A DNA stretch of 64,000 nt. It comes from Malikia sp. GTDB lineage: Bacteria > Pseudomonadota > Gammaproteobacteria > Burkholderiales > Burkholderiaceae_C. The stretch is from NCBI RefSeq assembly GCF_028687635.1, contig NZ_JAQTZS010000004.1, positions 1 through 64,000 of the forward strand, read 5' to 3'. The notes below the pieces were generated by a model. That model did not search any database. It saw only the letters and a list, made by a program, of their open reading frames with translations, and was not told the origin of the DNA. A program made the position numbers and the translations under genes. Positions 1 to 64,000 of the stretch are shown here, piece after piece; position 1 is the stretch's first letter; each line of letters begins with the position of its first letter.

Positions 1-127
1 CGACCAGCTGGTGATCAACGCGCAGAACTGCGTGCACTGCAAGACCTGCGACATCAAGGACCCGACACAGAACATCGTCTGGGTCACGCCCGAGGGCGGT
101 GGCGGTCCGAACTACGCCGGCATGTGA
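1..127 (+). CDS. ETF-ubiquinone oxidoreductase, C-terminal end (partial)
   Basis: Only the last 42 codons (frame beginning at base 2) are in the window. The fragment carries a run of cysteines, [13 protein letters not shown], followed by [19 protein letters not shown] and a TGA stop. That is the ferredoxin-like 4Fe-4S end typical of electron transfer flavoprotein:ubiquinone oxidoreductase, which passes electrons from ETF to the quinone pool at the membrane. The 5' part lies outside the window, so completeness cannot be judged. Confidence 0.85.
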
Positions 128-207
128 TTCGCGAAACTGTCGCAAATAATTTGTATAGTGAATAATAAGAGGTGGCTATCAAGCCGCTCAACCATTGGAG
201 TACAGGT

Positions 208-1356
208 ATGCTGATAGGAGTTCCTGCCGAGACGGCAGCGGGCGAGACCCGGGTGGCGGTGACGCCCGAGACGGCCAAGAAGTACGTGGCCCAGGGCCAT
301 CGGGTACGGGTGCAGTCGGGCGCCGGCGTGGCGGCCAGCGCCACCGACGAGGCCTACCGGGCCGCCGGTGCCGAGATCGTCGACGCGGCGGCGGCCCTCG
401 GGGCCGAGCTGGTGCTCAAGGTGCGCGCGCCGTCCGAGGCCGAACTGGCCCGGATGCAGCCTGGCGCCGCGCTGGTCGGCATGCTCAATCCCTTCGATGC
501 CGAGGGCCTGACCCGCCTGGCGGCGGCCGGGCTGACCAGCTTCGCGCTCGAAGCCGCGCCGCGCACCACGCGCGCGCAGAGCCTGGACGTGCTGTCCTCG
601 CAGGCCAACATCGCCGGCTACAAGGCCGTGATGCTGGCGGCCAACCAGTACCAGCGCCTGTTCCCGATGCTGATGACGGCGGCTGGCACGATCAAGGCCG
701 CGCGCGTCGTGATCCTGGGCGTGGGCGTGGCCGGTCTGCAGGCGATCGCCACCGCCAAGCGCCTCGGGGCGGTGATCGAGGCCTCCGACGTGCGGCCCTC
801 GGTCAAGGAGCAGGTCGAGTCGCTGGGCGCCAAGTTCATCGACGTGCCCTATGAAACGGCCGAGGAGAAGGCCGCCGCCGAGGGCGTGGGCGGCTACGCG
901 CGCCCGATGCCGCAGAGCTGGCTCGATCGCCAAAAAGCCGAGGTCGCCAAGCGCGTCGCCCAGGCCGACATCGTGATCTCGACCGCGCTGATCCCCGGTC
1001 GCGCCGCGCCGGTGCTGATCACCGAGGAGATGGTCAAGCGCATGAAGCCGGGCTCGGTCATCGTCGACCTCGCCGCCGGCAAGGGGCCGGTCGGCCCGCA
1101 CGGCGCGCCGGGCGGCAACTGCCCGCTGACCGAGGCCGACCGGACCGTGATCCGCCACGGCGTGCACCTGATCGGCGAGACCAACCTGCCCGCGCGGGTG
1201 GCCGCCGACAGCTCCAGCCTGTACGCGCGCAACCTGCTCGACTTCCTCAAGCTCGTGCTGCCCAAGGATGCCGCTGCGCTGCAGCTGCCCGAGGACGACG
1301 ACATCGTCACGGCCTGCCTGATGACGCAGGGCGGCCAGGTCCGCCGCCCGTCCTGA
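208..1356 (+). CDS. pntAA: NAD(P) transhydrogenase subunit alpha part 1 (PntAA)
   Basis: Soluble NAD(H)-binding domain I of proton-translocating transhydrogenase, which reduces NADP+ with NADH using the proton gradient. The protein opens MLIGVPAETAAGETRVAVTPE, typical of the AlaDh/PNT N-terminal fold, and has a Rossmann signature VVILGVGVAGLQAIATAKR near residue 170. I chose the ATG at 208 (382 aa) over the track's GTG at 172 because TTGGAG sits 7 nt upstream and family proteins start here. The alpha chain is split: the membrane part is the next gene. The AT-rich stretch at 140-175 probably holds the operon promoter. Confidence 0.93.
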   Translation: MLIGVPAETAAGETRVAVTPETAKKYVAQGHRVRVQSGAGVAASATDEAYRAAGAEIVDAAAALGAELVLKVRAPSEAELARMQPGAALVGMLNPFDAEGLTRLAAAGLTSFALEAAPRTTRAQSLDVLSSQANIAGYKAVMLAANQYQRLFPMLMTAAGTIKAARVVILGVGVAGLQAIATAKRLGAVIEASDVRPSVKEQVESLGAKFIDVPYETAEEKAAAEGVGGYARPMPQSWLDRQKAEVAKRVAQADIVISTALIPGRAAPVLITEEMVKRMKPGSVIVDLAAGKGPVGPHGAPGGNCPLTEADRTVIRHGVHLIGETNLPARVAADSSSLYARNLLDFLKLVLPKDAAALQLPEDDDIVTACLMTQGGQVRRPS

Positions 1357-1381
1357 CCGACCCCTCACAGGAAAGACACCG

Positions 1382-1714
1382 ATGGAAGCCGTATCCCCCA
1401 CCATCATCAACCTGATCATCTTCGTGCTGGCGATCTACGTCGGCTACCACGTGGTCTGGAACGTCACGCCCGCGCTGCACACGCCGCTGATGGCCGTGAC
1501 CAATGCGATCTCGGCGATCGTGATCGTCGGCGCCATGCTGGCGGCCGCGCTGACCGAGACCCCGCTGGGCAAGGCCATGGGCGTGCTCGCCGTGGCGCTG
1601 GCGGCGGTCAACCTGTTCGGCGGCTTCCTCGTGACGCGCCGCATGCTGGAGATGTTCAAGAAGAAGGAGCGCAAGGCGCCCGCCACCTCCGCTGCTGAAG
1701 GAGCCGCCAAATGA
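1382..1714 (+). CDS. pntAB: NAD(P) transhydrogenase subunit alpha part 2 (PntAB)
   Basis: A 110-aa inner-membrane protein with three hydrophobic segments (about residues 8-25, 35-57 and 60-80) and a lysine-rich cytoplasmic tail. It is the membrane part of the split alpha chain and helps form the proton channel with PntB. It lies 25 bp after pntAA with AGGAAAG in front of its ATG, and its stop overlaps pntB by four bases (ATGA), which suggests translational coupling and fixed stoichiometry. Confidence 0.92.
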   Translation: MEAVSPTIINLIIFVLAIYVGYHVVWNVTPALHTPLMAVTNAISAIVIVGAMLAAALTETPLGKAMGVLAVALAAVNLFGGFLVTRRMLEMFKKKERKAPATSAAEGAAK

Positions 1715-3162
1715 GCATGAACCTCGTCGTATTGCTCTACCTGCTGGCCTCGGTCTGCTTCATCCAGGCCCTGAAGGGCCTGAGCCACCCCAAGACCTCG
1801 ATCCGGGGCAACGCCTTCGGCATGGGCGGCATGGCGATTGCCGTGCTGACCACGTTCGGCCTGATCCTCACGCTCGCGCAGCAGATGCGGGTCGACGCCG
1901 TGCAGGGCCTGGGCTGGGTGCTGGCCGGTCTGGTGCTGGGTGGCGGCGCCGGTGCCGTCATGGCCAGGCGGGTCGAGATGACCAAGATGCCCGAGCTGGT
2001 CGCCTTCATGCACAGCATGATCGGCCTGGCGGCGGTCTTCATCGCGGTCGCGGCCGTGGTCGAGCCCTGGGCGCTGCTCCCGGGCCTGGTCAAGGGGGCG
2101 GAAGCGCCGCTGGGCAACAAGGTCGAGCTGTTCCTGGGCGCGGCCATCGGGGCCATCACCTTCTCGGGTTCGGTGATCGCGTTCGGCAAGCTCTCGGGCA
2201 AGTACAGGTTCCGCCTGTTCCAGGGCGCGCCGGTGACCTTCGCCGGCCAGCATCTGCTCAACCTGGTGCTCGGTCTGGCCATGCTCGCGCTGGGGCTGGT
2301 CTTCACCCTGGGCTCGGGCGAGACCGCCTTCGCCGCCTTCCTCGGCGTGCTCGCGCTGGCCTTCGTGCTGGGCGTGCTGATCATCATCCCGATCGGCGGC
2401 GCCGACATGCCGGTGGTGGTCTCGATGCTCAACAGCTACTCGGGCTGGGCGGCCGCCGGCATCGGCTTCAGCCTGAACAACGCGATGCTGATCGTCGCCG
2501 GCAGCCTGGTCGGGTCATCGGGGGCGATCCTGAGCTACATCATGTGCAAGGCCATGAACCGCAGCTTCTTCAGCGTGATCCTGGGCGGCTTCGGCGCCGA
2601 GGCCGGCGAAGGGGTCTCGACCAGTGGCGGCGTGCAGCGCACCGCCAAGAGCGGCAGCGCCGACGACGCGGCCTTCATCCTGGGCCACGCCGAGACGGTG
2701 GTGATCGTGCCGGGCTACGGCCTGGCGGTCGCGCGCGCCCAGCACGCGGTCAAGGAACTCGCGCACAAGCTGACCGAGAAGGGCATCACCGTCAAGTACG
2801 CGATCCACCCGGTGGCGGGCCGCATGCCGGGCCACATGAACGTGCTGCTGGCCGAGGCCGAGGTGCCCTACGACCAGGTGTTCGAGATGGAGGACATCAA
2901 CGGCGAGTTCGGCCAGGCCGATGTGGCGATCATCCTGGGCGCCAACGACGTGGTGAACCCGGCCGCGCTGCAAAAGGGCAGCCCGATCTACGGCATGCCG
3001 ATCCTGGAGGCCTACAAGGCCAAGACCGTGATCGTCAACAAGCGCTCCATGGCGGCGGGCTACGCCGGCCTGGACAACGAGCTGTTCTACCTCGACAAGA
3101 CCATGATGGTGTTCGGCGATGCCAAGAAGGTGGTCGAGGAAATGACCAAGGCGATCGAGTGA
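1711..3162 (+). CDS. pntB: NAD(P) transhydrogenase subunit beta (PntB)
   Basis: A 483-aa protein: about eight or nine transmembrane helices in the first 290 residues, then a soluble NADP(H)-binding domain III containing GYGLAVARAQHAVKELAHKL, the GYGxAVAxAQ signature. With PntAA and PntAB it makes the complete transhydrogenase that supplies NADPH. It is the last gene of the operon and is followed directly by a strong hairpin terminator. Length and domain order match the family. Confidence 0.95.
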   Translation: MSMNLVVLLYLLASVCFIQALKGLSHPKTSIRGNAFGMGGMAIAVLTTFGLILTLAQQMRVDAVQGLGWVLAGLVLGGGAGAVMARRVEMTKMPELVAFMHSMIGLAAVFIAVAAVVEPWALLPGLVKGAEAPLGNKVELFLGAAIGAITFSGSVIAFGKLSGKYRFRLFQGAPVTFAGQHLLNLVLGLAMLALGLVFTLGSGETAFAAFLGVLALAFVLGVLIIIPIGGADMPVVVSMLNSYSGWAAAGIGFSLNNAMLIVAGSLVGSSGAILSYIMCKAMNRSFFSVILGGFGAEAGEGVSTSGGVQRTAKSGSADDAAFILGHAETVVIVPGYGLAVARAQHAVKELAHKLTEKGITVKYAIHPVAGRMPGHMNVLLAEAEVPYDQVFEMEDINGEFGQADVAIILGANDVVNPAALQKGSPIYGMPILEAYKAKTVIVNKRSMAAGYAGLDNELFYLDKTMMVFGDAKKVVEEMTKAIE

Positions 3163-3165
3163 AAA

Positions 3166-3200
3166 AAAAGCTCCCGGGCTTATGCCTGGGAGCTTTTCTT
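3166..3200. terminator. Bidirectional intrinsic terminator between pntB and efp
   Basis: A-run, then a stem AAAAGCTCCCGGGC / GCCTGGGAGCTTTT with a TTAT loop, then a T-rich tract. The stem is flanked by A's on the left and T's on the right, so it can end both pntB (plus) and efp (minus), which converge here. Confidence 0.85.
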
Positions 3201-3234
3201 GATCTGCGCCGACCGCTGGGACCGGAGCATGGGA

Positions 3235-3789
3235 TCAGACGCGCTTGCGGTATTCGCCGGTGCGGGTGTCGATCTCGATCTTGTCGCCTTGCGCGACGAA
3301 CAGCGGCACCGGGATTTCGAAGCCGGTGTTGATCTTGGCGGGCTTGAGCACCTTGCCCGAGGTGTCGCCCTTGACGGCCGGCTCGGTCCAGGTGATTTCG
3401 CGCTCGACGCTGGTCGGCAGTTCGACCGAGATCGCCTTGCCGTCATAGAACACGACTTCCAGCGACATGCCGTCTTCCAGGTAGTTCAGCGCGTCGCCCA
3501 TGTTCTCGGCTTCGACTTCGTACTGGTTGTAGTCGGCGTCCATGCAGACATACATCGGATCGGCGAAGTAGGAGTAGGTGCACTCCTTCTTGTCCAGGAT
3601 CACGTTGTCGATCTTGTCGTCGGCGCGGAACACGACTTCGGTGCCCATGTTGCCCAGCAGGCCCTTGAGCTTCATGCGCACGGTGGCAGCGCCACGGCCG
3701 CCACGGGCGTATTCGGTCTTCAGGACGATCATCGGATCCTTGCCGTGCATGATCACGTTGCCGGCGCGGATTTCTTGAGCGATTTTCAT
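3235..3789 (-). CDS. efp: Elongation factor P
   Basis: A 184-aa EF-P with the usual KOW-like, OB and C-terminal domains. EF-P enters the ribosomal E site and rescues stalling at polyproline stretches. The tip of the first-domain loop reads [11 protein letters not shown], placing an arginine at residue 32. Lysine at position 34 would mark the EpmABC lysylation type; Arg32 marks the type rhamnosylated by EarP. The earP gene lies immediately upstream on the same strand. AGGAAG precedes the ATG. A 128-bp gap separates it from earP, so it may also have its own promoter. Confidence 0.97.
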
Positions 3790-3917
3790 GGTGCTTCCTG
3801 TGGAATTTGCCGCCCCGTCCTGTTCGGGCGCGTTCGTGCGGCGAGAGGGCGTTGAGCCCGTTAATCTGTTTAAGCTACGACCCGGTTTGTACCGGAATCT
3901 GCGTAAAACCCTTGATT

Positions 3918-5027
3918 TTACCGTTTTTTCATCACAAAGCTCAAGAGCTGGCTGGCCAGATCATCCTGTCGCAGCAGCCGGTCCCGGGCCGCGAGCGCGC
4001 AGGTCCGCCAGGCCGGCAGATCGACCGGGGGCAGCGGCGCGTCGATCAGCCCGTTCCAGACCCGGTGGAAGGCGCGCAGCGAGGGCGGCGCGTCGAGCCA
4101 GTCCAGGAAGGCTTCGAGCTTCAAGTGGTGCGCGTCGTCATGCTGTGGGTAGATATGCCAGACGAAGGCCTGACCGGCCCAGAGCGCGCGCACCAGCGAG
4201 TCCTCGCCGCGCACCAGGTTCAGCTCGCTGGCCCAGAGCAGGCGGTCGAACTCCGTTTGCGCCACATGGGGCAGGGCATGGCGCTGGGCTCGCAGCGCAA
4301 CGCTGGCGTCCCAGACCCGTTCCAGCGCGGCGGCCGGGCGTCCTGGCGCGACCAGCCAGTGCGCGCCGTCCAGCGCGGGGTCGCGCAGCAGCTCGGGCAG
4401 CCGCGCCGGTTCGTAGCAGAACAGCGTCACGCGCGGTGCGCCGCCGCCATCCGTGCTGTCTGGCAGGCCTTGGCCGCGCAGCCAGGGCTCGCGCTCGAAG
4501 GCCGCACGCTGCGCCATCAGGCCGGGCTCGCGCAGCAGACCGCCGGTGGCGGGCGTGAAACCGGGGTAAAAGAACCATTTGCCGCGCCCGGCCAGCGGCC
4601 CACTCATCACCGGCGAGGCCAGCTGGTGGCAGCGCTCGACATAGGGCTCGGCGCTCAGGTATTCCAGGTTGAGCCAGACCCGCCGGGGCTTGCCCGGGGC
4701 GGATTCAGGCTGCAGCGCCGCTACCCAGGCCGGAGCGATCTCGCAGCCGAAGGCCTCGATCAGCACATCGCCGGGCGGCAGTGCCGGGGGCAGGGCGGTC
4801 GGGTCGGTGCGCGGCCAGTGCCGCACCTCGATGCCGACAAAGGCACCAGCGCGCGCGCCGGGCGCCATCCAGTCCAGCAGCTCGGGCTGGTCGGCCCACA
4901 GCCGCACCCGCTGGCCGCGCGCGGCCAGGTTGCTCGCCAGCCGCCAGCAGACGCCCAGGTCGCCCCAGTTGTCGATCACATGGCAGCAGATGTCCCAGCT
5001 CAGGATGGGGGGATGTTCGCAATTCAC
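3918..5027 (-). CDS. earP: EF-P arginine rhamnosyltransferase EarP
   Basis: A 369-aa protein with EarP hallmarks: [20 protein letters not shown] at the N-terminus, [10 protein letters not shown] near residue 120, WFFYPGF near 150, and [20 protein letters not shown] near 275 holding the acidic residues of the active site. It transfers rhamnose from dTDP-rhamnose to Arg32 of EF-P, which is encoded next to it. Start is GTG. It is divergent from uvrC, with about 60 bp between the two starts. The Arg32/EarP pairing makes the assignment firm. Confidence 0.93.
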
Positions 5028-5087
5028 CGCCCGATTGTCTTACAGTGGCGCCTTTCCTTGTCAGCGAACCGCTTGCCGCCTTCCCTC

Positions 5088-7094
5088 ATGAGCGCCACCC
5101 ATCCCGATTCCCTGCTGCAGGCCGTCGCCGCCCTGCCGGCGCTGCCGGGCGTCTACCGCTACTTCGACGCCGACGGCCAGCTGCTCTACGTCGGCAAGGC
5201 CAAGGACCTCAAGCGGCGCGTCTCGACCTATTTCCAGAAAACCCATGACGGCACCCGCATCGGCCACATGGTCGCCAAGATCGTGCGCCTGGAGACCACG
5301 GTGGTGCGCTCCGAGGCCGAGGCGCTGCTGCTGGAAAACAACCTGATCAAGACCCAGCAGCCGCGCTACAACATCCTGTTTCGCGACGACAAGAGCTACC
5401 CCTATCTGCGCTTGAGCGCCAGCAGCTGGACACCGGCCTTCGAGCGCTCGCCGGCGGGGCAGGGCGGCCCAGCCCGGCCCGAGCATTACCCGCGCATGTC
5501 CTACTACCGCGGCGCGGTCGAGAAAAGGCACCAGTATTTCGGCCCCTACCCGAGCGCCTGGGCGGTCAAGGAGACGCTGGAGCTGCTGCAAAAGGTGTTC
5601 CGCCTGCGCACCTGCGAGGACACAGTCTTCAGCCACCGCAGCCGGCCCTGCCTGCTGGCGCAGATTAAGCGCTGCTCGGGGCCCTGCGTCGGCCTGGTGT
5701 CGGCGGCTGACTATGCGCAGGATGTGCGCGCGGCCAGCGCCTTCCTGCGCGGCGAGACCCAGTCCGTGCTGGCTGAGATCGAGGCCCGGATGCTGGCGCA
5801 TGCCGAACGGCTCGAATTCGAGCAGGCCGCCGAGGCGCGCAACCAGCTGAGCGCGCTGTCCCGGGTGCTGCACCAGCAGTCGATGGAGAACGTCTCGGAC
5901 CAGGATGTCGACATCCTGGCGGTGCGGGTGCAGGGCGGTCGCGCCTGCGTCAACCTGGCGCTGGTGCGCGGCGGCCGTCATCTGGGCGACCGGCCCTATT
6001 TTCCGGCCCATGTCGAGGATGGCGCGCTGCTGGCGGGACTGGCGGACCCCTCGGACCTCGCTGACAACGCGGCGGCGCCCCAGGAGGCGCGCGACCCGGT
6101 CGCCCTGGTGGCGCAGCGCGTGCTCGAAGCCTTCATTGCCCAGCATTACACCCAGGCCGCGCCGCCGCCGGTGCTGGTGCTCGGCGCGCCGGTCGATGCC
6201 GGCTTGCTGGAGCTGCTGACCGAGCAGAGCGGCGTCAAGCTGCACCCGGTGTTCCACCCGCGCGAGCACCGCCGCGCCTGGCTCGAGATGGCGCAGCAGA
6301 ACGCCGAGCTGCAGCTCGCGCGCCTGCTGGCCGAGGAGGGCTCGCAGCAGGCCCGCACCCGCGCGTTGGCGCAGGCGCTCGACCTGCCCGACGAGCAGCT
6401 GGAGACGCTGCGCATTGAATGCTTTGACATCTCGCATACCGCCGGCGAGGCGACGGTCGCCTCCTGCGTCGTGTTCGAGGGCCACAAGCTGCAGGGCAGC
6501 CAGTACCGCCGCTACAACATCGACGGCATCACGCCGGGCGACGACTACGCCGCCATGCGCCAGGTGCTGGAGCGCCGCTACGGCAAGCTGGCCGAGGCGC
6601 TGCGCGAGGCCGGTGGTAGCGAGTCGCCTGGCAAGGGCGGCGCGCGCCTGCCCGACATCGTGCTGATCGACGGCGGCAAGGGCCAGGTCGGCGTCGCGCG
6701 CGAGCTGTTCGAGGCGCTCGGGCTCGACCTGGGCCGCATCGTCGGCGTCGAGAAGGGCGAGGGCCGCAAGGTCGGCCTGGAGGAACTGGTGTTCGCCGAC
6801 GGCCGCGAGAAGATCTACCTCGGCGCCGACTCGGCCGCGCTGATGCTGGTGGCGCAGATCCGCGACGAGGCGCACCGCTTCGCCATCACCGGCATGCGCG
6901 CCCAGCGCGCCAAGACCCGCACCGGCGCCAGCAAGCTCGAAGACATCCCCGGGGTCGGACCCAGGAAGCGGGCCCGCCTGCTGCAGCGCTTCGGCGGCCT
7001 CAAGGGCGTGGCCGACGCCAGCGTCGAGGACCTGGCCGGCGTCGAGGGCATCTCGGGCGAACTGGCCAACGCGATCTACCGCGCGCTGCATTGA
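5088..7094 (+). CDS. uvrC: Excinuclease ABC subunit C
   Basis: The 668-aa UvrC makes the two incisions around a lesion in nucleotide excision repair. Visible parts: GIY-YIG nuclease at residues 10-100 ([22 protein letters not shown]), a UVR segment near 210-240, the RNase H-like nuclease ([16 protein letters not shown] near 445, [11 protein letters not shown] near 525) and a C-terminal helix-hairpin-helix ([16 protein letters not shown]). The track ORF runs upstream to 3807 only because the frame stays open; the ATG at 5088 gives the family N-terminus. Confidence 0.96.
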
Positions 7095-7157
7095 GCGCCA
7101 GCCCCTGCTGAACGCGACCCGCTCGAATCGACATGGACAGCGGTGATAATCTGCCGC

Positions 7158-7724
7158 ATGTTCTTCAACCTGCCGACACTGCTGACCTGGGCCCGCATCG
7201 TGGCCATCCCGCTGATCGTCGCGGTGTTCTACTGGCCTGGCCTGGAAAGCCAGCGCCAGAACCTGATCGCGACGGTGCTGTTCGTGGTGTTCGCCGCGAC
7301 CGACTGGGCCGATGGCTACCTGGCGCGCAAGCTCAACCAGACCTCGTCCTTCGGCGCCTTCCTCGACCCGGTGGCCGACAAGTTCCTGGTCTGCGCCTGC
7401 GTGCTGGTGCTGGTGCACCTGGGGCGGGCCGATGTCTTCGTCGCGCTGATCATCATCGGGCGCGAGATCGCGATCTCCGCCCTGCGCGAGTGGATGGCGA
7501 CCATCGGCGCCAACAAGAGCGTGGCGGTGCACATGGTCGGCAAGCTCAAGACCAGCGTGCAGATGATCGCGATCCCCTTCCTGCTCTATCAGGCACCGCT
7601 GTTCGGCCTCGACACCCGGGCCTGGGGCCAGGCGCTGATCTGGGCCTCGGCCGTGCTGACGGTCTGGTCCATGGCCTACTACCTGAAAAAGGCGCTGCCC
7701 GAGATCCGCGCCAAGGTGCGCTGA
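7158..7724 (+). CDS. pgsA: CDP-diacylglycerol-glycerol-3-phosphate 3-phosphatidyltransferase
   Basis: A 188-aa integral membrane enzyme that makes phosphatidylglycerol phosphate, the first committed step to phosphatidylglycerol and cardiolipin. The CDP-alcohol phosphotransferase signature is intact: DWADGYLARKLNQTSSFGAF followed by LDPVADK. There are four to six membrane helices. I use the ATG at 7158 (MFFNLPTLLTWARI) rather than the GTG at 7143. It sits about 60 bp after uvrC, an arrangement common in proteobacteria. Confidence 0.94.
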   Translation: MFFNLPTLLTWARIVAIPLIVAVFYWPGLESQRQNLIATVLFVVFAATDWADGYLARKLNQTSSFGAFLDPVADKFLVCACVLVLVHLGRADVFVALIIIGREIAISALREWMATIGANKSVAVHMVGKLKTSVQMIAIPFLLYQAPLFGLDTRAWGQALIWASAVLTVWSMAYYLKKALPEIRAKVR

Positions 7725-7828
7725 GCGCAGCCGCGCAAGACAATTTTGACCCGTCGCGCCGGTGGGGCGCGAACAGCAGCTAGAATGCGAGACTGTTTAC
7801 TCCGCGTGAACAGCCGGGTTTTGCACTC

Positions 7829-7904
7829 GGGTCCTTAGCTCAGTTGGTAGAGCGCTTCCTTTACACGGAAGATGTCGGCGGTTCGAGCCCGTCAGGACCC
7901 ACCA
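7829..7904 (+). tRNA. tRNA-Val (anticodon UAC)
   Basis: 76 nt fold into a cloverleaf: acceptor GGGTCCT/AGGACCC, D arm TAGCTCAGTTGGTAGAGC, anticodon arm CTTCC-TTTACAC-GGAAG with anticodon TAC, T arm GGTTCGAGCCC, and encoded CCA. A TAGAAT box at 7781-7786 may be its -10 element. Confidence 0.96.
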
Positions 7905-7923
7905 CTGAAAACCCAGGTCAATC

Positions 7924-7957
7924 AAGCACTTGTTTAAAAAGGCAAGTGCTTTTTTTT
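7924..7957 (+). terminator. Terminator after tRNA-Val
   Basis: Stem AAGCACTTG / CAAGTGCTT followed by an eight-base T run, 20 nt after the tRNA 3' end. Confidence 0.85.
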
Positions 7958-8008
7958 GCGTCCTGGCTCGGCCGCTCTGCCGCATGCTCCGCGGTCCGGT
8001 CTTTGTTC

Positions 8009-8599
8009 ATGGAATCGAAACAGGTCCCCGCGCCGAACGCGGGGCGCAAGGCCCGCAGGGCAGGAGTCAGCGCAGTGCAACACGAACAGGCCGGCCAGGA
8101 GGCTGAACGCACCGAGGAGGTGCGGGTCATCAAGAAATACCCCAATCGTCGCCTCTACGACACCGCCACCTCGACCTACATCACCTTGGCCGATGTGCGC
8201 GCCCTGGTGCTCGGTGGCACCCATTTCGTGGTGCGCGATGTCAAGACGGGCGACGACCTGACGCGCAGCATCCTGCTGCAGATCATCCTGGAGCAGGAGT
8301 CCGGCGGCATGCCCTTCTTCTCCGAGCGCATGCTGGCCGACATCATCCGCTTCTACGGCCACTCGATGCAGGGCTTCATGGGCAACTACCTGGAGCAGAG
8401 CGTGCAGGCCATTGCCGACCTGCAGCGCCAGATGGCCGATCAGACCAAGGGCTTGACGCCCGAGATGTGGCCGCCGTTCATGGGGGTGCAGGCGCCCTTG
8501 CTGCCGGGGGCGGCCATCGGCGGCTACCTGGAGCAGTCGCAGAAGGCGTTCAACCAGCTGCAGCAGCAAATGCTCGACGCCCTCGGGGTCAAGCGCTGA
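8009..8599 (+). CDS. phaR: Polyhydroxyalkanoate synthesis repressor PhaR
   Basis: A 196-aa regulator of PHA storage. The N-terminal DNA-binding region VIKKYPNRRLYDTATSTYIT (about residues 38-60) and the following PHB accumulation regulatory domain (SILLQIILEQES, RFYGHSMQGFMGNYLEQS) are characteristic. Members bind PHA granules and repress the phasin gene when no polymer is present. I use the ATG at 8009; the track start at 7844 lies inside the tRNA-Val gene. It is the last intact host gene before the prophage. Confidence 0.9.
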   Translation: MESKQVPAPNAGRKARRAGVSAVQHEQAGQEAERTEEVRVIKKYPNRRLYDTATSTYITLADVRALVLGGTHFVVRDVKTGDDLTRSILLQIILEQESGGMPFFSERMLADIIRFYGHSMQGFMGNYLEQSVQAIADLQRQMADQTKGLTPEMWPPFMGVQAPLLPGAAIGGYLEQSQKAFNQLQQQMLDALGVKR

Positions 8600-8641
8600 G
8601 TGGTTGCGCCGGGTCCGCCCCGACCTGAGACAATCGGGGTC

Positions 8642-8701
8642 ATGACTGAAACCATAGCCAAGGCCCCCAAAGTGGGCTTCGTCAGCCTGGGTTGCCCGTG
8701 A
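8642..8701 (+). pseudogene. rimO: 5' fragment of rimO cut off by prophage
   Basis: Nineteen codons, MTETIAKAPKVGFVSLGCP, then TGA. This is the host's native RimO N-terminus up to the first cluster-binding cysteine and proline. The next bases belong to the prophage. The rest of rimO lies at 46799-48116 and is now joined to a phage-encoded start. A GGGG element 3 nt upstream and a GACAAT box suggest that the original initiation signals are still here, so a 19-aa peptide could still be made. Confidence 0.93.
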
Positions 8702-8715
8702 GATAGTCAACGTAT
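8676..8715. other. attL
   Basis: Left junction. Host rimO sequence ...CTGGGTTGCCC passes into phage GTGAGATAGTC. The bases shared with attR are TGCCC (8693-8697), within a partly matching CTxGGxTGCCC. Short identity of this kind is normal for large serine integrases, whose crossover needs only a two-base overlap. Confidence 0.85.
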
Positions 8716-8728
8716 ACAGTTCAAGCGG

Positions 8729-8754
8729 AAAAAAATCCCGCCTCAGAGAGCGGG
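8729..8754 (-). terminator. Terminator of the leftward prophage operon
   Basis: Read on the minus strand: CCCGC-TCTCTGAG-GCGGG followed by ATTTTTTT. It stops the leftward operon just before attL and keeps phage transcripts out of phaR. Confidence 0.8.
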
Positions 8755-8773
8755 CAGTGGTGGCGCTGGCAAG

Positions 8774-9022
8774 TCAGTGGGTCGGCGGCACGCCCTTGTA
8801 GACGCGCAGATGACCGTTTCCCTTCAGGAAATTTCTGTAGCAGTTCAGGGCGACTGCCTCGGCCTCGCGCGCCACATCGGCGCCGGCTGCCAGCACGTTG
8901 CCTGCCTCGTCGATGATGGCCAACCTGGCCGGCTTCCCGTTGGCCAGAACGGTCAGGCCCTCATGTGCCACTGCGGTGATCACGACGCCCTCGATCGCGC
9001 CGGTGGGTTGGGTTCCGATCAT
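8774..9022 (-). CDS. Hypothetical prophage protein, 82 aa
   Basis: Last gene of the leftward operon and the gene closest to attL. The start overlaps the stop of the upstream gene by four bases (ATGA). The protein has a small beta-rich look (IEGVVITAVAHEGLTVLANG, ARLAIIDEAGNVLAAG) and ends in a basic YKGVPPTH tail. No family is recognised. Serine integrases need a small recombination directionality factor; this gene or its neighbour is a positional candidate only. Confidence 0.65.
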   Translation of the reverse strand: MIGTQPTGAIEGVVITAVAHEGLTVLANGKPARLAIIDEAGNVLAAGADVAREAEAVALNCYRNFLKGNGHLRVYKGVPPTH

Positions 9023-9228
9023 GATGCATCGCCTTTCAGTAACTGATCCAGAGGCACTGGATCACTGCTTTCGCTCTTCGGCCATGGGCCTTTGAAAAAC
9101 TCGGCGTGGCTCGGCTGTTCGCTCCAGGCTTTGCGGCGAGCCGGGCAGTCGATGTGCGAGCACTCGGCGAAATCGCTGTTCATGCGCTTGGGGTCGCGGT
9201 TGCAGGTACTGCATTTTTTCGGGCTCAT
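9019..9228 (-). CDS. Hypothetical cysteine-rich prophage protein, 69 aa
   Basis: The N-terminal half has CSTCNRDPKRMNSDFAECSHIDC, two cysteine pairs that could bind one zinc ion. The C-terminal half is polar. ATGA overlaps on both sides place it firmly in the leftward operon. Function unknown. Confidence 0.65.
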   Translation of the reverse strand: MSPKKCSTCNRDPKRMNSDFAECSHIDCPARRKAWSEQPSHAEFFKGPWPKSESSDPVPLDQLLKGDAS

Positions 9229-9626
9229 GCTGAACCACCTTTCGCCTTTGCGATGGCGGAAAGCACTTTTTTATTGACGACGCTTCGGTTCATATTTGCG
9301 CCGGACAGCAGCAGGTGATCCAGCTCAAGCGCCTCCAGCAGCTCGTTGCGCTGCACAACAACGGAAAGCTGATACTGCAGGCTGGCTTCCTCTAGCGCGG
9401 CGTCGATACCCGCCTGGCACCCGTAGTATCGATCCAAGTCATCGGTAGAGATGCCATCGCAGGCGTTCCAGCAGGCCGCCAGGCGGCGAGCGTTCGCGAT
9501 GATGGTGTCGACCGAATGTCCAAAGTGCGTGGCGCGAGCGATTTCCTTGCCGGTGTCTGCTGCAGTGATCTGGTCGAGCTCGGTCGGGTTGACGGCCAGC
9601 AGGCCTTGCGTGTGCTGAGCGCTCAT
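9225..9626 (-). CDS. Hypothetical prophage protein, 133 aa
   Basis: Contains IIANARRLAACWNACDGISTDDLDRY (cf. the ARR-x-ACxNAC-GI-TxxL pattern seen in many phage early proteins) followed by a helical segment. It overlaps both neighbours by ATGA. The role is unknown; such genes usually sit in early or replication-linked operons. Confidence 0.65.
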   Translation of the reverse strand: MSAQHTQGLLAVNPTELDQITAADTGKEIARATHFGHSVDTIIANARRLAACWNACDGISTDDLDRYYGCQAGIDAALEEASLQYQLSVVVQRNELLEALELDHLLLSGANMNRSVVNKKVLSAIAKAKGGSA

Positions 9627-10195
9627 GCTGCACCTCTCAAGTCGATGATCTCGACGTCATGCGGCCGGCAGCGGCCGGAGAAGATGGCTGAGATCCGTTT
9701 CTCCGTCAGCCGGTGCGCGCGGATGATGGTGCGCGCGGGCAGCACGTCGAGCAGGTCGCGGTAGTCCTCAAGCAGCGCCCGAACGGCCTGGGTGCCATCG
9801 GCGTCAAGACGGATCTGCCCACCGTCGAGCTTGCGGATGCCGGCGGCGGCCATGGCTGCCACAGCATCCATCAGCAGCTTGCCGCTGTCGTGGATCTGCA
9901 CCCAGTCGCCGGCGCAGTCGCGCCACCAGTTCGAGCTGACCTGGCCATGCTCATCGGGTCGCGCGTCGCCATTGCGCAGCAGGGTTTCCATCAGGTTGAC
10001 GGCATCGCTGCACAAGCGCCAGTCGTCGTTGGTCGGATTGGGCGCGGTCTCGATCGCGCGCAGGCCTTCCCACATGCGCGAGAGCTGGTGCCGGCGCCGT
10101 TCAGCGCTTAGGGGCTGGTGCGGGCTGGCCATCATCTCGTCAATGCGGCTGTAGGTGCGCACTACAGTCAGCTGGGGCTTTTTACGCTTACTCAT
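9623..10195 (-). CDS. Hypothetical prophage protein, 190 aa
   Basis: A soluble, mostly helical 190-aa protein opening with a basic MSKRKKPQLTVVRTYSR. It has tryptophans in the middle (NWWRDCAGDWVQIHDSG) and no motif I can name. Its start overlaps the stop of the ParB-like gene by four bases, so the two are probably translated together. Confidence 0.65.
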   Translation of the reverse strand: MSKRKKPQLTVVRTYSRIDEMMASPHQPLSAERRRHQLSRMWEGLRAIETAPNPTNDDWRLCSDAVNLMETLLRNGDARPDEHGQVSSNWWRDCAGDWVQIHDSGKLLMDAVAAMAAAGIRKLDGGQIRLDADGTQAVRALLEDYRDLLDVLPARTIIRAHRLTEKRISAIFSGRCRPHDVEIIDLRGAA

Positions 10196-12333
10196 GCCTG
10201 TGCTCCTTCTTCCTGGTCGACGATCAGTTCAAGCTCATCCAGGCTGAATCGGTACTCGCAATCCAGCCCGTCAGGAATGACAAACAAGTCGCCGCTGGAA
10301 TGTTGGCCGACGACCCGGCCAGCTTTTCCGATAGCGGAACCTAGGATTGCCACTCGCTTCCCGCCCAGACCAGGCCTTTCATTGACATCTGCGGGCCTGT
10401 CTCCCGCGGCCTCTGGCCGCGCTCCATCCCCTTCGCCGCCAGCGGCGGCGACTGATTCATCCTCCAAGCCCCGCATCGCGGCAGCGATGCCTGACCTGAC
10501 CTCCTTCTCGCGCGCCTTCGGCTTGGTCGGCGCCTCGGCCTTGCGCTTGCCCCGGCCGCGCCCGGGTTCGCCCTTGCGCGAGCCGCGCGCAGCAGGGCCG
10601 TCACTGGCTACTGCCTCCCCCCGCACCCCATTGGCTTGCGCAGCAGGGGGAAGGGGTAGATCCGCTTTCGCAGCCTCGGCGGCCTTCACGGCCTTGACCG
10701 CCGCGCGCGTGCGCGCCTTGACTTCGGCCTGTACGAGAGCCGGATCGATGCCGAATTCGCTCGCCACCAGCCGCAGCCCGACGTTGGTATCGGATTCGTC
10801 GAGCCAGTGCAGATAGCCCACGTCGGCAAACATCACCAGCAGCAGCACGGCCTTGGTCGGGTCGGTATCTCCGTCCTTGACCCAGTCCAGCAAGCCCTGC
10901 TTGGGCGCGACCTTGCCCAACTCAAGCAGCTTGCACAGACGCCCGCACTGCTCCTGGTTGAGCTTGTGCGCGTAGGCCATGGCCAGGTGGCGCATCAGCG
11001 CCGGCCAGGTCATCACTTCGTCGCGGCCTTCGGTGATCTCGCGCCAGGTGGTCACCAGCAGCAGCCAGCGCCACTCGGTTTCGTACTCGGTCTTGGCTTC
11101 GGCCTTGGCCTTCTCGGCAGCCGCCTTTTTCTGGTTCTGGTTGTACAGCTCCTGGTCGCCGGCTTCCTCGGCGCGGCCGGCAGCCTTCAGCAGCTGGGCC
11201 ACCACGTCGTTCGGCAGGCAGGCCAGCAGCTCGCCATCCTTGTAGGGGTTGGCGACCAACACTGGGACGATGCCTTGCTCCGCCATCACCTTGCCGATGA
11301 TGGCCCGCAGCGGCTGGCTGGTCGGGCTGTCAGCCGGATCGTCAAGCCGGCAGTGGCCGTCAACCCGGCTCTGAAAGGTCATGGGCATCAGCGCCTTGGC
11401 ATCGCGGCCTTCGATGATGACCTGGCCGCGCTCATGCGCCTCGCGCTTGGTACGGGTGGCCAGCGCCTCGCGCTTGGCCTGGTGGCAGCCCGGGTTGATG
11501 CACAGATCCTCGCCATCGACGTCGGCGAAAAGGTCCGGGTCGGCGCCGGTGCGCTTGGGGCAGGTGGCGCAGCTTCCGCTGGCCGGCACCAGGTTGGCGT
11601 CGTGGATGTCAAACGGTGCATCGCTCAGCTTGAGCATGTAGTGATTGCGCACCAGGCGCTGGGCTTGCCGGTATGACCTGGCGGCATTCTCGCCATTGGA
11701 GTCGGCGGCAATGTCCTTGACTGCCGCGGCCTGCAGCTTGGTGTCAGGGATGCGCGCGATCAGCAGCGCGTGGCTGGCGTCCATGCGACCCTGGCGCAGC
11801 GCCTCGCGTCCGTCGGGGCCCAGCTCAAGTAGCTTGAGCCGGGCATAGACGTAGCTGCGGCTCTTGCCGATCTTGGCGCCCACGGCCTCGGCGCTCAGCT
11901 GGCTGTGCCGCATCAGGGTCTCGTAGCCTTCGGCCTCTTCAAGCTCGGTCAGTCCGTCGCGCTGCAAGTTCTCGATCAGCTGGATTTCGAGCACTTCGTC
12001 ATCGGTCAGCGACCGCACCATGGCCGGCACCGTCGCCAGCCCGGCGATCTGGCAGGCGCGGAAACGGCGCTCGCCGGCGACGATCTCATGCGTCGGGCGC
12101 GGTTGCAGTCCGCCGCTGGCCGCGTGGATGTCGAAGGTCTCCTGCAGGCGGTGGCCCGGCAGCGGCCGCACCAGGATGGGCTGGTGCACGCCGGTGGCGC
12201 GGATGCTCTCGGCCAGCTCCTGCAGCTTGGCCGGGTCGAATTGCTTGCGCGGGTTGGTCGGGCTGGTCACCAGCACTGGCAGCGGCAGGTGGTCGAAGTG
12301 GTCGACCTCGGGCAGTGGGTGGCTTGGGTTCAT
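10192..12333 (-). CDS. ParB/Srx-domain protein, 713 aa
   Basis: The N-terminal third is a ParB-type CTPase/DNA-binding module: NPRKQFDPAKLQELAESIR with GVHQPILVRP, the GERRFR box (VAGERRFRACQIAGL), ENLQRDGLTELEEAEGY, and a helix-turn-helix around GAKIGKSRSYVYARLKLLEL. Near residues 250-280 comes a cysteine set (CATCPKR...CINPGC) that may bind zinc. The long C-terminal part is charged, with a basic/proline stretch near residues 560-600. ParB proteins spread on DNA around a parS site; no ParA is present nearby, so a plasmid-type partition system is not supported. Confidence 0.82.
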   Translation of the reverse strand: MNPSHPLPEVDHFDHLPLPVLVTSPTNPRKQFDPAKLQELAESIRATGVHQPILVRPLPGHRLQETFDIHAASGGLQPRPTHEIVAGERRFRACQIAGLATVPAMVRSLTDDEVLEIQLIENLQRDGLTELEEAEGYETLMRHSQLSAEAVGAKIGKSRSYVYARLKLLELGPDGREALRQGRMDASHALLIARIPDTKLQAAAVKDIAADSNGENAARSYRQAQRLVRNHYMLKLSDAPFDIHDANLVPASGSCATCPKRTGADPDLFADVDGEDLCINPGCHQAKREALATRTKREAHERGQVIIEGRDAKALMPMTFQSRVDGHCRLDDPADSPTSQPLRAIIGKVMAEQGIVPVLVANPYKDGELLACLPNDVVAQLLKAAGRAEEAGDQELYNQNQKKAAAEKAKAEAKTEYETEWRWLLLVTTWREITEGRDEVMTWPALMRHLAMAYAHKLNQEQCGRLCKLLELGKVAPKQGLLDWVKDGDTDPTKAVLLLVMFADVGYLHWLDESDTNVGLRLVASEFGIDPALVQAEVKARTRAAVKAVKAAEAAKADLPLPPAAQANGVRGEAVASDGPAARGSRKGEPGRGRGKRKAEAPTKPKAREKEVRSGIAAAMRGLEDESVAAAGGEGDGARPEAAGDRPADVNERPGLGGKRVAILGSAIGKAGRVVGQHSSGDLFVIPDGLDCEYRFSLDELELIVDQEEGAQA

Positions 12334-12890
12334 GATGCGCTCCGGGTCTGGTAGGTTGCGGCTTGGACCAGCTGGCTCATCTGCCCGCTGGTGGCCAGGT
12401 CCGACCAGGTCGCCACGCTGGCCACCGTCAGTTCCAGGCGCGTGGCCAGCTCGATCTCAAGCTGGGCGCCCTTGCTGGCCTGACTGCCAGGAAGCACCGC
12501 CAGCGCCGCGCAGTCGCACAACCCCTTGATGTCGGCGCGCATGTGCTGGGCCCAGGTTGCGCTTGCGGGCAGGCCGTTCTCAGCGGGGTTGACCACGGCA
12601 TAGCCCAGCGCGCGCAGCTGGGCCGCTGCCTCGTTGAAGGCGGGGTAGTTGTAGTCGGGCAGGCCCGTCATGGGGCCGCACAAATACAGACGCGGCCAGC
12701 CTGCGCGTGGGGTCGGCACCGATGCGTCGACCTCGGGCTGCAGGCCCCAGTCCTTGCGGGTGCGCGCCATGATGTCGAGCGCATAGGCCTGGGCTGCGCT
12801 GCAGGGGTAGCCGATGGCCGGCTGAAAGCTGCTGGTCAGGGAAACGCCGCCGGCGGGCGTGTCGGTGAGGGTCAGGGTGATCGATGGCAT
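12330..12890 (-). CDS. DUF4406-domain protein (deoxyribosyltransferase-like fold)
   Basis: 186 aa. The C-terminal half reads RLYLCGPMTGLPDYNYPAFN, then GYAVVNPAENG, CAALAVLPGSQASKGAQLEI: the pattern of DUF4406, related to nucleoside 2-deoxyribosyltransferases. Phages often carry such proteins near replication genes, and nucleotide metabolism has been suggested. The first 70 residues are unlike the family and may be a separate module. Its stop overlaps the ParB-like start by ATGA. Confidence 0.75.
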   Translation of the reverse strand: MPSITLTLTDTPAGGVSLTSSFQPAIGYPCSAAQAYALDIMARTRKDWGLQPEVDASVPTPRAGWPRLYLCGPMTGLPDYNYPAFNEAAAQLRALGYAVVNPAENGLPASATWAQHMRADIKGLCDCAALAVLPGSQASKGAQLEIELATRLELTVASVATWSDLATSGQMSQLVQAATYQTRSAS

Positions 12891-12893
12891 GGT

Positions 12894-13097
12894 TCAGGCC
12901 TTGGATGCGAGGGGAAGCGTGGTGGTGATGGCATGCCCGCGATGGAACACAAATTCGTCGCCGCGCCGGCTGGGGTGCAGCAGGTGGTCCTGGCAGCCGG
13001 TCCGCAGCGTGCTGCTGGTCCAGTCGGCGCCCAGGTAGGGCTCGTGTGGCGGGGCGCCCAGCATGGGCAGGGCAATCGGTTCGGGCTGGATCTTCAT
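12894..13097 (-). CDS. Hypothetical prophage protein, 67 aa
   Basis: Small proline- and histidine-containing protein (MKIQPEPIALPMLGAPPHEP...). It is supported by ATGA overlap with the gene upstream and a 3-bp gap to the gene downstream. No motif recognised. Confidence 0.55.
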   Translation of the reverse strand: MKIQPEPIALPMLGAPPHEPYLGADWTSSTLRTGCQDHLLHPSRRGDEFVFHRGHAITTTLPLASKA

Positions 13098-13309
13098 GCC
13101 GAAGCCCTGTCGTCAGTAGTTGCCGTTTCTGGCGCGATCTGACGCAACTCAAATCGGGAGCAGGCTGTTCCAAGTCCAGCAGCAAAGACGTGTTGCTTCA
13201 CGACAGTGACGGTGGTGCCATCAAGACGCGCGCGGATGGTGAAGGCAACCACATTCTTGAGGTCAAGGCCAATCACGGCGGCCAGCTGTTGAGCAGCAGT
13301 GATCCTCAT
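13094..13309 (-). CDS. Hypothetical prophage protein, 71 aa
   Basis: Short protein with a beta-rich centre (LKNVVAFTIRARLDGTTVTVVKQHVF). Both ends overlap neighbouring genes by four bases. Function unknown. Confidence 0.55.
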   Translation of the reverse strand: MRITAAQQLAAVIGLDLKNVVAFTIRARLDGTTVTVVKQHVFAAGLGTACSRFELRQIAPETATTDDRASA

Positions 13310-13506
13310 GCCGCCACCTCGTCCAGTCGCTCGACATCGGTCACGACACAGCCTGTCACGCCCTCGGCCTTGCGCCGCGCGTCAACCGCATCAGCTGCCT
13401 TGAGCTGGATCGACGGCAGGGCGCCGTCCTCGGTCTGGATGGTCTGGCCGTAGCCGTCCCTGGGGTCGTAGGTGCAGCGGTAGCTGCGGGCGAGGGTGAC
13501 TTGCAT
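13306..13506 (-). CDS. Hypothetical prophage protein, first gene of leftward operon
   Basis: 66 aa. The track starts at 13512, but that ATG follows AGGAG with no spacing; the second ATG (13506, MQVTLARSYRC) lies 6 nt after AGGAG and is the better start. It is first behind the operator-controlled leftward promoter. Function unknown. Confidence 0.6.
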   Translation of the reverse strand: MQVTLARSYRCTYDPRDGYGQTIQTEDGALPSIQLKAADAVDARRKAEGVTGCVVTDVERLDEVAA

Positions 13507-13530
13507 CGGCATCTCCTGTTTGACTAGAAC

Positions 13531-13560
13531 ATTATAAGATGACTGATCTTATTGATTCAA
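13531..13560 (-). promoter_or_regulatory. Leftward early promoter with inverted-repeat operator
   Basis: On the minus strand TTGAAT - 18 bp - TATAAT. A perfect inverted repeat ATAAGAT-CAGTC-ATCTTAT (13534-13552) lies in the spacer and touches the -10 box, so a bound repressor would block polymerase. TAAGA/TCTTA half-sites also occur in the repressor-cro gap. This is the expected place for the phage repressor to shut off the leftward operon. Confidence 0.75.
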
Positions 13561-13599
13561 TTTCTTATGTTTGATCCTTGTGTCGGTTTTGCATGGACG

Positions 13600-13623
13600 T
13601 AAAAAAACCGCCATCGGGCGGTT
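13600..13623 (-). terminator. Terminator of the repressor gene
   Basis: Minus strand: AACCGCC-CGAT-GGCGGTT followed by a run of T. It separates the repressor transcript from the leftward early promoter. The rest of 13513-13717 holds only this hairpin and the promoter/operator. Confidence 0.8.
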
Positions 13624-13717
13624 GGGTTGATCGGATTGACGATGGGGTTCGGTCGGCTCTAGATTGTGAGTCGATCGGGCCTGTCAGACCGCAACCTGAA
13701 TTGCAAGATCTGAGCGC

Positions 13718-14179
13718 TCACGCGACTCGGTTTTCGGCGTCCGGAGTGTCGCCGGCGCTGGCTTGCTGCAACTTCTTTAGCGTCGCTCCTGCTTCTTCCA
13801 AGGTGGCTTGACCATTTAGCCACTTGATCATGACTCCACGGCCTGCATCCTGTAGCAAGGGAGAAAGGCCGTTGATGGCAGCCTGAACCTCTGCCAGCGC
13901 ACCTTCTATGCCGCGCGGGGCAGGCATAGACCGGATGACGGCAGAGGAAGCTTTGGCGGTCGGTGTCATGTCTCCCTCGCCGGTGGCGAGCCAAACTGCG
14001 TCAACCTCGCAGGCGATGGCAATCTGGACGGTGAACGCTGATTCGTAGGCTGATGACTCGATCTGAGAAATGTTGGACTGGGACACACCCACTGCTGCAG
14101 CAAGCTGACGCTGGTTCAGCTTTGCGTGCCTGCGGGCGTCTTTCACGCGTTTTCCGAAGTCTGTTGGCATGCGGCCCAT
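13718..14179 (-). CDS. XRE-family phage repressor (CI-like, no peptidase domain)
   Basis: 153 aa from the ATG at 14179 (MGRMPTDFGKRV), chosen because AAGGTAGG lies just upstream; ATGs at 14209 or 14311 are possible. The helix-turn-helix is clear: KLNQRQLAAAVGVSQSNISQIES. The C-terminal half lacks an S24/LexA-like serine protease, so RecA-stimulated self-cleavage is not expected; induction may need an antirepressor. It is divergent from the Cro-like gene and shares TAAGA/TCTTA sites with it. Confidence 0.8.
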   Translation of the reverse strand: MGRMPTDFGKRVKDARRHAKLNQRQLAAAVGVSQSNISQIESSAYESAFTVQIAIACEVDAVWLATGEGDMTPTAKASSAVIRSMPAPRGIEGALAEVQAAINGLSPLLQDAGRGVMIKWLNGQATLEEAGATLKKLQQASAGDTPDAENRVA

Positions 14180-14214
14180 GCTGCCTACCTTGTCGATCAT
14201 AGCGCTCATGCGTT

Positions 14215-14233
14215 TAAGAAGTTGTCTTATAAT
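14215..14233 (+). promoter_or_regulatory. Rightward early promoter and operator
   Basis: A perfect TATAAT at 14228-14233 ends 6 nt before the cro-like ATG at 14240. It overlaps the inverted repeat TAAGA-AGTTG-TCTTA (14215-14229), which carries the same half-sites as the leftward operator but with a shorter spacer. Transcription would start at or next to the ATG, giving a leaderless message. No good -35 box is seen. Confidence 0.65.
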
Positions 14234-14239
14234 TTGTGG

Positions 14240-14449
14240 ATGGACTGGAAATATGTCATCGACAGAGCACAGGATCGACACAAACTGAATCAGCGTCAGC
14301 TCGCCGTGCACGCTGGATGCACACAGTCAGCCATATCGCAGCTCTACAACAGCAAGGCCGTAGATCCGCGCTACAGCATTGGAGCCAAGCTCATTGAGAT
14401 GGCAAGTACCGAGCCGGATGTCGTCGAGGCAGACAAGGCTGGGTTGTGA
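14240..14449 (+). CDS. Cro-like helix-turn-helix protein, 69 aa
   Basis: Small XRE-type DNA-binding protein: HKLNQRQLAVHAGCTQSAISQ is the helix-turn-helix, and the stretch resembles that of the facing repressor. Position, size and divergent layout are those of Cro. The track's longer start (14126) would run through the operator. With TATAAT so close, the message probably has no ribosome binding site. Confidence 0.75.
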   Translation: MDWKYVIDRAQDRHKLNQRQLAVHAGCTQSAISQLYNSKAVDPRYSIGAKLIEMASTEPDVVEADKAGL

Positions 14450-14543
14450 TTTCTTCTTCCGTCTTTCATGTTTGGTTCCTCCCTACAGCCAGTGTCGCAC
14501 CGGCCAGGAATCGTGTCACTAGCAGCATTTTCTGAGGTCTGCC

Positions 14544-15011
14544 ATGCAATTGCTCGACGCCGCCTACCACACCGTTCACGACTACCCCGGCGGCGCGCCA
14601 TCGCTGGCCCCGCGCATGGGCAAGAGCCCCCATACCCTGAACCACGAGGTCACCGGCAACGGCAGCGCCAAGTTCGGCTTGGTTGACGCGGTCAAGACCT
14701 GCCAGCTGACGGGCGACTACCGCATCCTGTACGCCTTCGCCGAGGCCTGCGGTCACGTCTGCATCCCCATGCCGGCCGATTCTGCAGCAGATGCCCAGGG
14801 AGTGCTGCACCAGATGGCCGAAGCCTCACGCGAGTTCTCGGAGCTGTGCGCCGAGGTCTGCACCTCGGCCGCCGACGGCCACATCAGCGACAACGAGCTC
14901 GAGCGCATCGGTCGCGAGCGGCTTGACCTCATGGGGGCACTGGCCCGACTGGGCGAGGCGGTGCTGTCCCTGAACCAGGCTGGCAAGCCGCGCCATCTGC
15001 GGGGGGAGTGA
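14544..15011 (+). CDS. Phage regulatory protein, CII-like family (PF06892-type)
   Basis: 155 aa. The N-terminal part AAYHTVHDYPGGAPSLAPRM with GKSPHTLNHEVTGN and TGDYRILYAFAEACG fits the phage CII-type regulatory family, which has a helix-turn-helix and activates or modulates the lysogeny decision. The C-terminal half is helical (ELERIGRERLDLMGALARLG) and may oligomerise. It is the second gene of the rightward early region. Confidence 0.75.
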   Translation: MQLLDAAYHTVHDYPGGAPSLAPRMGKSPHTLNHEVTGNGSAKFGLVDAVKTCQLTGDYRILYAFAEACGHVCIPMPADSAADAQGVLHQMAEASREFSELCAEVCTSAADGHISDNELERIGRERLDLMGALARLGEAVLSLNQAGKPRHLRGE

Positions 15012-15014
15012 TCC

Positions 15015-15308
15015 ATGCGCCCCGCATCTGAAGTCCGCACCGCGCTGCTGCAAGCCGTCCGCCATTGCCACGGCCTGGGCCAGAGCCCGACGCTGCTTGA
15101 GCTGGCCCACCAGGCCCAGGTCGGCGTGGCTGCAGCGACCCACACAGTCAAGAACCTGCGCCGCGCTGGCCTGCTGCAGATCTGCGGCACGCGCCGGGTG
15201 GCCTACCGGAACCGCCCTGTGGCGGAGTACGCGCCGGTCAGCCAGCCGATCGAGCTGGCAGCCGTGCATTCCCTGCAATCGACCCTGCACAGCTGGGTCA
15301 AACCTTAA
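15015..15308 (+). CDS. Winged-helix-like DNA-binding protein, 97 aa
   Basis: The stretch SPTLLELAHQAQVGVAAATHTVKNLRRAGLLQI reads as a winged helix (helix, turn, recognition helix, then RRVAYRNRPVAEY as wing). It lies 3 bp after the CII-like gene and ahead of the primase. A replication accessory or regulator is likely; no specific family is recognised. Confidence 0.6.
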   Translation: MRPASEVRTALLQAVRHCHGLGQSPTLLELAHQAQVGVAAATHTVKNLRRAGLLQICGTRRVAYRNRPVAEYAPVSQPIELAAVHSLQSTLHSWVKP

Positions 15309-15391
15309 CCCTCCATGACATTTGCACCAGTGCCGCCAGCGGTGGACACGCCGGCCTGGGCTGACATCACCCTGAATCCGAGAGGTGCCGC

Positions 15392-17965
15392 ATGAACCGC
15401 GCACCTCTGCCTCCCATCAACTTCAACGCCCTGTCCGATGCGCTGCTGTCGCGCGCCGACCAGATCGTGCCGGTCTGGCTGCCGGGCGGTCGCCGCGTCG
15501 GCCATGAGTGGGTCTGCGGCGGCCTGCACGGTGGCGAGGGCACCAGTTGCTCGGTCAACCTGCGCACCGGCCGCTGGGCCGACTTCGCTTCCGATGAAAA
15601 GGGCGGCGACCTGGTCAGCCTGTACGCTGCTATCCACGGCCTCGATCAGGGCAGGGCAGCTGTCGCCGTCGCGCACGACGAAGGGCTGGAAGACGTAGCC
15701 GGCGTGCAGCATGACACCAGCCATCAGCGGCCGGAGCGTCCCGAGCCGCCGCCGCCCACGGCCAAGCCCGCCCGCCAGGAAGAGGGCTGGACCACGGTGC
15801 GCCCGGTGCCGCCTGGCATGCCGGCGCCTACCTTCCGACATTACAGCCGGCCGGCCAGCGACATCGTGCGCACGGCCGAATACCGCCTGGGCGATGAGCT
15901 GCACGGCTACGTCGTGCGCTTCCGCACAAGCGACGGCGGCAAAGATGATCTGCCCTATACCTGGTGCACCAGCGCGCGCGATGGCGCTGCAAAATGGCAC
16001 TGGCGGCAGTTCGACGAACCGCGCCCGCTCTACCTGCCCGGCCACAGCCTGCCCGCCGGCCGCACCGTGATCCTGGTCGAGGGCGAGCGCAAGGGCGAGG
16101 TGCTGCAGCAGCTGCTCGACGCGCAAGCCCCGGGCATCTACTGCGTGGTGGGCTGGCCGGGTGGCTGCAAGGCCTGGGCCAAGGCGGACTGGTCGTGGAT
16201 CGCCGGCGCCACTGTGCTGGCCTGGCCCGACACCGACAGCAAGCGTGTGCCGCTGCCGCCCAAGGAAGCCAACGCCTGCGCCGACGATGCCGAGCGTGAC
16301 GCCCTTAGGGCCAGCAAACCTTACCTGCCCGCCCACAAGCAACCCGGCATGGCCGCGATGCTGGGCATCGGCCGCCTGCTCGAGCGCGAGCACGGCTGCA
16401 AGGTCCAGCTGCTGGCCATTGATGGCCCGGGCATCAAGCCTGACGGCTGGGACGCTGCCGACGCGATCGAGACCGACGGCTGGGACTTTGCGCGCGTGCT
16501 GGCCTTCTTTGCCACCGCCTACGCGCTGCCGCCCGAGGTCGACCAGCCGACCACGCCAGAGCCGCCGGTGGCAAAAAAAATCGATGGCCCCGTTGGCACT
16601 GACGGCAGCGATTCCCCTGATTCGCCTGCGGCGCTGCCCTGGTGGCTCGAGTGCTTCTACGACGCTGACAAGGGCCGCTGGAACTTGAGCCGCAAGACCG
16701 TGATCCTGGCGCTGCGCCACGATCCCGCGCTGCAGGGCGTGCTGGGCTACAACGAGCTGTCCAACACCATGGAGGCGCGCCGTGACTGGCCTTTCCCGCA
16801 CGGCCGGGCCGGCAAGATCACCGGCGCCGTCGACCTGCTGCTGGGCAACTGGCTGAGCCGGCGCTACGGCCTGCCGTCCATCACTCGCCAGGCCATCATG
16901 GAGGCAATGGAGACCATCGCCTACGAAAACCCATGGCATCCGGTTAGGGAGTGGCTGGGCGGGCTGCAGTGGGACGGCAAGAGCCGGTCTGACAAGTGGC
17001 TCATCCATGCCATCGGCGAGACCGCCGAGACGCTCGACCCCACGATGCACGAGTACCTGGCGCTGGTCGGCCGCTTCTGGCTGATCGGCATGGTCATGCG
17101 CGTGATGCAGCCCGGCAGCAAGTTTGACTATTGCCCGGTGCTCGAAGGCCCGGGTGGTCTGTTCAAATCCACCATGGTTGAAACCTTGGCTGGTGTCGCC
17201 TGGTACAGCGACGCGCCGTTCGAAATCGGGAAGGGCAAGGAGTCACAGGAACAGGTGCAGGGCATCTGGGGGTACGAACTGGGCGAGCTGTCCCAGATGG
17301 GTAAGGCTGAGATCACCGCCATCAAGGCATTCATCAGTTCGAAAGTTGACCGCTACCGTCCAGCCTATGGCCGTGTGGTCGAGGAATACCCGCGCCAGTG
17401 CGTGCTGGTAGGCACCACCAACGAATTCACTTACCTGCGCGATCGCACCGGAAACCGACGTTTCTGGCCGATCCCGGTGCGCAATCCGATCCGGATCGCA
17501 TGGCTGGCCAAATGGCGCGATCAGCTTTTTGCCGAGGCCTTCACGCTCTATGCCGAGGGAATAAGCTGCATCCCGACCCGCGAGCAGGAAGACCGCCTGT
17601 TTGCTCCGGTGCAAGAGTCGCGCCTGATCGAAACTGCTGTCACCAGCGAGCTGCTGGCCGTGCTGACCCGTCAGCCCACTGCCACCGGCATTGGCGCCAT
17701 CGTCAACCAGCTGACGGACTTCGTCACGCTGGCCCAGCTGGTGAAGGCGCTCGACATGGATGCGGGCAAGTCGACGGCTGGCCTGGAATCGCAGATCCGC
17801 AGCTGGATGACGCACCAGGGCTGGCAGCACAAGAAGAAGCAGGTCAACGGCGTGCGCGCTCATGGTTGGGAGAGGCCGGCCGATTGGCCCGCCCCCGATA
17901 CCGACATGCCAGCAGCGGACGCTGGGGCATCTACCGAACCGCCGGCAGACGATGAACCGTTCTGA
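15392..17965 (+). CDS. Phage primase/VapE-type helicase, 857 aa
   Basis: The N-terminal part (residues 1-370) looks like a primase: a zinc-ribbon-like start (GGLHGGEGTSCSVNLRTGRW, ASDEKGGDLVSLYAAIHG) and a TOPRIM-like region (VILVEGERKGEVLQQLL, ATVLAWPDTDSK). The C-terminal part is a virulence-associated E superfamily ATPase: WLGGLQWDGKSRSDKWL, Walker A LEGPGGLFKSTMVETLAG, GELSQMGKAEITAIKAFIS, and arginine-rich TGNRRFWPI. It would start and unwind phage DNA replication. SD GAGAGGTG precedes the ATG. Confidence 0.85.
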   Translation: MNRAPLPPINFNALSDALLSRADQIVPVWLPGGRRVGHEWVCGGLHGGEGTSCSVNLRTGRWADFASDEKGGDLVSLYAAIHGLDQGRAAVAVAHDEGLEDVAGVQHDTSHQRPERPEPPPPTAKPARQEEGWTTVRPVPPGMPAPTFRHYSRPASDIVRTAEYRLGDELHGYVVRFRTSDGGKDDLPYTWCTSARDGAAKWHWRQFDEPRPLYLPGHSLPAGRTVILVEGERKGEVLQQLLDAQAPGIYCVVGWPGGCKAWAKADWSWIAGATVLAWPDTDSKRVPLPPKEANACADDAERDALRASKPYLPAHKQPGMAAMLGIGRLLEREHGCKVQLLAIDGPGIKPDGWDAADAIETDGWDFARVLAFFATAYALPPEVDQPTTPEPPVAKKIDGPVGTDGSDSPDSPAALPWWLECFYDADKGRWNLSRKTVILALRHDPALQGVLGYNELSNTMEARRDWPFPHGRAGKITGAVDLLLGNWLSRRYGLPSITRQAIMEAMETIAYENPWHPVREWLGGLQWDGKSRSDKWLIHAIGETAETLDPTMHEYLALVGRFWLIGMVMRVMQPGSKFDYCPVLEGPGGLFKSTMVETLAGVAWYSDAPFEIGKGKESQEQVQGIWGYELGELSQMGKAEITAIKAFISSKVDRYRPAYGRVVEEYPRQCVLVGTTNEFTYLRDRTGNRRFWPIPVRNPIRIAWLAKWRDQLFAEAFTLYAEGISCIPTREQEDRLFAPVQESRLIETAVTSELLAVLTRQPTATGIGAIVNQLTDFVTLAQLVKALDMDAGKSTAGLESQIRSWMTHQGWQHKKKQVNGVRAHGWERPADWPAPDTDMPAADAGASTEPPADDEPF

Positions 17966-18119
17966 CCGTCACTCCATCACCACACAGGACACGGCGCTGA
18001 ATGGCGCCCGTGTGCTGGTCTCACGCGCCGAGTGCGAATGGGATGCGGAACGCACTGGGGCCGAGCGCCCCAGCCAGCACGCGGGCGCATGGATGCGCGT
18101 GGCTCAGGCAGTGCCCTGA
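17952..18119 (+). CDS. Small hypothetical ORF, 55 aa
   Basis: Starts at an ATG overlapping the primase gene end by 14 bases and encodes MNRSDRHSITTQDTALNGAR... through to a TGA. No good ribosome binding site is visible and no motif is recognised. It may be coupled to the primase or be chance. Confidence 0.35.
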   Translation: MNRSDRHSITTQDTALNGARVLVSRAECEWDAERTGAERPSQHAGAWMRVAQAVP

Positions 18120-18343
18120 GTGTCCAAGTGTCCAGGGTGGCCGGCGTTTTCCATGGAAGCGTATTGGCAGCTATAGGGCCTGAATCAGCAGGTCGAGCTG
18201 CTGCATTGTCCAAAGCCAGGCCATCCCCGGCCACCACCCCCAAGGCAGGCGCAGGCAGGCAGGCAGGTGCCTAGGCGCGTGCGCACACGCGCGGACACAT
18301 TAATTCTCATTACCTCTCTATAGAAAGGATGGACAGTTGGACA
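18120..18343. repeat. TGTCCA repeats, candidate replication origin
   Basis: Five copies of TGTCCA: two direct copies 8 bp apart (18121, 18129), one at 18207, and two inverted copies 8 bp apart (18330, 18338). Between them are a GGCA-repeat tract (18244-18267) and an AT-rich patch (18298-18325). There is no gene between 18120 and 18336. Iteron-like repeats next to a primase/helicase gene are typical of phage origins; the role here is inferred. Confidence 0.45.
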
Positions 18344-18654
18344 CTTCAAGGACCGCAGTAGATGTCGAACAGGCGATTCGTGACATCAAGTCCCTCATGC
18401 CCGAGACCTACCATGCCATCCTTGAGCGGGCCAAGGACTCGGATCTGGGCCGCCAGGCCTATGCACTTGTCAGGCGCGGCATCAAGGGCGAGGCCAACTG
18501 CTTCTATGCGATGGAGCGGGGCCGCGTGGTAGGCGCGCCGTTCAGCATGCCCGACGTGACAGCCGAGATGGCGCGCTACATGGTGCAGTTTGGCTGCAGC
18601 TTCATGATCATGTGGCAGCCCGACAGCGCGCGCCAGTCGGCGCCGGGAGCTTGA
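18337..18654 (+). CDS. Hypothetical prophage protein, 105 aa
   Basis: Starts at TTG with AAAGGA 7 nt upstream. Content: VEQAIRDIKSLMPETYHAIL, RQAYALVRRGIKGEANCFYA, AEMARYMVQFGCSFMIMW. Such a protein commonly sits between the replication gene and the Q-like gene in related prophages, but I do not recognise a function. The TTG lies inside the last TGTCCA repeat. Confidence 0.6.
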   Translation: MDTSRTAVDVEQAIRDIKSLMPETYHAILERAKDSDLGRQAYALVRRGIKGEANCFYAMERGRVVGAPFSMPDVTAEMARYMVQFGCSFMIMWQPDSARQSAPGA

Positions 18655-18656
18655 CC

Positions 18657-19055
18657 ATGGCGCGCATCGAATGGGTCAGCGCCCGGCTGGCGATCTGGGG
18701 CGCCTGGCGGGCCAGGCGCGAGGACAGCGGCCTGGGCTTCCCGAGCACCAACATCCTGCTGAGCCTGGGCGGTGGCGGCGCCGGCGGCTACCGCGAGACC
18801 GTGGTTCCGATCAACGAGCTCGAAGCCGCCGAGACCGACCGCGCCGTCGAGTCGCTCAAGCTGGTCAAGTCCCACCTGTACCTGACGCTGCAGCACATCT
18901 ACGTCGGCAACACCGGGATCCGGCTGTGTGCCCAGCGCATGCGGCGCGCTGAGTCGACCATCAAGGCCCAGCTCGAGCAGGCAGATGCCGAGATCGCGCG
19001 CTGGTTCGATGCCAAGCGCGAGGCGGCCGAAGCCAAAAGGAGTTTTACTCCTTAG
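18657..19055 (+). CDS. Q-like late antiterminator (candidate)
   Basis: 132 aa, ATG at 18657 with GGGAG 7 nt upstream. The opening IEWVSARLAIWGAWRAR and the C-terminal half (LYLTLQHIYVGNTGIRLCAQ, RRAESTIKAQLEQADAEIARWF) follow the layout of phage 82/DLP12-type Q proteins: a WGxW start, then a sigma region 4-like helix-turn-helix ending in a helix. It is the last early gene, followed within 70 bp by a terminator and then all late genes, which is where Q acts. An ordinary DNA-binding protein cannot be excluded. Confidence 0.55.
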   Translation: MARIEWVSARLAIWGAWRARREDSGLGFPSTNILLSLGGGGAGGYRETVVPINELEAAETDRAVESLKLVKSHLYLTLQHIYVGNTGIRLCAQRMRRAESTIKAQLEQADAEIARWFDAKREAAEAKRSFTP

Positions 19056-19118
19056 ACTTTGTTGGTACATTTCAGGCAAGCTGTGCAGTCGGTGTGTCCA
19101 ACGCCTGCCGCACATTCT

Positions 19119-19155
19119 GCCCCGCAGTGGTTTCCGCTGGCGGGGCTTTCTTTTT
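19119..19155 (+). terminator. Terminator between Q-like gene and late genes
   Basis: Stem GCCCCGC-AGTGG / CCGCT-G-GCGGGGC with a TTT loop, then TTTCTTTTT. Placed between the Q-like gene and the late operon, it is the natural target of antitermination (like lambda tR'). Confidence 0.75.
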
Positions 19156-19163
19156 CTACCCCC

Positions 19164-19523
19164 ATGCTCAAGGCTGCACCGCGTCCCTGTACCCATCCTG
19201 GCTGCGGTGTCCTGGTGCGCGATGGATCGGGCCGGTGCGACAAGCACCCGAGGCCTGAGTGGTCCAAGCCTGTTACTGCGACAAAGCGCGTGACAGGGCG
19301 AAAGCTTCAGGCTATGCGCGCTGCATTGTTTGCCCGTGAACCTTTGTGCACTGAGTGCAGCAAGCATGGGCGTGTGACTCTGGCTACTGAGCGCGATCAC
19401 ATCAAGCCGCTGGCTGAGGGCGGTGCTGATGATGACAGCAATATTCAGGGACTGTGCCATTCATGTCACGAAAGCAAGAGCCATGCAGAGGCTCTGCGCG
19501 GTAGGCATCGAGCTCGCCGGTAG
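19164..19523 (+). CDS. HNH endonuclease, 119 aa
   Basis: Contains the HNH core ATERDHIKPLAEGGADDDSN and the zinc cysteines CTEC and CHSC, plus an N-terminal CTHPGC...CDKH pair. Small HNH enzymes directly ahead of terS/terL in HK97-like phages act with the terminase in cos cleavage and packaging. The ATG at 19164 follows a T-rich tract of the terminator; no strong SD is visible. Confidence 0.85.
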   Translation: MLKAAPRPCTHPGCGVLVRDGSGRCDKHPRPEWSKPVTATKRVTGRKLQAMRAALFAREPLCTECSKHGRVTLATERDHIKPLAEGGADDDSNIQGLCHSCHESKSHAEALRGRHRARR

Positions 19524-19584
19524 TGGGGGAGGGGGCATGAAAAGTCTGCAGCCCATTAGCGGAAACCGGAACCCATAAGAGCAT

Positions 19585-19625
19585 TTTTGTGCGCGCAGGT
19601 TTTGAAGGGGGGGGTACCCCCAAAG
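19585..19625. other. Candidate cos site
   Basis: Gap of 133 bp between HNH and terS. It contains GCGCGCAGGTTTTGAAG and the palindrome GGGGGTACCCCC (19610-19621). Cohesive-end sites of P27-type terminase phages lie just upstream of terS and often have such G/C palindromes. The nick positions cannot be told from sequence alone. Confidence 0.4.
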
Positions 19626-19656
19626 GCCTGATCCTGATTCACCCGAGGACATCATC

Positions 19657-20229
19657 ATGACTGGATCCCGCGGGCCGCTTCCAAAGCCTGCGGCCCTGAA
19701 ATTACTGGAAGGCAACCCCGGCAAACGCGCGCTCGACATGTCGGCGGGCGTCAATCCGCGTATCGAGATCCCGACAGTGCCCAGGCACCTGGGACCCGAA
19801 GCGCGTAAGGAGTGGAAGCGCATCACGCCCTTGCTGGAAGAGCTGGGCCTGATCAGCGGCCTGGACCGAACCGCCCTGGCGCTGTACTGCCAAGCGGTGG
19901 GCCGGCTGGCCGAGCTCGAGACCGCATTCAACGGCCAGGTCGCGCGCCTGGTCGAGCAGGAAGGCATTGACTATGCCGATGCGGTCTACCGTGCAAGTCA
20001 CGCGATCACGCCCAGCGGCTACGCGCAGCAGAGCGTGATGGTCCAGCTGATCAAGAGTCATCGGGAGCAGGTCAACCGCTACCTGATGCACTTCGGCCTG
20101 AGCCCAGCCGCGCGCGGCCGAGTGCAGGCCAGCAACTACGTGCAGCCGACGCTGCCCGGCATCGATGAGAAGCCCCATGCGCAAGCCAACGGCTTCGCTC
20201 GCTTCGCCGTGGTTGGGGGTGGGCGTTGA
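19657..20229 (+). CDS. Terminase small subunit, P27 family
   Basis: 190 aa. The opening GSRGPLPKPAALKLLEGNPGKR is the P27-family signature, followed by a helical body (LGPEARKEWKRITPLLEELG, LDRTALALYCQAVGRLAELE). It binds cos DNA and loads the large subunit. Overlaps terL by four bases (TTGA). Confidence 0.92.
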   Translation: MTGSRGPLPKPAALKLLEGNPGKRALDMSAGVNPRIEIPTVPRHLGPEARKEWKRITPLLEELGLISGLDRTALALYCQAVGRLAELETAFNGQVARLVEQEGIDYADAVYRASHAITPSGYAQQSVMVQLIKSHREQVNRYLMHFGLSPAARGRVQASNYVQPTLPGIDEKPHAQANGFARFAVVGGGR

Positions 20230-21908
20230 GCAACCGCTACGTCGAGGCCGCACAGGCCTACAGCCGCGCCGTCGTGGCCGGCGAGATCCCGGTTTGCAAA
20301 TGGACCCAGCTGGCGGTCGAGCGGCAGCTGGCCGACCTGGCGCGCCCCGCTGGACCTGACTGGCCATGGGTGTTCAGCCCCGAGGCGGCTGAGCGGCCGT
20401 GCGCCTTCATCGAACTGCTGCCGCACACCAAGGGCAAGTGGGCGCGCGAGCGCCGACTGATCGAGCTTGAGCCGTGGCAGTGCTTCGTCATCACGACCGT
20501 TTTCGGGTGGGTGCACCGCGAAACTGGCCTGCGTCGTTTCCTGGAAGCGTACGAAGAGGTTGCGCGCAAGAATGCAAAGAGCACCAAGGGCTCTGGCCTG
20601 CTGCTGTACATGCTGGCAGCCGATGGCGAATACGGCGCCGAGTGCTACACCGCTGCCACTACCCGCGACCAGGCACGCATCGTGTTCGACGATGCCCGCG
20701 TCATGGCTGAAAGAACGCCTGACCTGCGCACCTGGTTGGGCGTGGCCATCATGCAGCACAGCCTGACGGTTGCACACACCAGCAGTAAGGCCGCTCCGCT
20801 GGCCGCCGAGGGAAGCACGCTTGATGGCCTGAACGTGCATTTCGCGCTGCTGGATGAGCTGCACGCTCACAAGACCCGCGCCGTCTACGACGTGATCGAC
20901 ACCGCCCGCGGCGCGCGCGAGCAGTCGCTGCTGTGGACCATCACTACTGCCGGAACCGACCGATCTGGCATCTGCTACGAGCGACGCACTCACATCACCC
21001 AGATCTTGAACAAGGTGGTCGTAGACGAGCGTGTGTTCGGGATCATTTACACCATCGACGATGGTGATGATCCTTTCAATCCAGCAGTGTGGCCCAAGGC
21101 TAATCCGAATTTTGGCAAGTCGGTGTTGCCGGATGACATGGAGGCCGCCGCCCGCAAGGCCAAGGCGATGCCGTCGGCGCTGAACAACTTCTTGACCAAG
21201 CGTCTGAACGTCTGGGTGTCGGGCGAGTCGCCCTGGATGGACATGCGCGCCTGGGAGCGCTGCGCCGACCAAGCGCTGCGCGACGTCAGCGCCTATTCCG
21301 GCCAGGGCGTCAAGGTCTGGGCTGGCCTGGATCTGGCCCAGAAGAAGGACTTTGCCGCACTGGTGTGCGTGTTCGAGCTCGACGGCAAGTGGCATGTGTG
21401 CGTGCGTCTGTACCTGAACGAGCTGGCGATTCAGGAAAGCGGCAACGCGCACCTGAGTGGCTGGGCCCGCCAGGGATATGTGACGGTCACCGATGGTGAC
21501 ATCACCGACTTTGACGTGGTGGCCGAAGACATGCGGCAGCTGTGCCGTGATTTCGATGTGCAGGAGATTGCCTTCGACCCGGCGCTGAGCATGTACTTCG
21601 CGGGAAAGCTGATCGAGGAGGGCTTGCCGCTGGTGGAAATCACCCAGCGGTCGCTGTTCTTCACACCGCCGCTGATCCAGGTCGAGAACCTGGTGCTGGA
21701 AAAGAAGCTGGCCCACGACGGCAACCCGGTCATGGGCTGGATGGTGTCGAACCTGGTGGTGAAGGAAAGCAAGTTCACCGAGCTCAAGTCGCCCACCAAG
21801 GAGCGGCCTGAAAACAAGATCGACGGTCCGATCGCCATGTTGATGGCGCTGGGCCGGGCGCTGGCAAGGCCCAGCAGTGAAAAATCCTTCTGGGAAATCG
21901 AATCGTGA
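20226..21908 (+). CDS. Terminase large subunit
   Basis: 560 aa. ATPase: EEVARKNAKSTKGSG as Walker A and FALLDELHAHKT as Walker B, with ITTAGTDRSG after it. Nuclease domain begins near residue 360 with VWAGLDLAQKKDFAALV. It translocates and cuts phage DNA during packaging. Start TTG overlaps the terS stop, so it is translationally coupled. Length is normal for HK97-like TerL. Confidence 0.95.
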   Translation: MSNRYVEAAQAYSRAVVAGEIPVCKWTQLAVERQLADLARPAGPDWPWVFSPEAAERPCAFIELLPHTKGKWARERRLIELEPWQCFVITTVFGWVHRETGLRRFLEAYEEVARKNAKSTKGSGLLLYMLAADGEYGAECYTAATTRDQARIVFDDARVMAERTPDLRTWLGVAIMQHSLTVAHTSSKAAPLAAEGSTLDGLNVHFALLDELHAHKTRAVYDVIDTARGAREQSLLWTITTAGTDRSGICYERRTHITQILNKVVVDERVFGIIYTIDDGDDPFNPAVWPKANPNFGKSVLPDDMEAAARKAKAMPSALNNFLTKRLNVWVSGESPWMDMRAWERCADQALRDVSAYSGQGVKVWAGLDLAQKKDFAALVCVFELDGKWHVCVRLYLNELAIQESGNAHLSGWARQGYVTVTDGDITDFDVVAEDMRQLCRDFDVQEIAFDPALSMYFAGKLIEEGLPLVEITQRSLFFTPPLIQVENLVLEKKLAHDGNPVMGWMVSNLVVKESKFTELKSPTKERPENKIDGPIAMLMALGRALARPSSEKSFWEIES

Positions 21909-23122
21909 ATTTGTTTGCGCGCCTGTTTGGGCGGAAGTCCTATGCGATCAGCGACCTGGTCAAGGACTTCGGTCTGTCCGCGCCGGTCAAGTCCGGGGTA
22001 CGGGTGGGCCGTGTCCAGGCGCTGCAACTGTCGACCGTTTTCAGCTGCCTGCGCGTGCTGGGCGAGGGCGTCGCGCAGGTGCCGCTGAAGCTCATGCGCA
22101 AGCAAGGCCGCGACCTGGAGTCGGCCACCGACCATGACCTGTACGACATCCTGGCGCACCAGCCCAACGGCTGGATGACCTCGTTCGAGCTGCGAGAGCT
22201 GATGGTCTGGCATGCCGCCCTGTGCGGTGCTGGCCACTGCTTCATCAACCGAGGTACCGGCGGACGGATCCTTGAGCTGATTCCGCTGCAGGCTGGGTCG
22301 GTCGTGACCAAGCAGTTTGCCGATTACAGCTTGCAGTACACGGTGTCGGCGCCGAGCGGCGCGCAACAGGTATTCCCGGCCGAGTCGATCTGGACCGTGC
22401 GTGGCCCGAGCTGGAACGGCTTCGAGGGCCTTGAGGTGCTGAAGCTGGCCCGCGAGGCCATCGGCCTGAGCCTGGCCGCCGAGGAACATCACGCGCGCGT
22501 GCACAGCAACAGCGCGGCGCCGTCGGGTCTATACAGCGTGGACGGCCAGCTGACGCCCGACCAGTACAAGGCGCTTCGGACATGGCTCGACAACGAGTTC
22601 ACCGGGCTGCAAAACATTGCGCGCCCCATGATTCTGGATCGCAACGCCAAGTTCACACCGTATGCGTTCAAGGGCGTGGACCTGCAGCACCTGGAGACGC
22701 GCAAGTTCCAGATCGAGGAGGTCTGCCGCTTCTTCCGTGTCATGCCGATCATGGTCGGCTACAGCGACAAGGCCGCTACCTACGCCAGCGCCGAGCAGAT
22801 GTTCCTGGCCCACCTGGTGCACACGCTGATGCCCTGGTACAGCCGGATCGAGCAGTCGGCCAATGCCAAGCTGCTGAGCCGGCCCGAGCGCAAGGCGGGC
22901 CTGTACGTGAAGTTCTACGAGCGCGGCCTGCTGCGCGGCGCGATGAAGGATGAGGCCGAATACCTCTCGAAGCTGGTCGAGCGTGGCGTGCTGACCCGCA
23001 ACGAGGCGCGCGAGCTGATGGAGCGCAACCCATTGGACGGGCTGGACAAGCCCCTGACCCCGATCAACCTGACAGCCGACCTCAGCCCGGTCGAGCCCCC
23101 GCAAGGAAACGCGAATGCGTGA
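21905..23122 (+). CDS. Portal protein, HK97 family
   Basis: 405 aa beginning at GTG, overlapping terL by four bases. Family features include VGRVQALQLSTVFSCLRVLG near residue 40, YDILAHQPNGWMTSFELREL near 80, and FQIEEVCRFFRVMPIMVGY near 265. Twelve copies form the DNA channel at one capsid vertex. Confidence 0.93.
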   Translation: MNLFARLFGRKSYAISDLVKDFGLSAPVKSGVRVGRVQALQLSTVFSCLRVLGEGVAQVPLKLMRKQGRDLESATDHDLYDILAHQPNGWMTSFELRELMVWHAALCGAGHCFINRGTGGRILELIPLQAGSVVTKQFADYSLQYTVSAPSGAQQVFPAESIWTVRGPSWNGFEGLEVLKLAREAIGLSLAAEEHHARVHSNSAAPSGLYSVDGQLTPDQYKALRTWLDNEFTGLQNIARPMILDRNAKFTPYAFKGVDLQHLETRKFQIEEVCRFFRVMPIMVGYSDKAATYASAEQMFLAHLVHTLMPWYSRIEQSANAKLLSRPERKAGLYVKFYERGLLRGAMKDEAEYLSKLVERGVLTRNEARELMERNPLDGLDKPLTPINLTADLSPVEPPQGNANA

Positions 23123-23747
23123 CTATCTCGACATCCCTTTCAAGATCAAGGCCGTCAGCGAAGACGGCCTTTTTTCTGGCTACGGCTCGGTCTTCGGCGT
23201 AGTCGACAGCTACCAGGAAGTAGTCGCCAACGGCGCCTTCAAGGAAAGCCTGGACGCCCGCACGCCGTCGCTGCTCTGGCAGCACCGCAGCGGCGAGCCG
23301 ATCGGCGTCTACACCACGGTCAAGGAAGACAACATCGGCCTGTATGTCGAGGGCAAGCTGGCCCTCAAGACCGCGCGCGGCGCCGAGGCCTACGAGCTGC
23401 TGAAGATGGGCGCGATCAGCGGCCTGTCGATCGGGTTTGTGACCCGCGAGGACAGCTACGACCGCGTGACGGGCGTGCGCACCTTGAAGAAGGTGGACCT
23501 GTGGGAAGTGTCTCTGGTGACCTTTCCGGCCAACGACGCCGCGCGCGTGGCCAGCGTCAAGTCGATCGAATCCATCAAGTCTTTGGCGGATGCCGAAGCC
23601 TACTTGCGAGAGGCAGGCGGGCTCGGCAAACGCGAAGCCGTGGCCATGCTGGCCCGGATCAAGTCCCTGCAGGGTCGGAGTGAGTCCGATGGGCTGGGCG
23701 AACTGAAGGCGCTGATCCAGCGCAATACCTCCCTGTTGACATTTTGA
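23115..23747 (+). CDS. HK97-type prohead protease
   Basis: 210 aa, U35 family. The catalytic set is visible: His in LLWQHRSGEPIG, Ser in AISGLSIGF, and Glu in KVDLWEVSLVTFPAN. It cleaves the capsid N-terminal delta domain during maturation and is coded directly before the capsid gene, overlapping the portal gene by 8 bp. Confidence 0.93.
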   Translation: MRDYLDIPFKIKAVSEDGLFSGYGSVFGVVDSYQEVVANGAFKESLDARTPSLLWQHRSGEPIGVYTTVKEDNIGLYVEGKLALKTARGAEAYELLKMGAISGLSIGFVTREDSYDRVTGVRTLKKVDLWEVSLVTFPANDAARVASVKSIESIKSLADAEAYLREAGGLGKREAVAMLARIKSLQGRSESDGLGELKALIQRNTSLLTF

Positions 23748-23759
23748 AGGACGCACATC

Positions 23760-25124
23760 ATGCAATTCATTGGTAAGCACCTCTCCCGCAAGCACCTGAC
23801 CGTTGGCCTGCTGGTCGCAGTCGCCCTGGCCTCTGCAGCTGGCAACGCATTGGGCCTCGGCCTGATGGATCCGGCCTGGCTGGCCGGCCTGGGCGCGCTG
23901 GCCATGGCCGGCGAGCTCGAGATCAAGGACATCACCAAGCTGCTGACCGAGCAGGGCAAGGCTTTCGAGGAATTCAAGAAGGCCAACGACGATCGCCTGC
24001 AGGCCAAGGCCGATGGCAAGGCGGTCGGCGATTTCGAGGCCAAGCTCGGCAAGCTCAATGAAGTGATGGACGCCATCAAGGAGCAGGTCAAGGAGATCGA
24101 GAAGAAGGCCGGCCGCCCGGGCACTGGTGGTGATGTCGATCCGGCGCGCGCCGAGCACAAGCAGGCCTTCAAGCAGTTCCTGCGCAAGGGCGATGACTCC
24201 AACCTGGCCGCGCTGCAGGCCAAGGCCTACAACATCACCACCGACGCCGACGGAGGCTATGCCGTGCCCGAGGAGTTGGACCGCGAGATCCTGGGCCAGC
24301 TGGTCGACGTGTCCCCGATCCGCGAGATCGCCAACGTCCGCACCGTCTCGACCAGCGACTACAAGAAGCTGGTCAACATCCGCGGCACCGCCAGCGGCTG
24401 GGTGGACGAAGACGACGCGCGCAACGCGACCGCCGGCAGCTCCATGGCCCAGGTCACGCCGTTCATGGGCGAGCTGTATGCCTACCCGCAGGCGACCCAG
24501 CAGATGCTGGACGACGTGTTCTTCAACGCCGAGCAGTTCATCACCGATGAATGCGCGACCGAGTTCGCGCGCGCCGAGGGTGCGGCTTTCGTGACCGGCG
24601 ACGGCGTCAAGAAGCCCAAGGGCTTCCTGGCCTACGCCACGGCTGCTATGGCCGACAGCAGCCGCGCTTTCGGCACACTTGAGCACCTGGTGACCGGTGT
24701 GGCGGGTGGCTGGGCCGCCAGCAACCCGAGCGACATCCTGATCGCGCTAACGCTCAAACTCAAGGCGGGCATGCGTGCCAATGCCCGCTGGGTCATGAAC
24801 AAGGGTCTGCTCGGCGAAGTCCGCACCTTCAAGAACTTGGAAGGCGACTACATCTGGCGCCCGGGCCTTGAAGCCGGCCAGCCCGACCGCCTGCTGGGCT
24901 ATGCCATCACCGAAGCCGAGGACATGCCGGTCAAGGCCGCTTCGAGCCTGTCGCTGGCGTTTGGCGACTTCAAGCGCGGCTACACCATCGTCGACCGCAT
25001 CGGCACCCGCATCCTGCGCGACCCGTACACCAACAAGCCCTACGTCGGCTTCTACGTGACCAAGCGCGTCGGCGGCATGGTGGTCGACAGCCAGGCGATC
25101 AAGCTGCTGAAGTTCAGCGCCTGA
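23760..25124 (+). CDS. Major capsid protein, HK97 fold, with hydrophobic N-terminus
   Basis: 454 aa. Residues 50-130 form a charged coiled-coil delta domain (EIKDITKLLTEQGKAFEEFK); the mature HK97 fold begins near residue 160 (ITTDADGGYAVPEELDREIL). Unusually, the first 48 residues are hydrophobic (LTVGLLVAVALASAAGNALG, WLAGLGALAMA). The ATG at 23760 has GAAGGA at good spacing, while the internal ATG (MAGELEI, near 23904) has none, so the hydrophobic leader is probably translated and later removed by the protease. Confidence 0.92.
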   Translation: MQFIGKHLSRKHLTVGLLVAVALASAAGNALGLGLMDPAWLAGLGALAMAGELEIKDITKLLTEQGKAFEEFKKANDDRLQAKADGKAVGDFEAKLGKLNEVMDAIKEQVKEIEKKAGRPGTGGDVDPARAEHKQAFKQFLRKGDDSNLAALQAKAYNITTDADGGYAVPEELDREILGQLVDVSPIREIANVRTVSTSDYKKLVNIRGTASGWVDEDDARNATAGSSMAQVTPFMGELYAYPQATQQMLDDVFFNAEQFITDECATEFARAEGAAFVTGDGVKKPKGFLAYATAAMADSSRAFGTLEHLVTGVAGGWAASNPSDILIALTLKLKAGMRANARWVMNKGLLGEVRTFKNLEGDYIWRPGLEAGQPDRLLGYAITEAEDMPVKAASSLSLAFGDFKRGYTIVDRIGTRILRDPYTNKPYVGFYVTKRVGGMVVDSQAIKLLKFSA

Positions 25125-25173
25125 TGAACCGGGCCCGGCCGCTGTTGCGGCTGGGTCCATCAAGGAAACCCCC

Positions 25174-25437
25174 ATGAAGCTCAAGATCACCAAGGACTTT
25201 GCCTTTGCACACCGCGGCTGCGACGTGGTCCAGTACCAGGCCGGCACCGAAGTCGAGACCGACGACCAGGAACTGATCAACGTCGCGCTGGCCGAGAAGT
25301 GGGCCAGCAAGGCCCGCCAGCCGCGCGACAGCAAGGCGACTGACGCGCCGGAACAGGTCGAGCAGTACGTCGAGGCCAGCAAGGCGACTGACGCGCTCGA
25401 CCAGGCCGGCCTGGATCTGCCGCCTTTGGCCGCCTGA
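25174..25437 (+). CDS. Hypothetical head protein, 87 aa
   Basis: Small protein between capsid and connector genes. The start MKLKITKDFAFAHRGCDVVQ and EVETDDQELINVALAEKWA resembles small head-region proteins of HK97-like phages. The segment EASKATDA/DSKATDA occurs twice (residues 52-58 and 68-75), a short internal duplication. Function not known. Confidence 0.7.
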   Translation: MKLKITKDFAFAHRGCDVVQYQAGTEVETDDQELINVALAEKWASKARQPRDSKATDAPEQVEQYVEASKATDALDQAGLDLPPLAA

Positions 25438-25454
25438 CCGGATAGCACCGCGCC

Positions 25455-26027
25455 ATGACCACTACCCGAATCACACAGCCGGCCAGCGAGCCGATCACGC
25501 TGGCCGAGGCCAAGGCCCATCTGCGTCTGACGCACGACGATGAGGACCTGCTGGTTAGCGCCATGAGCAGCTCTGCCCGCGCGGCCTGCGAAGACCGTCT
25601 GCAGCGCACGCTGATCACCAGCAGCTGGAAGCTGACTTTGCCAGCCTTCCGGCCTGTCATCTATCTGCCCATGGGTGATGTGCAGAGCGTGACGGCCGTG
25701 ACCTACAAGGACCAGGCTGGAACCACCCAGATCCTAAGCCAATCGGCCTACCAGTTGGGCCGGCTGAACGGGCAGCCGCTGCTGATGCCTGCCCCCGGTC
25801 AGAGCTGGCCTGCCACGCTGACTGGTGTGATCGAAGCGGTGGACATCGAATATCTAGCCGGTTACGGCGACACGGCAGACAAGGTACCGTCTCCGATCAA
25901 GGCCTGGATCCTGCTGGCCCTCGGCGACTTGTTTGAGAACCGGCAGGCCACCAACATCGGCAGCAGCGTGAACCGGCTGTCGTTTGCTGATGGGCTGTTG
26001 GATACCTACAGGAATATCTTGCTATGA
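25455..26027 (+). CDS. Head-tail connector, gp6-like (phiE125 gp8 type)
   Basis: 190 aa. ITQPASEPITLAEAKAHLRL with DDEDLLVSAMSSSARAACED and a C-terminal VPSPIKAWILLALGDLFENR match the gp6-like connector family that forms a ring under the portal. Overlaps the next gene by ATGA. Confidence 0.88.
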   Translation: MTTTRITQPASEPITLAEAKAHLRLTHDDEDLLVSAMSSSARAACEDRLQRTLITSSWKLTLPAFRPVIYLPMGDVQSVTAVTYKDQAGTTQILSQSAYQLGRLNGQPLLMPAPGQSWPATLTGVIEAVDIEYLAGYGDTADKVPSPIKAWILLALGDLFENRQATNIGSSVNRLSFADGLLDTYRNILL

Positions 26028-26353
26028 GCCTGACCGATCGCCTGCGGCATCGCGTCCGCATCGAATCGCTGGCCGTGACACGCGACGCGTTCGGCGGCGT
26101 GATCGAGGCCTGGGCCCCGCTGCATGACAGCGTACCGGCCGAAATCGTGCCGCTGAGCGGTCGCGAGTTCCTGGCCGCCCAGGCCACGCAGGCCAGCGTC
26201 ACGGCGCGTATCACGGTGCGCTACCTGCCGGGCCTGACCGCGCTGATGCGCGTGGTGTATGGGGCCACTGTCTACAACGTCGAGGCCGTGCTGCCTGACC
26301 CGACCCTGCGGCGTCACCTGACGCTGATGTGTTCCACCAATCTGAGGAGCTGA
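26024..26353 (+). CDS. Head-tail joining protein (head closure)
   Basis: 109 aa: LTDRLRHRVRIESLAVTRDA, then WAPLHDSVPAEIVPLSGREF and RITVRYLPGLTALMRVVY. This is the SPP1 gp16 / phage head-tail adaptor pattern. It closes the connector channel and offers the surface for tail attachment. Confidence 0.88.
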   Translation: MSLTDRLRHRVRIESLAVTRDAFGGVIEAWAPLHDSVPAEIVPLSGREFLAAQATQASVTARITVRYLPGLTALMRVVYGATVYNVEAVLPDPTLRRHLTLMCSTNLRS

Positions 26354-26355
26354 TG

Positions 26356-26517
26356 ATGGATGATGACGAACTGAAAGAACGCCTCGGGCGCATCGAGAGC
26401 CTGCTGCTCTTGCTGGTCAACGCGCTGCTTGATGACGACGGCGACGAGTCCGATTCGGAATGCTCGCTGGACGGCGACCCGTTGCCCGGTGAACGTGACC
26501 CGTCCATGCCTCTATGA
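26356..26517 (+). CDS. Small acidic hypothetical protein, 53 aa
   Basis: ATG at 26356 lies 6 nt after GAGGAG and just past the preceding stop; an ATG one codon earlier is less well spaced. It has a leucine helix (ERLGRIESLLLLLVNALL) then a very acidic tail (DDDGDESDSECSLDGD). It overlaps the next gene by ATGA. Unknown role in the head-tail region. Confidence 0.6.
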   Translation: MDDDELKERLGRIESLLLLLVNALLDDDGDESDSECSLDGDPLPGERDPSMPL

Positions 26518-27011
26518 AAACCGAGACCGAAATCAGCGGCGCCGAGGGGCTGATCGAGTTGCTGCAATCGCTGCCGGCCGAACTGGTCAGCAAGGGCGGC
26601 GGCCCGGTGCGGCGCGCAGTGCGCAAGGGTGCAGTCCTGATCCGTGAGGAAGCCAAAGTGCAGATGATCGCGCGCGGCAACAGCCCTGGAAAGACCGGGA
26701 TTAACTATGCAACTGGCTTCGCCGCCAGTCACATCATCATCAAACGCAAGAAGCTGACCCAGATCAAGGGCGAGCGCTTCATCGTCACGGTGCGTCCCGC
26801 TGTCCATCCGGGCGGCCGGAAGTTTCGTGGCACGCCGTTGAAGGCCAACGATGTCGCGTTCATGCTGGAAGCAGGCACGTCCAAGCAGCCTGCCGAGCCC
26901 TGGATCCGGCCCGCCTTTGCGGCCAAGCACGAAGAAGCGGCGCAGGTCATGGTGACCGAGCTGCGTGCTGGTCTGGACCGAATCATCAAGAAGCTGGCCA
27001 AGCGACGCTGA
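26514..27011 (+). CDS. HK97 gp10-like minor tail/neck protein
   Basis: 165 aa. GAEGLIELLQSLPAELVSKG, VRRAVRKGAVLIREEAKVQM and the C-terminal AEPWIRPAFAAKHEEAAQVM are typical for the HK97 gp10 family, which completes the neck or tail end. Confidence 0.87.
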   Translation: MKTETEISGAEGLIELLQSLPAELVSKGGGPVRRAVRKGAVLIREEAKVQMIARGNSPGKTGINYATGFAASHIIIKRKKLTQIKGERFIVTVRPAVHPGGRKFRGTPLKANDVAFMLEAGTSKQPAEPWIRPAFAAKHEEAAQVMVTELRAGLDRIIKKLAKRR

Positions 27012-27367
27012 TGCTGCCTCCGATCTACCTGATCCTGTCCCAGGACGCCGCGACAGCGGAGATCGTGGGCATGCGGATCTACCCCCACGCCGAGGCTCCG
27101 CAGGATGTCGCCCGTCCTTACGTGACCTGGTTCGTGGTCGCTGCGCCGCCCGACCTGGTGCTCGACGGCCCGCCGCCGTCCGACCGCTGGACGATCCAGA
27201 TCGATTGCTGGCACCCGACCAGCGCCGGCATCGTGCAGTTGACCAGCGCCGTGCGCAGCGCGATCGAGCAGCACGCCTGTGTCACCACCCTGTTCCTCAA
27301 CGGCCGCGAGCCAGAAACCGGGCTGTACCGCATGGCGCTTCAGCTCGATTACCTGCTGTCCCGCTGA
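27011..27367 (+). CDS. Tail completion protein, DUF3168 (gp17-like)
   Basis: 118 aa: PPIYLILSQDAATAEIVGMR, RPYVTWFVVAAPPD, WTIQIDCWHPTSAGIVQLTS. This fits DUF3168 tail completion/tail terminator proteins that cap the tail tube. Its ATG overlaps the previous stop (TGATG). Confidence 0.85.
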   Translation: MLPPIYLILSQDAATAEIVGMRIYPHAEAPQDVARPYVTWFVVAAPPDLVLDGPPPSDRWTIQIDCWHPTSAGIVQLTSAVRSAIEQHACVTTLFLNGREPETGLYRMALQLDYLLSR

Positions 27368-27389
27368 TTCGTCCCCTGTTCAACCCCAT

Positions 27390-27412
27390 GCCCGCCTTGA
27401 GCGGGCTTTTTT
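27390..27412 (+). terminator. Terminator ahead of the tail tube gene
   Basis: Stem GCCCGC-CTTGA-GCGGGC followed by six T. It lies inside the late operon; under Q-type antitermination it would be read through, otherwise it would reduce tail gene expression. Confidence 0.75.
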
Positions 27413-27425
27413 GTAGGAGCTCCCG

Positions 27426-27896
27426 ATGAGCGTGAAAACCCAAGGCACCGAGCTGTTCTTTGCCGACAACAGCGCGACCATCCCGGCGATGGTCAAGATG
27501 GAAGCGCCGACCGGCATCACCGGCCTGGGCGGCGCGGCCGACCAGATCGACGTGACCGACCTCGACGTCACCACTGATCGCCAGTACGCGCGCGGCCTCG
27601 GAAGCCCCGGCCAGGTCAGCGTTCCGTTCATCATGAAACCGACGGCTGCCAGTCACAAGCGCCTGTTCGAGTTGAAGGCCAGCGGCGAGACGCTGAGCTG
27701 GCTGGTCTGCCTGTCCGACGGCACTACCGACCCGACCTACGCGGCCGGCGCGCTGACCCCGCCGGTTGGCCGCTCGTCGATCGCCTTCGCTGCCTACATC
27801 GCGGACGTGGCGCTTGACATCGCGACCAATGAAGTCATCCGCGGCACACTGACCCTGCAGCGCTCGGGCGCCGTCACCATGAACTGGAAGGTCTGA
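27426..27896 (+). CDS. Major tail tube protein
   Basis: 156 aa. TQGTELFFADNSATIPAMVK, LGGAADQIDVTDLDVTTDRQ, and a beta-rich body ending RGTLTLQRSGAVTMNWKV are typical of long flexible tail tube subunits. It is followed directly by the tail chaperone pair and tape measure, as in siphophages. Confidence 0.9.
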   Translation: MSVKTQGTELFFADNSATIPAMVKMEAPTGITGLGGAADQIDVTDLDVTTDRQYARGLGSPGQVSVPFIMKPTAASHKRLFELKASGETLSWLVCLSDGTTDPTYAAGALTPPVGRSSIAFAAYIADVALDIATNEVIRGTLTLQRSGAVTMNWKV

Positions 27897-27898
27897 GC

Positions 27899-28213
27899 AT
27901 GCTAGACGAATCGCTGTTTGTCGGAACCGACCTGCATGAGCGCGAGGTCGAAGTGGCCAAGGACAAGCAGGTCAAGCTCTGGTTCAAGGAGTTGCCCGCC
28001 ATCGAGTTCATCCGCTTCTACACGCTCTCGACCAGCGATGACGAAATGGTGCGACTGGGGGCAGCAGCCCGGCTGATTTCTTCGTGCCTCGTCAACCCAG
28101 ACGGCTCGCCGGCCATGAGCTACGAGAAGGCCCTGACCCTCAAGAACAAGCCGCTGAACGCGATCTTCGCTGCCGTGCAGGAGGTCAACGGCAGCGCGTC
28201 GGGAAAGCCGTAA
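27899..28213 (+). CDS. Tail assembly chaperone gpG-like
   Basis: 104 aa, the unshifted product. It contains EVEVAKDKQVKLWFKELPAI and ends ...NGSASGKP. By analogy with lambda gpG it coats the tape measure protein during tail assembly. The last codons hold the slippery heptamer GGGAAAG, so part of the ribosomes should continue into the -1 frame. Confidence 0.85.
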   Translation: MLDESLFVGTDLHEREVEVAKDKQVKLWFKELPAIEFIRFYTLSTSDDEMVRLGAAARLISSCLVNPDGSPAMSYEKALTLKNKPLNAIFAAVQEVNGSASGKP

Positions 28214-28503
28214 CCGAGCCGGGCGAGGCCCGGTTCTGGCATGTGCTGGCCCTGGCGCTGGGCAAGACGGTCGGCGAGCTCAAGCGAACCATGACCCAGC
28301 GTGAGTTCCGCGACTGGATCGCGTTCTACCGCGCGAATCCGTTCGATGACCTGCACCGCTACCACCGCCCCGCTGCCCTGGTAGCGCAGTCCATGTCCGG
28401 CACCAACGTGCAGGGCCTGATCGACTGGCTGCACCCGCCCCAGTGGCAGGACGATCTCAGCCAGGCTGACATCAACACCCTGCGCGCGCTGGGCATCAAG
28501 TAA
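27899..28503 (+). CDS. Tail assembly chaperone gpGT-like, made by -1 frameshift
   Basis: Predicted fusion of about 201 aa: 103 residues from the G frame up to the lysine of the slip site, then the -1 frame from 28207 (AVTEPGEARFWHVLALALGK ... LSQADINTLRALGIK). The T part has no good start of its own, lies in exactly the -1 frame, and ends 12 bp before the tape measure gene. In lambda the same arrangement gives a small fixed share of gpGT, which recruits the tail tube protein. Confidence 0.85.
28201..28233 (+). promoter_or_regulatory. Programmed -1 frameshift signal
   Basis: G GGA AAG at 28201-28207, in the required X XXY YYZ phase with the G frame and the same heptamer as the lambda G-T site. 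The G stop TAA is two codons later. A stem CCGGGC-GAG-GCCCGG (28219-28233) begins 11 nt after the slip site and may pause the ribosome. Confidence 0.88.
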
Positions 28504-28515
28504 CAAGGAAAAGAG

Positions 28516-31071
28516 ATGGCAGCTGGATCGATTGTGATTGACCTGCTGATGAAGACGGGCGCGTTCGAGACCGACACCAAACGCGCCGCCGACATCGCGA
28601 AAAAGCGCTCGCAGGCGATGGCAGATGCGTTTGAGCGCATGGGGCGGCAGATCGCGACGGCTGCATCCGTCGCAGGCGGCGCGCTCACGGCCATGGTGAC
28701 CCAGACCAACAACAGCGCCAAGGAGATCACGAACCTGGCGCGCATCTCGGCCGCCAGCGTCGAGGAGTTCCAGAAGATCGCGATCGCCGCCAAGTCGGTC
28801 GGCGTCGAGCAGGACCAGCTCGGTGACATGTTCAAGGACTTCCGAGAAAAGATCGGCGAATTCGTCGCGACCGGCGGTGGCGAGATGAAGGATTTCTTCG
28901 ACAACGTCGCGAAGAAAGCTGGCGTCACCGCCGACTCGTTCCGCAACCTTTCGGGGCCTCAAGCGCTGCAGCTGTACTTCAACTCGCTTGAAAAAGCCGG
29001 CGTCTCGACCGAGCAGATGTCGTATTACCTCGAGTCGGTTGGCAACGATGCGACCAAGCTGATTCCGCTGCTGCGCGATGGTGGCCGGCAGTTCAAGAGT
29101 CTGGGCGACTCAGCGGAGAAAACGGGCCAGGTGATGAGCGAAAAGCTCATCGCCGATTCGCTCGCCCTGTCGAAGAATCTCGACGAGATGATGGGCATGA
29201 TCACTGGGCTGAAGAATCAGATCATGTCCGAGATGATTCCGACACTCACGCATTTTTCCGGGAAATTCCTGGAGGTCGCAAAGAGTACTGGCACGGGAAA
29301 GGCAGCTCTGGTGACTTTTGGCGAGGCTATGGCCAGCGCGTTCAACGTCGACGAGTTGGGCAACCTGCAGCGCGAGGCATTGGCGGCGCAGTTGAGTGTC
29401 GAGTCGCTGTCACGCCAGCTCGAGACGGCGTTCGACATGCCGTTCGGAATGGGCGAAGGTGCGGCCGCATCGATTCGTGCCAAGCTCGATGCCGAGCTCA
29501 GGAACGTCGCGCGCATCAACGAGCAGATCAAGAGCCTGGTCGGAACTGGACAGGGGAATTCCAGCCCTACGCCGTCTCCCGTCCCGCCGCCTGGCATGAC
29601 GCCGAGCAATACGCCCTGGGTGCCAAAAAACGAGGATGCCATCAAAGCGCTGGAGGCTGCCAAGACCGCCATGAGGGCTGCGCGTGCCGAGTCCATGCAT
29701 CTGACCCAGGCGCAATCGGCGCTCGCCGAAGTCATGGCGTCGAAAGAGTGGAATGGCTTCAGTAGCGCGCTTCGGGAGCAGATCAAGCTTGCTTACAACC
29801 AGGCCGATGCCATCGCGCTCAGCACCCAGGCGGCCAGCGGCCTGAAGGCGGTGCATGACATGATCCGTTCCGCCAAGTCTGAGGCTGACGGGTTGACGCA
29901 GGCCCAGGCCGCTTTTGCCGATGTCATGGCCTCGACCGAATGGTCTCGCTACAACAAGAACCAGCAGGATGGCATCCGGCTCGCTTACGAGGAGCTCGAC
30001 CTGATTCAGCAGCGCACCAAGGCTGCCAAGGAGCTGAAGGACGCCCGTGAACAGGAATCCCGGTCCGCGTTCGAGAACATTTCGAACTTGCAAAAGCAGA
30101 TTGAGGACACCCAGCTTGCGGGAATCTACAAGCAAAAAGCGCCGCAGGCGATCGAGAGACTGGCGATTTCTAGGCTGCGCGAGAAGGCAGACACACTGGG
30201 TGGGTTTGAGGGAAGTCAACCGCAGATCGACCTGATCAATCAGGAGATCGCTGCCCGGGAAAAGCTGCTCAAGCTGCAGCAGGCCAACGATGCCGACTAC
30301 TGGGGAAACTGGCTGTCGGCTGCCGAAGAGGCGATGACCAACTTTGACAAGCTGGCCATCAGCGTCGTTGACAATTTCAGCAGCGGTTTCGGCAACGCCT
30401 TCGAGCAGATGATCTTCGAGAGCCAGAGCCTTGGCGACGCGATCACAAGCCTGACCGAGGGCATGGCCCGGTCGGTGGTCAATGCGCTCAGTCAGATGGC
30501 GGCGCAGTGGGCGGCGGCTGAGCTGATCAAGCAGCTGGCAAGCGAGGCCACGACGACTGCAGTGGTCGCCGGCACTGCGGCGCAGGCTGCAGCGGGTGTA
30601 GCGGCCAACGCCGCTGCGGCGGCTTCTGCTGCTGCCACCGGGCCAGCGATCGCGGCCAGCATGGCGCCGGCGGCTGTCACCACATCGGTGGCCACTGCCG
30701 GCACCAATACGCTGCTGGCGGTGGCCGGCATCGTCGCCGCGATGGCGCTGATCCCCAAGTTGGCCGGCGCGCGCGCCAACGGCGGCCCCGTCGCCGGCGG
30801 CCAGACCTACCTGGTGGGCGAGCGTGGTCCCGAGCTGTTCACGCCCAACACCAGCGGCGCGATCATCCCAAACCATGCGCTGGGCGGCCCAGCCCAGGGC
30901 GGTGACGTCACGGTCAACCTGATCGAGGACAAGAGCCGTGCCGGCCAGACGCAGGAGCGCAACAACGGCGGCGCGCGCGAGATCGACGTGTTCGTGGCCG
31001 ACATCATGGGCGACGGTCCGCGCGGCAAGGCGATCCAGAAAGCCTTCGGGCTGCAGAGGCGGGGCTACTGA
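28516..31071 (+). CDS. Tail tape measure protein, 851 aa
   Basis: Long helical protein opening SIVIDLLMKTGAFETDTKRA, with extended coiled-coil regions and repeated stretches such as SLHLTQAQSALAEVMASKEW-like and GLTQAQAAFADVMASTEWSR. A hydrophobic Ala-rich zone lies near residues 655-755 (predicted membrane-interacting part) and GERGPELFTPNTSGAIIPN near 775, a common tape-measure C-terminal motif. Its length sets tail length, roughly 130 nm at 1.5 A per residue. Confidence 0.93.
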   Translation: MAAGSIVIDLLMKTGAFETDTKRAADIAKKRSQAMADAFERMGRQIATAASVAGGALTAMVTQTNNSAKEITNLARISAASVEEFQKIAIAAKSVGVEQDQLGDMFKDFREKIGEFVATGGGEMKDFFDNVAKKAGVTADSFRNLSGPQALQLYFNSLEKAGVSTEQMSYYLESVGNDATKLIPLLRDGGRQFKSLGDSAEKTGQVMSEKLIADSLALSKNLDEMMGMITGLKNQIMSEMIPTLTHFSGKFLEVAKSTGTGKAALVTFGEAMASAFNVDELGNLQREALAAQLSVESLSRQLETAFDMPFGMGEGAAASIRAKLDAELRNVARINEQIKSLVGTGQGNSSPTPSPVPPPGMTPSNTPWVPKNEDAIKALEAAKTAMRAARAESMHLTQAQSALAEVMASKEWNGFSSALREQIKLAYNQADAIALSTQAASGLKAVHDMIRSAKSEADGLTQAQAAFADVMASTEWSRYNKNQQDGIRLAYEELDLIQQRTKAAKELKDAREQESRSAFENISNLQKQIEDTQLAGIYKQKAPQAIERLAISRLREKADTLGGFEGSQPQIDLINQEIAAREKLLKLQQANDADYWGNWLSAAEEAMTNFDKLAISVVDNFSSGFGNAFEQMIFESQSLGDAITSLTEGMARSVVNALSQMAAQWAAAELIKQLASEATTTAVVAGTAAQAAAGVAANAAAAASAAATGPAIAASMAPAAVTTSVATAGTNTLLAVAGIVAAMALIPKLAGARANGGPVAGGQTYLVGERGPELFTPNTSGAIIPNHALGGPAQGGDVTVNLIEDKSRAGQTQERNNGGAREIDVFVADIMGDGPRGKAIQKAFGLQRRGY

Positions 31072-31526
31072 TGGCCGCGATCGACTTCCCGGTCGGTTTG
31101 CCGCTGCCGCTACGCAGTGGCTACGACGTCAACCATGCCTCGCCGCTGATGCGGTCCGAAATGCAGTCGGGCCGTGCCCGGCAGCGTCGGCGCTACACCA
31201 GCGTCCCGAGCCTGGCGTCGGTGTCCTGGATCTTCAGCCAGAGCGAGGCGCAGTTCTTCGAGGCCTGGTTTCGCTGGCAGCTGGCCGACGGCACCGAATG
31301 GTTCAACGCCCGCGTGCGTACCCCGATGGGCCTGATGGCCTACGAGTGCCGGTTTGCCGAGATGTACGCCGGCCCGCAGCTGGTCGGCGTCGATCGCTGG
31401 CAGGTGCAGGCCCAGCTCGAGCTGCGCGACCGTCCGACCCTGCCGCCTGGCTACGACATCGTCCAGAGCCTCGTGCTGCAGTCCGCCATTTTTGACCAGG
31501 CGATCAACCGGGAGTGGCCGACATGA
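31071..31526 (+). CDS. Minor tail protein, distal (151 aa)
   Basis: Starts IDFPVGLPLPLRSGYDVNHA and contains SVSWIFSQSEAQFFEAWFRW and WQVQAQLELRDRPTLPPGY. Proteins of this type follow the tape measure and precede DUF1833 and NlpC/P60 proteins in many proteobacterial siphophages. A role in the distal tail ring is likely. It overlaps both the tape measure gene and the following gene. Confidence 0.75.
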   Translation: MAAIDFPVGLPLPLRSGYDVNHASPLMRSEMQSGRARQRRRYTSVPSLASVSWIFSQSEAQFFEAWFRWQLADGTEWFNARVRTPMGLMAYECRFAEMYAGPQLVGVDRWQVQAQLELRDRPTLPPGYDIVQSLVLQSAIFDQAINREWPT

Positions 31527-32011
31527 CCGTGCTGGAACGTGTGTTTGCCAGCGGCGGCACCGAGGTGGTGATTCCGACGCTCGAGATCACCTGCGCGGCC
31601 TGGGCGGCGCCGCTGCTGCTGTGCAACGGCTGGGAGGACCACACCTGCACGACCGAGGACAACCGCGTGCTGACGTTCCGCGCGTCCGGGATCCAGGTCG
31701 CCTTGCCCAAGCGCAACACCTCCGGCACCCAGGTGCTGACGTTTGCAATCGACAACGTGACCGGCGACGCGCAGGCGCTGATCGACCAGGCGCTGGAAGC
31801 CGGGGAGCGCGTGCACTTGACCTTCCGCCACTACCTGAGCAGCGACAAGAGCGCGCCGGCCGAGCCGCCGCTGCGCTTTGTGGTGCGCGACGGCGCCATG
31901 GAGGGCGCAACGGTGCAGATCAACGCCGCGTTCTACGACGCGATCAACACGGCCTGGCCGCGCGCGTTCTACACGCCGACCTTCGCCCCTGGCCTGAGGT
32001 ATTTCGGGTGA
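31523..32011 (+). CDS. DUF1833-like tail protein
   Basis: 162 aa from the ATG at 31523 (GGGAG upstream, ATGA overlap). The layout VVIPTLEITCAAWAAPLLLC, TFRASGIQVALPKRN, LTFAIDNVTGDAQALIDQAL fits DUF1833 tail proteins; the C-terminus ...ARAFYTP-like TPTFAPGLRYFG is also typical. Probably part of the baseplate hub. Confidence 0.75.
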   Translation: MTVLERVFASGGTEVVIPTLEITCAAWAAPLLLCNGWEDHTCTTEDNRVLTFRASGIQVALPKRNTSGTQVLTFAIDNVTGDAQALIDQALEAGERVHLTFRHYLSSDKSAPAEPPLRFVVRDGAMEGATVQINAAFYDAINTAWPRAFYTPTFAPGLRYFG

Positions 32012-32400
32012 TTAACGACTGGCTGCGCATCCCGTACCGCGACCATGGCCGCGACTGGGCTGGCTGCGACTGCTGGGGCCTGGTGCGCATGGTGCGCCAC
32101 GCCCTGCGCGGTGACCTGCTGCCCAGCTACGGCGCGATCGATCCGCAGGACAAGCCGGCGCTGACCGGTGCGGCCGGGGAGGTCATGCACGGCGCGGGCT
32201 TTCGCGAGTGCAGCGCGCCCCAGCCGGGCGCGATCGCGACCGTTTGGCGCGGCGTGCTGTGCCTGCATGTCGGCATCGTGGTCGATATCGAGCAGCGCCT
32301 GGCCGTGCTCGAGACCGGGCGGCGCCATGGCGTGCGCTGGCTGCGCCTGCCCGACTTCAAGCGGGCCTATCCGAACGTGAGCTTCTATGACAACGATTGA
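32008..32400 (+). CDS. NlpC/P60-family tail peptidase
   Basis: 130 aa from GTG at 32008, coupled by overlap to the previous stop. It shows the catalytic cysteine in AGCDCWGLVRMV, the histidine in CLHVGIVVDIE and a PGAIATVWR segment. Such tail-tip enzymes (lambda gpK type) cut peptidoglycan during DNA entry. The track shows this frame inside a longer ORF from 31354 that runs through other genes. Confidence 0.87.
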   Translation: MINDWLRIPYRDHGRDWAGCDCWGLVRMVRHALRGDLLPSYGAIDPQDKPALTGAAGEVMHGAGFRECSAPQPGAIATVWRGVLCLHVGIVVDIEQRLAVLETGRRHGVRWLRLPDFKRAYPNVSFYDND

Positions 32401-34834
32401 GGTTTACCCGTCGACGCTGCCGGGCGAGCCGCTCGAGCGCCACCAGGTTGACGGCGGGACGCTGCACGACTGGCTGAGCCGCCAGTGCCCGAGCTATCGC
32501 GCCGGCGCGCAGCAGCCGATATCGGCATCCGTCGACGGCCAGGTCGTGCCGCCTGAGCAGTGGCAAGCCCTGGAGCTGACCGGTCAGACCGTCGAGCTGC
32601 GGCCGAACCCGCGCGATGGCGCCACGGCGCTCTACATCATCGCCGGGGTGCTGCTGGCACCGACCGTGCTCAAGCTGTTCATGCCTGGCATGCCGAGCAT
32701 GGCCAACGGCCAGCAGGGCCGGCAGCTGCAGTCGGCCAGCCTGCAGGCCAACACGCCGCGCTTGAACCAGGTCATCCCGGAGATAGCCGGCCGGTACCGC
32801 GTCTACCCGGACTACCTGTGCCAGCCGCGCCGCCGCTTCGTCGACACGCGCACCGAGGCGATCGACGCGATGCTGTGCATCGGCCGCGGCGAGTTCGAGA
32901 TCGACCCCGACGAGATCTACATCGGCGAGACGCCGTTGTCGACCCTGGGCGACGAGGTCAGCTATCAGATCTTCGGCCCGGGCCAGACGGTCACGGGCCA
33001 CGCCGCACACCAGAACTGGTACAACCTGCCCGAAGTCGGATCGACCCGCGCCGGCGCCGGCCTGCGCTTGATCGACGAAGACCCCGCGACGCCAACCGGC
33101 TCGCCGTCTACGATCACCGGATCGGCTGCGCCGTCGCTGCTGTATGCGACCACGCCCGTGACCTGGGCGGTCGACGGCGACTCGGTCACGCTCAACGCTA
33201 ACTACCTCGACGCCGCCGCGCTGCTGCCCGCCATCGAGGCGCAGCTCGACCCGCAGCGGCTGGCGGCGGCCATCGATGCGTCCGGCCGGCTGGTCATCAG
33301 TTCCCGCTACCCGTACACCGGCCAGCCGCTGACGCTGACCGGCAGCACGGGCGCGACCTTTGGCGCCGCGCCCGTGCTGGTGACCGGTCAGATCACGCTT
33401 GGCCTGTGGCTGGGGCCGTTCCGCCTGGCGCCGGCCAACGAGGTTGCAAGCCAGATCGAGTACGACGTCTTCGCGCCCAGCGGCCTAGGCCGGGTGGAAG
33501 ACAGCGGCGCCATCTCTGAGCGCACGCGCCGGATCGAATTGCAGTACCGCGTTGCCGGTGGCGCCTGGACCTCGATCTACCAGGACCTCACCGGCGCGTC
33601 GCGCGACCAGATGGGCTGGACATTCGCCACCACCTTGCCAGCTGCCCATGCCAATGTCGACGTGCGCATGCGCCGCCTGGGCGTTGAGAGCATCGACATC
33701 AAGGATCTGGACCGGCTCGAGTGGTACGGCATGCGCTGCCTGCTCGAGTCGCCATCCAGCTATGCCGGCGTCACAACCATGGCCGTCACCGTGCGCGGCT
33801 CTGACCGCATCAGCGCCAACACCGAGAACAAGATCAGCCTGATCGCCACGCGCAAGCTGGGCGGCGTCGCGACGCGCGACATCGACGACTGGGTTCGCTA
33901 CGTGTGCGCGGACATCGGCTACTCGGCCAGCGACCTGGACGAATCCGAGCTGTCCGCGCTGGCGGCCGTGTGGAGCGCCCGCGGCGACCGCTTCGACCAT
34001 GTCACGCTGGACCAGACCACGGTCAAGGATGCGCTGGCCACCGCGCTGCGCGCTGGCTTTGCCGAGCTGACCATCGACGCCGGCAAGATCAGGCCCGTGC
34101 GCGACCAGACCCGCGCCACCTTCGAGCACCTCTACACCCCGCAGAACATGGTGTCGGTGCTGCGCCGCCAGTTCACCGCCTACGACCCGGACGACTACGA
34201 CGGCGTCGACGTCGAGTACGTCAGCTCGACCACCTGGGAGCAGGAGACGGTGCAATGCCGCCTGCCAGGCGACCAGGGCTTACGGGTCGAGAAGATCCGG
34301 CTCGAAGGCGTGACCGACCGCACGCGAGCCTGGCGCATCGGCATGCGGCAGCGCCGCGCCCATGTCTACCGGCGCAAGACTTACACGTTTTCGACCGAGT
34401 GGGACGCCCTGAACAGCCGCTACCTGAGCTACTGCGCCGTGTCCGATGACGTGCCGGGCTACGGCCAGTCGGCGCTCCTGACCGGCTACAGCAGCGTGAC
34501 GGGCGGCTTGCTGCTGCGCGCGTCCGAGCCGTTGACCTGGGTGACCGGTGCCAGCCATGTGATCGCGCTGCGCCGGCCCGACGGCACGCTGTCCGGCCCG
34601 CACGCGGCAACCCGCGTCGACGACTACCAGGTGCAGATCGCGGGCTCGCTTGACTTCACCCCGGTGACCAGCTGCGCCAGTGATCCGACCCACCTGCTGT
34701 TCGGCACCACGACCTCCTGGTCCTACCCGGTCCTGATTTCCGAGATCTCCCCCTCCGGCGACACCGTTGACGTGACAGCCGTGAACTACGACGCACGCGT
34801 GTACGCCGATGACGACAACTCTCCCTTCGTCTGA
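32387..34834 (+). CDS. Tail tip/host specificity protein (TipJ-like)
   Basis: 815 aa. N-terminal IEVYPSTLPGEPLERHQVDG, membrane-like VLLAPTVLKLFMPGMPS near residue 85 and the conserved PRLNQVIPEIAGRYRVYPDY near 125 are features of the gpJ/TipJ family. The C-terminal half is beta-rich, with fibronectin-like stretches. It overlaps the NlpC gene by 14 bp. It forms the tail tip and contacts the cell surface. Confidence 0.85.
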   Translation: MTTIEVYPSTLPGEPLERHQVDGGTLHDWLSRQCPSYRAGAQQPISASVDGQVVPPEQWQALELTGQTVELRPNPRDGATALYIIAGVLLAPTVLKLFMPGMPSMANGQQGRQLQSASLQANTPRLNQVIPEIAGRYRVYPDYLCQPRRRFVDTRTEAIDAMLCIGRGEFEIDPDEIYIGETPLSTLGDEVSYQIFGPGQTVTGHAAHQNWYNLPEVGSTRAGAGLRLIDEDPATPTGSPSTITGSAAPSLLYATTPVTWAVDGDSVTLNANYLDAAALLPAIEAQLDPQRLAAAIDASGRLVISSRYPYTGQPLTLTGSTGATFGAAPVLVTGQITLGLWLGPFRLAPANEVASQIEYDVFAPSGLGRVEDSGAISERTRRIELQYRVAGGAWTSIYQDLTGASRDQMGWTFATTLPAAHANVDVRMRRLGVESIDIKDLDRLEWYGMRCLLESPSSYAGVTTMAVTVRGSDRISANTENKISLIATRKLGGVATRDIDDWVRYVCADIGYSASDLDESELSALAAVWSARGDRFDHVTLDQTTVKDALATALRAGFAELTIDAGKIRPVRDQTRATFEHLYTPQNMVSVLRRQFTAYDPDDYDGVDVEYVSSTTWEQETVQCRLPGDQGLRVEKIRLEGVTDRTRAWRIGMRQRRAHVYRRKTYTFSTEWDALNSRYLSYCAVSDDVPGYGQSALLTGYSSVTGGLLLRASEPLTWVTGASHVIALRRPDGTLSGPHAATRVDDYQVQIAGSLDFTPVTSCASDPTHLLFGTTTSWSYPVLISEISPSGDTVDVTAVNYDARVYADDDNSPFV

Positions 34835-34846
34835 AAAGGCCCCCTG

Positions 34847-35383
34847 ATGACGACCTACAACACCGGCAACGCGATCGGCAGCACTGATGCGCGCGATCTG
34901 TATGACAACTCGCAGAATTTGGATCACTTGGTCAACAGCACGAGCGCGACCTACTCTGACCGGAAAGGCGTCACGCGCTGCACGCTGGCTGGAATTCAAA
35001 GCGCTGTTAAAGACGTCTTTTCTGATGTTGATGCATCTGTCTCGAAGAAGATGACGGATGTTGATTCGGTTCTCGCCTCAAAGATTACCGAGCTGGATTC
35101 GATAATTTCGTCCCAGTTCAATCTTTCTGCCGCGACCGCATGGTCATACAAGATCGGCGCCACCCCAGGCACATCGGAAGGTCAGACAACGTTCAGCGGT
35201 CTTGATCTCGCAGAGGGAAACGTCGAGGTGTTCTACAACGGAATTCGACTCTATTCACCCGATGACTACAGCCATACCAATAGCGCGTTGACGCTGGCGG
35301 CTCCATGCGTCAGTGGCGATATCGTGGTGATCAACAACTTCCGCTATCCAGTGACGGTGATTGATGGGGGTTACTACGCATGA
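34847..35383 (+). CDS. Tail fibre protein, 178 aa
   Basis: Opens TTYNTGNAIGSTDARDLYDN, which is the common N-terminal module of proteobacterial phage tail fibres. A coiled-coil segment (FSDVDASVSKKMTDVDSVLA) and a beta domain follow. It ends VIDGGYYA, a motif shared with the next two proteins. From here to about 38700 the base composition is visibly less GC-rich than the rest of the prophage. Confidence 0.75.
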   Translation: MTTYNTGNAIGSTDARDLYDNSQNLDHLVNSTSATYSDRKGVTRCTLAGIQSAVKDVFSDVDASVSKKMTDVDSVLASKITELDSIISSQFNLSAATAWSYKIGATPGTSEGQTTFSGLDLAEGNVEVFYNGIRLYSPDDYSHTNSALTLAAPCVSGDIVVINNFRYPVTVIDGGYYA

Positions 35384-35598
35384 GCATCAGCAAGGCATTC
35401 ATTTTCGCGCAATTTTCAAATACTGGAGCTCCAGCTGCCATTTCGATTTCCGATGAAGGAACCCCTCTCGGCACTATCGTGAAGTCTCTCGACTTTCGTG
35501 GTAATCCGGTGCAGACAACAGCGGATGCACAGGGTAACGTTGTTGTGAATATTTCTTCCCCGCAGACCATCGATATCGTCGATGGAGGCAATTTCTAA
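35380..35598 (+). CDS. Small tail fibre-associated protein, 72 aa
   Basis: Coupled by ATGA to the preceding gene. Content GTPLGTIVKSLDFRGNPVQT and NVVVNISSPQTIDIVDGGNF. Its C-terminal IVDGGNF repeats the ending of its neighbours. Probably a structural partner in the fibre; not a known family. Confidence 0.6.
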   Translation: MSISKAFIFAQFSNTGAPAAISISDEGTPLGTIVKSLDFRGNPVQTTADAQGNVVVNISSPQTIDIVDGGNF

Positions 35599-35621
35599 CA
35601 TCAATTTTCAGGAAAAATTCC

Positions 35622-36788
35622 ATGGCAATCATCAAAGTCAAGCGCCGCGCAGCAGGCGGAGCCGCAGGCGCACCGACCACCCTCAATTCTGGCGAGCCGG
35701 CGTTCAACGAAGTCGATGACGTCTTGTACCTGGGCACCGGAGACAACGGATCGGGCGGCGCCACCAGCATCAAGGCGATTGCCGGTCTGGGCGCTTTCGT
35801 CGATAAAAGCACCGATCAGACGGTCGCTGGCATCAAGACGTTCTCCAGTAGCCCCGTGGTTCCCACTCCTGCCACGTCGGACAGCAGCACGAAAGCGGCT
35901 AGCACGGCGTTCGTGAAAGCCCAGGGCTACATCGCTGGCAACCAGAGCATCACCGTCGGCGGTGATGTGACAGGCTCGGGCACCACTTCCATCACCCTGA
36001 CGCTGAAGAATACCGGATCGGCAAGCACCTACACCAAGGTGACGACCGATGCCCAGGGTCGCGTGACCGCTGGCGCATCTCTGGCCGCAACCGACATCCC
36101 GACCCTGACGGCAACGAAGATCAGCGATTTCGACACGCAAGTTCGCACATCTCGCCTGGATCAGATGGCTGTTCCGACTGCGGCCGTCAGCCTGAACTCG
36201 CAGAAGATCACCAACCTGGCCGATCCGACCGCCGCCCAAGATGCCGCCACCAAGTCCTATGTCGATGGCGTTGCGCAGGGATTGGACATCAAGCACAGCG
36301 TCGTGGCAGCGACCACGGCCAATATCACGCTCTCCGCCCCCCAGACGATTGATGGTGTGGCAGTTGTGGCCGGTGATCGAGTGCTGGTCAAGGACCAGAC
36401 TACCGCCAACCAGAACGGCATCTATGTCGTCAATGCAGCCGCCTGGACACGATCCGCTGATACCGACGCATGGACGGAACTGGTGTCGTCATTTGTCTTC
36501 GTCGAGAAAGGTACGGCCAACTCCGATAGCGGGTGGGTCTGCACAGTCGATTCGGGCGGAACGCTAGGCACCACGGCCGTCACTTGGTCACAGTTCTCTG
36601 GTGCGGGTCAGATCACTCCAGGCAACGGCTTGACGAAGAACGGCAACACGCTTGATGTGGTCGGAACAACGAACCGCATCACGGTCAATCCCGACAGCAT
36701 TGACATTGCCAGCACATACGCCGGTCAGACCTCGATCACGACGCTGGGCGTTGTCACCACCGGCACCATCGACGGCGGCACTTTCTAA
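35622..36788 (+). CDS. Tail fibre protein, 388 aa
   Basis: N-terminal module MAIIKVKRR...GEPAFNEVDDVLYLGTG, then collagen-free repetitive beta regions (QTVAGIKTFSSSPVVPTPAT, NSQKITNLADPTAAQDAATK) typical of phage fibres. A middle region (APQTIDGVAVVAGDRVLVKD, NGIYVVNAAAWTRSADTDAW) is common in fibre and baseplate proteins. It ends GTIDGGTF. It may trimerise on the tail. Confidence 0.82.
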   Translation: MAIIKVKRRAAGGAAGAPTTLNSGEPAFNEVDDVLYLGTGDNGSGGATSIKAIAGLGAFVDKSTDQTVAGIKTFSSSPVVPTPATSDSSTKAASTAFVKAQGYIAGNQSITVGGDVTGSGTTSITLTLKNTGSASTYTKVTTDAQGRVTAGASLAATDIPTLTATKISDFDTQVRTSRLDQMAVPTAAVSLNSQKITNLADPTAAQDAATKSYVDGVAQGLDIKHSVVAATTANITLSAPQTIDGVAVVAGDRVLVKDQTTANQNGIYVVNAAAWTRSADTDAWTELVSSFVFVEKGTANSDSGWVCTVDSGGTLGTTAVTWSQFSGAGQITPGNGLTKNGNTLDVVGTTNRITVNPDSIDIASTYAGQTSITTLGVVTTGTIDGGTF

Positions 36789-36811
36789 GCATCTGAAAAG
36801 GAAAAACCGGA

Positions 36812-38248
36812 ATGGCTATTTTGAAAACGAAGCGTTCTACCGTAGCAGGGGTAATTCCGGCCGCATCCAGTATCGTGCTGGGTGAGCTAGCCCTCAATAC
36901 CGAGGACGGCCACCTCTATGCTGAGAAGCTGGACGGCACTACGGTGCAGCGAATTGGGACGACGGCAGATCGCGTTACATACATGCCGGCAGGAACTGGC
37001 GCAGTTGCAACGAATGTGCAGGAGAAGCTGCGGGAGATTTGTGATCTTATCACTTATACCCCAACCGCCAATATTGCTCTTATTCCACGGACAATTTCAT
37101 CTACTTTGTATTCCATAGGGGACTCACAGACTCGCGGGTCGAATGCAGCAATTGGTGTTTATTACACAGATGGCCTGGGAAGGCTTTTGCCTCAGTATCG
37201 ATGGCCACACATTGTGGCTGATCTGTTAGATAACGCCATGACTGTCAGTAATTTTGCCATTGGGGGTCAGCGCCTTGGGTGGAATGCAAGCGGAGGCGCC
37301 CAGTGGTCGATTTTCAACCAGATGGGTAACCTTGGACCGTATGCTGGGGCTGCAGAAGCGCCTTACGTCATCTGTGTGATGGGTGGGTGGAACTCAGTCA
37401 ACCCGTATTCGACCACAGAGGAATTTTACAAGATCGTTAGGCGCTCACACGAGGCTAACATTGCGCGCCTGCTGGTAGACCATTGGGGAGGAATTTCCCA
37501 TCTCGGGTGGGCCGATCCTATTTTGGGCGGAAAAGGAGTTGGATCAACCCCAGGATTTGTCACGACGGCCGGTCTATCAGAATCAATTCAAGATACTGTA
37601 GCCACGGACAAAATGTCTTTCAATCCGTTCTACTATGGAGATACAACTGGTGGTAGATGGGTCACAAGACTAACAAACGGTCAGTATTCGCAGATCACAC
37701 TGAGCAACCAAAGGTCGTGTGCTGTATTCCTTGAGACTGACCCGTCATTACAGGGTATTGCCACGATCACGGTAAATGGTGCTACGGTGGCTACCGTAAA
37801 CTGCTACTGGACCAGCGCATTCAACGATGACCGATGGCCTATGGTGGTGTGGATTGAAAACCTCCCAGCGTCTGCCAACATTCGTGTAACGTGCGAGGTT
37901 GGCGGAACGAAGTCCGTTCGTCTTCTGGCGTTTGGCTGGTGTGGAAAAGATTCCGGGGTAGCGCGCCGCCGGACTATCATCTATGGATCAACTGTTGCTA
38001 ACTCGGCGAACCAGCATGATCCTGCTGTGCTTTACACATGCGCGAAGCAAACGGAAGCTGCTGTTGGAATGTTCTCAGAATACGGGGTTCTGTTTGCAAA
38101 CGCATTCAATAGCTGGGTTGAGGCAGAGGATCAGGAGTCGCAAGACATAAGCCACCTTACGCCAGCTGGAAATATTCGAGTGGCAAAATCATTTTTGATG
38201 GCCAAACCGGTCCATTTCATGCCATCGACCTCGTTCATTAAATTGTGA
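36812..38248 (+). CDS. Tail spike with SGNH/GDSL-hydrolase-like domain
   Basis: 478 aa. The first 45 residues (MAILKTKRS...GELALNTEDGHLYAEK) are similar to the start of the preceding fibre, suggesting a shared particle-binding module. Then an SGNH hydrolase pattern: block I SIGDSQTRG (Ser about 105), block II Gly in NFAIGGQRLG, block III GGWNSVN, and block V DISHLTPAG (Asp445, His448) near the C-terminus. Such enzymes de-acetylate surface polysaccharides. Composition is AT-richer than the phage core. Confidence 0.75.
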   Translation: MAILKTKRSTVAGVIPAASSIVLGELALNTEDGHLYAEKLDGTTVQRIGTTADRVTYMPAGTGAVATNVQEKLREICDLITYTPTANIALIPRTISSTLYSIGDSQTRGSNAAIGVYYTDGLGRLLPQYRWPHIVADLLDNAMTVSNFAIGGQRLGWNASGGAQWSIFNQMGNLGPYAGAAEAPYVICVMGGWNSVNPYSTTEEFYKIVRRSHEANIARLLVDHWGGISHLGWADPILGGKGVGSTPGFVTTAGLSESIQDTVATDKMSFNPFYYGDTTGGRWVTRLTNGQYSQITLSNQRSCAVFLETDPSLQGIATITVNGATVATVNCYWTSAFNDDRWPMVVWIENLPASANIRVTCEVGGTKSVRLLAFGWCGKDSGVARRRTIIYGSTVANSANQHDPAVLYTCAKQTEAAVGMFSEYGVLFANAFNSWVEAEDQESQDISHLTPAGNIRVAKSFLMAKPVHFMPSTSFIKL

Positions 38249-38709
38249 TGACCAATACAACCATGCGACGACATCAACGCCAAAAATTCACCGATGGATT
38301 TCGAGCCGCTCTGTTTGATAGCGACTTGATCAGCACGCGCCTGGCGCTGGCGACCGCTGAAATGTGCTGGGCTATCATGCTGTTTTGGCCGGGAAACACT
38401 TTCGAGCGGCCGACATATACAGTCATGAGTCACGTCGCGCCGGAGATAGCCTGGGCAATTGCCTTCCTTGTAACATCAATCGTGCAATTATCAATCGTGG
38501 TCTATAACGCCTACCGCGAGCCATGGGCGCATTGCTTTGCGGCCTGGAATGCCTGTATTTGGGGATATACCGTGGTGGCGATGCTGCTATCGGTCTACCC
38601 GCCGCCAGCAGCCATTGGTGGTGAGCTGGCACTCATGATCAGCGCGATCTGGATCTGGCTGCGGCCCATCATCATGCGACATGGGGAAAGGCTGCACCAT
38701 CATGCGTGA
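38248..38709 (+). CDS. Membrane protein, about four helices, 153 aa
   Basis: Hydrophobic segments near residues 30-50, 65-85, 95-115 and 120-140 (e.g. IAWAIAFLVTSIVQLSIVVY, CIWGYTVVAMLLSVY). It directly follows the spike gene and precedes the lysis genes. It may be part of the lysis cassette or a moron. ATG at 38248 overlaps the preceding stop (TGATG). Confidence 0.65.
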   Translation: MTNTTMRRHQRQKFTDGFRAALFDSDLISTRLALATAEMCWAIMLFWPGNTFERPTYTVMSHVAPEIAWAIAFLVTSIVQLSIVVYNAYREPWAHCFAAWNACIWGYTVVAMLLSVYPPPAAIGGELALMISAIWIWLRPIIMRHGERLHHHA

Positions 38710-38992
38710 GAAAGACGATCAGATAGAAGAACTGACGCGCGCGGTGCATCAGCTGCAACAAGCTGTTCAGCGGCTCGAAACGGCACTGCCGCGCAACGAT
38801 TTGGGTCTGCCTGATGCGGATGGGCATCGCCAATACCACGCCGGCAAGATCCGGCAGGCCGGCGAAATCAAGGGCTATCAGACCGCCGTGACACAGAAGA
38901 TTCTGCTGGGCCTGGTGGGTGTTGTCATGGCGGCCCTGGCATCGGGTTTCTGGCAGCAGGTGACCGAGCAGATCAAGGCGGTGACGCCATGA
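38702..38992 (+). CDS. Coiled-coil, single-TM protein (lysis-associated)
   Basis: 96 aa: an N-terminal coiled coil (DDQIEELTRAVHQLQQAVQR), a linker, then one C-terminal membrane helix (ILLGLVGVVMAALASGFW). The layout resembles XhlA-type lysis accessory proteins and holin-associated proteins. It overlaps the preceding gene by 8 bp. Confidence 0.65.
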   Translation: MREKDDQIEELTRAVHQLQQAVQRLETALPRNDLGLPDADGHRQYHAGKIRQAGEIKGYQTAVTQKILLGLVGVVMAALASGFWQQVTEQIKAVTP

Positions 38993-39042
38993 ATCCAATC
39001 TTTTACGCAATGATTTTCAATTGGTGGAGGCTGTGGAAATGA
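38989..39042 (+). CDS. 17-residue ORF linking two lysis genes
   Basis: MNPIFYAMIFNWWRLWK. Its ATG overlaps the upstream stop (ATGA) and its TGA overlaps the holin start (ATGA). The peptide is hydrophobic and aromatic with basic residues near the end. It may couple translation or be a tiny membrane peptide. No ribosome binding site of its own. Confidence 0.4.
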   Translation: MNPIFYAMIFNWWRLWK

Positions 39043-39206
39043 AGACATATCTGATCAATCGCGCCCGCGAGGCTTCGACCTGGCGCGGCCTGATCCTGAT
39101 CGCCGCCGCCATCGGCGTGCCAGTCGCGCCCGATCTGGCCGAGGCCATCGTGTCGGCCGGCCTGGGCCTGGCCGGCCTGGTTGGCGTGCTGGTGGCTGAC
39201 CGATGA
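39039..39206 (+). CDS. Holin-like protein, 55 aa
   Basis: Basic start MKTYLINRAREASTWR followed by two short hydrophobic segments (GLILIAAAIGVPVAP and AIVSAGLGLAGLVGVLVA), as in small phage holins. GGAGG lies 8 nt upstream of the ATG. It is directly ahead of the endolysin, overlapping it by four bases. It would form membrane lesions that release the endolysin. Confidence 0.75.
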   Translation: MKTYLINRAREASTWRGLILIAAAIGVPVAPDLAEAIVSAGLGLAGLVGVLVADR

Positions 39207-39757
39207 CGCCGCTGACTGCCAAGCAACTGCAGGCTGCCACGGGCTGCACACCGGAGCGCGCCGTGCGCTGGCTGCCGCATATCGAGCGCGCCTGCACGCT
39301 CTACGACATCACCAGCTCTAGGCGGCTGGCCGCCTTCCTGGCGCAGATCGGCCACGAATCCGGTCGCCTGCGCTACGTGCGCGAGATCTGGGGTCCGACC
39401 AAGGCCCAGGCCGGCTACGAGGGCCGGGCCGACCTGGGAAACCGTCTGCCTGGCGACGGCCAGCGTTTCATGGGGCGCGGGCTGATCCAGATCACCGGGC
39501 GCTTCAACTACCGCGCGCTATCGGCAGGGCTGAAGCTGGTGCGCAAGGATGCGCCCGACTTCGAGCGCACCCCCGAGCTGCTTGAGCAGCCGGAATGGGC
39601 CGCGCTGTCTGCTGCCTGGTACTGGCACAGCCGCAGCTTGTCTGCGCTGGCCGATGCCGGGGACTTCGAGCGCATCACGCGCAAGATCAACGGCGGGCTG
39701 AATGGGCAGGCTGAGCGGGTGGCGCTGTATGGCGCGGCGATGAATGCGCTGGCGTGA
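39203..39757 (+). CDS. Endolysin, glycoside hydrolase family 19
   Basis: 184 aa. The catalytic acid region FLAQIGHESGRLRYVREIW and the GH19 stretch FMGRGLIQITGRFNYRALS are clear, followed by AWYWHSRSLSALAD and ITRKINGGLNG. It cuts the glycan chain of peptidoglycan. No signal peptide, so export depends on the holin. No Rz/Rz1 spanin pair is seen behind it. Confidence 0.92.
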   Translation: MTPLTAKQLQAATGCTPERAVRWLPHIERACTLYDITSSRRLAAFLAQIGHESGRLRYVREIWGPTKAQAGYEGRADLGNRLPGDGQRFMGRGLIQITGRFNYRALSAGLKLVRKDAPDFERTPELLEQPEWAALSAAWYWHSRSLSALADAGDFERITRKINGGLNGQAERVALYGAAMNALA

Positions 39758-39783
39758 CCAGCAGCCGCCCGACCCACCCCAGC

Positions 39784-41160
39784 TCAAACCGCCATGCTCA
39801 TCTGGCGCTGATCTACCGGCGCACCGCGCAGCGCGTACCCCCTGCTCTGGCGCGCGATCACGCCGTCACGCTCAAGCTCCTGCAGATAGCCGCGCACGAT
39901 GTCGGTTCCGCCGCCCTGGGCGGCCTGGATCGCCCGGATCGATGGCGTCAGCGTGCCGGCCTGCACCGCATCGCGGATGCGGCGGTAGCGGTAGCCGTCC
40001 TCGGCGCCTACGCCCGAGTCGCGCTTGTGCCCCACTTCGACCGGAGCCGAGCGCGGCTTGCGCGGCGCGGCCCGGCGCTTGGCCGGCGCCTGCTCGACTG
40101 CACCGCCCGACCCGTCCGACGACTGCACCGGATTCGGTGCGGTCTCGTTCGGCTGGGACTGCACCGAAACAGGTGCAGTGCGTGTGCCAGGCGTATGCAC
40201 CGAATCCGGTGCGATCGGTGCGGCAGGCGCGGTGGCGACCGGCGCAGAGTAGCTGGCGGCAGGGTAGGCCGGTGCAGTCACGGACATGACCGGCGCCGCG
40301 AAAGCCGCCGCCGGGATGGCCGCTGCCGGCACGCCGGCTGCCGCCCAGCGCCGGGCTGCAGAGTAGGGCGGGGTGACCTGGTCGACGATGCGGTGCGGTG
40401 CAATCGCGCCAGCCGCTGCCGAGGCTGGTGCAGTCGCCGCGCGCGCCGCCGTCGCATGGCTACGCGCGATGCCGACCAGCAGACCGCCGACGCTGACCGC
40501 TGCCACGCCGGCCAGGATGAAGGCCACCGCGCCGGCCGCGCTGAACAGCTGCACGCCGCCATTCCCCAGCACGCCGACTGCGGTCGGGCGGCGCTGTGCC
40601 TGGGCGCGTGCCAGCTCGGCGATCAGTGGGGCGGTTTGGGCCTCCAGGTCGGCGGCATCGCGGATCGAGCGCGCACCGTCGGCGCGGCTGTCGGCAATCC
40701 AGCTGCGGGCCGATTTCGCGCCGGCTTCGCGCAGCGAGGCAGCGGTGCTGCGGGCTGTTGCGATCTGAGCCTGCAGCTGCTGCACCCGGCTTTCAGCACC
40801 TTCGGCCAGCGTCTCGGCACTGCGAGCCAGGACCACCTTGGTCGTGTACACGGTGACGATCTCCAGCAGCAGCAGCGCCAGGGCGCAGGCGCTCAGCATC
40901 CGGCGCGCGGTGCGAAAGCGATCGTGGCGCAGCAGGGCGGCGGCAAAGAAGAAGGCCAGGTGCGCGACCACGGCCAGGATGCCGTACCAGGTGCGCAGCT
41001 GTCGCGCTTCGAGGTCCGGCTCGATGCGGCCCAGACCGATGATGTAGAACTGCCCGTTCACCCACGAAATGCTCAGACCGAGCGCGAGCAGTGCCAGGCC
41101 GATCAGGGTGTACGCGCCCGGGCGCAGGTGGATGCGGCTTTCGATGTCATGCGTGTTCAT
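39784..41160 (-). CDS. Membrane protein with C-terminal winged-helix-like domain, 458 aa
   Basis: Three membrane helices near residues 17-36, 60-80 and 88-108, a coiled coil at about 115-190, a fourth helix near 205-232, an Ala/Pro-rich linker (235-370), a basic stretch (AKRRAAPRKPRSAP) and a C-terminal fold YRRIRDAVQAGTLTPSIRAI...IVRGYLQELERDGVIARQSR that reads as a winged helix. This suggests a DNA-binding domain tethered to the inner membrane. Last gene of the leftward operon under the C4-like RNA. No family known to me. Confidence 0.72.
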   Translation of the reverse strand: MNTHDIESRIHLRPGAYTLIGLALLALGLSISWVNGQFYIIGLGRIEPDLEARQLRTWYGILAVVAHLAFFFAAALLRHDRFRTARRMLSACALALLLLEIVTVYTTKVVLARSAETLAEGAESRVQQLQAQIATARSTAASLREAGAKSARSWIADSRADGARSIRDAADLEAQTAPLIAELARAQAQRRPTAVGVLGNGGVQLFSAAGAVAFILAGVAAVSVGGLLVGIARSHATAARAATAPASAAAGAIAPHRIVDQVTPPYSAARRWAAAGVPAAAIPAAAFAAPVMSVTAPAYPAASYSAPVATAPAAPIAPDSVHTPGTRTAPVSVQSQPNETAPNPVQSSDGSGGAVEQAPAKRRAAPRKPRSAPVEVGHKRDSGVGAEDGYRYRRIRDAVQAGTLTPSIRAIQAAQGGGTDIVRGYLQELERDGVIARQSRGYALRGAPVDQRQMSMAV

Positions 41161-41174
41161 GGTGCTCTCCCGGA

Positions 41175-42605
41175 TCAGGTGGCCAGGGCCAGGCTGGCCT
41201 TGGCGCTGGCGCGCTGGGCGCGCAGCTCGGCGCGCGAGCGGCCGGTGACGAACAGTGCGTGATCGACCTGGGCGGTCTTGACCAGCAGCCCGGCGGCGTA
41301 GTCGCGTAGCACCTGCTCGGGGTCGATCAACCCTTCGGCCCGGCCACCGAGGGCCGTCGCGCCAGCGCTGTACCGCGTCACGGTCCTCGTGCTGGTCGGG
41401 GCTTTCGGCTGGGCCAATGGCTGACCGATCAGCACCGGGGCGCGCATGGCCTCGATCGACCCGCGAAACAACGCGGCCTGCACTGCGTCGATCTTGGCCC
41501 GTCCCTGGGCCTTGGCGGCGTCATCGATCGGCGCGGGCTGGATAGCGGCGCCCGGCTCGGGGCTGTAGTAGCGGGCAAGGAGGAAGGTGCGGCTGGGCTT
41601 GGCCAGGATGTATTCGGCGGCGGCTTGCGGCGCGATGCCGACCAGGGTGGCTTCGCGGTGCAGGTCCTGCAGGTCGGCGGGCTTGAGCGCCGCCTTGCCG
41701 TGGCGCAACCGCTGGGCATTGACGGCGGCCAGGGTGTCGGGGGCGATGGCCACCGCAATGGCGGGCTGGGCCGGTGCCGGTGGCGTGACGATCGGCGCGG
41801 CAGGGGTCGCCAGTGCAGCCGGTTCAGCTGGTGGTTCAGCTGGTTCAGCCGCTGCACCGACAGCCGGCAGGCAGCCGCGCACCGCGTCCGCTGCCACGGC
41901 GAGCGGCACTTCGCCGCTGGCGTCGGCGGCCTCGATCAGGTCGCGCAGGCTTTGGCCGCTGATCGGCAGGCCCTCGGAGCGAGCTGCGGCGATGTGGGCC
42001 AGCACGTCGTCCACGGCGGTCCTGGGCTGTTCGGTCTTCAGGTCTTCAAAAATCGGGAGGGGAGGGAAGGTGGTCCCCACCAGGTCGGCTGCCGGCGCGC
42101 ACGCATCAGACTCCTCCCCAGAGTAATACCCAGAGAACCACCCAGAGTGTGCGACATCCATGTCATGGGTCTGTGTCGAAAATGTCGTGGGTGGCTGCTC
42201 GGAATGTCTGGGGTCGATGTCGGAAATGTCCGGGGTGTTGGAGTTATCCACAGGCGCGATGGCCTGCTGCGGGAGCTTTTTGCAGGTCTCAGCCTCGGCC
42301 AGGGCCTTGACGTTGATCTTGTACACGAGGCACTTACCGCTCATGCCCACACGGTCCACCAGTCCGAGCCCCACCAGGGCATTGATGTAGCGGCTGGCTT
42401 GTCTCTTGTCCACCCGGCCGCTGCGTCGGCCGATGGTCTCCAGCGACATCGTGGTGCAGCCGGTGTGGCTGTCGCGGCAGCGCGCCAGGGCGATCAGTGC
42501 GAGCTTCTGGCCGCCGGTCAGCAGGATGTCGCAGGCATCGATCAGCGCGACCAGGCCGGGGTGCTTGAGGCCGGCCGCTTCGGGGGCAGTGTTCATGGTC
42601 TGCAT
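41175..42605 (-). CDS. HTH_36-type protein, replication-initiator-like N-terminus, 476 aa
   Basis: Start at 42605 (MQTMNTAPEAAG) behind GGGGTGA; the track ORF runs further up through the Rha-like gene. Residues 10-90 are a winged helix (LTGGQKLALIALARCRDSHT, SLETIGRRSGRVDKRQASRY) as in plasmid/phage replication initiators. The remainder is low-complexity Ala/Pro (270-310) plus a helical C-terminal part. Possible regulator or replication protein; the function is unproven. Separated by 14 bp from both neighbours. Confidence 0.68.
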   Translation of the reverse strand: MQTMNTAPEAAGLKHPGLVALIDACDILLTGGQKLALIALARCRDSHTGCTTMSLETIGRRSGRVDKRQASRYINALVGLGLVDRVGMSGKCLVYKINVKALAEAETCKKLPQQAIAPVDNSNTPDISDIDPRHSEQPPTTFSTQTHDMDVAHSGWFSGYYSGEESDACAPAADLVGTTFPPLPIFEDLKTEQPRTAVDDVLAHIAAARSEGLPISGQSLRDLIEAADASGEVPLAVAADAVRGCLPAVGAAAEPAEPPAEPAALATPAAPIVTPPAPAQPAIAVAIAPDTLAAVNAQRLRHGKAALKPADLQDLHREATLVGIAPQAAAEYILAKPSRTFLLARYYSPEPGAAIQPAPIDDAAKAQGRAKIDAVQAALFRGSIEAMRAPVLIGQPLAQPKAPTSTRTVTRYSAGATALGGRAEGLIDPEQVLRDYAAGLLVKTAQVDHALFVTGRSRAELRAQRASAKASLALAT

Positions 42606-42619
42606 GTCGTCACCCCGCT

Positions 42620-43441
42620 TCAGTGGACCAGGGCCGAGGGGCCTTGGGCGCCGTGCTTGAAGCCGTCCTTGCGCGGGCGGCCAGGCTTGGGCTGGTGGTC
42701 GGGGTCGAAGGACTCGGCGCCGGCGCGGCGCGCGCGCAGGCCATCGAGCGCGGCGCGGGCCAGGGCGCGGGCGAAACCGGTTTCCTCGCCTGGGTGGCTG
42801 GTGCTCCACTCGCTGGTGCCGTTGGTGGCTGATTCCCAGCCACGGCCGAACACGAAGCGCAGCGCATCGTAGGCCTCGTCCTCGTCGTGGGCGGCCAGTT
42901 CGGCGACCTCGCGGAAGAAGGCCTCGCCGCGCTCGATGCCGTCCTCCCACTGGCGGCAGCGCGGCTCTACCGACCAGTTGCGCCAGTGGCCGTTCTTGTC
43001 GTGGCGCGCGAAGCTCAGATCCTCACGCCTGCGGATGGCTGGCTTGGGCAGCGCGGGTGCGGCGACCGGTACCGCCAGCAGCGCCTGGGCACGCCGAGCC
43101 AGCTCGGCCTCCATGCGCTCGAACTCGTCGGCAAAGGCGATCTGGTGCTGCACCGCCTTGGCGCCGGTGAACTTGCCGACCACGAAGTGAAAGCCCTTCT
43201 TGCTCAGGCGGATGACGGGATAGCTGACCGTGCCGCCGTTGGGCTGGGGCAGTTCGACCGATGCCTCCCCGAAATTGGGGAGGCACCAATCAGACGGGCA
43301 TTCGGCCATGCGCTGGCGCACGATGCGCAGCACGTGGTCATGGCGCTTGCCATAGACCCGGGCGATATCGTGGGTGGTGGTAGTGGGTACGCCGTTGACA
43401 ACGGCCAGGACGGGCGCGGGTGCGCTGTGGACGTGGCTCAT
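42620..43441 (-). CDS. Rha-domain protein (antirepressor-like), 273 aa
   Basis: The N-terminal 115 residues match the Rha family: TTTTHDIARVYGKRHDHVLR, CLPNFGEASVELPQPNGGTV, IRLSKKGFHFVVGKFTGAKA, FADEFERMEAEL. The C-terminal part has WRNWSVEPRCRQWEDGIERG and a basic tail. Rha proteins regulate phage lytic growth and belong to the broad antirepressor group. Its start overlaps the preceding 80-aa gene by ATGA, so its translation should depend on that gene, which has a C4-blocked ribosome binding site. Confidence 0.8.
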   Translation of the reverse strand: MSHVHSAPAPVLAVVNGVPTTTTHDIARVYGKRHDHVLRIVRQRMAECPSDWCLPNFGEASVELPQPNGGTVSYPVIRLSKKGFHFVVGKFTGAKAVQHQIAFADEFERMEAELARRAQALLAVPVAAPALPKPAIRRREDLSFARHDKNGHWRNWSVEPRCRQWEDGIERGEAFFREVAELAAHDEDEAYDALRFVFGRGWESATNGTSEWSTSHPGEETGFARALARAALDGLRARRAGAESFDPDHQPKPGRPRKDGFKHGAQGPSALVH

Positions 43442-43680
43442 GCTGCACTGCCTTCCTGCGCGCGGATCGCCCGCTTGAGGTGGGTGCGCGCGCGCATGGC
43501 CTTGCCGAGCGCACGCTCGAGCGTGGCGGTGCTGACGGTGGGCGCATCGATCAGCGCCAGGGCGTCTTGCAGCGCGCAGCTGGCCAGCGTTTGCAGCACG
43601 GCGATGGAGAGGGGGATGCCCGAAGCGGGCAGGGTGGCGGCGCGAACGGGCGCGCGCAGGGTAGTGCGGGTGTCAGCCAT
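43438..43680 (-). CDS. Small protein, first gene of C4-controlled operon (Icd position)
   Basis: 80 aa, helical, basic C-terminus (LGKAMRARTHLKRAIRAQEG). Its ribosome binding site AGGAG (about 6 nt before ATG) lies inside CACTAGGAGCC, which is fully complementary to a loop of the upstream RNA. In phages P1/P7 the gene in this place is icd, translationally coupled to ant. No sequence similarity to Icd is claimed. Confidence 0.6.
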   Translation of the reverse strand: MADTRTTLRAPVRAATLPASGIPLSIAVLQTLASCALQDALALIDAPTVSTATLERALGKAMRARTHLKRAIRAQEGSAA

Positions 43681-43684
43681 GAAT

Positions 43685-43736
43685 GGCTCCTAGTGAACAG
43701 GTTCTCGAACCTGCCGCCCTTGAGGCCAATCAAGGG
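43685..43736 (-). promoter_or_regulatory. C4 target elements a and b
   Basis: Element b (43685-43695) reads CACTAGGAGCC on the minus strand and includes the ribosome binding site of the 80-aa gene. Element a is AGGCCAA's complement TTGGCCT (43723-43729), displayed in the loop of hairpin CCCTTGA-TTGGCC-TCAAGGG (43717-43736). Both have complementary partners in the upstream RNA. Confidence 0.72.
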
Positions 43737-43743
43737 GGAGGCA

Positions 43744-43811
43744 GACCGTGCGGGTTGGCCTACCGGCACTAGGAACCGGCGAACTTCCTTGCGGAAGTTC
43801 CCCACACGGCC
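43744..43811 (-). ncRNA. C4-type antisense RNA (candidate)
   Basis: 68 nt on the minus strand closed by a 10-bp stem GGCCGTGTGG / CCGCACGGTC (43802-43811 with 43744-43753, two G-U pairs). Inside: hairpin GAACTTCC-GCAA-GGAAGTTC with a GNRA loop (43781-43800); hairpin CCGG-TTCCTAGTG-CCGG whose loop is element b'; and AGGCCAA (43755-43761) as element a'. b' GGTTCCTAGTG pairs all 11 bases of the downstream ribosome binding site CACTAGGAGCC (one G-U). This is the C4 layout known from P1/P7 and relatives, where C4 silences icd/ant. Confidence 0.75.
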
Positions 43812-43881
43812 CGCCAATCGTCGGAGCAGGTCGCTCCGTCCATGAGGAATCCGTGTTGCCACTCGCAGCCGTGGACATAAG

Positions 43882-43917
43882 AAAAAGCCGCTGTCGCTGT
43901 GAGGCGGCGCGCGGCTT
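43882..43917 (-). terminator. Hairpin with T-run in the C4 leader
   Basis: Minus strand AGCCGC ... GCGGCT followed by TTTTTC, between the leader promoter and the C4 element. It could be an attenuator, or end a short leader transcript. A 5' hairpin GTGC-TTCG-GCAC (43953-43964) lies further upstream. Apart from these structures 43812-43970 shows no convincing gene; the ORF 43551-43964 overlaps all RNA elements and is probably not translated. Confidence 0.5.
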
Positions 43918-43970
43918 GCTGCGCCTAGTGTAGTCCGGGAGACCAATCCCGTGTGCCGAAGCACGGGGGG

Positions 43971-43999
43971 ATTTTACTGCGCTTTCGCCTGGCTGGGAA
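43971..43999 (-). promoter_or_regulatory. Promoter of the C4 leader and leftward operon
   Basis: Minus strand TTCCCA - 17 bp - TAAAAT. Start of transcription is expected near 43964, at the first base of the UUCG hairpin. It is the only good promoter seen between the lipoprotein gene and the C4 element. Confidence 0.6.
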
Positions 44000-44078
44000 T
44001 CTGTTTTTCAGTGTCGAGCAGGGTTATTTTCTAGGCGAGAATATGAACTTTGAAAATTAGTTAACGCTTGGAGCAGAC

Positions 44079-44483
44079 ATGAAGATTCTTGGACTCATCG
44101 CATCGGTTGCCCTGCTGGCTGGATGCGCCGCTGCCGGCGTCAAGGTCACGGACCAGCAGCTTTCTGTCCTCAAGCCCGGGGAGAGCACAGAGGCGCACGC
44201 CGCCCAGGTACTGGGGAAGCCCACGGTGCGCACCCGCATGGGCGACGGCACCACCATGCTGACTTACAGCTACTACGAGACAAAGGTTCGCCCCGAGACC
44301 TTCATCCCGTTCGCGGGAGCTTTCATCGGTGGCAGCGACTCCCGTTCCACGGTAGTGACCCTGAACTTCGACCAGGAGGGCAAGCTGCTGCGTACCTCCA
44401 GCACGGAGAGCACGTTCGGGTCGGGCATGGGCATCGCGGCCGGCGCGGTGTCGCAAGTGCCGACCGAGCAGCCGAAGCAGTAG
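44079..44483 (+). CDS. Lipoprotein, BamE/SmpA-like, 134 aa
   Basis: Signal peptide with lipobox LLAGC (MKILGLIASVALLAGCAAAG). The mature part (LKPGESTEAHAAQVLGKPTV, MLTYSYYETKVRPETFIPF, VTLNFDQEGKLLRTSSTEST) has the SmpA/BamE/OmlA-like pattern. Located between the leftward operon and the integrase and transcribed opposite to both, it looks like a moron that changes the lysogen surface. GGAGC lies upstream of the ATG; the AT-rich stretch 44003-44060 probably holds its promoter. Confidence 0.75.
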   Translation: MKILGLIASVALLAGCAAAGVKVTDQQLSVLKPGESTEAHAAQVLGKPTVRTRMGDGTTMLTYSYYETKVRPETFIPFAGAFIGGSDSRSTVVTLNFDQEGKLLRTSSTESTFGSGMGIAAGAVSQVPTEQPKQ

Positions 44484-44501
44484 TGATTTCGAGGGGAAAT
44501 C

Positions 44502-45050
44502 ATGGGATTGTGGAACGGACTGAAGGGGGCTGCCGCAGGTGCAGCGCAGGCGCGCGCCGGGCGCAGCGAGGCGAGACAGAAAACGCCGCTCTGGCGGCGC
44601 TGGTGGGTGCTGTTGCTGCTGGCCGTCGTCGGGGTCAACGCGGTGTCGAGCTACCAGCGCTACACCGCGCCGCCCGAGCCAGTACGGACGCCTGAGCAGC
44701 AGGCACAGTGGGAAAAGTACGAGGCCGCAAAAGCCCAGGCTCAGGCTGAGAAGGCAGCCGAGCAGGCCAGGAAGGATGCGGAGCTGCGCGACGTGCTGGT
44801 TTCCGCCATGACCGTCAAGCAGAACCTGAAGAACCCGACCTCGTTCGAGATCGTAGCGGCAACGCTGATGGAGAACGGCAAGCTGTGCATGGTCTACCGG
44901 GGCACCAACAGCTTCAACGCCGTCATCACAGAGTACGCGACGGCCATGGGGCCGGTGGTCAGCCTGTCGTCGAAGCAGTGGAACAAGTACTGCGCGGATC
45001 AGCGCACAAAGGCTGACTACACCGAGCACATTCGGTACGCGCTTCGGTAG
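44502..45050 (+). CDS. Single-TM protein, 182 aa
   Basis: Residues 30-50 form one membrane helix (RWWVLLLLAVVGVNAVSSY), then a charged coiled coil (QWEKYEAAKAQAQAEKAAEQ) and a C-terminal periplasmic domain LKNPTSFEIVAATLMENGKL with two cysteines (LCMVY, KYCAD). It lies 18 bp after the lipoprotein gene, so the two are probably expressed together. Function unknown; superinfection exclusion is possible. Confidence 0.68.
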   Translation: MGLWNGLKGAAAGAAQARAGRSEARQKTPLWRRWWVLLLLAVVGVNAVSSYQRYTAPPEPVRTPEQQAQWEKYEAAKAQAQAEKAAEQARKDAELRDVLVSAMTVKQNLKNPTSFEIVAATLMENGKLCMVYRGTNSFNAVITEYATAMGPVVSLSSKQWNKYCADQRTKADYTEHIRYALR

Positions 45051-45121
45051 TGCGAGAGTTGCTGATTGATATGAGATTGATACCGGACTTGCCATTTTCC
45101 CTCTATAGGACTCGCATTGAA

Positions 45122-46726
45122 CTACTCGACGTCCTCCGCATCGATCAAATCTCCCCTGCGGCTCAGGCGTAGCACCCGGCCGTGACCGCCCTTGGCGACC
45201 AGCATCATATCCATCGGACCTGTGTTGTCCTCCGATGGACGTATACCTCGGTGGTAGATGATGATGCGCTCGAACGTGTCAGCTACCAGCTGGCGGGCCT
45301 GCAGGCGGGCTTCGACGTCCTGGGCCTCGACGCGCTCGGCCAGCTCGCACCACTTCTGGTCGACACCCGTCAGATCCGCGCGCACCGTGGCTGCCAGCTC
45401 GCGCTCGGCGGCCTCGATGGCTTCGGTCAGTTGCCGCTGCTCGGTCTCAAGCTCACGTGCCTTGCGGGCAAACACCAGAGGCACACCTTCATCTTCTGCC
45501 TCCAGCATGGCGTCGGTCAGGCGCTGCAGCTTGGCCTCGACCTCCTGCAGGTGTCCGCGAGCCTTGGCCAGCACGGCGCGCGGCACGGCGCCTCGGTCCT
45601 GGCCATAGAGTGCCTGCAGGTTGACCAGGTCGCTGCAGTAGTGCAGCAGCGCGCGCTCGAACGGCGCCACCGACGTCGACCCCGACACTGTGCATCCGCC
45701 ATGCGAGCTACTCGTGCAATGCAGCCTTCGGTGGCCATTGGCAATTCGGCCTGTAGCATCACGCCGTCGAGTGCCAATGTTCTGGCCTACCATTGCCCGG
45801 CCGCAGTACCCGCAAATCGTGATTCCCATGCCAGTCAGGATGTGCGGCACCGGTCCAGCCGCTTTTCGCCTACCGCGACCGCCGGCCAGCATCTGCAGAT
45901 CATCCCACTCCGCTGGATTCAGTAGGGCTGGGTAGTAGCCGGGCATCCGGAATGATTCGCCATCGACCTCCAGCTCCTTCTCGCCCAGCAGCGCGCGCTG
46001 TCGGATCAGTCGATAAATCTGCAGCGCCTGCGGACCACCGCCGGTCAGTGATAGTCCCTTCTTCTGCAGCGCCTCAATGATGCGCGTCGCGCCGTACCCG
46101 ATGCGGTAGAGCCGAAGTCCCTCATGCACAGCCTCGACGCGCTCCGGGATCAGCTCCCAGGCGTCATCCGTGCGACGCACCCAGACGGGGTCTTTTCCGT
46201 TTCGGATCAGCCCTCGGTAGGTGCCGTCTAGCCAGCCCTGGCATTGCCGGCGGATGCTGGCCACCACGCGCTTGCTCTTGGTGTCGGACTCCTCATGGGC
46301 GCGGATCATCACCAGCAGGCTGTACACCAGATCCATGGGATTGGATTTGAGCCGCTCGCGGCTGTAGACCTTGCCGTCGCTGGCCGTCACGACGCTGATT
46401 CCAGCGTTGACGATCTGGGCCAGCTGGGCCTGCGCCTGGATGGGCTCGGCGCGCGAAAGCCGATCCAACCCCTCGACCACCAGGAATGACCCGGATGCGA
46501 TCTTCCCTTCCTCGACTGCCGCCAGGAAAACTCCCAGCGCGCCTGACCTGACGTGGTGCTGGTGATAGGCTGACAAGCCTTCATCGCGCAGCGTGAGCGA
46601 CTCGTCGAGCGCCAGTCCGTGCTCTTGCGCCCAACGCCGTGCGTAGGCTAGCTGCCGCTCGCTGCTGTGCCCGATGGCCTGGCGCGGATCGCTGAACCGC
46701 ATGTAGGAATAAACCCGACCTGTCAC
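45122..46726 (-). CDS. Large serine recombinase (prophage integrase)
   Basis: 534 aa from GTG at 46726. The catalytic domain has [11 protein letters not shown] (Arg10, Ser12), [20 protein letters not shown] recombinase domain follows ([20 protein letters not shown]), then a zinc ribbon (CGYCGRAM ... CTSSSHGGC) and a long C-terminal coiled coil ([20 protein letters not shown]). It sits next to attR, reading away from it, and starts 10 bp from the rimO start on the other strand. Large serine integrases act without a host factor but need a directionality factor to excise. Confidence 0.95.
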
Positions 46727-46764
46727 AATTCACCCCATGACTACGACTGAAAAGACAGACTATA
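46724..46764. promoter_or_regulatory. Divergent signals for rimO and the integrase
   Basis: Plus strand: extended -10 TGTCACAAT (46721-46729) ending 7 nt before the rimO ATG, with no ribosome binding site, suggesting a leaderless message. Minus strand: TATAGT (46759-46764), inside the phage-encoded start of rimO, can serve the integrase gene. No good -35 box is seen for either. Confidence 0.4.
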
Positions 46765-48116
46765 TCCCGCGTATAGGCATGGTATCGCTCGGGTGCCCCA
46801 AGGCGCTGACCGACTCCGAACTGATCCTCACGCAGCTGAGCGCCGAGGGCTACCAGACCAGCAAGACCTTCGACGGCGCGGACATCGTGATCGTCAACAC
46901 CTGCGGCTTCATCGATGACGCCGTCAAGGAAAGCCTCGACACCATCGGCGAAGCGCTGGCCGAAAACGGCAAGGTGATCGTGACCGGCTGCCTGGGCGCC
47001 CGCAAGGACCAGGCCGGCGGCAACATGGTCGAGGGCGTGCACCCCTCGGTGCTGGCCGTCACCGGCCCGCACGCGACCCAGGAGGTGATGGACGCGGTGC
47101 ACAAGCACCTGCCCAAGCCGCATGATCCCTTCCTGGATCTGGTGCCGGCGCAAGGCATCAAGCTGACGCCGCGCCACTACGCCTACCTCAAGATCAGCGA
47201 GGGCTGCAACCACCGTTGCACCTTCTGCATCATCCCCTCGCTGCGCGGCGACCTGGTCAGCCGTCCGATCGGCGAGGTGCTGACCGAGGCGCGCAAGCTG
47301 TTCGAGGCCGGCGTCAAGGAGCTGCTGGTGGTGAGCCAGGACACCTCGGCCTACGGCGTCGATGTCCAGTACCGCACCGGTTTCTGGGATGGCAAGCCGG
47401 TCAAGACCCGCATGTACGATCTGGTCAGGACCCTGGGCGAGCTCGCGCGCGGCTTCGGGGCCTGGGTGCGGCTGCACTATGTCTACCCCTACCCGCATGT
47501 GGACGACATCATCCCGCTGATGGCCGAGGGCCTGTGCCTGCCCTATCTGGATGTGCCGCTGCAGCACAGCCACCCCGATGTGCTCAAGCGCATGAAGCGC
47601 CCGGCCAGCGGCGAGCGGAACCTGGAGCGCATCCAGCGCTGGCGCGAGATCTGTCCCGAGCTGGTGGTGCGCAGCACCTTCATCGCGGGCTTCCCCGGCG
47701 AGACCGAGGAGGAATTCGCCCATCTGCTCGACTTCGTGCGCGAGGCGCAGATCGACCGCGCCGGCTGCTTTGCCTATTCGCCGGTCGATGGCGCCCTGGC
47801 CAACGCCCTGCCGGGCGCGCTGCCCGATGCGCTGCGCGAGGAGCGCCAGGCCCGCTTCATGGAAGTCGCCGAGCAGGTCTCGATCGAACGCCTGCAGCGC
47901 CGTGTCGGCGCCACCATGCAGGTGCTGGTCGACCAGGCGCTCAGCCTGGGCAAGAAGGGCGGGGTGGGGCGCACCTATGCCGACGCGCCCGAGATCGACG
48001 GCGTCGTCCAGCTGCTGCCGCCCGAGAAGGCCAGCAAGACCTACAAGGTCGGCGACTTCATCAAGGCGCGCATCGTCGGCACCCAGGGCCACGACCTGGT
48101 CGGCCAGCCGGTCTGA
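46737..48116 (+). CDS. rimO: Ribosomal protein uS12 methylthiotransferase RimO, hybrid phage/host gene
   Basis: 459 aa. RimO adds a methylthio group to an aspartate of ribosomal protein S12 using radical SAM chemistry. Cluster cysteines: [22 protein letters not shown] for the first cluster and CNHRCTFC for the SAM cluster; a TRAM domain ends the protein. The first 21 residues ([21 protein letters not shown]) come from the prophage, the rest from the host. The native start MTETIAKAPKVGFVSLGCP is stranded at 8642. Confidence 0.95.
46778..46815. other. attR
   Basis: Right junction. Phage sequence ...CGCTCGGGTGCCC passes into host CAAGGCGCTGACC. Core TGCCC (46794-46798) encodes Cys-Pro of the RimO motif SLGCPK. 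The reading frame is kept. Confidence 0.85.
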
Positions 48117-48173
48117 TGACCTGATCGGTCGGGTTGCCGCCTGCGGGTGGCGGCCCGCAAAGCGACAGGCCAT

Positions 48174-48196
48174 GCCGCCCAGCGAGGGCGGCTTTT
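48174..48196 (+). terminator. rimO terminator
   Basis: Stem GCCGCCC-AGCGA-GGGCGGC followed by TTTT, 57 bp after the rimO stop. Confidence 0.75.
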
Positions 48197-48223
48197 CCGC
48201 ACCCGTGTCGGACGCGGAAAACC

Positions 48224-48255
48224 AAAAGCCCGCAGACCGTGAGATCTGCAGGCTT
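48224..48255 (-). terminator. Terminator of tRNA-Leu cluster 1
   Basis: Minus strand: AAGCCTGCAGA ... TCTGCGGGCTTTT. Nearly identical in its core (GCAGACCGTGAGATCTGC) to the terminator of cluster 2, so the two were copied from each other. Confidence 0.75.
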
Positions 48256-48261
48256 GATGTT

Positions 48262-48346
<85 letters not shown>

Positions 48347-48407
48347 TTTCAGGGTTTTGTTTCTTGAGATGTTACACAAGGCCGCTTGCATTGACCGCAA
48401 TGAACCT

Positions 48408-48492
<85 letters not shown>

Positions 48493-48553
48493 TTTCAGGG
48501 TTTTGTTTCTTGAGATGTTACACAAGGCCGCTTGCATTGACCGCAATGAACCT

Positions 48554-48638
<85 letters not shown>

Positions 48639-48654
48639 ATCTCAGGAAGCCACT

Positions 48655-48660
48655 ATTATA
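48655..48660 (-). promoter_or_regulatory. -10 box of tRNA-Leu cluster 1
   Basis: TATAAT on the minus strand 17 nt before copy 3. The upstream stretch is A/T-rich but lacks a clear -35. 48661-48802 otherwise shows no gene. Confidence 0.5.
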
Positions 48661-48802
48661 GCCCGGGTTTTTGGTGTTTTTTCCGCTCGCCGAAAATTTT
48701 TTGAATAGGTGGCTGCTGGATGCATTTGGCTGCCGCGCCAGCGCTGCAGGCAACGGTTGGCCGCTTGCCATCAGTGTGCGCCTGTCTTGAGGTCGGAAAA
48801 CG

Positions 48803-48836
48803 AAAAACCCCGCAGACCGTGAGATCTGCAGGGTTT
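48803..48836 (-). terminator. Terminator of tRNA-Leu cluster 2
   Basis: Minus strand AAACCCTGCAGA - TCTCACGG - TCTGCGGGGTTTTT, just after copy 4. Confidence 0.8.
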
Positions 48837-48842
48837 CATGTT

Positions 48843-48927
<85 letters not shown>

Positions 48928-48986
48928 TTTCAGGGTTTGTTTCTTGAGATATCGCACAAAGCATAGCCAACAAGTGCTAAAGTCTT

Positions 48987-49071
<85 letters not shown>

Positions 49072-49087
49072 ATCTCAGGAAGCCGCT

Positions 49088-49115
49088 ACTATAGCACGGA
49101 TAAACATGAGTGCAA
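49088..49115 (-). promoter_or_regulatory. Promoter of tRNA-Leu cluster 2
   Basis: Minus strand TTGCAC - 16 bp - TATAGT, 16 nt upstream of copy 5. It overlaps the region just before rnr on the other strand. Confidence 0.5.
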
Positions 49116-49122
49116 AAGCCGA

Positions 49123-51393
49123 GTGAAAGAAAAATCCAATCTACTGACTGAATTCGAGGGCCAGGTCAATGGCCACCGCGATGGCCACGGTTTCGTGGTG
49201 CGTGACGACGGCCAGTCCGACGTCTACCTGCCGCCCAACGAGATGCGCGCCGTGCTGCACCGCGACCGGGTCAAGGTCCAGATCGTGCGGCAGGACCGCC
49301 GGGGCCGGCCCGAGGGGCGGGTGACCGAGATCCTGGCTCGCTCCGAGTCGCCCATCATCGGCCGCCTGCTCCAGGAGAGCGGCGTCTGGCTGGTCGCGCC
49401 CGAGGACAGGCGCTATGGCCAGGACGTGCTGATCCCCAAGGGTGGCATGGGCAAGGCCCAGCCGGGCCAGGTCGTGGTGGTCGAGCTCACCGAGCCGCCC
49501 GCGCTCTATGGCCAGCCGGTCGGCCGCATCAAGGAGGTGCTCGGCGAGATCGACGACCCGGGCATGGAGATCGAGATCGCGGTGCGCAAGTACGGCGTGC
49601 CGCACGAGTTCTCCGACGCCGCGCAGGCGCAGGCGCGCGCGCTGCCCGACAAGGTCAGGCCGGCCGACAAGAAGCACCGCATCGACCTGACCGACGTGCC
49701 GCTGGTGACGATCGACGGCGAGGACGCGCGCGACTTCGACGACGCCGTCTACTGCGAGCCGGCCAAGGTCGGGCGCGGCAAGGGCTGGCGCCTGCTGGTG
49801 GCGATCGCCGATGTCAGCCACTATGTCGAGACCGGCGAGGCGATCGACATCGACGCCTACGAGCGCGCGACCAGCGTCTACTTCCCGCGCCGCGTGATCC
49901 CGATGCTGCCCGAGAAGCTCTCGAACGGCCTGTGTTCGCTCAACCCCGAGGTCGAGCGCCTGTGCATGGTCTGCGACATGCTGATCAACGCCCAGGGCGA
50001 CATCCACGCCTACCAGTTCTACCCGGCGGTGATGTTCAGCCACGGCCGCCTGACCTACACCGAGGTCGCGGCCATCCTGCAGAACACGCGCGGCCATGAG
50101 GCGCAGCAGCGCGAGGCGCTGGTGCCGCACCTGCTCAACCTGCATGATGTCTACCGGGGCCTGCTGGAAGCGCGCAAGCGCCGTGGCGCGGTCGATTTCG
50201 AGACCACCGAGACCCAGATCGTCTGCAACGAGGTCGGCCAGATCGAGAAGATCGTCCCGCGCACGCGCAACGACGCGCACCGCCTGATCGAGGAGGCCAT
50301 GCTGGCGGCCAACGTCTGCTCGGCCGAGTTCATCCAGCACGGCAAGCACCCGGGCCTGTTCCGCGTCCACGAGGGGCCGACTCCGCTCAAGATCGACATC
50401 CTGCGCCAGTACCTCAAGGCGCTGGCCTTGCCCTACAGCGTCAGCGACGAGCCGACCCCGCTCGAGTTCCAGCAGATCGCCTCCGCCACCGGCGACCGGC
50501 CCGACGCGCTGCAGATCCACCAGATGCTGTTGCGCTCGATGTCGCAGGCGATCTACTCGCCCAACAACGAGGGTCACTTCGGCCTGGCCTTCGAGGCCTA
50601 CACCCATTTCACCAGCCCGATCCGGCGCTACCCCGACCTGCTGGTGCACCGCGTCATCAAGTGCGTCCTGGGCGAGCGCAAGTATTCGCTGCCCAATCTG
50701 CCGACGCCGGGCGAGGCCCAGCTCAAGCTGGCCAAGCGGCTGGCCGACCGGGTCAAGCCGCCGACCGAGAAGCCGGCGCGGGCCAAGAAGCCCAACGCCG
50801 AGCTGCTGGCCTGGCAGGCCGCCGGCCTGCACTGCAGCGCCAACGAGCGCCGCGCCGACGAGGCCAGCCGCGATGTCGAGGCCTGGCTCAAGTGCAAGTA
50901 CATGCGCGAGCACCTGGGCGAGGAGTTCAGCGGCAAGGTCAGCGCGGCCACCAGCTTCGGGCTGTTCGTCACGCTCGACAGCATGTATGTCGAGGGCCTG
51001 GTGCACATCACCGAGCTCGGCGGCGAGTACTACCGCTTCGACGAGGCGCGCCAGGAGCTGCGCGGCGAGCGCACCGGCATCCGCTACGCGCTGGGCACGC
51101 CGGTGCGGGTGCAGGTCAGCCGGGTCGACCTCGACGGTCGCCGCATCGACTTCCGCCTGGTGCGCGAGGGCGAGGAGCTGGTGACGCGCGCGCCGCGCGA
51201 CAAGAAGGGTGGCTCCGCTGCGGCCGCAGGCGAGGGCGGGTCTGCCAGGGTGGCGCGCAAGCCCAAGCCCAAGGCAGACGAGGCCGGTCAATCGGGTCCG
51301 TCGGGCATCTGGTCGGGCGGCAAGGCGGCTGGCAAGGCTGCGGGCCGTGCCGGACCCAAGCCGACGGGCAAGTCGCGCAAGGGCAGGCGCTGA
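49123..51393 (+). CDS. rnr: Ribonuclease R
   Basis: 756 aa processive 3'-5' exoribonuclease able to degrade structured RNA. Cold-shock/OB domains at residues 15-170, RNB catalytic domain with TIDGEDARDFDDAVYCE near 200, YFPRRVIPMLPEKLSNGLCS near 245 and HFTSPIRRYPDLLVHR near 490, S1 domain near 605-690, then a basic Lys/Gly tail. Start is GTG with no clear ribosome binding site; a 6-codon ORF (MSAKAE) at 49106 ends on the overlapping GTGA. Confidence 0.94.
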   Translation: MKEKSNLLTEFEGQVNGHRDGHGFVVRDDGQSDVYLPPNEMRAVLHRDRVKVQIVRQDRRGRPEGRVTEILARSESPIIGRLLQESGVWLVAPEDRRYGQDVLIPKGGMGKAQPGQVVVVELTEPPALYGQPVGRIKEVLGEIDDPGMEIEIAVRKYGVPHEFSDAAQAQARALPDKVRPADKKHRIDLTDVPLVTIDGEDARDFDDAVYCEPAKVGRGKGWRLLVAIADVSHYVETGEAIDIDAYERATSVYFPRRVIPMLPEKLSNGLCSLNPEVERLCMVCDMLINAQGDIHAYQFYPAVMFSHGRLTYTEVAAILQNTRGHEAQQREALVPHLLNLHDVYRGLLEARKRRGAVDFETTETQIVCNEVGQIEKIVPRTRNDAHRLIEEAMLAANVCSAEFIQHGKHPGLFRVHEGPTPLKIDILRQYLKALALPYSVSDEPTPLEFQQIASATGDRPDALQIHQMLLRSMSQAIYSPNNEGHFGLAFEAYTHFTSPIRRYPDLLVHRVIKCVLGERKYSLPNLPTPGEAQLKLAKRLADRVKPPTEKPARAKKPNAELLAWQAAGLHCSANERRADEASRDVEAWLKCKYMREHLGEEFSGKVSAATSFGLFVTLDSMYVEGLVHITELGGEYYRFDEARQELRGERTGIRYALGTPVRVQVSRVDLDGRRIDFRLVREGEELVTRAPRDKKGGSAAAAGEGGSARVARKPKPKADEAGQSGPSGIWSGGKAAGKAAGRAGPKPTGKSRKGRR

Positions 51394-51394
51394 G

Positions 51395-51943
51395 ATGCAG
51401 ATCCTCTGGTTCCTGCTCGACAACCTGTTCTTCGTACTGGTCGCGGCGGCGCTGCTGCGCGCCTGGATGAACCAGTCCCGCTTGCGCATGACCCAGCAGC
51501 CCGGGCTGTTCGTGATGGCGGTCAGTGACTGGATCGTCCGGCCCTTGCGCCGCTCCTTGCCCAGGCGCTGGCAGCAGGCCCGGCTGGACTGGGCCAGCCT
51601 GGTAGCCGCCGGACTGCTGGCCTTGGCCTATGCCCTGCTGGTGCATGGGCTGAGCCTGCTGGCCTTGCCCCGGTTCGACCTGCTGGGCTGGCTCTGGAGC
51701 GTGCCGGTCCAGGCGCTGCTGTTCCTGCTGCGCACCGCGCTGCAGGGGCTGATGGGGATGACGCTGGTCTATGCGCTGCTGAGCTGGATCCAGCCCTTTT
51801 CGCCCGTCAGCGCGGTGCTGGCCGCGCTGCTCGAACCGCTGCTGCAGCCCTTGCGGCAACGGCTGCCCCGGATCGGCGGCGTCGATCTGTCGGCGCTGGT
51901 GCTGATGCTGCTGCTCCAGATCCTGCTGCTGGCGCTGGCCTGA
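51395..51943 (+). CDS. YggT-family membrane protein
   Basis: 182 aa, 1 bp after the rnr stop. Two YggT repeats, each with a hydrophobic helix pair and an arginine-rich amphipathic segment (IVRPLRRSLPRR, PLLQPLRQRLP). YggT proteins are inner membrane proteins of poorly known function, linked in some bacteria to osmotic response and membrane biogenesis. Confidence 0.85.
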   Translation: MQILWFLLDNLFFVLVAAALLRAWMNQSRLRMTQQPGLFVMAVSDWIVRPLRRSLPRRWQQARLDWASLVAAGLLALAYALLVHGLSLLALPRFDLLGWLWSVPVQALLFLLRTALQGLMGMTLVYALLSWIQPFSPVSAVLAALLEPLLQPLRQRLPRIGGVDLSALVLMLLLQILLLALA

Positions 51944-51955
51944 CGGCCGGCAGGT

Positions 51956-53530
51956 TCAGTCCTGCCAGGCGGTGATGCCGGCGAGCAGGTCGCCGGCGCG
52001 CAGGCTGCGTCCGGCCGGCCAGCGGTCGGCCAAGACGCCGTGCTGGTAGACGGCGCGGCGCGCCGCCTCCAGGGCCAGCGCCTGTCCCAGCTGCGAATCA
52101 TGGCTGGGCTGGCCTGCGCTGGCCTGTGCCCAGTACGCGCCCACCATGCCGGCCAGCACGTCGCCGGTGCCGGCCGTCGCCAGCAGCGCGTTGCCGGTCG
52201 GGTTGATGAGCGGTGTCTGGCCTGGCGCGCTGATCACGCTGCCCGAACCCTTGAGCACCACCACGCCTCGCAGTTCCTCCGACAGCCGGCGCGCGGCGCC
52301 GAGCCGGTTGGCCTGGACTTGCGCGCTGTCGCAGCCCAGCAGCCTGGCCGCTTCCAGTGGATGCGGCGTCAGGATGCTGTGCTGGCCGCGTGAGTACCGG
52401 CTGGCCAGTTGCGCGCGCCAGTCCGGTGAGCCGGCGATCGCGTTGAGCGCGTCGGCATCGAGCACCAGGCGCGGCGACTGTTCGAGCAGGGCCGGCAGCA
52501 CCGCGCGCACCGATTGGCCGCCGCCGCAGCCGCAGACGGTGGTGGCCTGGCGCGCCAGTTCGTCCTCGGCGGCAGCCTGTGCCGGGCGGAACATCAGCTC
52601 GGGCCAGAGCGGGTCGAGCGCGGGCGTGGCGGGTCCGGCGCCGAGCAGGCCCAGGTAGACCCGGCCCGCGCCGGCCTGCAGCCCGGCGCGCGCCGCCAGC
52701 AAGGCGGCGCCCGTCATGCCGATGCCGTCGACCGAGACATCCTGGCCGCCCAGCACCAGCAAGTCGCCGTGGCTGCCCTTGTGGGCGCCATGACGCTGCT
52801 GTCGTTGCTGGCGCAATGACGAGCTGACGCGGTGCGAGTCGGCCAGCCAGGCATCGGCAGGCATCCCGGCCGGATCGATGCCGAGCCGGTCCAGCCAGAC
52901 CTGGCCGGCCGCATCGCGGCCGTCGGCGGTGAACAGCCCGGGCTTGAGCGTGAGCAGCGACAGCGTGTGGCGCGGCCCGGCCGGCATCCGCTCGAAGGGG
53001 TTGCGCCAGGCGCCGCTGTCGGGGTCCAGCCCGCTGGGCAGGTCGACGCACAGCACGGTGGAGCGGGTCCGCTGCAGCGTCAGCATCCAGTCGGCCATCG
53101 GTCCGGCTGCCAGGCCACGGCTGCCCAGGCCCAGCAAGGCATCGATGCCGAGGTCGAAGTCGTCCGGTGCCCGGTCGGAAAAACGCACGCCGGCGGCGCG
53201 CGCCTGTTGCAGGGCATGGCGGGCATCGTCCGGCAGCCGGCTTTCGTCGCCATGCCAGCTGACCGTCACGCGAGTCTGCGGCAGCAGCCCGTGCAGCAGG
53301 GCCGCCGCCAGCAGCCCGTCGCCGCCGTTGTTGCCCGGGCCACAGGCGACCCAGACCTGGCGCGCGTGCGGCGTCAGCGCGCGCGCCAGTGCCGCCACGG
53401 CGGCGGCGGCGCGACGCATCAGGGTGTGCGGGGGCAGGGCGGCGAGCGCGGCCTGCTCCAGCGCGCGGCTGGCGGCGCTGCCTTGCAGCGCCAGATCGGG
53501 CAGTCGGGAGCAGGGGGCTATGCGCTGCAT
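51956..53530 (-). CDS. nnr: Bifunctional NAD(P)H-hydrate epimerase/dehydratase
   Basis: 524 aa. The N-terminal epimerase half has WVACGPGNNGGDGLLAAALL; the C-terminal dehydratase half has LVLGGQDVSVDGIGMTGAAL, STILTPHPLEAARLL-like region and NPTGNALLATAGTGDVLAGM. It repairs damaged NAD(P)HX. I use the ATG at 53530 (MQRIAPCSRLPDLA); the track start at 53596 would run into the rpsB promoter. Convergent with yggT. Confidence 0.9.
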   Translation of the reverse strand: MQRIAPCSRLPDLALQGSAASRALEQAALAALPPHTLMRRAAAAVAALARALTPHARQVWVACGPGNNGGDGLLAAALLHGLLPQTRVTVSWHGDESRLPDDARHALQQARAAGVRFSDRAPDDFDLGIDALLGLGSRGLAAGPMADWMLTLQRTRSTVLCVDLPSGLDPDSGAWRNPFERMPAGPRHTLSLLTLKPGLFTADGRDAAGQVWLDRLGIDPAGMPADAWLADSHRVSSSLRQQRQQRHGAHKGSHGDLLVLGGQDVSVDGIGMTGAALLAARAGLQAGAGRVYLGLLGAGPATPALDPLWPELMFRPAQAAAEDELARQATTVCGCGGGQSVRAVLPALLEQSPRLVLDADALNAIAGSPDWRAQLASRYSRGQHSILTPHPLEAARLLGCDSAQVQANRLGAARRLSEELRGVVVLKGSGSVISAPGQTPLINPTGNALLATAGTGDVLAGMVGAYWAQASAGQPSHDSQLGQALALEAARRAVYQHGVLADRWPAGRSLRAGDLLAGITAWQD

Positions 53531-53550
53531 GGCGGGGATGGTGTCAGAGG

Positions 53551-53559
53551 TGTTACAAT
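53551..53559 (+). promoter_or_regulatory. Extended -10 promoter of rpsB
   Basis: TGTTACAAT, with the TG at the extended -10 position. About 137 nt lie between it and the rpsB start, leaving a long leader. Confidence 0.55.
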
Positions 53560-53617
53560 CGTCGGGCTTTGAAAATTGTGGCGATTCTCGCCGCAACGAA
53601 CTAAGCCTAACCGCAAA

Positions 53618-53665
53618 CAGGCCCGACCAGGTGTTGCCGGCGACATGCCGGCAATAATGGGCCTG
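53618..53665 (+). promoter_or_regulatory. Structured rpsB leader
   Basis: Nested hairpin: outer CAGGCCC / GGGCCTG, inner TTGCCGGC-GACAT-GCCGGCAA. It ends 30 nt before the rpsB ATG. S2 is known to repress its own operon through the leader in gammaproteobacteria; whether this structure does the same is inference. Confidence 0.6.
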
Positions 53666-53695
53666 ATTTAAGCCCCAACCTCAGGAAATTTAACC

Positions 53696-54448
53696 ATGTC
53701 TATCTCCATGCGCGAAATGCTGGAAGCCGGTGTCCACTTCGGTCACCAAACCCGCTTCTGGAACCCCAAGATGGCGCCGTTCATCTTCGGTCACCGCAAC
53801 AAGATCCACATCATCAACCTGGAAAAGACCCTCCCGCTGTTCGAGGAGGCCGCCAAGTTCGTGCGCCAGCTGACCGCCAACGGCGGCACCGTGCTGATGG
53901 TCGGCACCAAGCGCACCTCGCGCGACATCGTGTCCCTGGAAGCTGACCGCGCCGGCGTGCCCTACGTCGAGCAGCGCTGGCTCGGCGGCATGCTGACCAA
54001 CTTCAAGACCGTCAAGACCTCGATCAAGCGCCTGAAGGACATGCAAGCCCAGAAGGAAGCCGGTCTGGAAACCATGTCCAAGAAGGAACAGCTGACCTTC
54101 ACCCGCGAGATCGAGAAGCTCGAGAAGGACATCGGCGGCATCCAGGACATGCCCGCTCTGCCGGACGCGATCTTCGTCGTCGACGTCGGCTACCACAAGA
54201 TCGCCGTCTCCGAAGCCAAGAAGCTGGGCATCCCGCTGATCGGCATCGTCGACACCAACCACTCGCCCGAAGGCATCGACTACGTGATCCCGGGTAACGA
54301 CGACTCCGCCAAGGCTGTCGCCCTGTACGCTCGCGGCATCGCTGACGCGATCCTGGAAGGCCGTGCCAACGCCGGCGCCGACCTGGTCAAGACCGTGCAA
54401 GCCGCTGCCGCTGGCGACGAGTTCGTCGAAGTGCAAGACGCCGCCTGA
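53696..54448 (+). CDS. rpsB: 30S ribosomal protein S2
   Basis: 250 aa with family signatures [20 protein letters not shown] at the start and [40 protein letters not shown] later. It binds the 30S head/body junction with S1. A terminator follows, so tsf downstream is expressed at a lower level or by read-through. Confidence 0.98.
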
Positions 54449-54466
54449 TACCGGGCACCCAAGTCG

Positions 54467-54493
54467 AAAAAGGGGCTCGAGAGCCCCTTTTTT
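54467..54493 (+). terminator. Terminator between rpsB and tsf
   Basis: AAAAAGGGGCTC / GAGCCCCTTTTTT. An intercistronic terminator here gives more S2 than EF-Ts. Confidence 0.85.
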
Positions 54494-54558
54494 GCAAGCA
54501 AATTTTCATCTGACAGTGCAACACTGGGTTCCATCACGGACCCGAACGGAGAAACAAG

Positions 54559-55458
54559 ATGGCTGCAATCACCGCTAGCATGGTCGCCGAACTGCGCGCC
54601 AAGACCGACGCCCCGATGATGGAGTGCAAGAAGGCACTGACCGAGGCCGAAGGCAACATGGACAAGGCCGAGGAGATCCTGCGTGTCAAGCTCGGCAACA
54701 AGGCCGGCAAGGCCGCCAGCCGCGTGACCGCCGAAGGCGTGATCTCCAGCTTCATCGACGGCACCACCGGCGCCCTGGTCGAGATCAACTGCGAAACCGA
54801 CTTCGTCTCCAAGAACGACCTGTTCCTGGCCTTCTGCAACCAGGTCGCCGAGCTGGTCGTCAAGCACAACCCGGCTGACGTCGCCGCCATCGGTGAACTG
54901 CCGCTGACCCTGGAAAGCTTCGGCCCGACCGTGGAAGAAGTCCGCAAGGGCCTGATCGGCAAGATCGGCGAGAACATGGCGATCCGTCGCTTCAAGCGCT
55001 ACGCCGACGGTGGCCAGCTGGCCGCCTACCTGCACGGCGTGCGCATCGGCGTGATGGTCGAGTTCGACGGCGAGCTGACCGCTGCCAAGGACACCGCGAT
55101 GCACATCGCCGCCATGAAGCCGGTCTCGCTGTCGAGCGCCGACGTGCCGGCCGAGCTGGTCGCCAAGGAGCGCTCGGTCGCCGAAGCCAAGGCTGCCGAA
55201 TCCGGCAAGCCGGCCGAGATCGCCGCCAAGATGATCGAAGGTTCGATCCAGAAGTACCTGAAGGAAGTCTCGCTGCTGGACCAGGTCTTCGTCAAGGCCG
55301 CCGACGGCAAGCAGACCGTGGCCGCCTACCTCAAGTCCGCCAACACCACCGTCAAGGGCTTCACGATGTTCGTCGTCGGTGAAGGCATCGAGAAGAAGGT
55401 CGACGACTTCGCCGCTGAAGTCGCCGCCCAGGTCGCAGCCGCCACCCAGGGCGCCTGA
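54559..55458 (+). CDS. tsf: Elongation factor Ts
   Basis: 299 aa nucleotide exchange factor for EF-Tu. N-terminal UBA-like [20 protein letters not shown] with [16 protein letters not shown], and core motif [20 protein letters not shown] lies upstream of the ATG. Confidence 0.98.
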
Positions 55459-55527
55459 TACCGATCTGACCCGGCTGGGCGGGCGCTGTCGGCAGGATGC
55501 CGGCACGCCCCCGACCGGAAAAATGCA

Positions 55528-55553
55528 CGGCCGACCCTTCGCGGGGTCGGCCG
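55528..55553 (+). terminator. Strong hairpin after tsf
   Basis: CGGCCGACCC-TTCGCG-GGGTCGGCCG, followed by TTG rather than a T-run; likely a weak terminator or RNA 3' end stabiliser. The tsf-pyrH gap otherwise holds only start signals. Confidence 0.55.
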
Positions 55554-55598
55554 TTGTCGCACTCAAGCCCTAAAATCCACCGGATATCAACTAGACCC

Positions 55599-56315
55599 AT
55601 GCTTATGCCCGCCTACAAGCGCATCCTCCTGAAACTCTCCGGCGAAGCCCTGATGGGCGATGACGCCTTTGGCATCAACCGCGCGACCATCGTGCGCATT
55701 GTCGACGAGGTCGCGGAGGTCACCCGGCTCGGCGTGGAGGTGGCGGTGGTCATCGGCGGCGGCAACATCTTCCGTGGCGTCGCGGGCGGTTCGGTCGGAA
55801 TGGACCGCGCCACGGCCGACTACATGGGCATGCTGGCCACCGTCATGAACTCGCTCGCCCTGGGCGACGCGTTCGAGAAGGCCGGCGTCAAGGCGCGCGT
55901 GATGTCCGCGATCGCGATCGACCAGGTGGTCGAGCCCTATGTCCGCCCGAAGGCGCTGCAATACCTCGAAGAAGGCAAGGTGGTCGTGTTCGCCGCCGGC
56001 ACCGGCAACCCCTTCTTCACCACCGATACCGCGGCCGCGCTGCGCGGCGCCGAGATCGGCGCCGAGATCGTGCTCAAGGCGACCAAGGTCGACGGCATCT
56101 ATACCGCCGACCCGAAGAAGGACCCGACCGCGACGCTCTACCACCAGGTCAGCTTCGACGAGGCGATCAACCGCCAGCTCGAAGTGCTGGATGCGACGGC
56201 CTTTGCGCTCTGCCGCGACCAGAAGCTGCCGATCAAGGTCTTCAGCATCTTCAAGCCGGGCGCGCTGCGCCGCGTCGTGCTCGGCGAGGACGAGGGCACC
56301 CTGGTCCACGTCTGA
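55599..56315 (+). CDS. pyrH: UMP kinase
   Basis: 238 aa amino-acid-kinase-fold enzyme converting UMP to UDP. Motifs: [65 protein letters not shown]. Starts at 55599 (MLMPAYKR) or 55605 (MPAYKR); no strong SD decides. Confidence 0.97.
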
Positions 56316-56344
56316 TCAATCCCCATTTACCAGAGGTCAAAAGA

Positions 56345-56905
56345 ATGGAATTGTCTGCCATCAAGAAGAACGCCGAGCAGAAGATGAACGCTTCGCTCGA
56401 AGCCCTCAAGAACAACCTGGCCCGGGTCCGCACCGGCCGCGCCAACCCGCAACTGCTCGACACCGTGCAGGTCGAATACTGGGGCTCGATGGTGCCGATG
56501 TCGCAGGTCGCCAACCTGACCCTGCTCGACGCGCGCACCATCGGCGTGGCGCCCTGGGAAAAAGGCATGGGCGCCAAGATCGAGAAGGCGATCCGCGAGT
56601 CCGACCTGGGCCTGAACCCGTCCTCGCAGGGCGACCTGATCCGGGTGCCGATTCCGGCCATGACCGAGGAGCGCCGCAAGGAAATGACCAAGCATGTGCG
56701 TGGCGAGGGCGAGCATGCCAAGGTGGCCGTGCGCAACCTGCGCCGTGACGCGAACGAGGCGGTCAAGAAGCTGGTCAAGGACAAGCTGGCCTCCGAGGAC
56801 GACGAGCGCCGCAGCACCGACGAGATCCAGAAGCTGACCGATCGCATGATCGCCGAGGTGGACAAGATCGTGGCCTCCAAGGAACAGGACCTGATGGCCT
56901 TCTGA
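56345..56905 (+). CDS. frr: Ribosome recycling factor
   Basis: 186 aa, the usual length. [59 protein letters not shown]. It splits post-termination ribosomes with EF-G. 29 bp after pyrH with GAGGTCAAAAGA upstream. Confidence 0.98.
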
Positions 56906-56941
56906 GGCTGCTCCAGGCCCAACCGACCCAGATCCTGCTGC

Positions 56942-57682
56942 ATGTTCAAGCCCAAAGCCGTCAAGTCTCCCGCCGCCATGCCCCGGCATGTCGCCATCGT
57001 CATGGACGGCAACGGCCGTTGGGCCAAGAAGCGCTTCCTGCCCAGGCTGGCGGGGCATCGTCAGGGCTACGAGTCGCTGCGGCGCATGGTCGACCTGTGC
57101 CTGCAGCGCGGCATCCAGGTGCTGACGGTGTTTGCCTTCTCGTCCGAGAACTGGAAGCGCCCGGCCGAGGAAGTCTCGGGTCTGATGGACTTGTTGGTCA
57201 GGGGCCTGATGCGCGAGGTGCCCAAGCTGGGCGCGCAGGGTGTGCGCATGGAGTTCCCGGGCGAACGCCAGGGCTTGTCTGATCTGGTCCGTTCCAGCCT
57301 CGAACAGGCCCGTGCTCAGACCGCGCAGAACGACAGGCTGGTGCTCAACATCTGCTTCAACTATGGCGGGCGCTGGGACCTGGTGCAGGCCGCGCAGCAG
57401 CTGGCCTTGCGCGGTGAAGCCATCACCGAGGCCTCGCTGTCGGCAGCGCTGTCGACGGCCCATGTGCCGGACCCCGACCTCGTGATCCGCACTGGCGGCG
57501 AGCAGCGCATCAGCAATTTCCTGCTCTGGCAGTCGGCTTATTCCGAATTCTATTTCTCGGACAAGCTCTGGCCCGACTTCGACGCGGCCGAGTTGGATCG
57601 CGCGCTGGATTGCTATGCCGGTCGGGAGCGTCGCTTCGGCCTGATTTCCGAGCAGCTCGCTGCTTCATCCGGCGCCGCCTGA
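56942..57682 (+). CDS. uppS: Isoprenyl (undecaprenyl diphosphate) synthase
   Basis: 246 aa cis-prenyltransferase that makes the C55 lipid carrier for peptidoglycan and O-antigen. Motifs: HVAIVMDGNGRWAKKR (catalytic Asp), VLTVFAFSSENWKRP, and RTGGEQRISNFLLWQSAYSE. Confidence 0.97.
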   Translation: MFKPKAVKSPAAMPRHVAIVMDGNGRWAKKRFLPRLAGHRQGYESLRRMVDLCLQRGIQVLTVFAFSSENWKRPAEEVSGLMDLLVRGLMREVPKLGAQGVRMEFPGERQGLSDLVRSSLEQARAQTAQNDRLVLNICFNYGGRWDLVQAAQQLALRGEAITEASLSAALSTAHVPDPDLVIRTGGEQRISNFLLWQSAYSEFYFSDKLWPDFDAAELDRALDCYAGRERRFGLISEQLAASSGAA

Positions 57683-57686
57683 TCCC

Positions 57687-58520
57687 ATGCTCAAGCAAAG
57701 AATCCTCACGGCCCTGTTGCTGCTCGCGGTCCTGCTGCCGGCCCTGTTTCATTCCGATCCCCAGCCTTTTTGCCTGCTCACGCTGCTGCTGATCGTCGCC
57801 GGCGGCTGGGAATGGGCTCGGCTCAACGGGCTGGCTTTCGCTGCCGCGCTGGCCTGCGGGCTCGGTCTCGGTGCCTTGCTGGGCCTGGCCTGGTGGCAGA
57901 TCGGCCTGGCGCGTGAGTTGCCACTGCTGTGGCAGATCACCGGCATTTTCTGGCTGGTCACCGCGCCGCTGCTGCTGCGCGCCGGTGTCGCCGGCTGGCC
58001 CCGCGTGCCGCAGACACTGCGCTTGTGGCTGGGACTGGCCCTGATCGGGCTGGCCTGGTGGGCCATGGCGCAGGCCCGCGCCCAGGGCGTCGCGCTGCTG
58101 CTCTCGATCATGGCGCTGGTCTGGACCGCCGACATCGCCGCCTATTTCGGCGGCAAGGCTTTTGGCCGGCGCAAGCTCGCGCCGACCATCAGCCCCGGCA
58201 AGAGCTGGGCCGGCGTCTACAGCGGCGCGGCCGGCGTGCTGCTGCTGGCCATCTGCTGGACCTGGGCCGAGCAGCGCTACGGCACGCCGGGTGCCAGCCT
58301 CTATGGCCGGCTCTGGGCCATGGGGCCGTTGCCCGCCTTGCTGGCGCTGTTGCTGCTGACCGCGATGAGCGTCTGCGGCGACCTGATCGAGTCGCTGGTC
58401 AAGCGCAGCGCGGGCGTCAAGGACTCCAGCCAGCTGTTGCCGGGCCACGGTGGCGTGCTCGACCGGGTCGACGCCTTGCTGCCGGTGTTGCCGCTGGGCA
58501 TGATGCTCGCGACCCTCTGA
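57687..58520 (+). CDS. cdsA: Phosphatidate cytidylyltransferase
   Basis: 277 aa, about eight membrane helices. It makes CDP-diacylglycerol, the substrate of PgsA at 7158. Signature LIESLVKRSAGVKDSSQLLP with GHGGVLDRVD is complete. 4 bp after uppS. Confidence 0.95.
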   Translation: MLKQRILTALLLLAVLLPALFHSDPQPFCLLTLLLIVAGGWEWARLNGLAFAAALACGLGLGALLGLAWWQIGLARELPLLWQITGIFWLVTAPLLLRAGVAGWPRVPQTLRLWLGLALIGLAWWAMAQARAQGVALLLSIMALVWTADIAAYFGGKAFGRRKLAPTISPGKSWAGVYSGAAGVLLLAICWTWAEQRYGTPGASLYGRLWAMGPLPALLALLLLTAMSVCGDLIESLVKRSAGVKDSSQLLPGHGGVLDRVDALLPVLPLGMMLATL

Positions 58521-58539
58521 ATTCACCTGAACCTCGCCC

Positions 58540-59736
58540 ATGCCTGATTCCCTCCTGCTGGCACGCCAGCGTCTGACCGTGCTCGGCTCCACCGGCTCCA
58601 TCGGCAAGAACACGCTGGACGTGGCGGCGCGCCACCCGGAACGCTTCGAAGTCTTTGCGTTGAGCGCCTCGACCCAGGTCGAGCTGCTGCTGGCGCAATG
58701 CGCCCAGTTCAAGCCGCGCTACGCCGTCATGGCCTCGCCCGCCCATGCCGCCTTGCTGCGCGAGCGCATCGCGGCCGAGGGTCTGGCCACCGAGGTGCTG
58801 GCCGGGCCCGCCGCCCTGTGCGAGATCAGCTCGCTGCCCGAGGTCGATGCCGTGATGGCCGCCATCGTCGGTGCTGCCGGCCTGGAGCCCTGCCTGGCGG
58901 CGGCGCGCAGCGGCAAGAAGCTGCTGCTGGCCAACAAGGAGGCGCTGGTCGTCGGCGGCGAGCTCTTCATGCGGGCGGTGCGCCAGGGTGGCGCCACGCT
59001 GCTGCCGATCGACAGCGAGCACTCGGCCATCTTCCAGTCCCTGCCCGAGGATGCCTCGACCTGGAACGAGCGGGTCGAGAAGATCATCCTGACCGCCTCG
59101 GGCGGGCCGTTCCGCAGCCGCGATCCGCTCACGCTGGCGCGGGTCACGCCCGACGAGGCCTGCGCCCACCCGAACTGGGTCATGGGCCGCAAGATCTCGG
59201 TCGATTCGGCCACCATGATGAACAAGGCGCTGGAGGTGATCGAGGCGCGCTACCTGTTCGGCCTGCCGCCCGAGCGCATCGAGGTCGTGATCCACCCGCA
59301 GAGCGTGCTGCATTCGATGGTGCAGTACCGCGACCGTTCGGTCGTGGCCCAGCTCGGCACGCCCGACATGCGGGTGCCGATCGCCTATGGCCTGAGCTGG
59401 CCGCGCCGCATCGAGTCGGGCGCCGAGGCGCTGGATTTCGCGCGCATGAGCGCGCTGACCTTCGAGCCGGCCGATCCGGTCCGCTTTCCCGGCCTGTTCC
59501 TGGCCTGGGAGGCGCTCAATGCGGTGCCGGGCACGACGGCGGTGCTCAATGCCGCCAACGAGGTGGCGGTGGCGTCCTTCCTGGAAGGCCGGCTGCGCTT
59601 TGATCAGATCCACCAGATCAACCGCGCCACGCTGGAGCATTACCAGCCGGCCGCGCCGCGCGGCCTCGACGACCTGCTCGCGATCGATGCCCGTGCCCGC
59701 GCCCTGGCTGCCGAGCGTGTCGCGCGCAGTCATTAA
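58540..59736 (+). CDS. dxr: 1-deoxy-D-xylulose 5-phosphate reductoisomerase
   Basis: 398 aa, second step of the MEP isoprenoid pathway feeding UppS. NADPH site VLGSTGSIGKNTLDV, LLLANKEALVVGGELFM, IDSEHSAIFQSL, TASGGPFRSRD and SVDSATMMNKALEVIEA. Confidence 0.97.
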   Translation: MPDSLLLARQRLTVLGSTGSIGKNTLDVAARHPERFEVFALSASTQVELLLAQCAQFKPRYAVMASPAHAALLRERIAAEGLATEVLAGPAALCEISSLPEVDAVMAAIVGAAGLEPCLAAARSGKKLLLANKEALVVGGELFMRAVRQGGATLLPIDSEHSAIFQSLPEDASTWNERVEKIILTASGGPFRSRDPLTLARVTPDEACAHPNWVMGRKISVDSATMMNKALEVIEARYLFGLPPERIEVVIHPQSVLHSMVQYRDRSVVAQLGTPDMRVPIAYGLSWPRRIESGAEALDFARMSALTFEPADPVRFPGLFLAWEALNAVPGTTAVLNAANEVAVASFLEGRLRFDQIHQINRATLEHYQPAAPRGLDDLLAIDARARALAAERVARSH

Positions 59737-59742
59737 GCCCTC

Positions 59743-61104
59743 ATGCTGACCGCGCTTGCCTTTGTCTGCGCGCTGGCGCTGCTGATCGCTGTCCACGAGT
59801 GGGGGCATTACCGCATGGCGCTGGCCTGCGGCGTCAGGGTGCTGCGCTTCTCGATCGGTTTCGGGCCGGTGCTGCTGCAATGGCGCGGGCGCAGCGGCAC
59901 CGAGTTCACGCTCTGCCTGCTGCCGCTGGGCGGCTATGTGCGCATGCTCGACGAGCGCGAGGCAGCCGTGCCTGAGCAGGAGCGCCACCTGGCGTTCAAC
60001 ACCCAGTCGCTGCGCGCGCGCGCGGCCATCGTCGCGGCCGGCCCGCTGGCCAATCTGGTGCTCGCGGTCCTGCTCTACGCCACCGTGTCCTGGGTCGGCC
60101 AGCCGCAGGCGCGGCCCGTGCTGTCCGCACCGGCGGCCGGCACGCTGGCGGCCGAGGCGGGCCTGCGCAGCGGGCTCTGGGTGCAGCGGCTGGCGCTAGA
60201 AGGTGAAGAGCCGCACGAGATCGTGAGTTTCGACCAGCTGGGCTGGGAGCTGACGCAAGCCGCGCTGTCCGGCCAGGACCTGAGGCTGTGGGCCGGCTCG
60301 GCCCAGCAGTCGGAAACCGACGAATACCGCCTGCCCTTGGCGACGCTGGGGCCGGTCGAGGCCGATGCCCGGCTGCTGACCCGCATCGGCATCGTCGCGC
60401 CCTGGTCGGCGCCGGTGATCGGCGAGCTGGTCGCAGGCGAGGCGGGTGCACGCTCCGGCCTGCTGCGCGGCGACCGGGTGCTGTCGGTCAACGGTCAGCC
60501 GGTGCAAGACGCGCAGCAGTTGCGCCAGCTCATCCGCGACAGCCTGGACGCCGAGGGCCGGGGGCTGGCGGCGCGCTGGCGGCTGGAGCGAGCCGGCCAG
60601 CCGCTGGAGCTGATGGTGCGACCCGAGCCCAAGGGGGAGGGCGCCGCGCGGGTCGCACGCATCGGCGCCTACGTGGGGGCTCCGCCCGAGACCGTCATCG
60701 TGCAGGAGGACCTGCTGGGCGGGTTGGCGCAGGGCCTGCGCCGCACCGGCGAGGTTGCCGCCATGACGCTGGGCATGATCGGCCGCATGGTGGCCGGACT
60801 GGCCTCGCTCGACAACCTGAGCGGCCCGATCTCGATCGCCGAATACGCCGGCAAATCCGCCAGTCTGGGGCCGGTGGCCTACCTGAGCTTCCTGGCGCTG
60901 ATCAGCGTCAGCCTGGGCGTGCTCAACCTGCTGCCGATCCCGGTCCTTGACGGCGGGCACCTGTTGTATTATCTGATCGAAGGCGTGACCGGCCGAAGCC
61001 TCTCCGTGCTCTGGCTGGAACGGCTGCAGCGTGCCGGCATGGCCATGCTGCTGGCGCTCATGAGCGTGGCCGTTTTCAATGACATCGCCCGACTGTTGGG
61101 CTGA
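59743..61104 (+). CDS. rseP: Regulator of sigma-E protease RseP
   Basis: 453 aa site-2 zinc metalloprotease of the inner membrane. Zinc motif AVHEWGHYRMAL near residue 20, two PDZ domains (about 120-200 and 215-300) and the second active site motif LNLLPIPVLDGGHLLYY. It cuts anti-sigma factors and clears signal-peptide remnants. Confidence 0.96.
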   Translation: MLTALAFVCALALLIAVHEWGHYRMALACGVRVLRFSIGFGPVLLQWRGRSGTEFTLCLLPLGGYVRMLDEREAAVPEQERHLAFNTQSLRARAAIVAAGPLANLVLAVLLYATVSWVGQPQARPVLSAPAAGTLAAEAGLRSGLWVQRLALEGEEPHEIVSFDQLGWELTQAALSGQDLRLWAGSAQQSETDEYRLPLATLGPVEADARLLTRIGIVAPWSAPVIGELVAGEAGARSGLLRGDRVLSVNGQPVQDAQQLRQLIRDSLDAEGRGLAARWRLERAGQPLELMVRPEPKGEGAARVARIGAYVGAPPETVIVQEDLLGGLAQGLRRTGEVAAMTLGMIGRMVAGLASLDNLSGPISIAEYAGKSASLGPVAYLSFLALISVSLGVLNLLPIPVLDGGHLLYYLIEGVTGRSLSVLWLERLQRAGMAMLLALMSVAVFNDIARLLG

Positions 61105-61116
61105 AATCCTGTTTCC

Positions 61117-63429
61117 ATGAAGAACTCCCTTTTCCGCATGCGCTCGCTTGCCATGGGCGCGATCGCCTCCACCCTGGTGGCCGCCTTGCCGGCCTGGGCT
61201 GTTGCACCGTTCCAGTTGCGCGACATCCGCCTCGAGGGGCTGCAGCGGGTCGAGCCCGGCACCGTGTTCGCCTCGCTGCCGTTTCGCGTCGGTGACCAGT
61301 ACAGCGACGACAAGGGCACGGCCGCGATCCGCGCGCTGTTCGGCCTGGGCCTGTTCTCGGACATCCGCCTGCAGGTCAACGGCGACGAGCTGGTCGTGAT
61401 CGTCGAGGAGCGCCCGACCGTGGCCGAGGTCAGCTTCAGCGGTGTCAAGGAGTTCGACGCCGAGGTGCTCAAGAAGGCGCTGCGCGACATCGGCCTGGCC
61501 GATGGACGTCCCTTCGATCGCGCGCTGGCCGACCGCGCCGAGCAGGAGCTCAAGCGCCAGTACCTGACGCGCAGCCTCTACGCGGCCCAGGTGACGGCCA
61601 CCGTCACGCCGATCGAGCGCAACCGCGTCAACGTCAATTTCAGCGTGGTCGAGGGCGATATCGCCAAGATCAAGGAAATTCGCATCGTCGGCAACCGGGC
61701 CTTCAGCGAGGACACCCTGCGCGGCCTGTTCGACCTCGACACCGGCGGCTGGCTGAGCTGGTACACCAAGAGCGACCGCTACTCGCGCACCAAGCTCAAC
61801 GCCGATCTCGAAACGCTGCGCAGCTACTACCTGTCGCGCGGCTACCTCGAGTTCCGCATCGACTCGACCCAGGTCGCGATCGCGCCCGAGAAGGACGCGA
61901 TGTCGATCACGATCAACCTGACCGAAGGCAAGCGCTACGTGGTCTCGGGCATCAAGCTCGAGGGCGACTACCTCGGCAAGGAAGAGGAATTCAAGTCGCT
62001 GATCGCGATCCGTGCCGGCCAGCCCTACAACGCCGAGGACGTGGCGCAGACGACCAAGGCCTTCACCGAGTTCTTCGGCGGCTTCGGCTACGCCTTCGCC
62101 CGCGTCGAGGCCAAGCCGCAGATCGACCGCGTCAACAACCGGGTCGCGCTGGTGCTGTCGGCGCAGCCCTCGCGCCGCGCCTATGTGCGCCGCATCAGCG
62201 TCGAAGGCAACAACCGCACCCGCGACGAGGTGATCCGGCGCGAGTTCCGCCAGCTCGAATCGGCCTGGTACGACGGCGACCGCATCAAGCTCTCGCGCGA
62301 CCGGGTTGACCGCCTGGGCTTCTTCACCCAGGTCGCGGTCGACACGGTCGAGGTGCCCGACGCGCCCGATCAGGTCGATCTGGTGGTCAGCGTGGCCGAG
62401 AAGCCGACCGGCAACCTGACGCTGGGCGCTGGCTTCTCGCAGGCCGAGAAGCTCTCCTTGATCGCCGGCATCCAGCAGGAGAACCTGTTCGGCTCGGGCA
62501 ACTACCTGGGCCTGAACGTCAACACCAGCAAGTACAACCGCCAGCTCTCGCTGAGCACGACCGACCCCTATTTCACGCCCGAGGGCATCTCGCGCACCTT
62601 CGATCTCTACTACCGCACCAGCCAGCCGCTGACCACGCAGGAAGGCAACTACAAGCTGACCACGCCGGGCGTGGCGGTGCGCTTTGGCGTGCCGTTCTCG
62701 GAGACCGACACGGTGTATTTCGGCGCCGGCCTGGAGCAGACCAAGATCGATCCGGGCAACGGCATGCCCCAGGCCTATAACGACTTCATCGGCACCTTCG
62801 GCGATGCGCCGGTCTCGGTGCCGCTGACGGTCGGTTGGGGCCGCGACACGCGCGACAGCGCGCTGGTGCCGACCATGGGTCGCCTGCAGCGCGTCAACGG
62901 CGAGCTCGGCATCGCGGGCGACACCCGCTACGCCAAGGCCAGCTACCAGTTCCAGCAGTATGTCCCGCTCAACAAGAAGTTCACGCTGGCGTTCAACGCC
63001 GAGGCGGGCTGGGGCGAGGGCCTGTCGGGCAAGTCTTATCCGCTGTTCAAGAACTTCTATGGCGGCGGTCTCGGCTCGGTGCGCGGCTTCGAGCAGGGCA
63101 CGCTGGGCGGCAAGTCCCAGATCATCGGTGGCACGACCATGGCCAACATCGGTGGCACCCGCAAGATGGTGCTCAACACCGAGCTGGTCGCCCCGTTCCC
63201 GGGCGCTGGCAACGACCGTACCTTGCGTCTGTACGGCTTCTTCGACATCGGCAACATCTACGGCGAGGACGAAAAGCTCGACTTCGCCGACCTGCGCGCC
63301 TCGACCGGTGTGGGCATCAGCTGGATTTCGCCCATCGGCCCGCTTAGAATCGCCTACGCCCGTCCGGTGCGCAAGCAATCCGGCGACAAGACCCAGAGCA
63401 TCCAATTCCAGATCGGGACCTCCTTCTGA
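61117..63429 (+). CDS. bamA: Outer membrane protein assembly factor BamA
   Basis: 770 aa with signal peptide (ending PAWAVAP), five POTRA domains (about 25-425) and a 16-strand beta barrel with the lid-loop motif GSVRGFEQG. C-terminal residue Phe (IQFQIGTSF), as needed for barrel assembly. It inserts outer membrane proteins. Confidence 0.97.
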   Translation: MKNSLFRMRSLAMGAIASTLVAALPAWAVAPFQLRDIRLEGLQRVEPGTVFASLPFRVGDQYSDDKGTAAIRALFGLGLFSDIRLQVNGDELVVIVEERPTVAEVSFSGVKEFDAEVLKKALRDIGLADGRPFDRALADRAEQELKRQYLTRSLYAAQVTATVTPIERNRVNVNFSVVEGDIAKIKEIRIVGNRAFSEDTLRGLFDLDTGGWLSWYTKSDRYSRTKLNADLETLRSYYLSRGYLEFRIDSTQVAIAPEKDAMSITINLTEGKRYVVSGIKLEGDYLGKEEEFKSLIAIRAGQPYNAEDVAQTTKAFTEFFGGFGYAFARVEAKPQIDRVNNRVALVLSAQPSRRAYVRRISVEGNNRTRDEVIRREFRQLESAWYDGDRIKLSRDRVDRLGFFTQVAVDTVEVPDAPDQVDLVVSVAEKPTGNLTLGAGFSQAEKLSLIAGIQQENLFGSGNYLGLNVNTSKYNRQLSLSTTDPYFTPEGISRTFDLYYRTSQPLTTQEGNYKLTTPGVAVRFGVPFSETDTVYFGAGLEQTKIDPGNGMPQAYNDFIGTFGDAPVSVPLTVGWGRDTRDSALVPTMGRLQRVNGELGIAGDTRYAKASYQFQQYVPLNKKFTLAFNAEAGWGEGLSGKSYPLFKNFYGGGLGSVRGFEQGTLGGKSQIIGGTTMANIGGTRKMVLNTELVAPFPGAGNDRTLRLYGFFDIGNIYGEDEKLDFADLRASTGVGISWISPIGPLRIAYARPVRKQSGDKTQSIQFQIGTSF

Positions 63430-63944
63430 TGAAATCGTTCAAGCGCGTTTTTTCGCGCCAGGCCATCGCGGCACTGGCGCTCGGTTGTGCCACCCTGGCT
63501 TCGGCCGCCGAACTCAAGATCGGCTTCGTCAACACCGACCGCATCTTCAAGGAAGCCTCGACCGCCAAGGCGGCCCAGTCCAAGCTGGAGCAGGAGTTCT
63601 CGCGCCGCGAGCGCGAGGTCGAGGCGCTGGCCGGTCAGCTCAAGTCCGCTTCCGAGAAGTTCGAGAAGGATGCGCCGACCCTGTCCGAGAGCCAGCGCGG
63701 CACGCGTCAGCGCCAGCTGGTCGAGCTCGACCGCGAGTTCCAGCGCAAGCGCCGCGAGTTCCAGGAAGACCTGGCGCAACGCAAGAACGAGGAGCTGCAG
63801 ATCGTGCTCGAGCGCGCCAACCGCGTCATCAAGCAGGTCGCCGAGAGCGAGAAGTACGACCTCATCATGCAGGAAGCGGTCTACGTCAATCCCAGGCTCG
63901 ACATCACCGACAAGGTGTTGAGCGGACTCAACAACGCCAAGTGA
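63429..63944 (+). CDS. skp: Periplasmic chaperone Skp/OmpH
   Basis: 171 aa. Signal peptide (ALALGCATLASAAELK), then KIGFVNTDRIFKEA and a long coiled coil (FSRREREVEALAGQLKSASE...). It holds unfolded outer membrane proteins for BamA. Its ATG overlaps the bamA stop (TGATG). Confidence 0.95.
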   Translation: MKSFKRVFSRQAIAALALGCATLASAAELKIGFVNTDRIFKEASTAKAAQSKLEQEFSRREREVEALAGQLKSASEKFEKDAPTLSESQRGTRQRQLVELDREFQRKRREFQEDLAQRKNEELQIVLERANRVIKQVAESEKYDLIMQEAVYVNPRLDITDKVLSGLNNAK

Positions 63945-63954
63945 TGGTCAGGCC

Positions 63955-64000
63955 GTGAGCGCCACCCTGGCCGAAATCCGCGCCGCCCTGGGCGGCGTTT
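63955..64000 (+). CDS. lpxD: UDP-3-O-acylglucosamine N-acyltransferase LpxD (partial)
   Basis: Fifteen codons from GTG (MSATLAEIRAALGGV) before the window ends. The start resembles LpxD N-termini, and position after skp is the conserved order. It would make lipid A precursors. Confidence 0.7.
   Translation, partial: MSATLAEIRAALGGV

Follow-up and report, generated by a model that had tools for sequence, protein, structure and literature searches.

Why would a membrane protein that ends in a winged helix be encoded last in an operon headed by an antisense RNA of the phage immunity type? This question is raised by positions 39784-43680 of the window, by which we mean the whole stretch of DNA analyzed, 64,000 nucleotides from Malikia sp. 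Four open reading frames are found there on the minus strand, as are all the operon features located below, and they are close-set, the spacing between neighbors being roughly -4 to +17 bases, in agreement with the preliminary description. They code for an 80-aa leader protein (operon gene 1, 43438..43680), a Rha-domain protein of 273 aa (42620..43441), an HTH_36 protein of 476 aa with a low-complexity middle (41178..42605) and a 458-aa membrane protein, hereafter MP (39784..41160). The operon is flanked by an endolysin-like gene on one side and a serine recombinase gene on the other, and the prophage has a separate VapE helicase of its own outside the operon. Two other regions of the window were noted: at 48262-49071, minus strand, there are five tandem tRNA-Leu (CAG) genes with equal Rfam scores, and at 8774-13097 an operon on the same strand codes for a ParB-like protein of 713 aa and for a DUF4406 protein. 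Other loci that were compared are cited by L number.

The leader of the operon was analyzed for structured RNAs. A C4 antisense RNA was identified at 43734..43821 (Rfam RF01695, 47.3 bits, above the gathering score of 45), with a predicted folding energy of -52.6 kcal/mol (z -5.4). Its second hairpin exposes TTCCTAGTG, which is complementary to the sequence CACTAGGAGCC (43685..43695, seqC-like) that covers the Shine-Dalgarno of the leader gene, and 11 pairs can be formed between this target and the loop region GGTTCCTAGTG (43767..43777). Further upstream, at 43881..43980, an isrK/seqA-like RNA matched RF01394 with 28.9 bits, under the gathering score of 50 (E=3e-4, with 801 bases searched). 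Within this RNA, at 43924..43930, lies the seqA-like word CACTAGG, the same as the word at the Shine-Dalgarno of the leader gene. Neither this RNA nor the relatives of MP that are found elsewhere in replication and partition modules figure in the preliminary description. The C4 control proposed there was upheld, as was the placement of the 80-aa gene, directly after C4, at the position of icd.

Matches to the Rfam C4 model were obtained in the window and in L018, L020, L023, L025 and L068, with a subthreshold match in L022. The leaders of L019 and L067, which gave no Rfam match for C4, contain C4-shaped folds with loops that match the Shine-Dalgarno region of their own first gene. C4 was also searched for in five plasmid loci (L043-L047) and was not found there. 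Six of the loci (window, L018, L020, L022, L023 and L025) were compared in a 6 x 6 matrix of loops and targets. Their loops differ, and the cognate pairing was the best in every row, with 7-9 bases paired in each combination of a C4 loop with the Shine-Dalgarno of the same locus; counted as Watson-Crick pairs, the values were 7-8 on the diagonal and 2-7 off it. The off-diagonal values of 7 correspond to the window and L023, the target words of which have CTAG in common. The same pattern of pairing between the C4 loop and its own Shine-Dalgarno was found in a seventh locus, L068, from another genus. A second copy of the target word, 6-7 bases long, is present upstream of C4, inside the isrK-like part, in 9/9 loci, and across these nine the words vary from locus to locus while the pairing with the resident C4 is kept. 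Shuffling of single targets gives weak evidence, as the observed score was reached in 10 to 329 of 500 shuffles, and the claim of pairing is thus based on the matrix across loci and on the second target copy. Together these data give good support to the identification of the operon leader as a P4/P1-type immunity leader. Targets are found on both sides of the RNA in all nine loci, as in P4. Replication functions downstream are clear in L019, L020, L025 and L067, which code for primase-helicases or a GPA protein, while in the window operon the sole candidate for such a function is the HTH_36 protein, through its O-like PHROGs match. Matches to the int-alpA RNA (RF02996) near the MP loci of L019, L025 and L028 suggest phage-satellite-like elements.

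The products encoded between the leader and MP were searched in protein family collections. The 80-aa leader protein has relatives in L018, L019, L020, L022 and L023 (phmmer), and it had no match in Pfam or PHROGs. The assignment of the second product as a Rha-domain protein was confirmed by Pfam (PF09669, 6.5e-14, 52.7 bits, above the cut-off of 29.9) and by PHROGs (PHROG 518, Rha-like regulator, 1.5e-20), and it is probably an antirepressor-type regulator. The HTH_36 assignment of the third product also stood, with a weak Pfam match (6.5e-5, 23.1 bits) slightly below the cut-off of 25, and a match to PHROG 391, 'replication initiation O-like' (4.8e-9), covers residues 32-148 only. The model of this 476-aa protein is of low confidence, with winged-helix-like elements at the N-terminus, and beyond that N-terminal HTH it is unusable.

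The four membrane helices attributed to MP in the preliminary description correspond to four strong hydrophobic segments, which are common to 14 members and leave 90-111 residues between the third and the fourth. In the AlphaFold model, built with six sequences, TM3 continues as a long helix that is followed by a second helix running back, by TM4, by a linker without order and by a winged helix predicted with confidence. The membrane part of the window protein comprises residues 14-243 (40432..41121), its helical hairpin is about 95 residues long, and the conserved residues are G28, I133, S153 and P192-T193. Positive residues come after TM2 and TM4, and this distribution indicates that the N-terminus, the TM2-TM3 loop and the C-terminus are probably cytosolic and the long hairpin probably periplasmic. 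Residues 244-385 are predicted to be disordered. The winged-helix-like end that had been proposed is present in the model as a domain of residues 386-445 (39826..40005), with helices at 386-400, 408-415 and 419-431 and strands at 435-438 and 441-444, modeled with pLDDT near 90, so that the refuting outcome named in the preliminary description, a C-terminal domain of another fold, did not occur. Foldseek paired it with winged helices of the GntR and LexA types, while by sequence it remains below significance (GntR in Pfam, E=0.012; best PDB profile matches, E=0.007-0.05). On the basis of this predicted fold, the domain may bind DNA.

The linker of many members, phage and plasmid alike, contains a hydrophobic signal-peptide-like segment (residues 270-296 in the window protein, 40273..40353) with the pattern R-R/Y followed by about 18 A/P-rich residues and often AxA. 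L066, L067, L068, L072 and the short forms lack this segment. Less hydrophobic than the TMs, it appears in the AlphaFold model only as short helices; were it to span the membrane, the winged helix would lie in the periplasm. The winged helix itself is missing in the members of L021, L026, L027 and L042, which suggests that the membrane module is able to work without DNA binding of the winged-helix kind. MP had no family match in Pfam, PHROGs, NCBIfam, PADLOC, PDB sequences or the phage collection, and a Foldseek search of PDB with the whole model returned nothing at E<=0.001. Two uncharacterized viral proteins of about 400 aa match most of the model (E 7.5e-5 and 2.7e-4), with TM-scores near 0.2 that make these matches a hint only. 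MP thus appears to represent an undescribed family with a well-supported predicted architecture of four membrane helices, a hairpin, a disordered linker and a winged helix.

Relatives of MP were found by alignment searches; single-protein scans of viral and genome contigs gave nothing. Each Malikia genome contains several copies, five clear ones in the case of the genome of the window, and a contig of Malikia granosa carries a member of the family. A family-level search of 401 genomes located members in 4/141 genera, two order-level searches of about 400 genomes gave a real match only in the genome of the window, and at the class level distant relatives of the membrane part turned up in further families, mostly as single chromosomal genes. 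Plasmids of Cupriavidus and Acidovorax carry the full-length protein and a Comamonadaceae plasmid carries the short form, all annotated as hypothetical. In a tree of the membrane part, the C4-linked Malikia members were weakly grouped (91/89), and the other C4-linked pair, L067 and L068, was placed with chromosomal genes; several joins in this tree involve long branches and were not relied on. Matches of a wider profile (L030-L034) were rejected as chance or winged-helix-only similarities; their sequences point to Fic-type proteins, a sensor kinase and a regulator of the MocR type. With hhalign, no relation was obtained between the MP winged helix and the C-terminal part of the distant relative in L089. 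The chromosomal genes L069, L070 and L073, from three genomes of one genus, adjoin rRNA-methyltransferase-like and Sir2-like genes, as if domesticated.

The neighborhoods of MP were compared by inspection, in a set of loci that is not a random sample. The HTH_36 gene directly precedes MP in the window, L018 and L022 and is near it in L019, and in L068 two HTH-type proteins are encoded before MP, one of them an HTH_36 match above the cut-off. In L020, a DUF3987 helicase and a CHC2 protein precede MP, with the same arrangement in L023 by position and sequence, and in both loci DnaB and HTH_36 are encoded further upstream. A DUF927/Toprim primase follows MP in L025, and an 83% identical protein follows it in L019. 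L067 has a GPA initiator directly before MP and DnaB further upstream. No replication initiator is located beside MP in L024, which has RecT and YqaJ-type genes nearby, in L042, in L066 or in the short-form group L021/L026/L027, and the chromosomal relatives L069, L070, L072, L073, L082 and L084-L088 are not beside replication genes. What recurs in the C4-linked loci is therefore C4, a leader gene, a replication gene and MP; the conserved co-occurrence anticipated for all four genes held to this extent and not for the exact set, as a Rha gene inside the C4 operon is restricted to the window and to L018, its close twin. In L021, a GmrSD-type restriction gene and a HEPN-type gene (4565-6477) are located upstream of the short MP relative, which is followed, at 9754-14032 of L021, by genes sized like those of the ParB-like/DUF4406 operon of the window.

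On plasmids, MP often lies beside or near rep and partition genes. The order rep-parA-parB-MP with direct adjacency was found in L045 and L047, parA and parB lie beside MP in L046, and rep-parA-parB is located upstream at 4.2 kb in L044 and 7.8 kb in L043. The chance of the plasmid adjacency was put at 6.6%, an order-of-magnitude estimate made by hand and not a test. In L089, parA-parB is followed by one small membrane gene, the distant relative and ssb. Other features of the plasmid sequences were noted. About 100 bases before MP, in the 5' leader, L043-L047 share a conserved GC-rich hairpin with matching changes in both arms by eye and no Rfam match. The perfect palindrome TTATACATCATGTATAA, a candidate operator or parS site, occurs twice between parB and MP in L045 (3568, 3604) and L047 (11793, 11829) and is absent from the loci of the other plasmids. 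The short-form plasmid locus L042 has two copies of GGGGTACAAGTACCC upstream, just before 8001.

Taking these observations into consideration, we propose the following model. The leader transcript would carry the seqA/isrK-like hairpin and then C4, which would pair both with the upstream target copy and with the one that covers the Shine-Dalgarno of gene 1. Expression of the genes that follow would thereby be prevented in the lysogen, whether through a block of translation (as in P1), through premature termination of transcription (as in P4) or through both. When C4 is overcome, the leader protein, the Rha regulator, the HTH_36/RepO-like protein and MP would be made. MP would then act as a replicon-associated membrane anchor: the four inner-membrane helices and the periplasmic hairpin would hold a flexible linker that ends in a DNA-binding winged helix in the cytoplasm, most likely docking the element at the inner membrane while it replicates or partitions. 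A tether function is suggested by the architecture and the neighborhood, and such an anchor would account for the occurrence of one protein together with unrelated replication systems and also with partition genes. The membrane part must act by itself, since several members lack the winged helix. We consider it an even call that the operon is a P4/P1-type immunity operon whose MP anchors mobile replicons at the membrane and is silenced in the lysogen. The wider proposal, that an undescribed polytopic winged-helix family docks plasmids, phages and satellites at the inner membrane when they replicate or partition, and that in temperate phages and satellites it is kept, like their replication genes, under RNA immunity of the C4 type, is more tentative and falls somewhat short of even chances. 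Several points speak against an anchor: MP matches no family of known function, the signal-peptide-like segment leaves the side of the winged helix ambiguous in the members that carry it, the VapE helicase of the prophage is elsewhere, and chromosomal and some other relatives are not beside replication genes.

The preliminary description had suggested that MP senses the state of the membrane to trigger or block lytic growth. Direct support for such a lysis switch was not obtained, and the neighbors point to replication or maintenance of the replicon. As a membrane-tethered transcription factor, MP would sense the envelope through the periplasmic hairpin and switch phage or replicon genes through the winged helix. 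The polytopic build of MP, the conserved hairpin on the periplasmic side and the similarity of the cytosolic winged helix to GntR, MarR and LexA regulators are consistent with this reading, and a sensor-regulator would explain the hairpin as well as an anchor does, but not the neighbors of MP, which are recurrently replication and partition genes rather than a specific regulon. Furthermore, relatives without the winged helix exist, no target site or signal was found for MP, and the C4 layout should silence MP in the lysogen, so that it could hardly be the sensor that decides induction. For these reasons, we consider it unlikely that MP is such a factor. The expected silencing also weighs against a superinfection-exclusion or defense protein. 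MP is a membrane protein whose gene lies towards the end of the prophage, with lysis genes on one side and a recombinase on the other, where morons are commonly located, and it is found on plasmids too. The reading of the cassette as a moron was nonetheless not supported, as homologous cassettes carry primase-helicases or a rolling-circle initiator, the plasmid relatives are with or near rep-parA-parB, and MP has no PADLOC match. We regard this role as very improbable.

If the C4-controlled cassette were toxic, MP could be a host-takeover or cell-division inhibitor, like P1 icd and kilA. The logic of positions is that of P1 immI, where C4 controls the division-blocking Icd together with Ant (PMC8201110). 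The four TMs and the winged helix of MP recall FtsK, and the weak matches to PDB profiles include FtsK gamma domains (E=0.036-0.055); these FtsK matches, however, are not significant, other winged helices score equally, and MP has no FtsK motor. The gene is also retained by plasmids and chromosomes, which is ill-fitting for a toxin, and an inhibitor of this kind seems improbable. In L045 and L047, the order rep-parA-parB-MP and the two TTATACATCATGTATAA copies between parB and MP could instead mean that MP controls the expression or copy number of its own replicon via operators near rep/par, with the membrane part as a localizer only. The palindromes, however, are absent at the loci of the other plasmids and could be ParB sites, and binding of MP to them has no support; this is the least probable of the alternatives. 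The anchor is the reading that we prefer. If it is correct, a membrane-anchoring factor common to plasmids, satellites and phages of Burkholderiales exists for which the libraries searched contain no description, and it would offer a testable case for the use of the inner membrane by mobile replicons.

Among open-licence papers, none on MP was found, and the MP family is what is new here; C4 and P4-type immunity, and single-protein membrane-DNA tethers in other forms, are already known. FtsK has four TMs, a long low-complexity linker and a C-terminal winged helix. MP shares the four TMs, the linker and the C-terminal winged helix with it, while no RecA-type motor was found by Pfam between the linker and the winged helix of MP and no FtsK sequence match was significant. 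The membrane replication organizers of the phi29 p16.7 type may be a further analogue. RocS of Streptococcus pneumoniae and Par of plasmid pSK1 link DNA, through an HTH, to the membrane via a coiled coil in a single protein and have been proposed as tethers (PMC11500499). A single protein that links DNA to the membrane is also what is proposed for MP. In RocS the DNA-binding domain is N-terminal, followed by the coiled coil and a C-terminal amphipathic helix, and the RocS/pSK1 Par layout of N-terminal HTH, coiled coil and C-terminal membrane helix is not that of MP. In a comparison by architecture, the order is reversed in MP: the polytopic TMs come first, the hairpin is outside and the winged helix is last.

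The leader and the first genes resemble known immunity systems more closely. In the Gifsy-1 isrK-orf45-anrP operon (PMC4825925), as in the window, an isrK-type RNA, a small ORF and an antirepressor gene are in one transcript; here an Rfam C4 sits between the isrK-like RNA and the ORF, and the downstream genes are different. In P1 immI (C4, icd, ant), C4 governs both Ant and the division-blocking protein Icd (PMC8201110). Both operons have a C4 antisense RNA, a small gene at the icd position and an antirepressor-type gene next, although the likeness of the leader protein to Icd and the replacement of Ant by Rha are by position, and HTH_36 and MP follow in the window. In P4, seqA and seqC are the pairing partners of the CI RNA, which terminates transcription prematurely and so silences the replication genes, and IsrK has been called a structural homologue of seqA (PMC4825925). 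The operon in the window is like P4 immunity in having a C4-class RNA in the leader with a target word on either side and, in related loci, replication genes downstream; it differs in that the first target overlaps a Shine-Dalgarno and in that the last gene codes for a membrane protein with a winged helix. The nine C4 systems, with their separate target words, are a natural set for following how the specificity of RNA immunity of this P4 and P1 type diverges while pairing is kept.

Follow-up and report, generated by a model that had tools for sequence, protein, structure and literature searches.

The window, i.e. the whole stretch of 64,000 nucleotides of a Malikia sp. contig analysed here, contains on its minus strand near 43.8 kb a structured region for which a C4-type antisense RNA had been proposed. 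This raises the question whether the region indeed corresponds to a C4 RNA, which genes it may control, and how much of the circuit known from the phages P1 and P7 surrounds it. Our analysis shows that the C4 locus of the window is genuine and complete. It is not unprecedented, and what it chiefly contributes is comparative evidence for the leader sites a1 and b1 and a new reading of the IsrK locus of Salmonella.

The C4 RNA and its downstream pairing sites

When Infernal was run with the Rfam C4 model (RF01695), as suggested in the original prediction, the minus strand from 43821 to 43734 was matched over the full model (1-87 of 87) above the gathering threshold (cmscan), with a score of 47.3 bits that exceeds the cut-off of 45 bits by 2.3 bits only. 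Besides tRNAs, C4 was the only family above its Rfam cut-off in the window. Compared with dinucleotide shuffles, none of which was equally good, the predicted fold of this strand (-52.6 kcal/mol) has a z of -5.4. Three parts of the RNA are needed in what follows:

43740..43815, minus strand: C4 RNA unit (76 nt), closed by a stem of 15 bp and containing a GCAA hairpin, the b' hairpin and a' (RF01695, fold, compensatory pairs)
43762..43780, minus strand: hairpin 2 of C4, the loop region of which is b' GGUUCCUAGUG (43777-43767) (fold and pairing)
43755..43761, minus strand: a' AGGCCAA, unpaired within C4 (fold and pairing)

A closed unit with a GNRA-capped hairpin had been described. The GCAA loop of hairpin 1 is of this type and the unit is indeed closed, but its size had to be corrected from 68 nt with a 10-bp stem to 76 nt with 15 bp. 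In an alignment of 22 sequences, compensatory double changes were detected at 10 of the 24 predicted pairs of the stems. C4 RNAs arise from a longer transcript by RNase P processing and have a length of about 77 nt. GG is present at the expected 5' end (43815), in agreement with the motif reported in PMC5320573.

Downstream of C4, two sites complementary to its unpaired segments were found:

43723..43729, minus strand: a2 TTGGCCT, in a hairpin loop between C4 and b2 (covariation)
43685..43695, minus strand: b2 CACTAGGAGCC, overlapping the ribosome-binding site of ORF80 (pairing and covariation)

Both pairings had been predicted. Between b' and the ribosome-binding site of ORF80, complementarity was seen in a stretch of 11 nt that includes one G-U (shuffle test, p about 0.0005), and a' (43761-43755) matches a2 (43729-43723) in the loop of the downstream hairpin at 7 of 7 positions (p about 0.01); both pairings covary across relatives, as described below.

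A leader with a1, b1 and a terminator

The upstream half of the locus was absent from the original description. It comprises the following elements:

43971..43999, minus strand: promoter-like site TTCCCA-17-TAAAAT before the leader (consensus match only, 9/12)
43881..43964, minus strand: IsrK-like leader RNA with a1 and b1 (sub-threshold RF01394; approximate transcript start, from the promoter-like site)
43940..43946, minus strand: a1 TTGGTCT, complementary to a' with one G-U (p 0.09 alone; covariation)
43924..43930, minus strand: b1 CACTAGG, complementary to b' at 7 of 7 positions (p 0.17 alone; covariation)
43881..43917, minus strand: intrinsic-terminator-like hairpin AAGCCGC/GCGGCTT followed by TTTCTT, between b1 and C4

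The promoter-like site is the only sigma-70-like site between 43400 and 44200, where shuffles gave a mean of 0.0. The likeness of the leader to isrK is a resemblance only, since the region 43980-43881 scores 28.9 bits with RF01394, the cut-off being 50. With the c4-a1b1 family (RF03163) no match up to E = 1 was obtained in 43400-44080, despite the presence of a1 and b1 there. In the window by itself, neither a1 nor b1 is significant against shuffles, and both sites are convincing only because they covary across relatives. A hairpin of this terminator-like kind is present in the leader of 30 of 40 C4 loci, compared to 14% of shuffles. Since a leader with a1, b1 and a terminator precedes C4, the P1 layout is complete in the window, with all four pairing sites (a1, b1, a2 and b2) at the locus.

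Covariation of the four pairing sites

Additional C4 loci came from 101 relatives and from 369 genomes of the class. For each locus, the pairing scores of a' and b' with the regions on either side of it were compared to their scores with the corresponding regions of every other locus. In a set of 40 loci including P1 and Gifsy-1, own pairing exceeded swapped pairing with z values of 14.0 for a2, 16.0 for b2, 12.7 for a1 and 11.3 for b1. An independent set of 24 further loci gave 11.8, 13.6, 10.2 and 10.9, respectively, and none of 20,000 permutations came near the observed own-pairing scores. Among the a' alleles are CTGCTAA, CTTCCTG, ATTCTCAC and CGACCAA, and each of them has its matching site. 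Together with the covariance-model score, covariation at all four sites rules out a chance origin of the locus.

The genome from which the window originates harbours four C4 loci, all different in both a' and b'. The idea that C4 loci of one genome avoid a shared specificity was dropped, since no significant departure from shuffled genome labels was detected. A search of viral contigs for the a2/b2 combination of the window gave no match.

The operon behind C4 and the prophage

The genes downstream of b2 are arranged as follows:

43438..43680, minus strand: ORF80, 80 aa, first gene under C4, in the position of Icd (without family match)
42620..43441, minus strand: pRha-family protein, antirepressor candidate, in ATGA overlap with ORF80 (PF09669, E 6.5e-14; phrog_518 and anti-repressor phrogs)
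41175..42640, minus strand: replication-initiation O-like protein behind rha (phrog_391, E 6.7e-9)

By its ATGA overlap, the ORF80-rha pair has the translationally coupled layout expected of a C4 locus. The original prediction of an icd/ant-like coupled pair thus holds for the coupling, but not for the identity of the genes: ORF80 was rejected as an Icd homologue for lack of a family match, so that the term "Icd-like" applies to its position alone, and the second gene encodes a pRha protein and not P1 Ant. According to its family annotation, the pRha protein is a candidate antirepressor. The open frame of the O-like gene is longer than the interval given above, and its true start probably lies near 42.63 kb. 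A frame of 62 codons (43690-43878, minus strand) starts just behind the leader terminator, spans C4 and stops inside b2; its stop is located 9 nt before the start codon of ORF80.

The operon belongs to a prophage bounded by the interrupted start of rimO (8642-8701) and by the rimO copy at 46737. A large serine recombinase is encoded at the right end of the prophage, and genes for terminase, portal, capsid, tail and lysis functions are retained. Long direct repeats were considered as prophage ends and none were found; the ends were therefore taken from the interrupted rimO. Of the original rimO start a 19-codon remnant is left at 8642-8701, while the copy at 46737-48116 differs in its N-terminus as far as the SLGCP motif, this part being apparently phage-supplied. 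The same prophage contains the presumed target of the antirepressor and, at 44079-45050, two genes for a BamE-like lipoprotein and a 182-aa protein. The latter two lie between the C4 operon and the integrase, are read in the direction that leads away from the operon, and are possibly accessory genes.

13718..14311, minus strand: CI-like HTH repressor, presumed antirepressor target (HTH_19/HTH_3, no S24 peptidase match)

A CI/Cro-like switch had been placed at 13.5-14.4 kb. Its CI-like component was recovered, while Cro was not identified; a CII-like protein is encoded at 14544-15011. As the CI-like protein has no S24 peptidase match, it is plausible that an antirepressor, and not RecA-stimulated cleavage, controls it, judging from what is known of such repressor families. 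Beside the prophage, five tRNA-Leu (CAG) genes lie in a row (48262-49071) with a spacing of about 145-290 bp.

Proposed mechanism and alternatives

Based on the observed sequence, the predicted structure, the four pairings with their covariation and the operon layout, the locus is very probably a complete P1/P7-type C4 antisense-RNA immunity module, in which C4 would be expressed, processed and repressive and the pRha protein would act as antirepressor. Transcription from the promoter upstream of 43.97 kb would yield a short leader, mostly stopping at the terminator at 43.88 kb, while read-through RNA would be processed to a C4 RNA of about 76 nt. By pairing via b' with the ribosome-binding site of ORF80 and via a' with the loop just upstream, C4 would block translation of ORF80 and, via the ATGA coupling, also that of the Rha-type antirepressor; it may in addition lower transcription of the replication gene behind rha. 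The block of the antirepressor would keep the CI-like repressor active and the phage dormant. If C4 were scarce or titrated, for example by the a1/b1 copies of the leader, the antirepressor would be made and should inactivate the CI-like repressor, its assumed target. The leader could thus serve as a decoy for C4 or, alternatively, as a site of C4-promoted termination.

A free antisense RNA would be unnecessary if the leader, the C4 region and the ribosome-binding site folded in one transcript as an mRNA attenuator that acts in cis only. All four sites are located on the same transcript, and published native gels and reporter data for isrK-orf45-anrP of Gifsy-1 were explained by such a fold ("structure A"). 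Nevertheless, we consider it improbable, given that the C4 region by itself folds as a compact closed unit with compensatory changes in its stems, that a processed RNA of the C4 region (STnc1160, orf45') was seen in Salmonella, and that processed C4 RNAs are known in P1/P7 and Acinetobacter. Still less probable is that the small leader ORF (62 aa, 43878-43690) is the conserved element and that ORF80 is controlled through translational coupling to it, as was proposed for orf45. The frame exists and ends in b2 shortly before ORF80, and orf45 of Gifsy-1 likewise begins at the 5' edge of its C4, but comparable frames are irregular or absent in relatives, the ORF has no family match, and conservation concerns the RNA structure and the pairings and not the reading frame. 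To a decayed copy, which would no longer regulate anything, we assign an equally small probability: the score near the cut-off and the loss of parts in some co-resident or related copies would be in line with decay, whereas the stems and all four pairings are intact, as are the start codon, the two coupled ORFs and the structural genes of the prophage.

Comparison with P1/P7 and P4

With C4 of P1/P7, the locus shares the covariance-model match, the closed two-hairpin stem, the pairing of b' with a ribosome-binding site and of a' with a loop, the leader sites a1 and b1, and the coupled small ORF and antirepressor gene. The P1 record annotates the order a1, b1, c4, a2, b2, icd and ant1, and the order of sites is the same in the window. 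In contrast to P1/P7, the window contains a serine-integrase prophage in another host, encodes a pRha protein instead of P1 Ant and an ORF80 without a match to Icd, and has a replication-initiator-like gene following in the same operon. A textbook P1/P7 immunity circuit thus appears in an unrelated serine-integrase prophage. By description, it can also be likened to the CI RNA of the satellite phage P4 with seqA and seqC, a processed antisense RNA with upstream and downstream targets in the control of lytic or replication functions (PMC4825925). As a difference, CI RNA acts by premature transcription termination.

A new reading of the Gifsy-1 IsrK locus

In the Salmonella prophage Gifsy-1 (L040:34131-34329, minus strand), c4-a1b1 (48.1 bits) overlaps isrK (79.3 bits) and is followed by C4 (69.0 bits), all three above their cut-offs and ahead of a gene annotated as similar to antirepressor. 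Thus, judged by its sequence, the IsrK-orf45-anrP locus of Salmonella (RF01394, RF03163, RF01695) is a C4 locus, and the order of its terminated leader with a1/b1, C4, a2/b2 and antirepressor gene equals that of the window. It differs in that the leader of the window is below the isrK cut-off and without a c4-a1b1 match, and in that the antirepressor gene of Gifsy-1 lies directly behind C4, without an intervening ORF80-like gene.

With the start of the isrK match set as +1, the published mutations G28A and G31A (PMC4825925) map to a1 TTGGCGT (+26 to +32) and C159U and C162U (PMC4825925) to a' ACGCCAA (+158 to +164). The letters at positions 28, 31, 159 and 162 are identical to the published ones, and the published compensatory pairs G28/C162 and G31/C159 are exact base pairs between a1 and a'. 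The single mutations were reported to raise basal antirepressor translation from 4 to 93 (G28A), 218 (G31A), 926 (C159U) and 484 (C162U) units, and the compensatory double mutants gave 224 and 327 units (PMC4825925). The stronger effect of the a' mutations fits the C4 model because they break the pairing with both a1 and a2. By the identification of the Salmonella locus as C4, the published mutants become in vivo evidence for the a1/a' pairing, and the old question of the role of a1/b1, decoy or premature-termination site, is now directly testable.

The IsrK locus was published as a dual small and messenger RNA and not as C4 (PMC4825925). In the main text of that paper the terms "C4 RNA" and "bacteriophage P1" are absent, while CI/seqA of P4 is discussed as a structural homologue and the idea of titration is raised. 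According to the same paper, co-expression of STnc1160 enhances the growth arrest mediated by IsrK, an observation that argues against simple titration. In the open-access literature we found no earlier paper linking the IsrK locus to C4; in a Xylella table, C4 and isrK are listed side by side.

C4 loci in relatives

In relatives, C4 occurs together with antirepressors of at least five families and also with replication initiators. The gene behind it encodes a pRha, AntA, Bro-N, P22_AR_N or KilA-N protein, and in one genome (G043) a replication-initiator-like HTH_36 gene, not an antirepressor gene, directly follows C4 at 7 of the 12 C4 loci. Three of these calls were made by family search (L025, L030, L038) and four by sequence likeness (L028, L031, L032, L034).

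Two genomes of the same genus as the window contain stand-alone C4 genes (L075:8913-9112 in G002 and L076:9041-9240 in G003), in which a 9-codon ORF and an intrinsic terminator replace the antirepressor. Both are located in islands downstream of a tyrosine integrase, the G002 copy near AbiLi-like and DUF4760 genes and the G003 copy near MqsR, HipA and TOTE-type genes. The b' of the G002 copy is identical to that of the window, and a phage with a2/b2 matching this stand-alone copy was found neither in 301 family genomes nor in viral contigs. A third candidate in G003 (L117, G003:C36:45465-45566, minus strand) was rejected because only the mini-ORF and the terminator remain, without a C4 match.

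In a further genome, four tandem C4 cassettes were detected within 1.4 kb (G361:C9, L072:1640-3150). Their b' is nearly constant, while the four a' are different, each with its own matching a1 and a2. The ORFs between the cassettes look truncated.

It is conceivable, though on balance rather unlikely, that the C4 cassette is a mobile, re-targetable immunity module beyond P1-like control. The terminated, IsrK-like leader would then be an inbuilt decoy, titrating C4 and triggering induction, and in relatives C4 would gate replication initiators directly, occur in tandem arrays with diversified a', and act from islands with defence-type genes as RNA-based superinfection immunity. The last idea is not new, because it had been proposed before for Acinetobacter that C4-derived RNAs are used against incoming phage (PMC5320573). 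The Group 1 C4-like sRNAs of Acinetobacter baumannii have the C4 fold, a variable a' and many copies per genome, and are apparently processed at the GG motif (PMC5320573). They were discussed as possibly retargeted host sRNAs (PMC5320573), whereas C4 of the window keeps its own phage operon.
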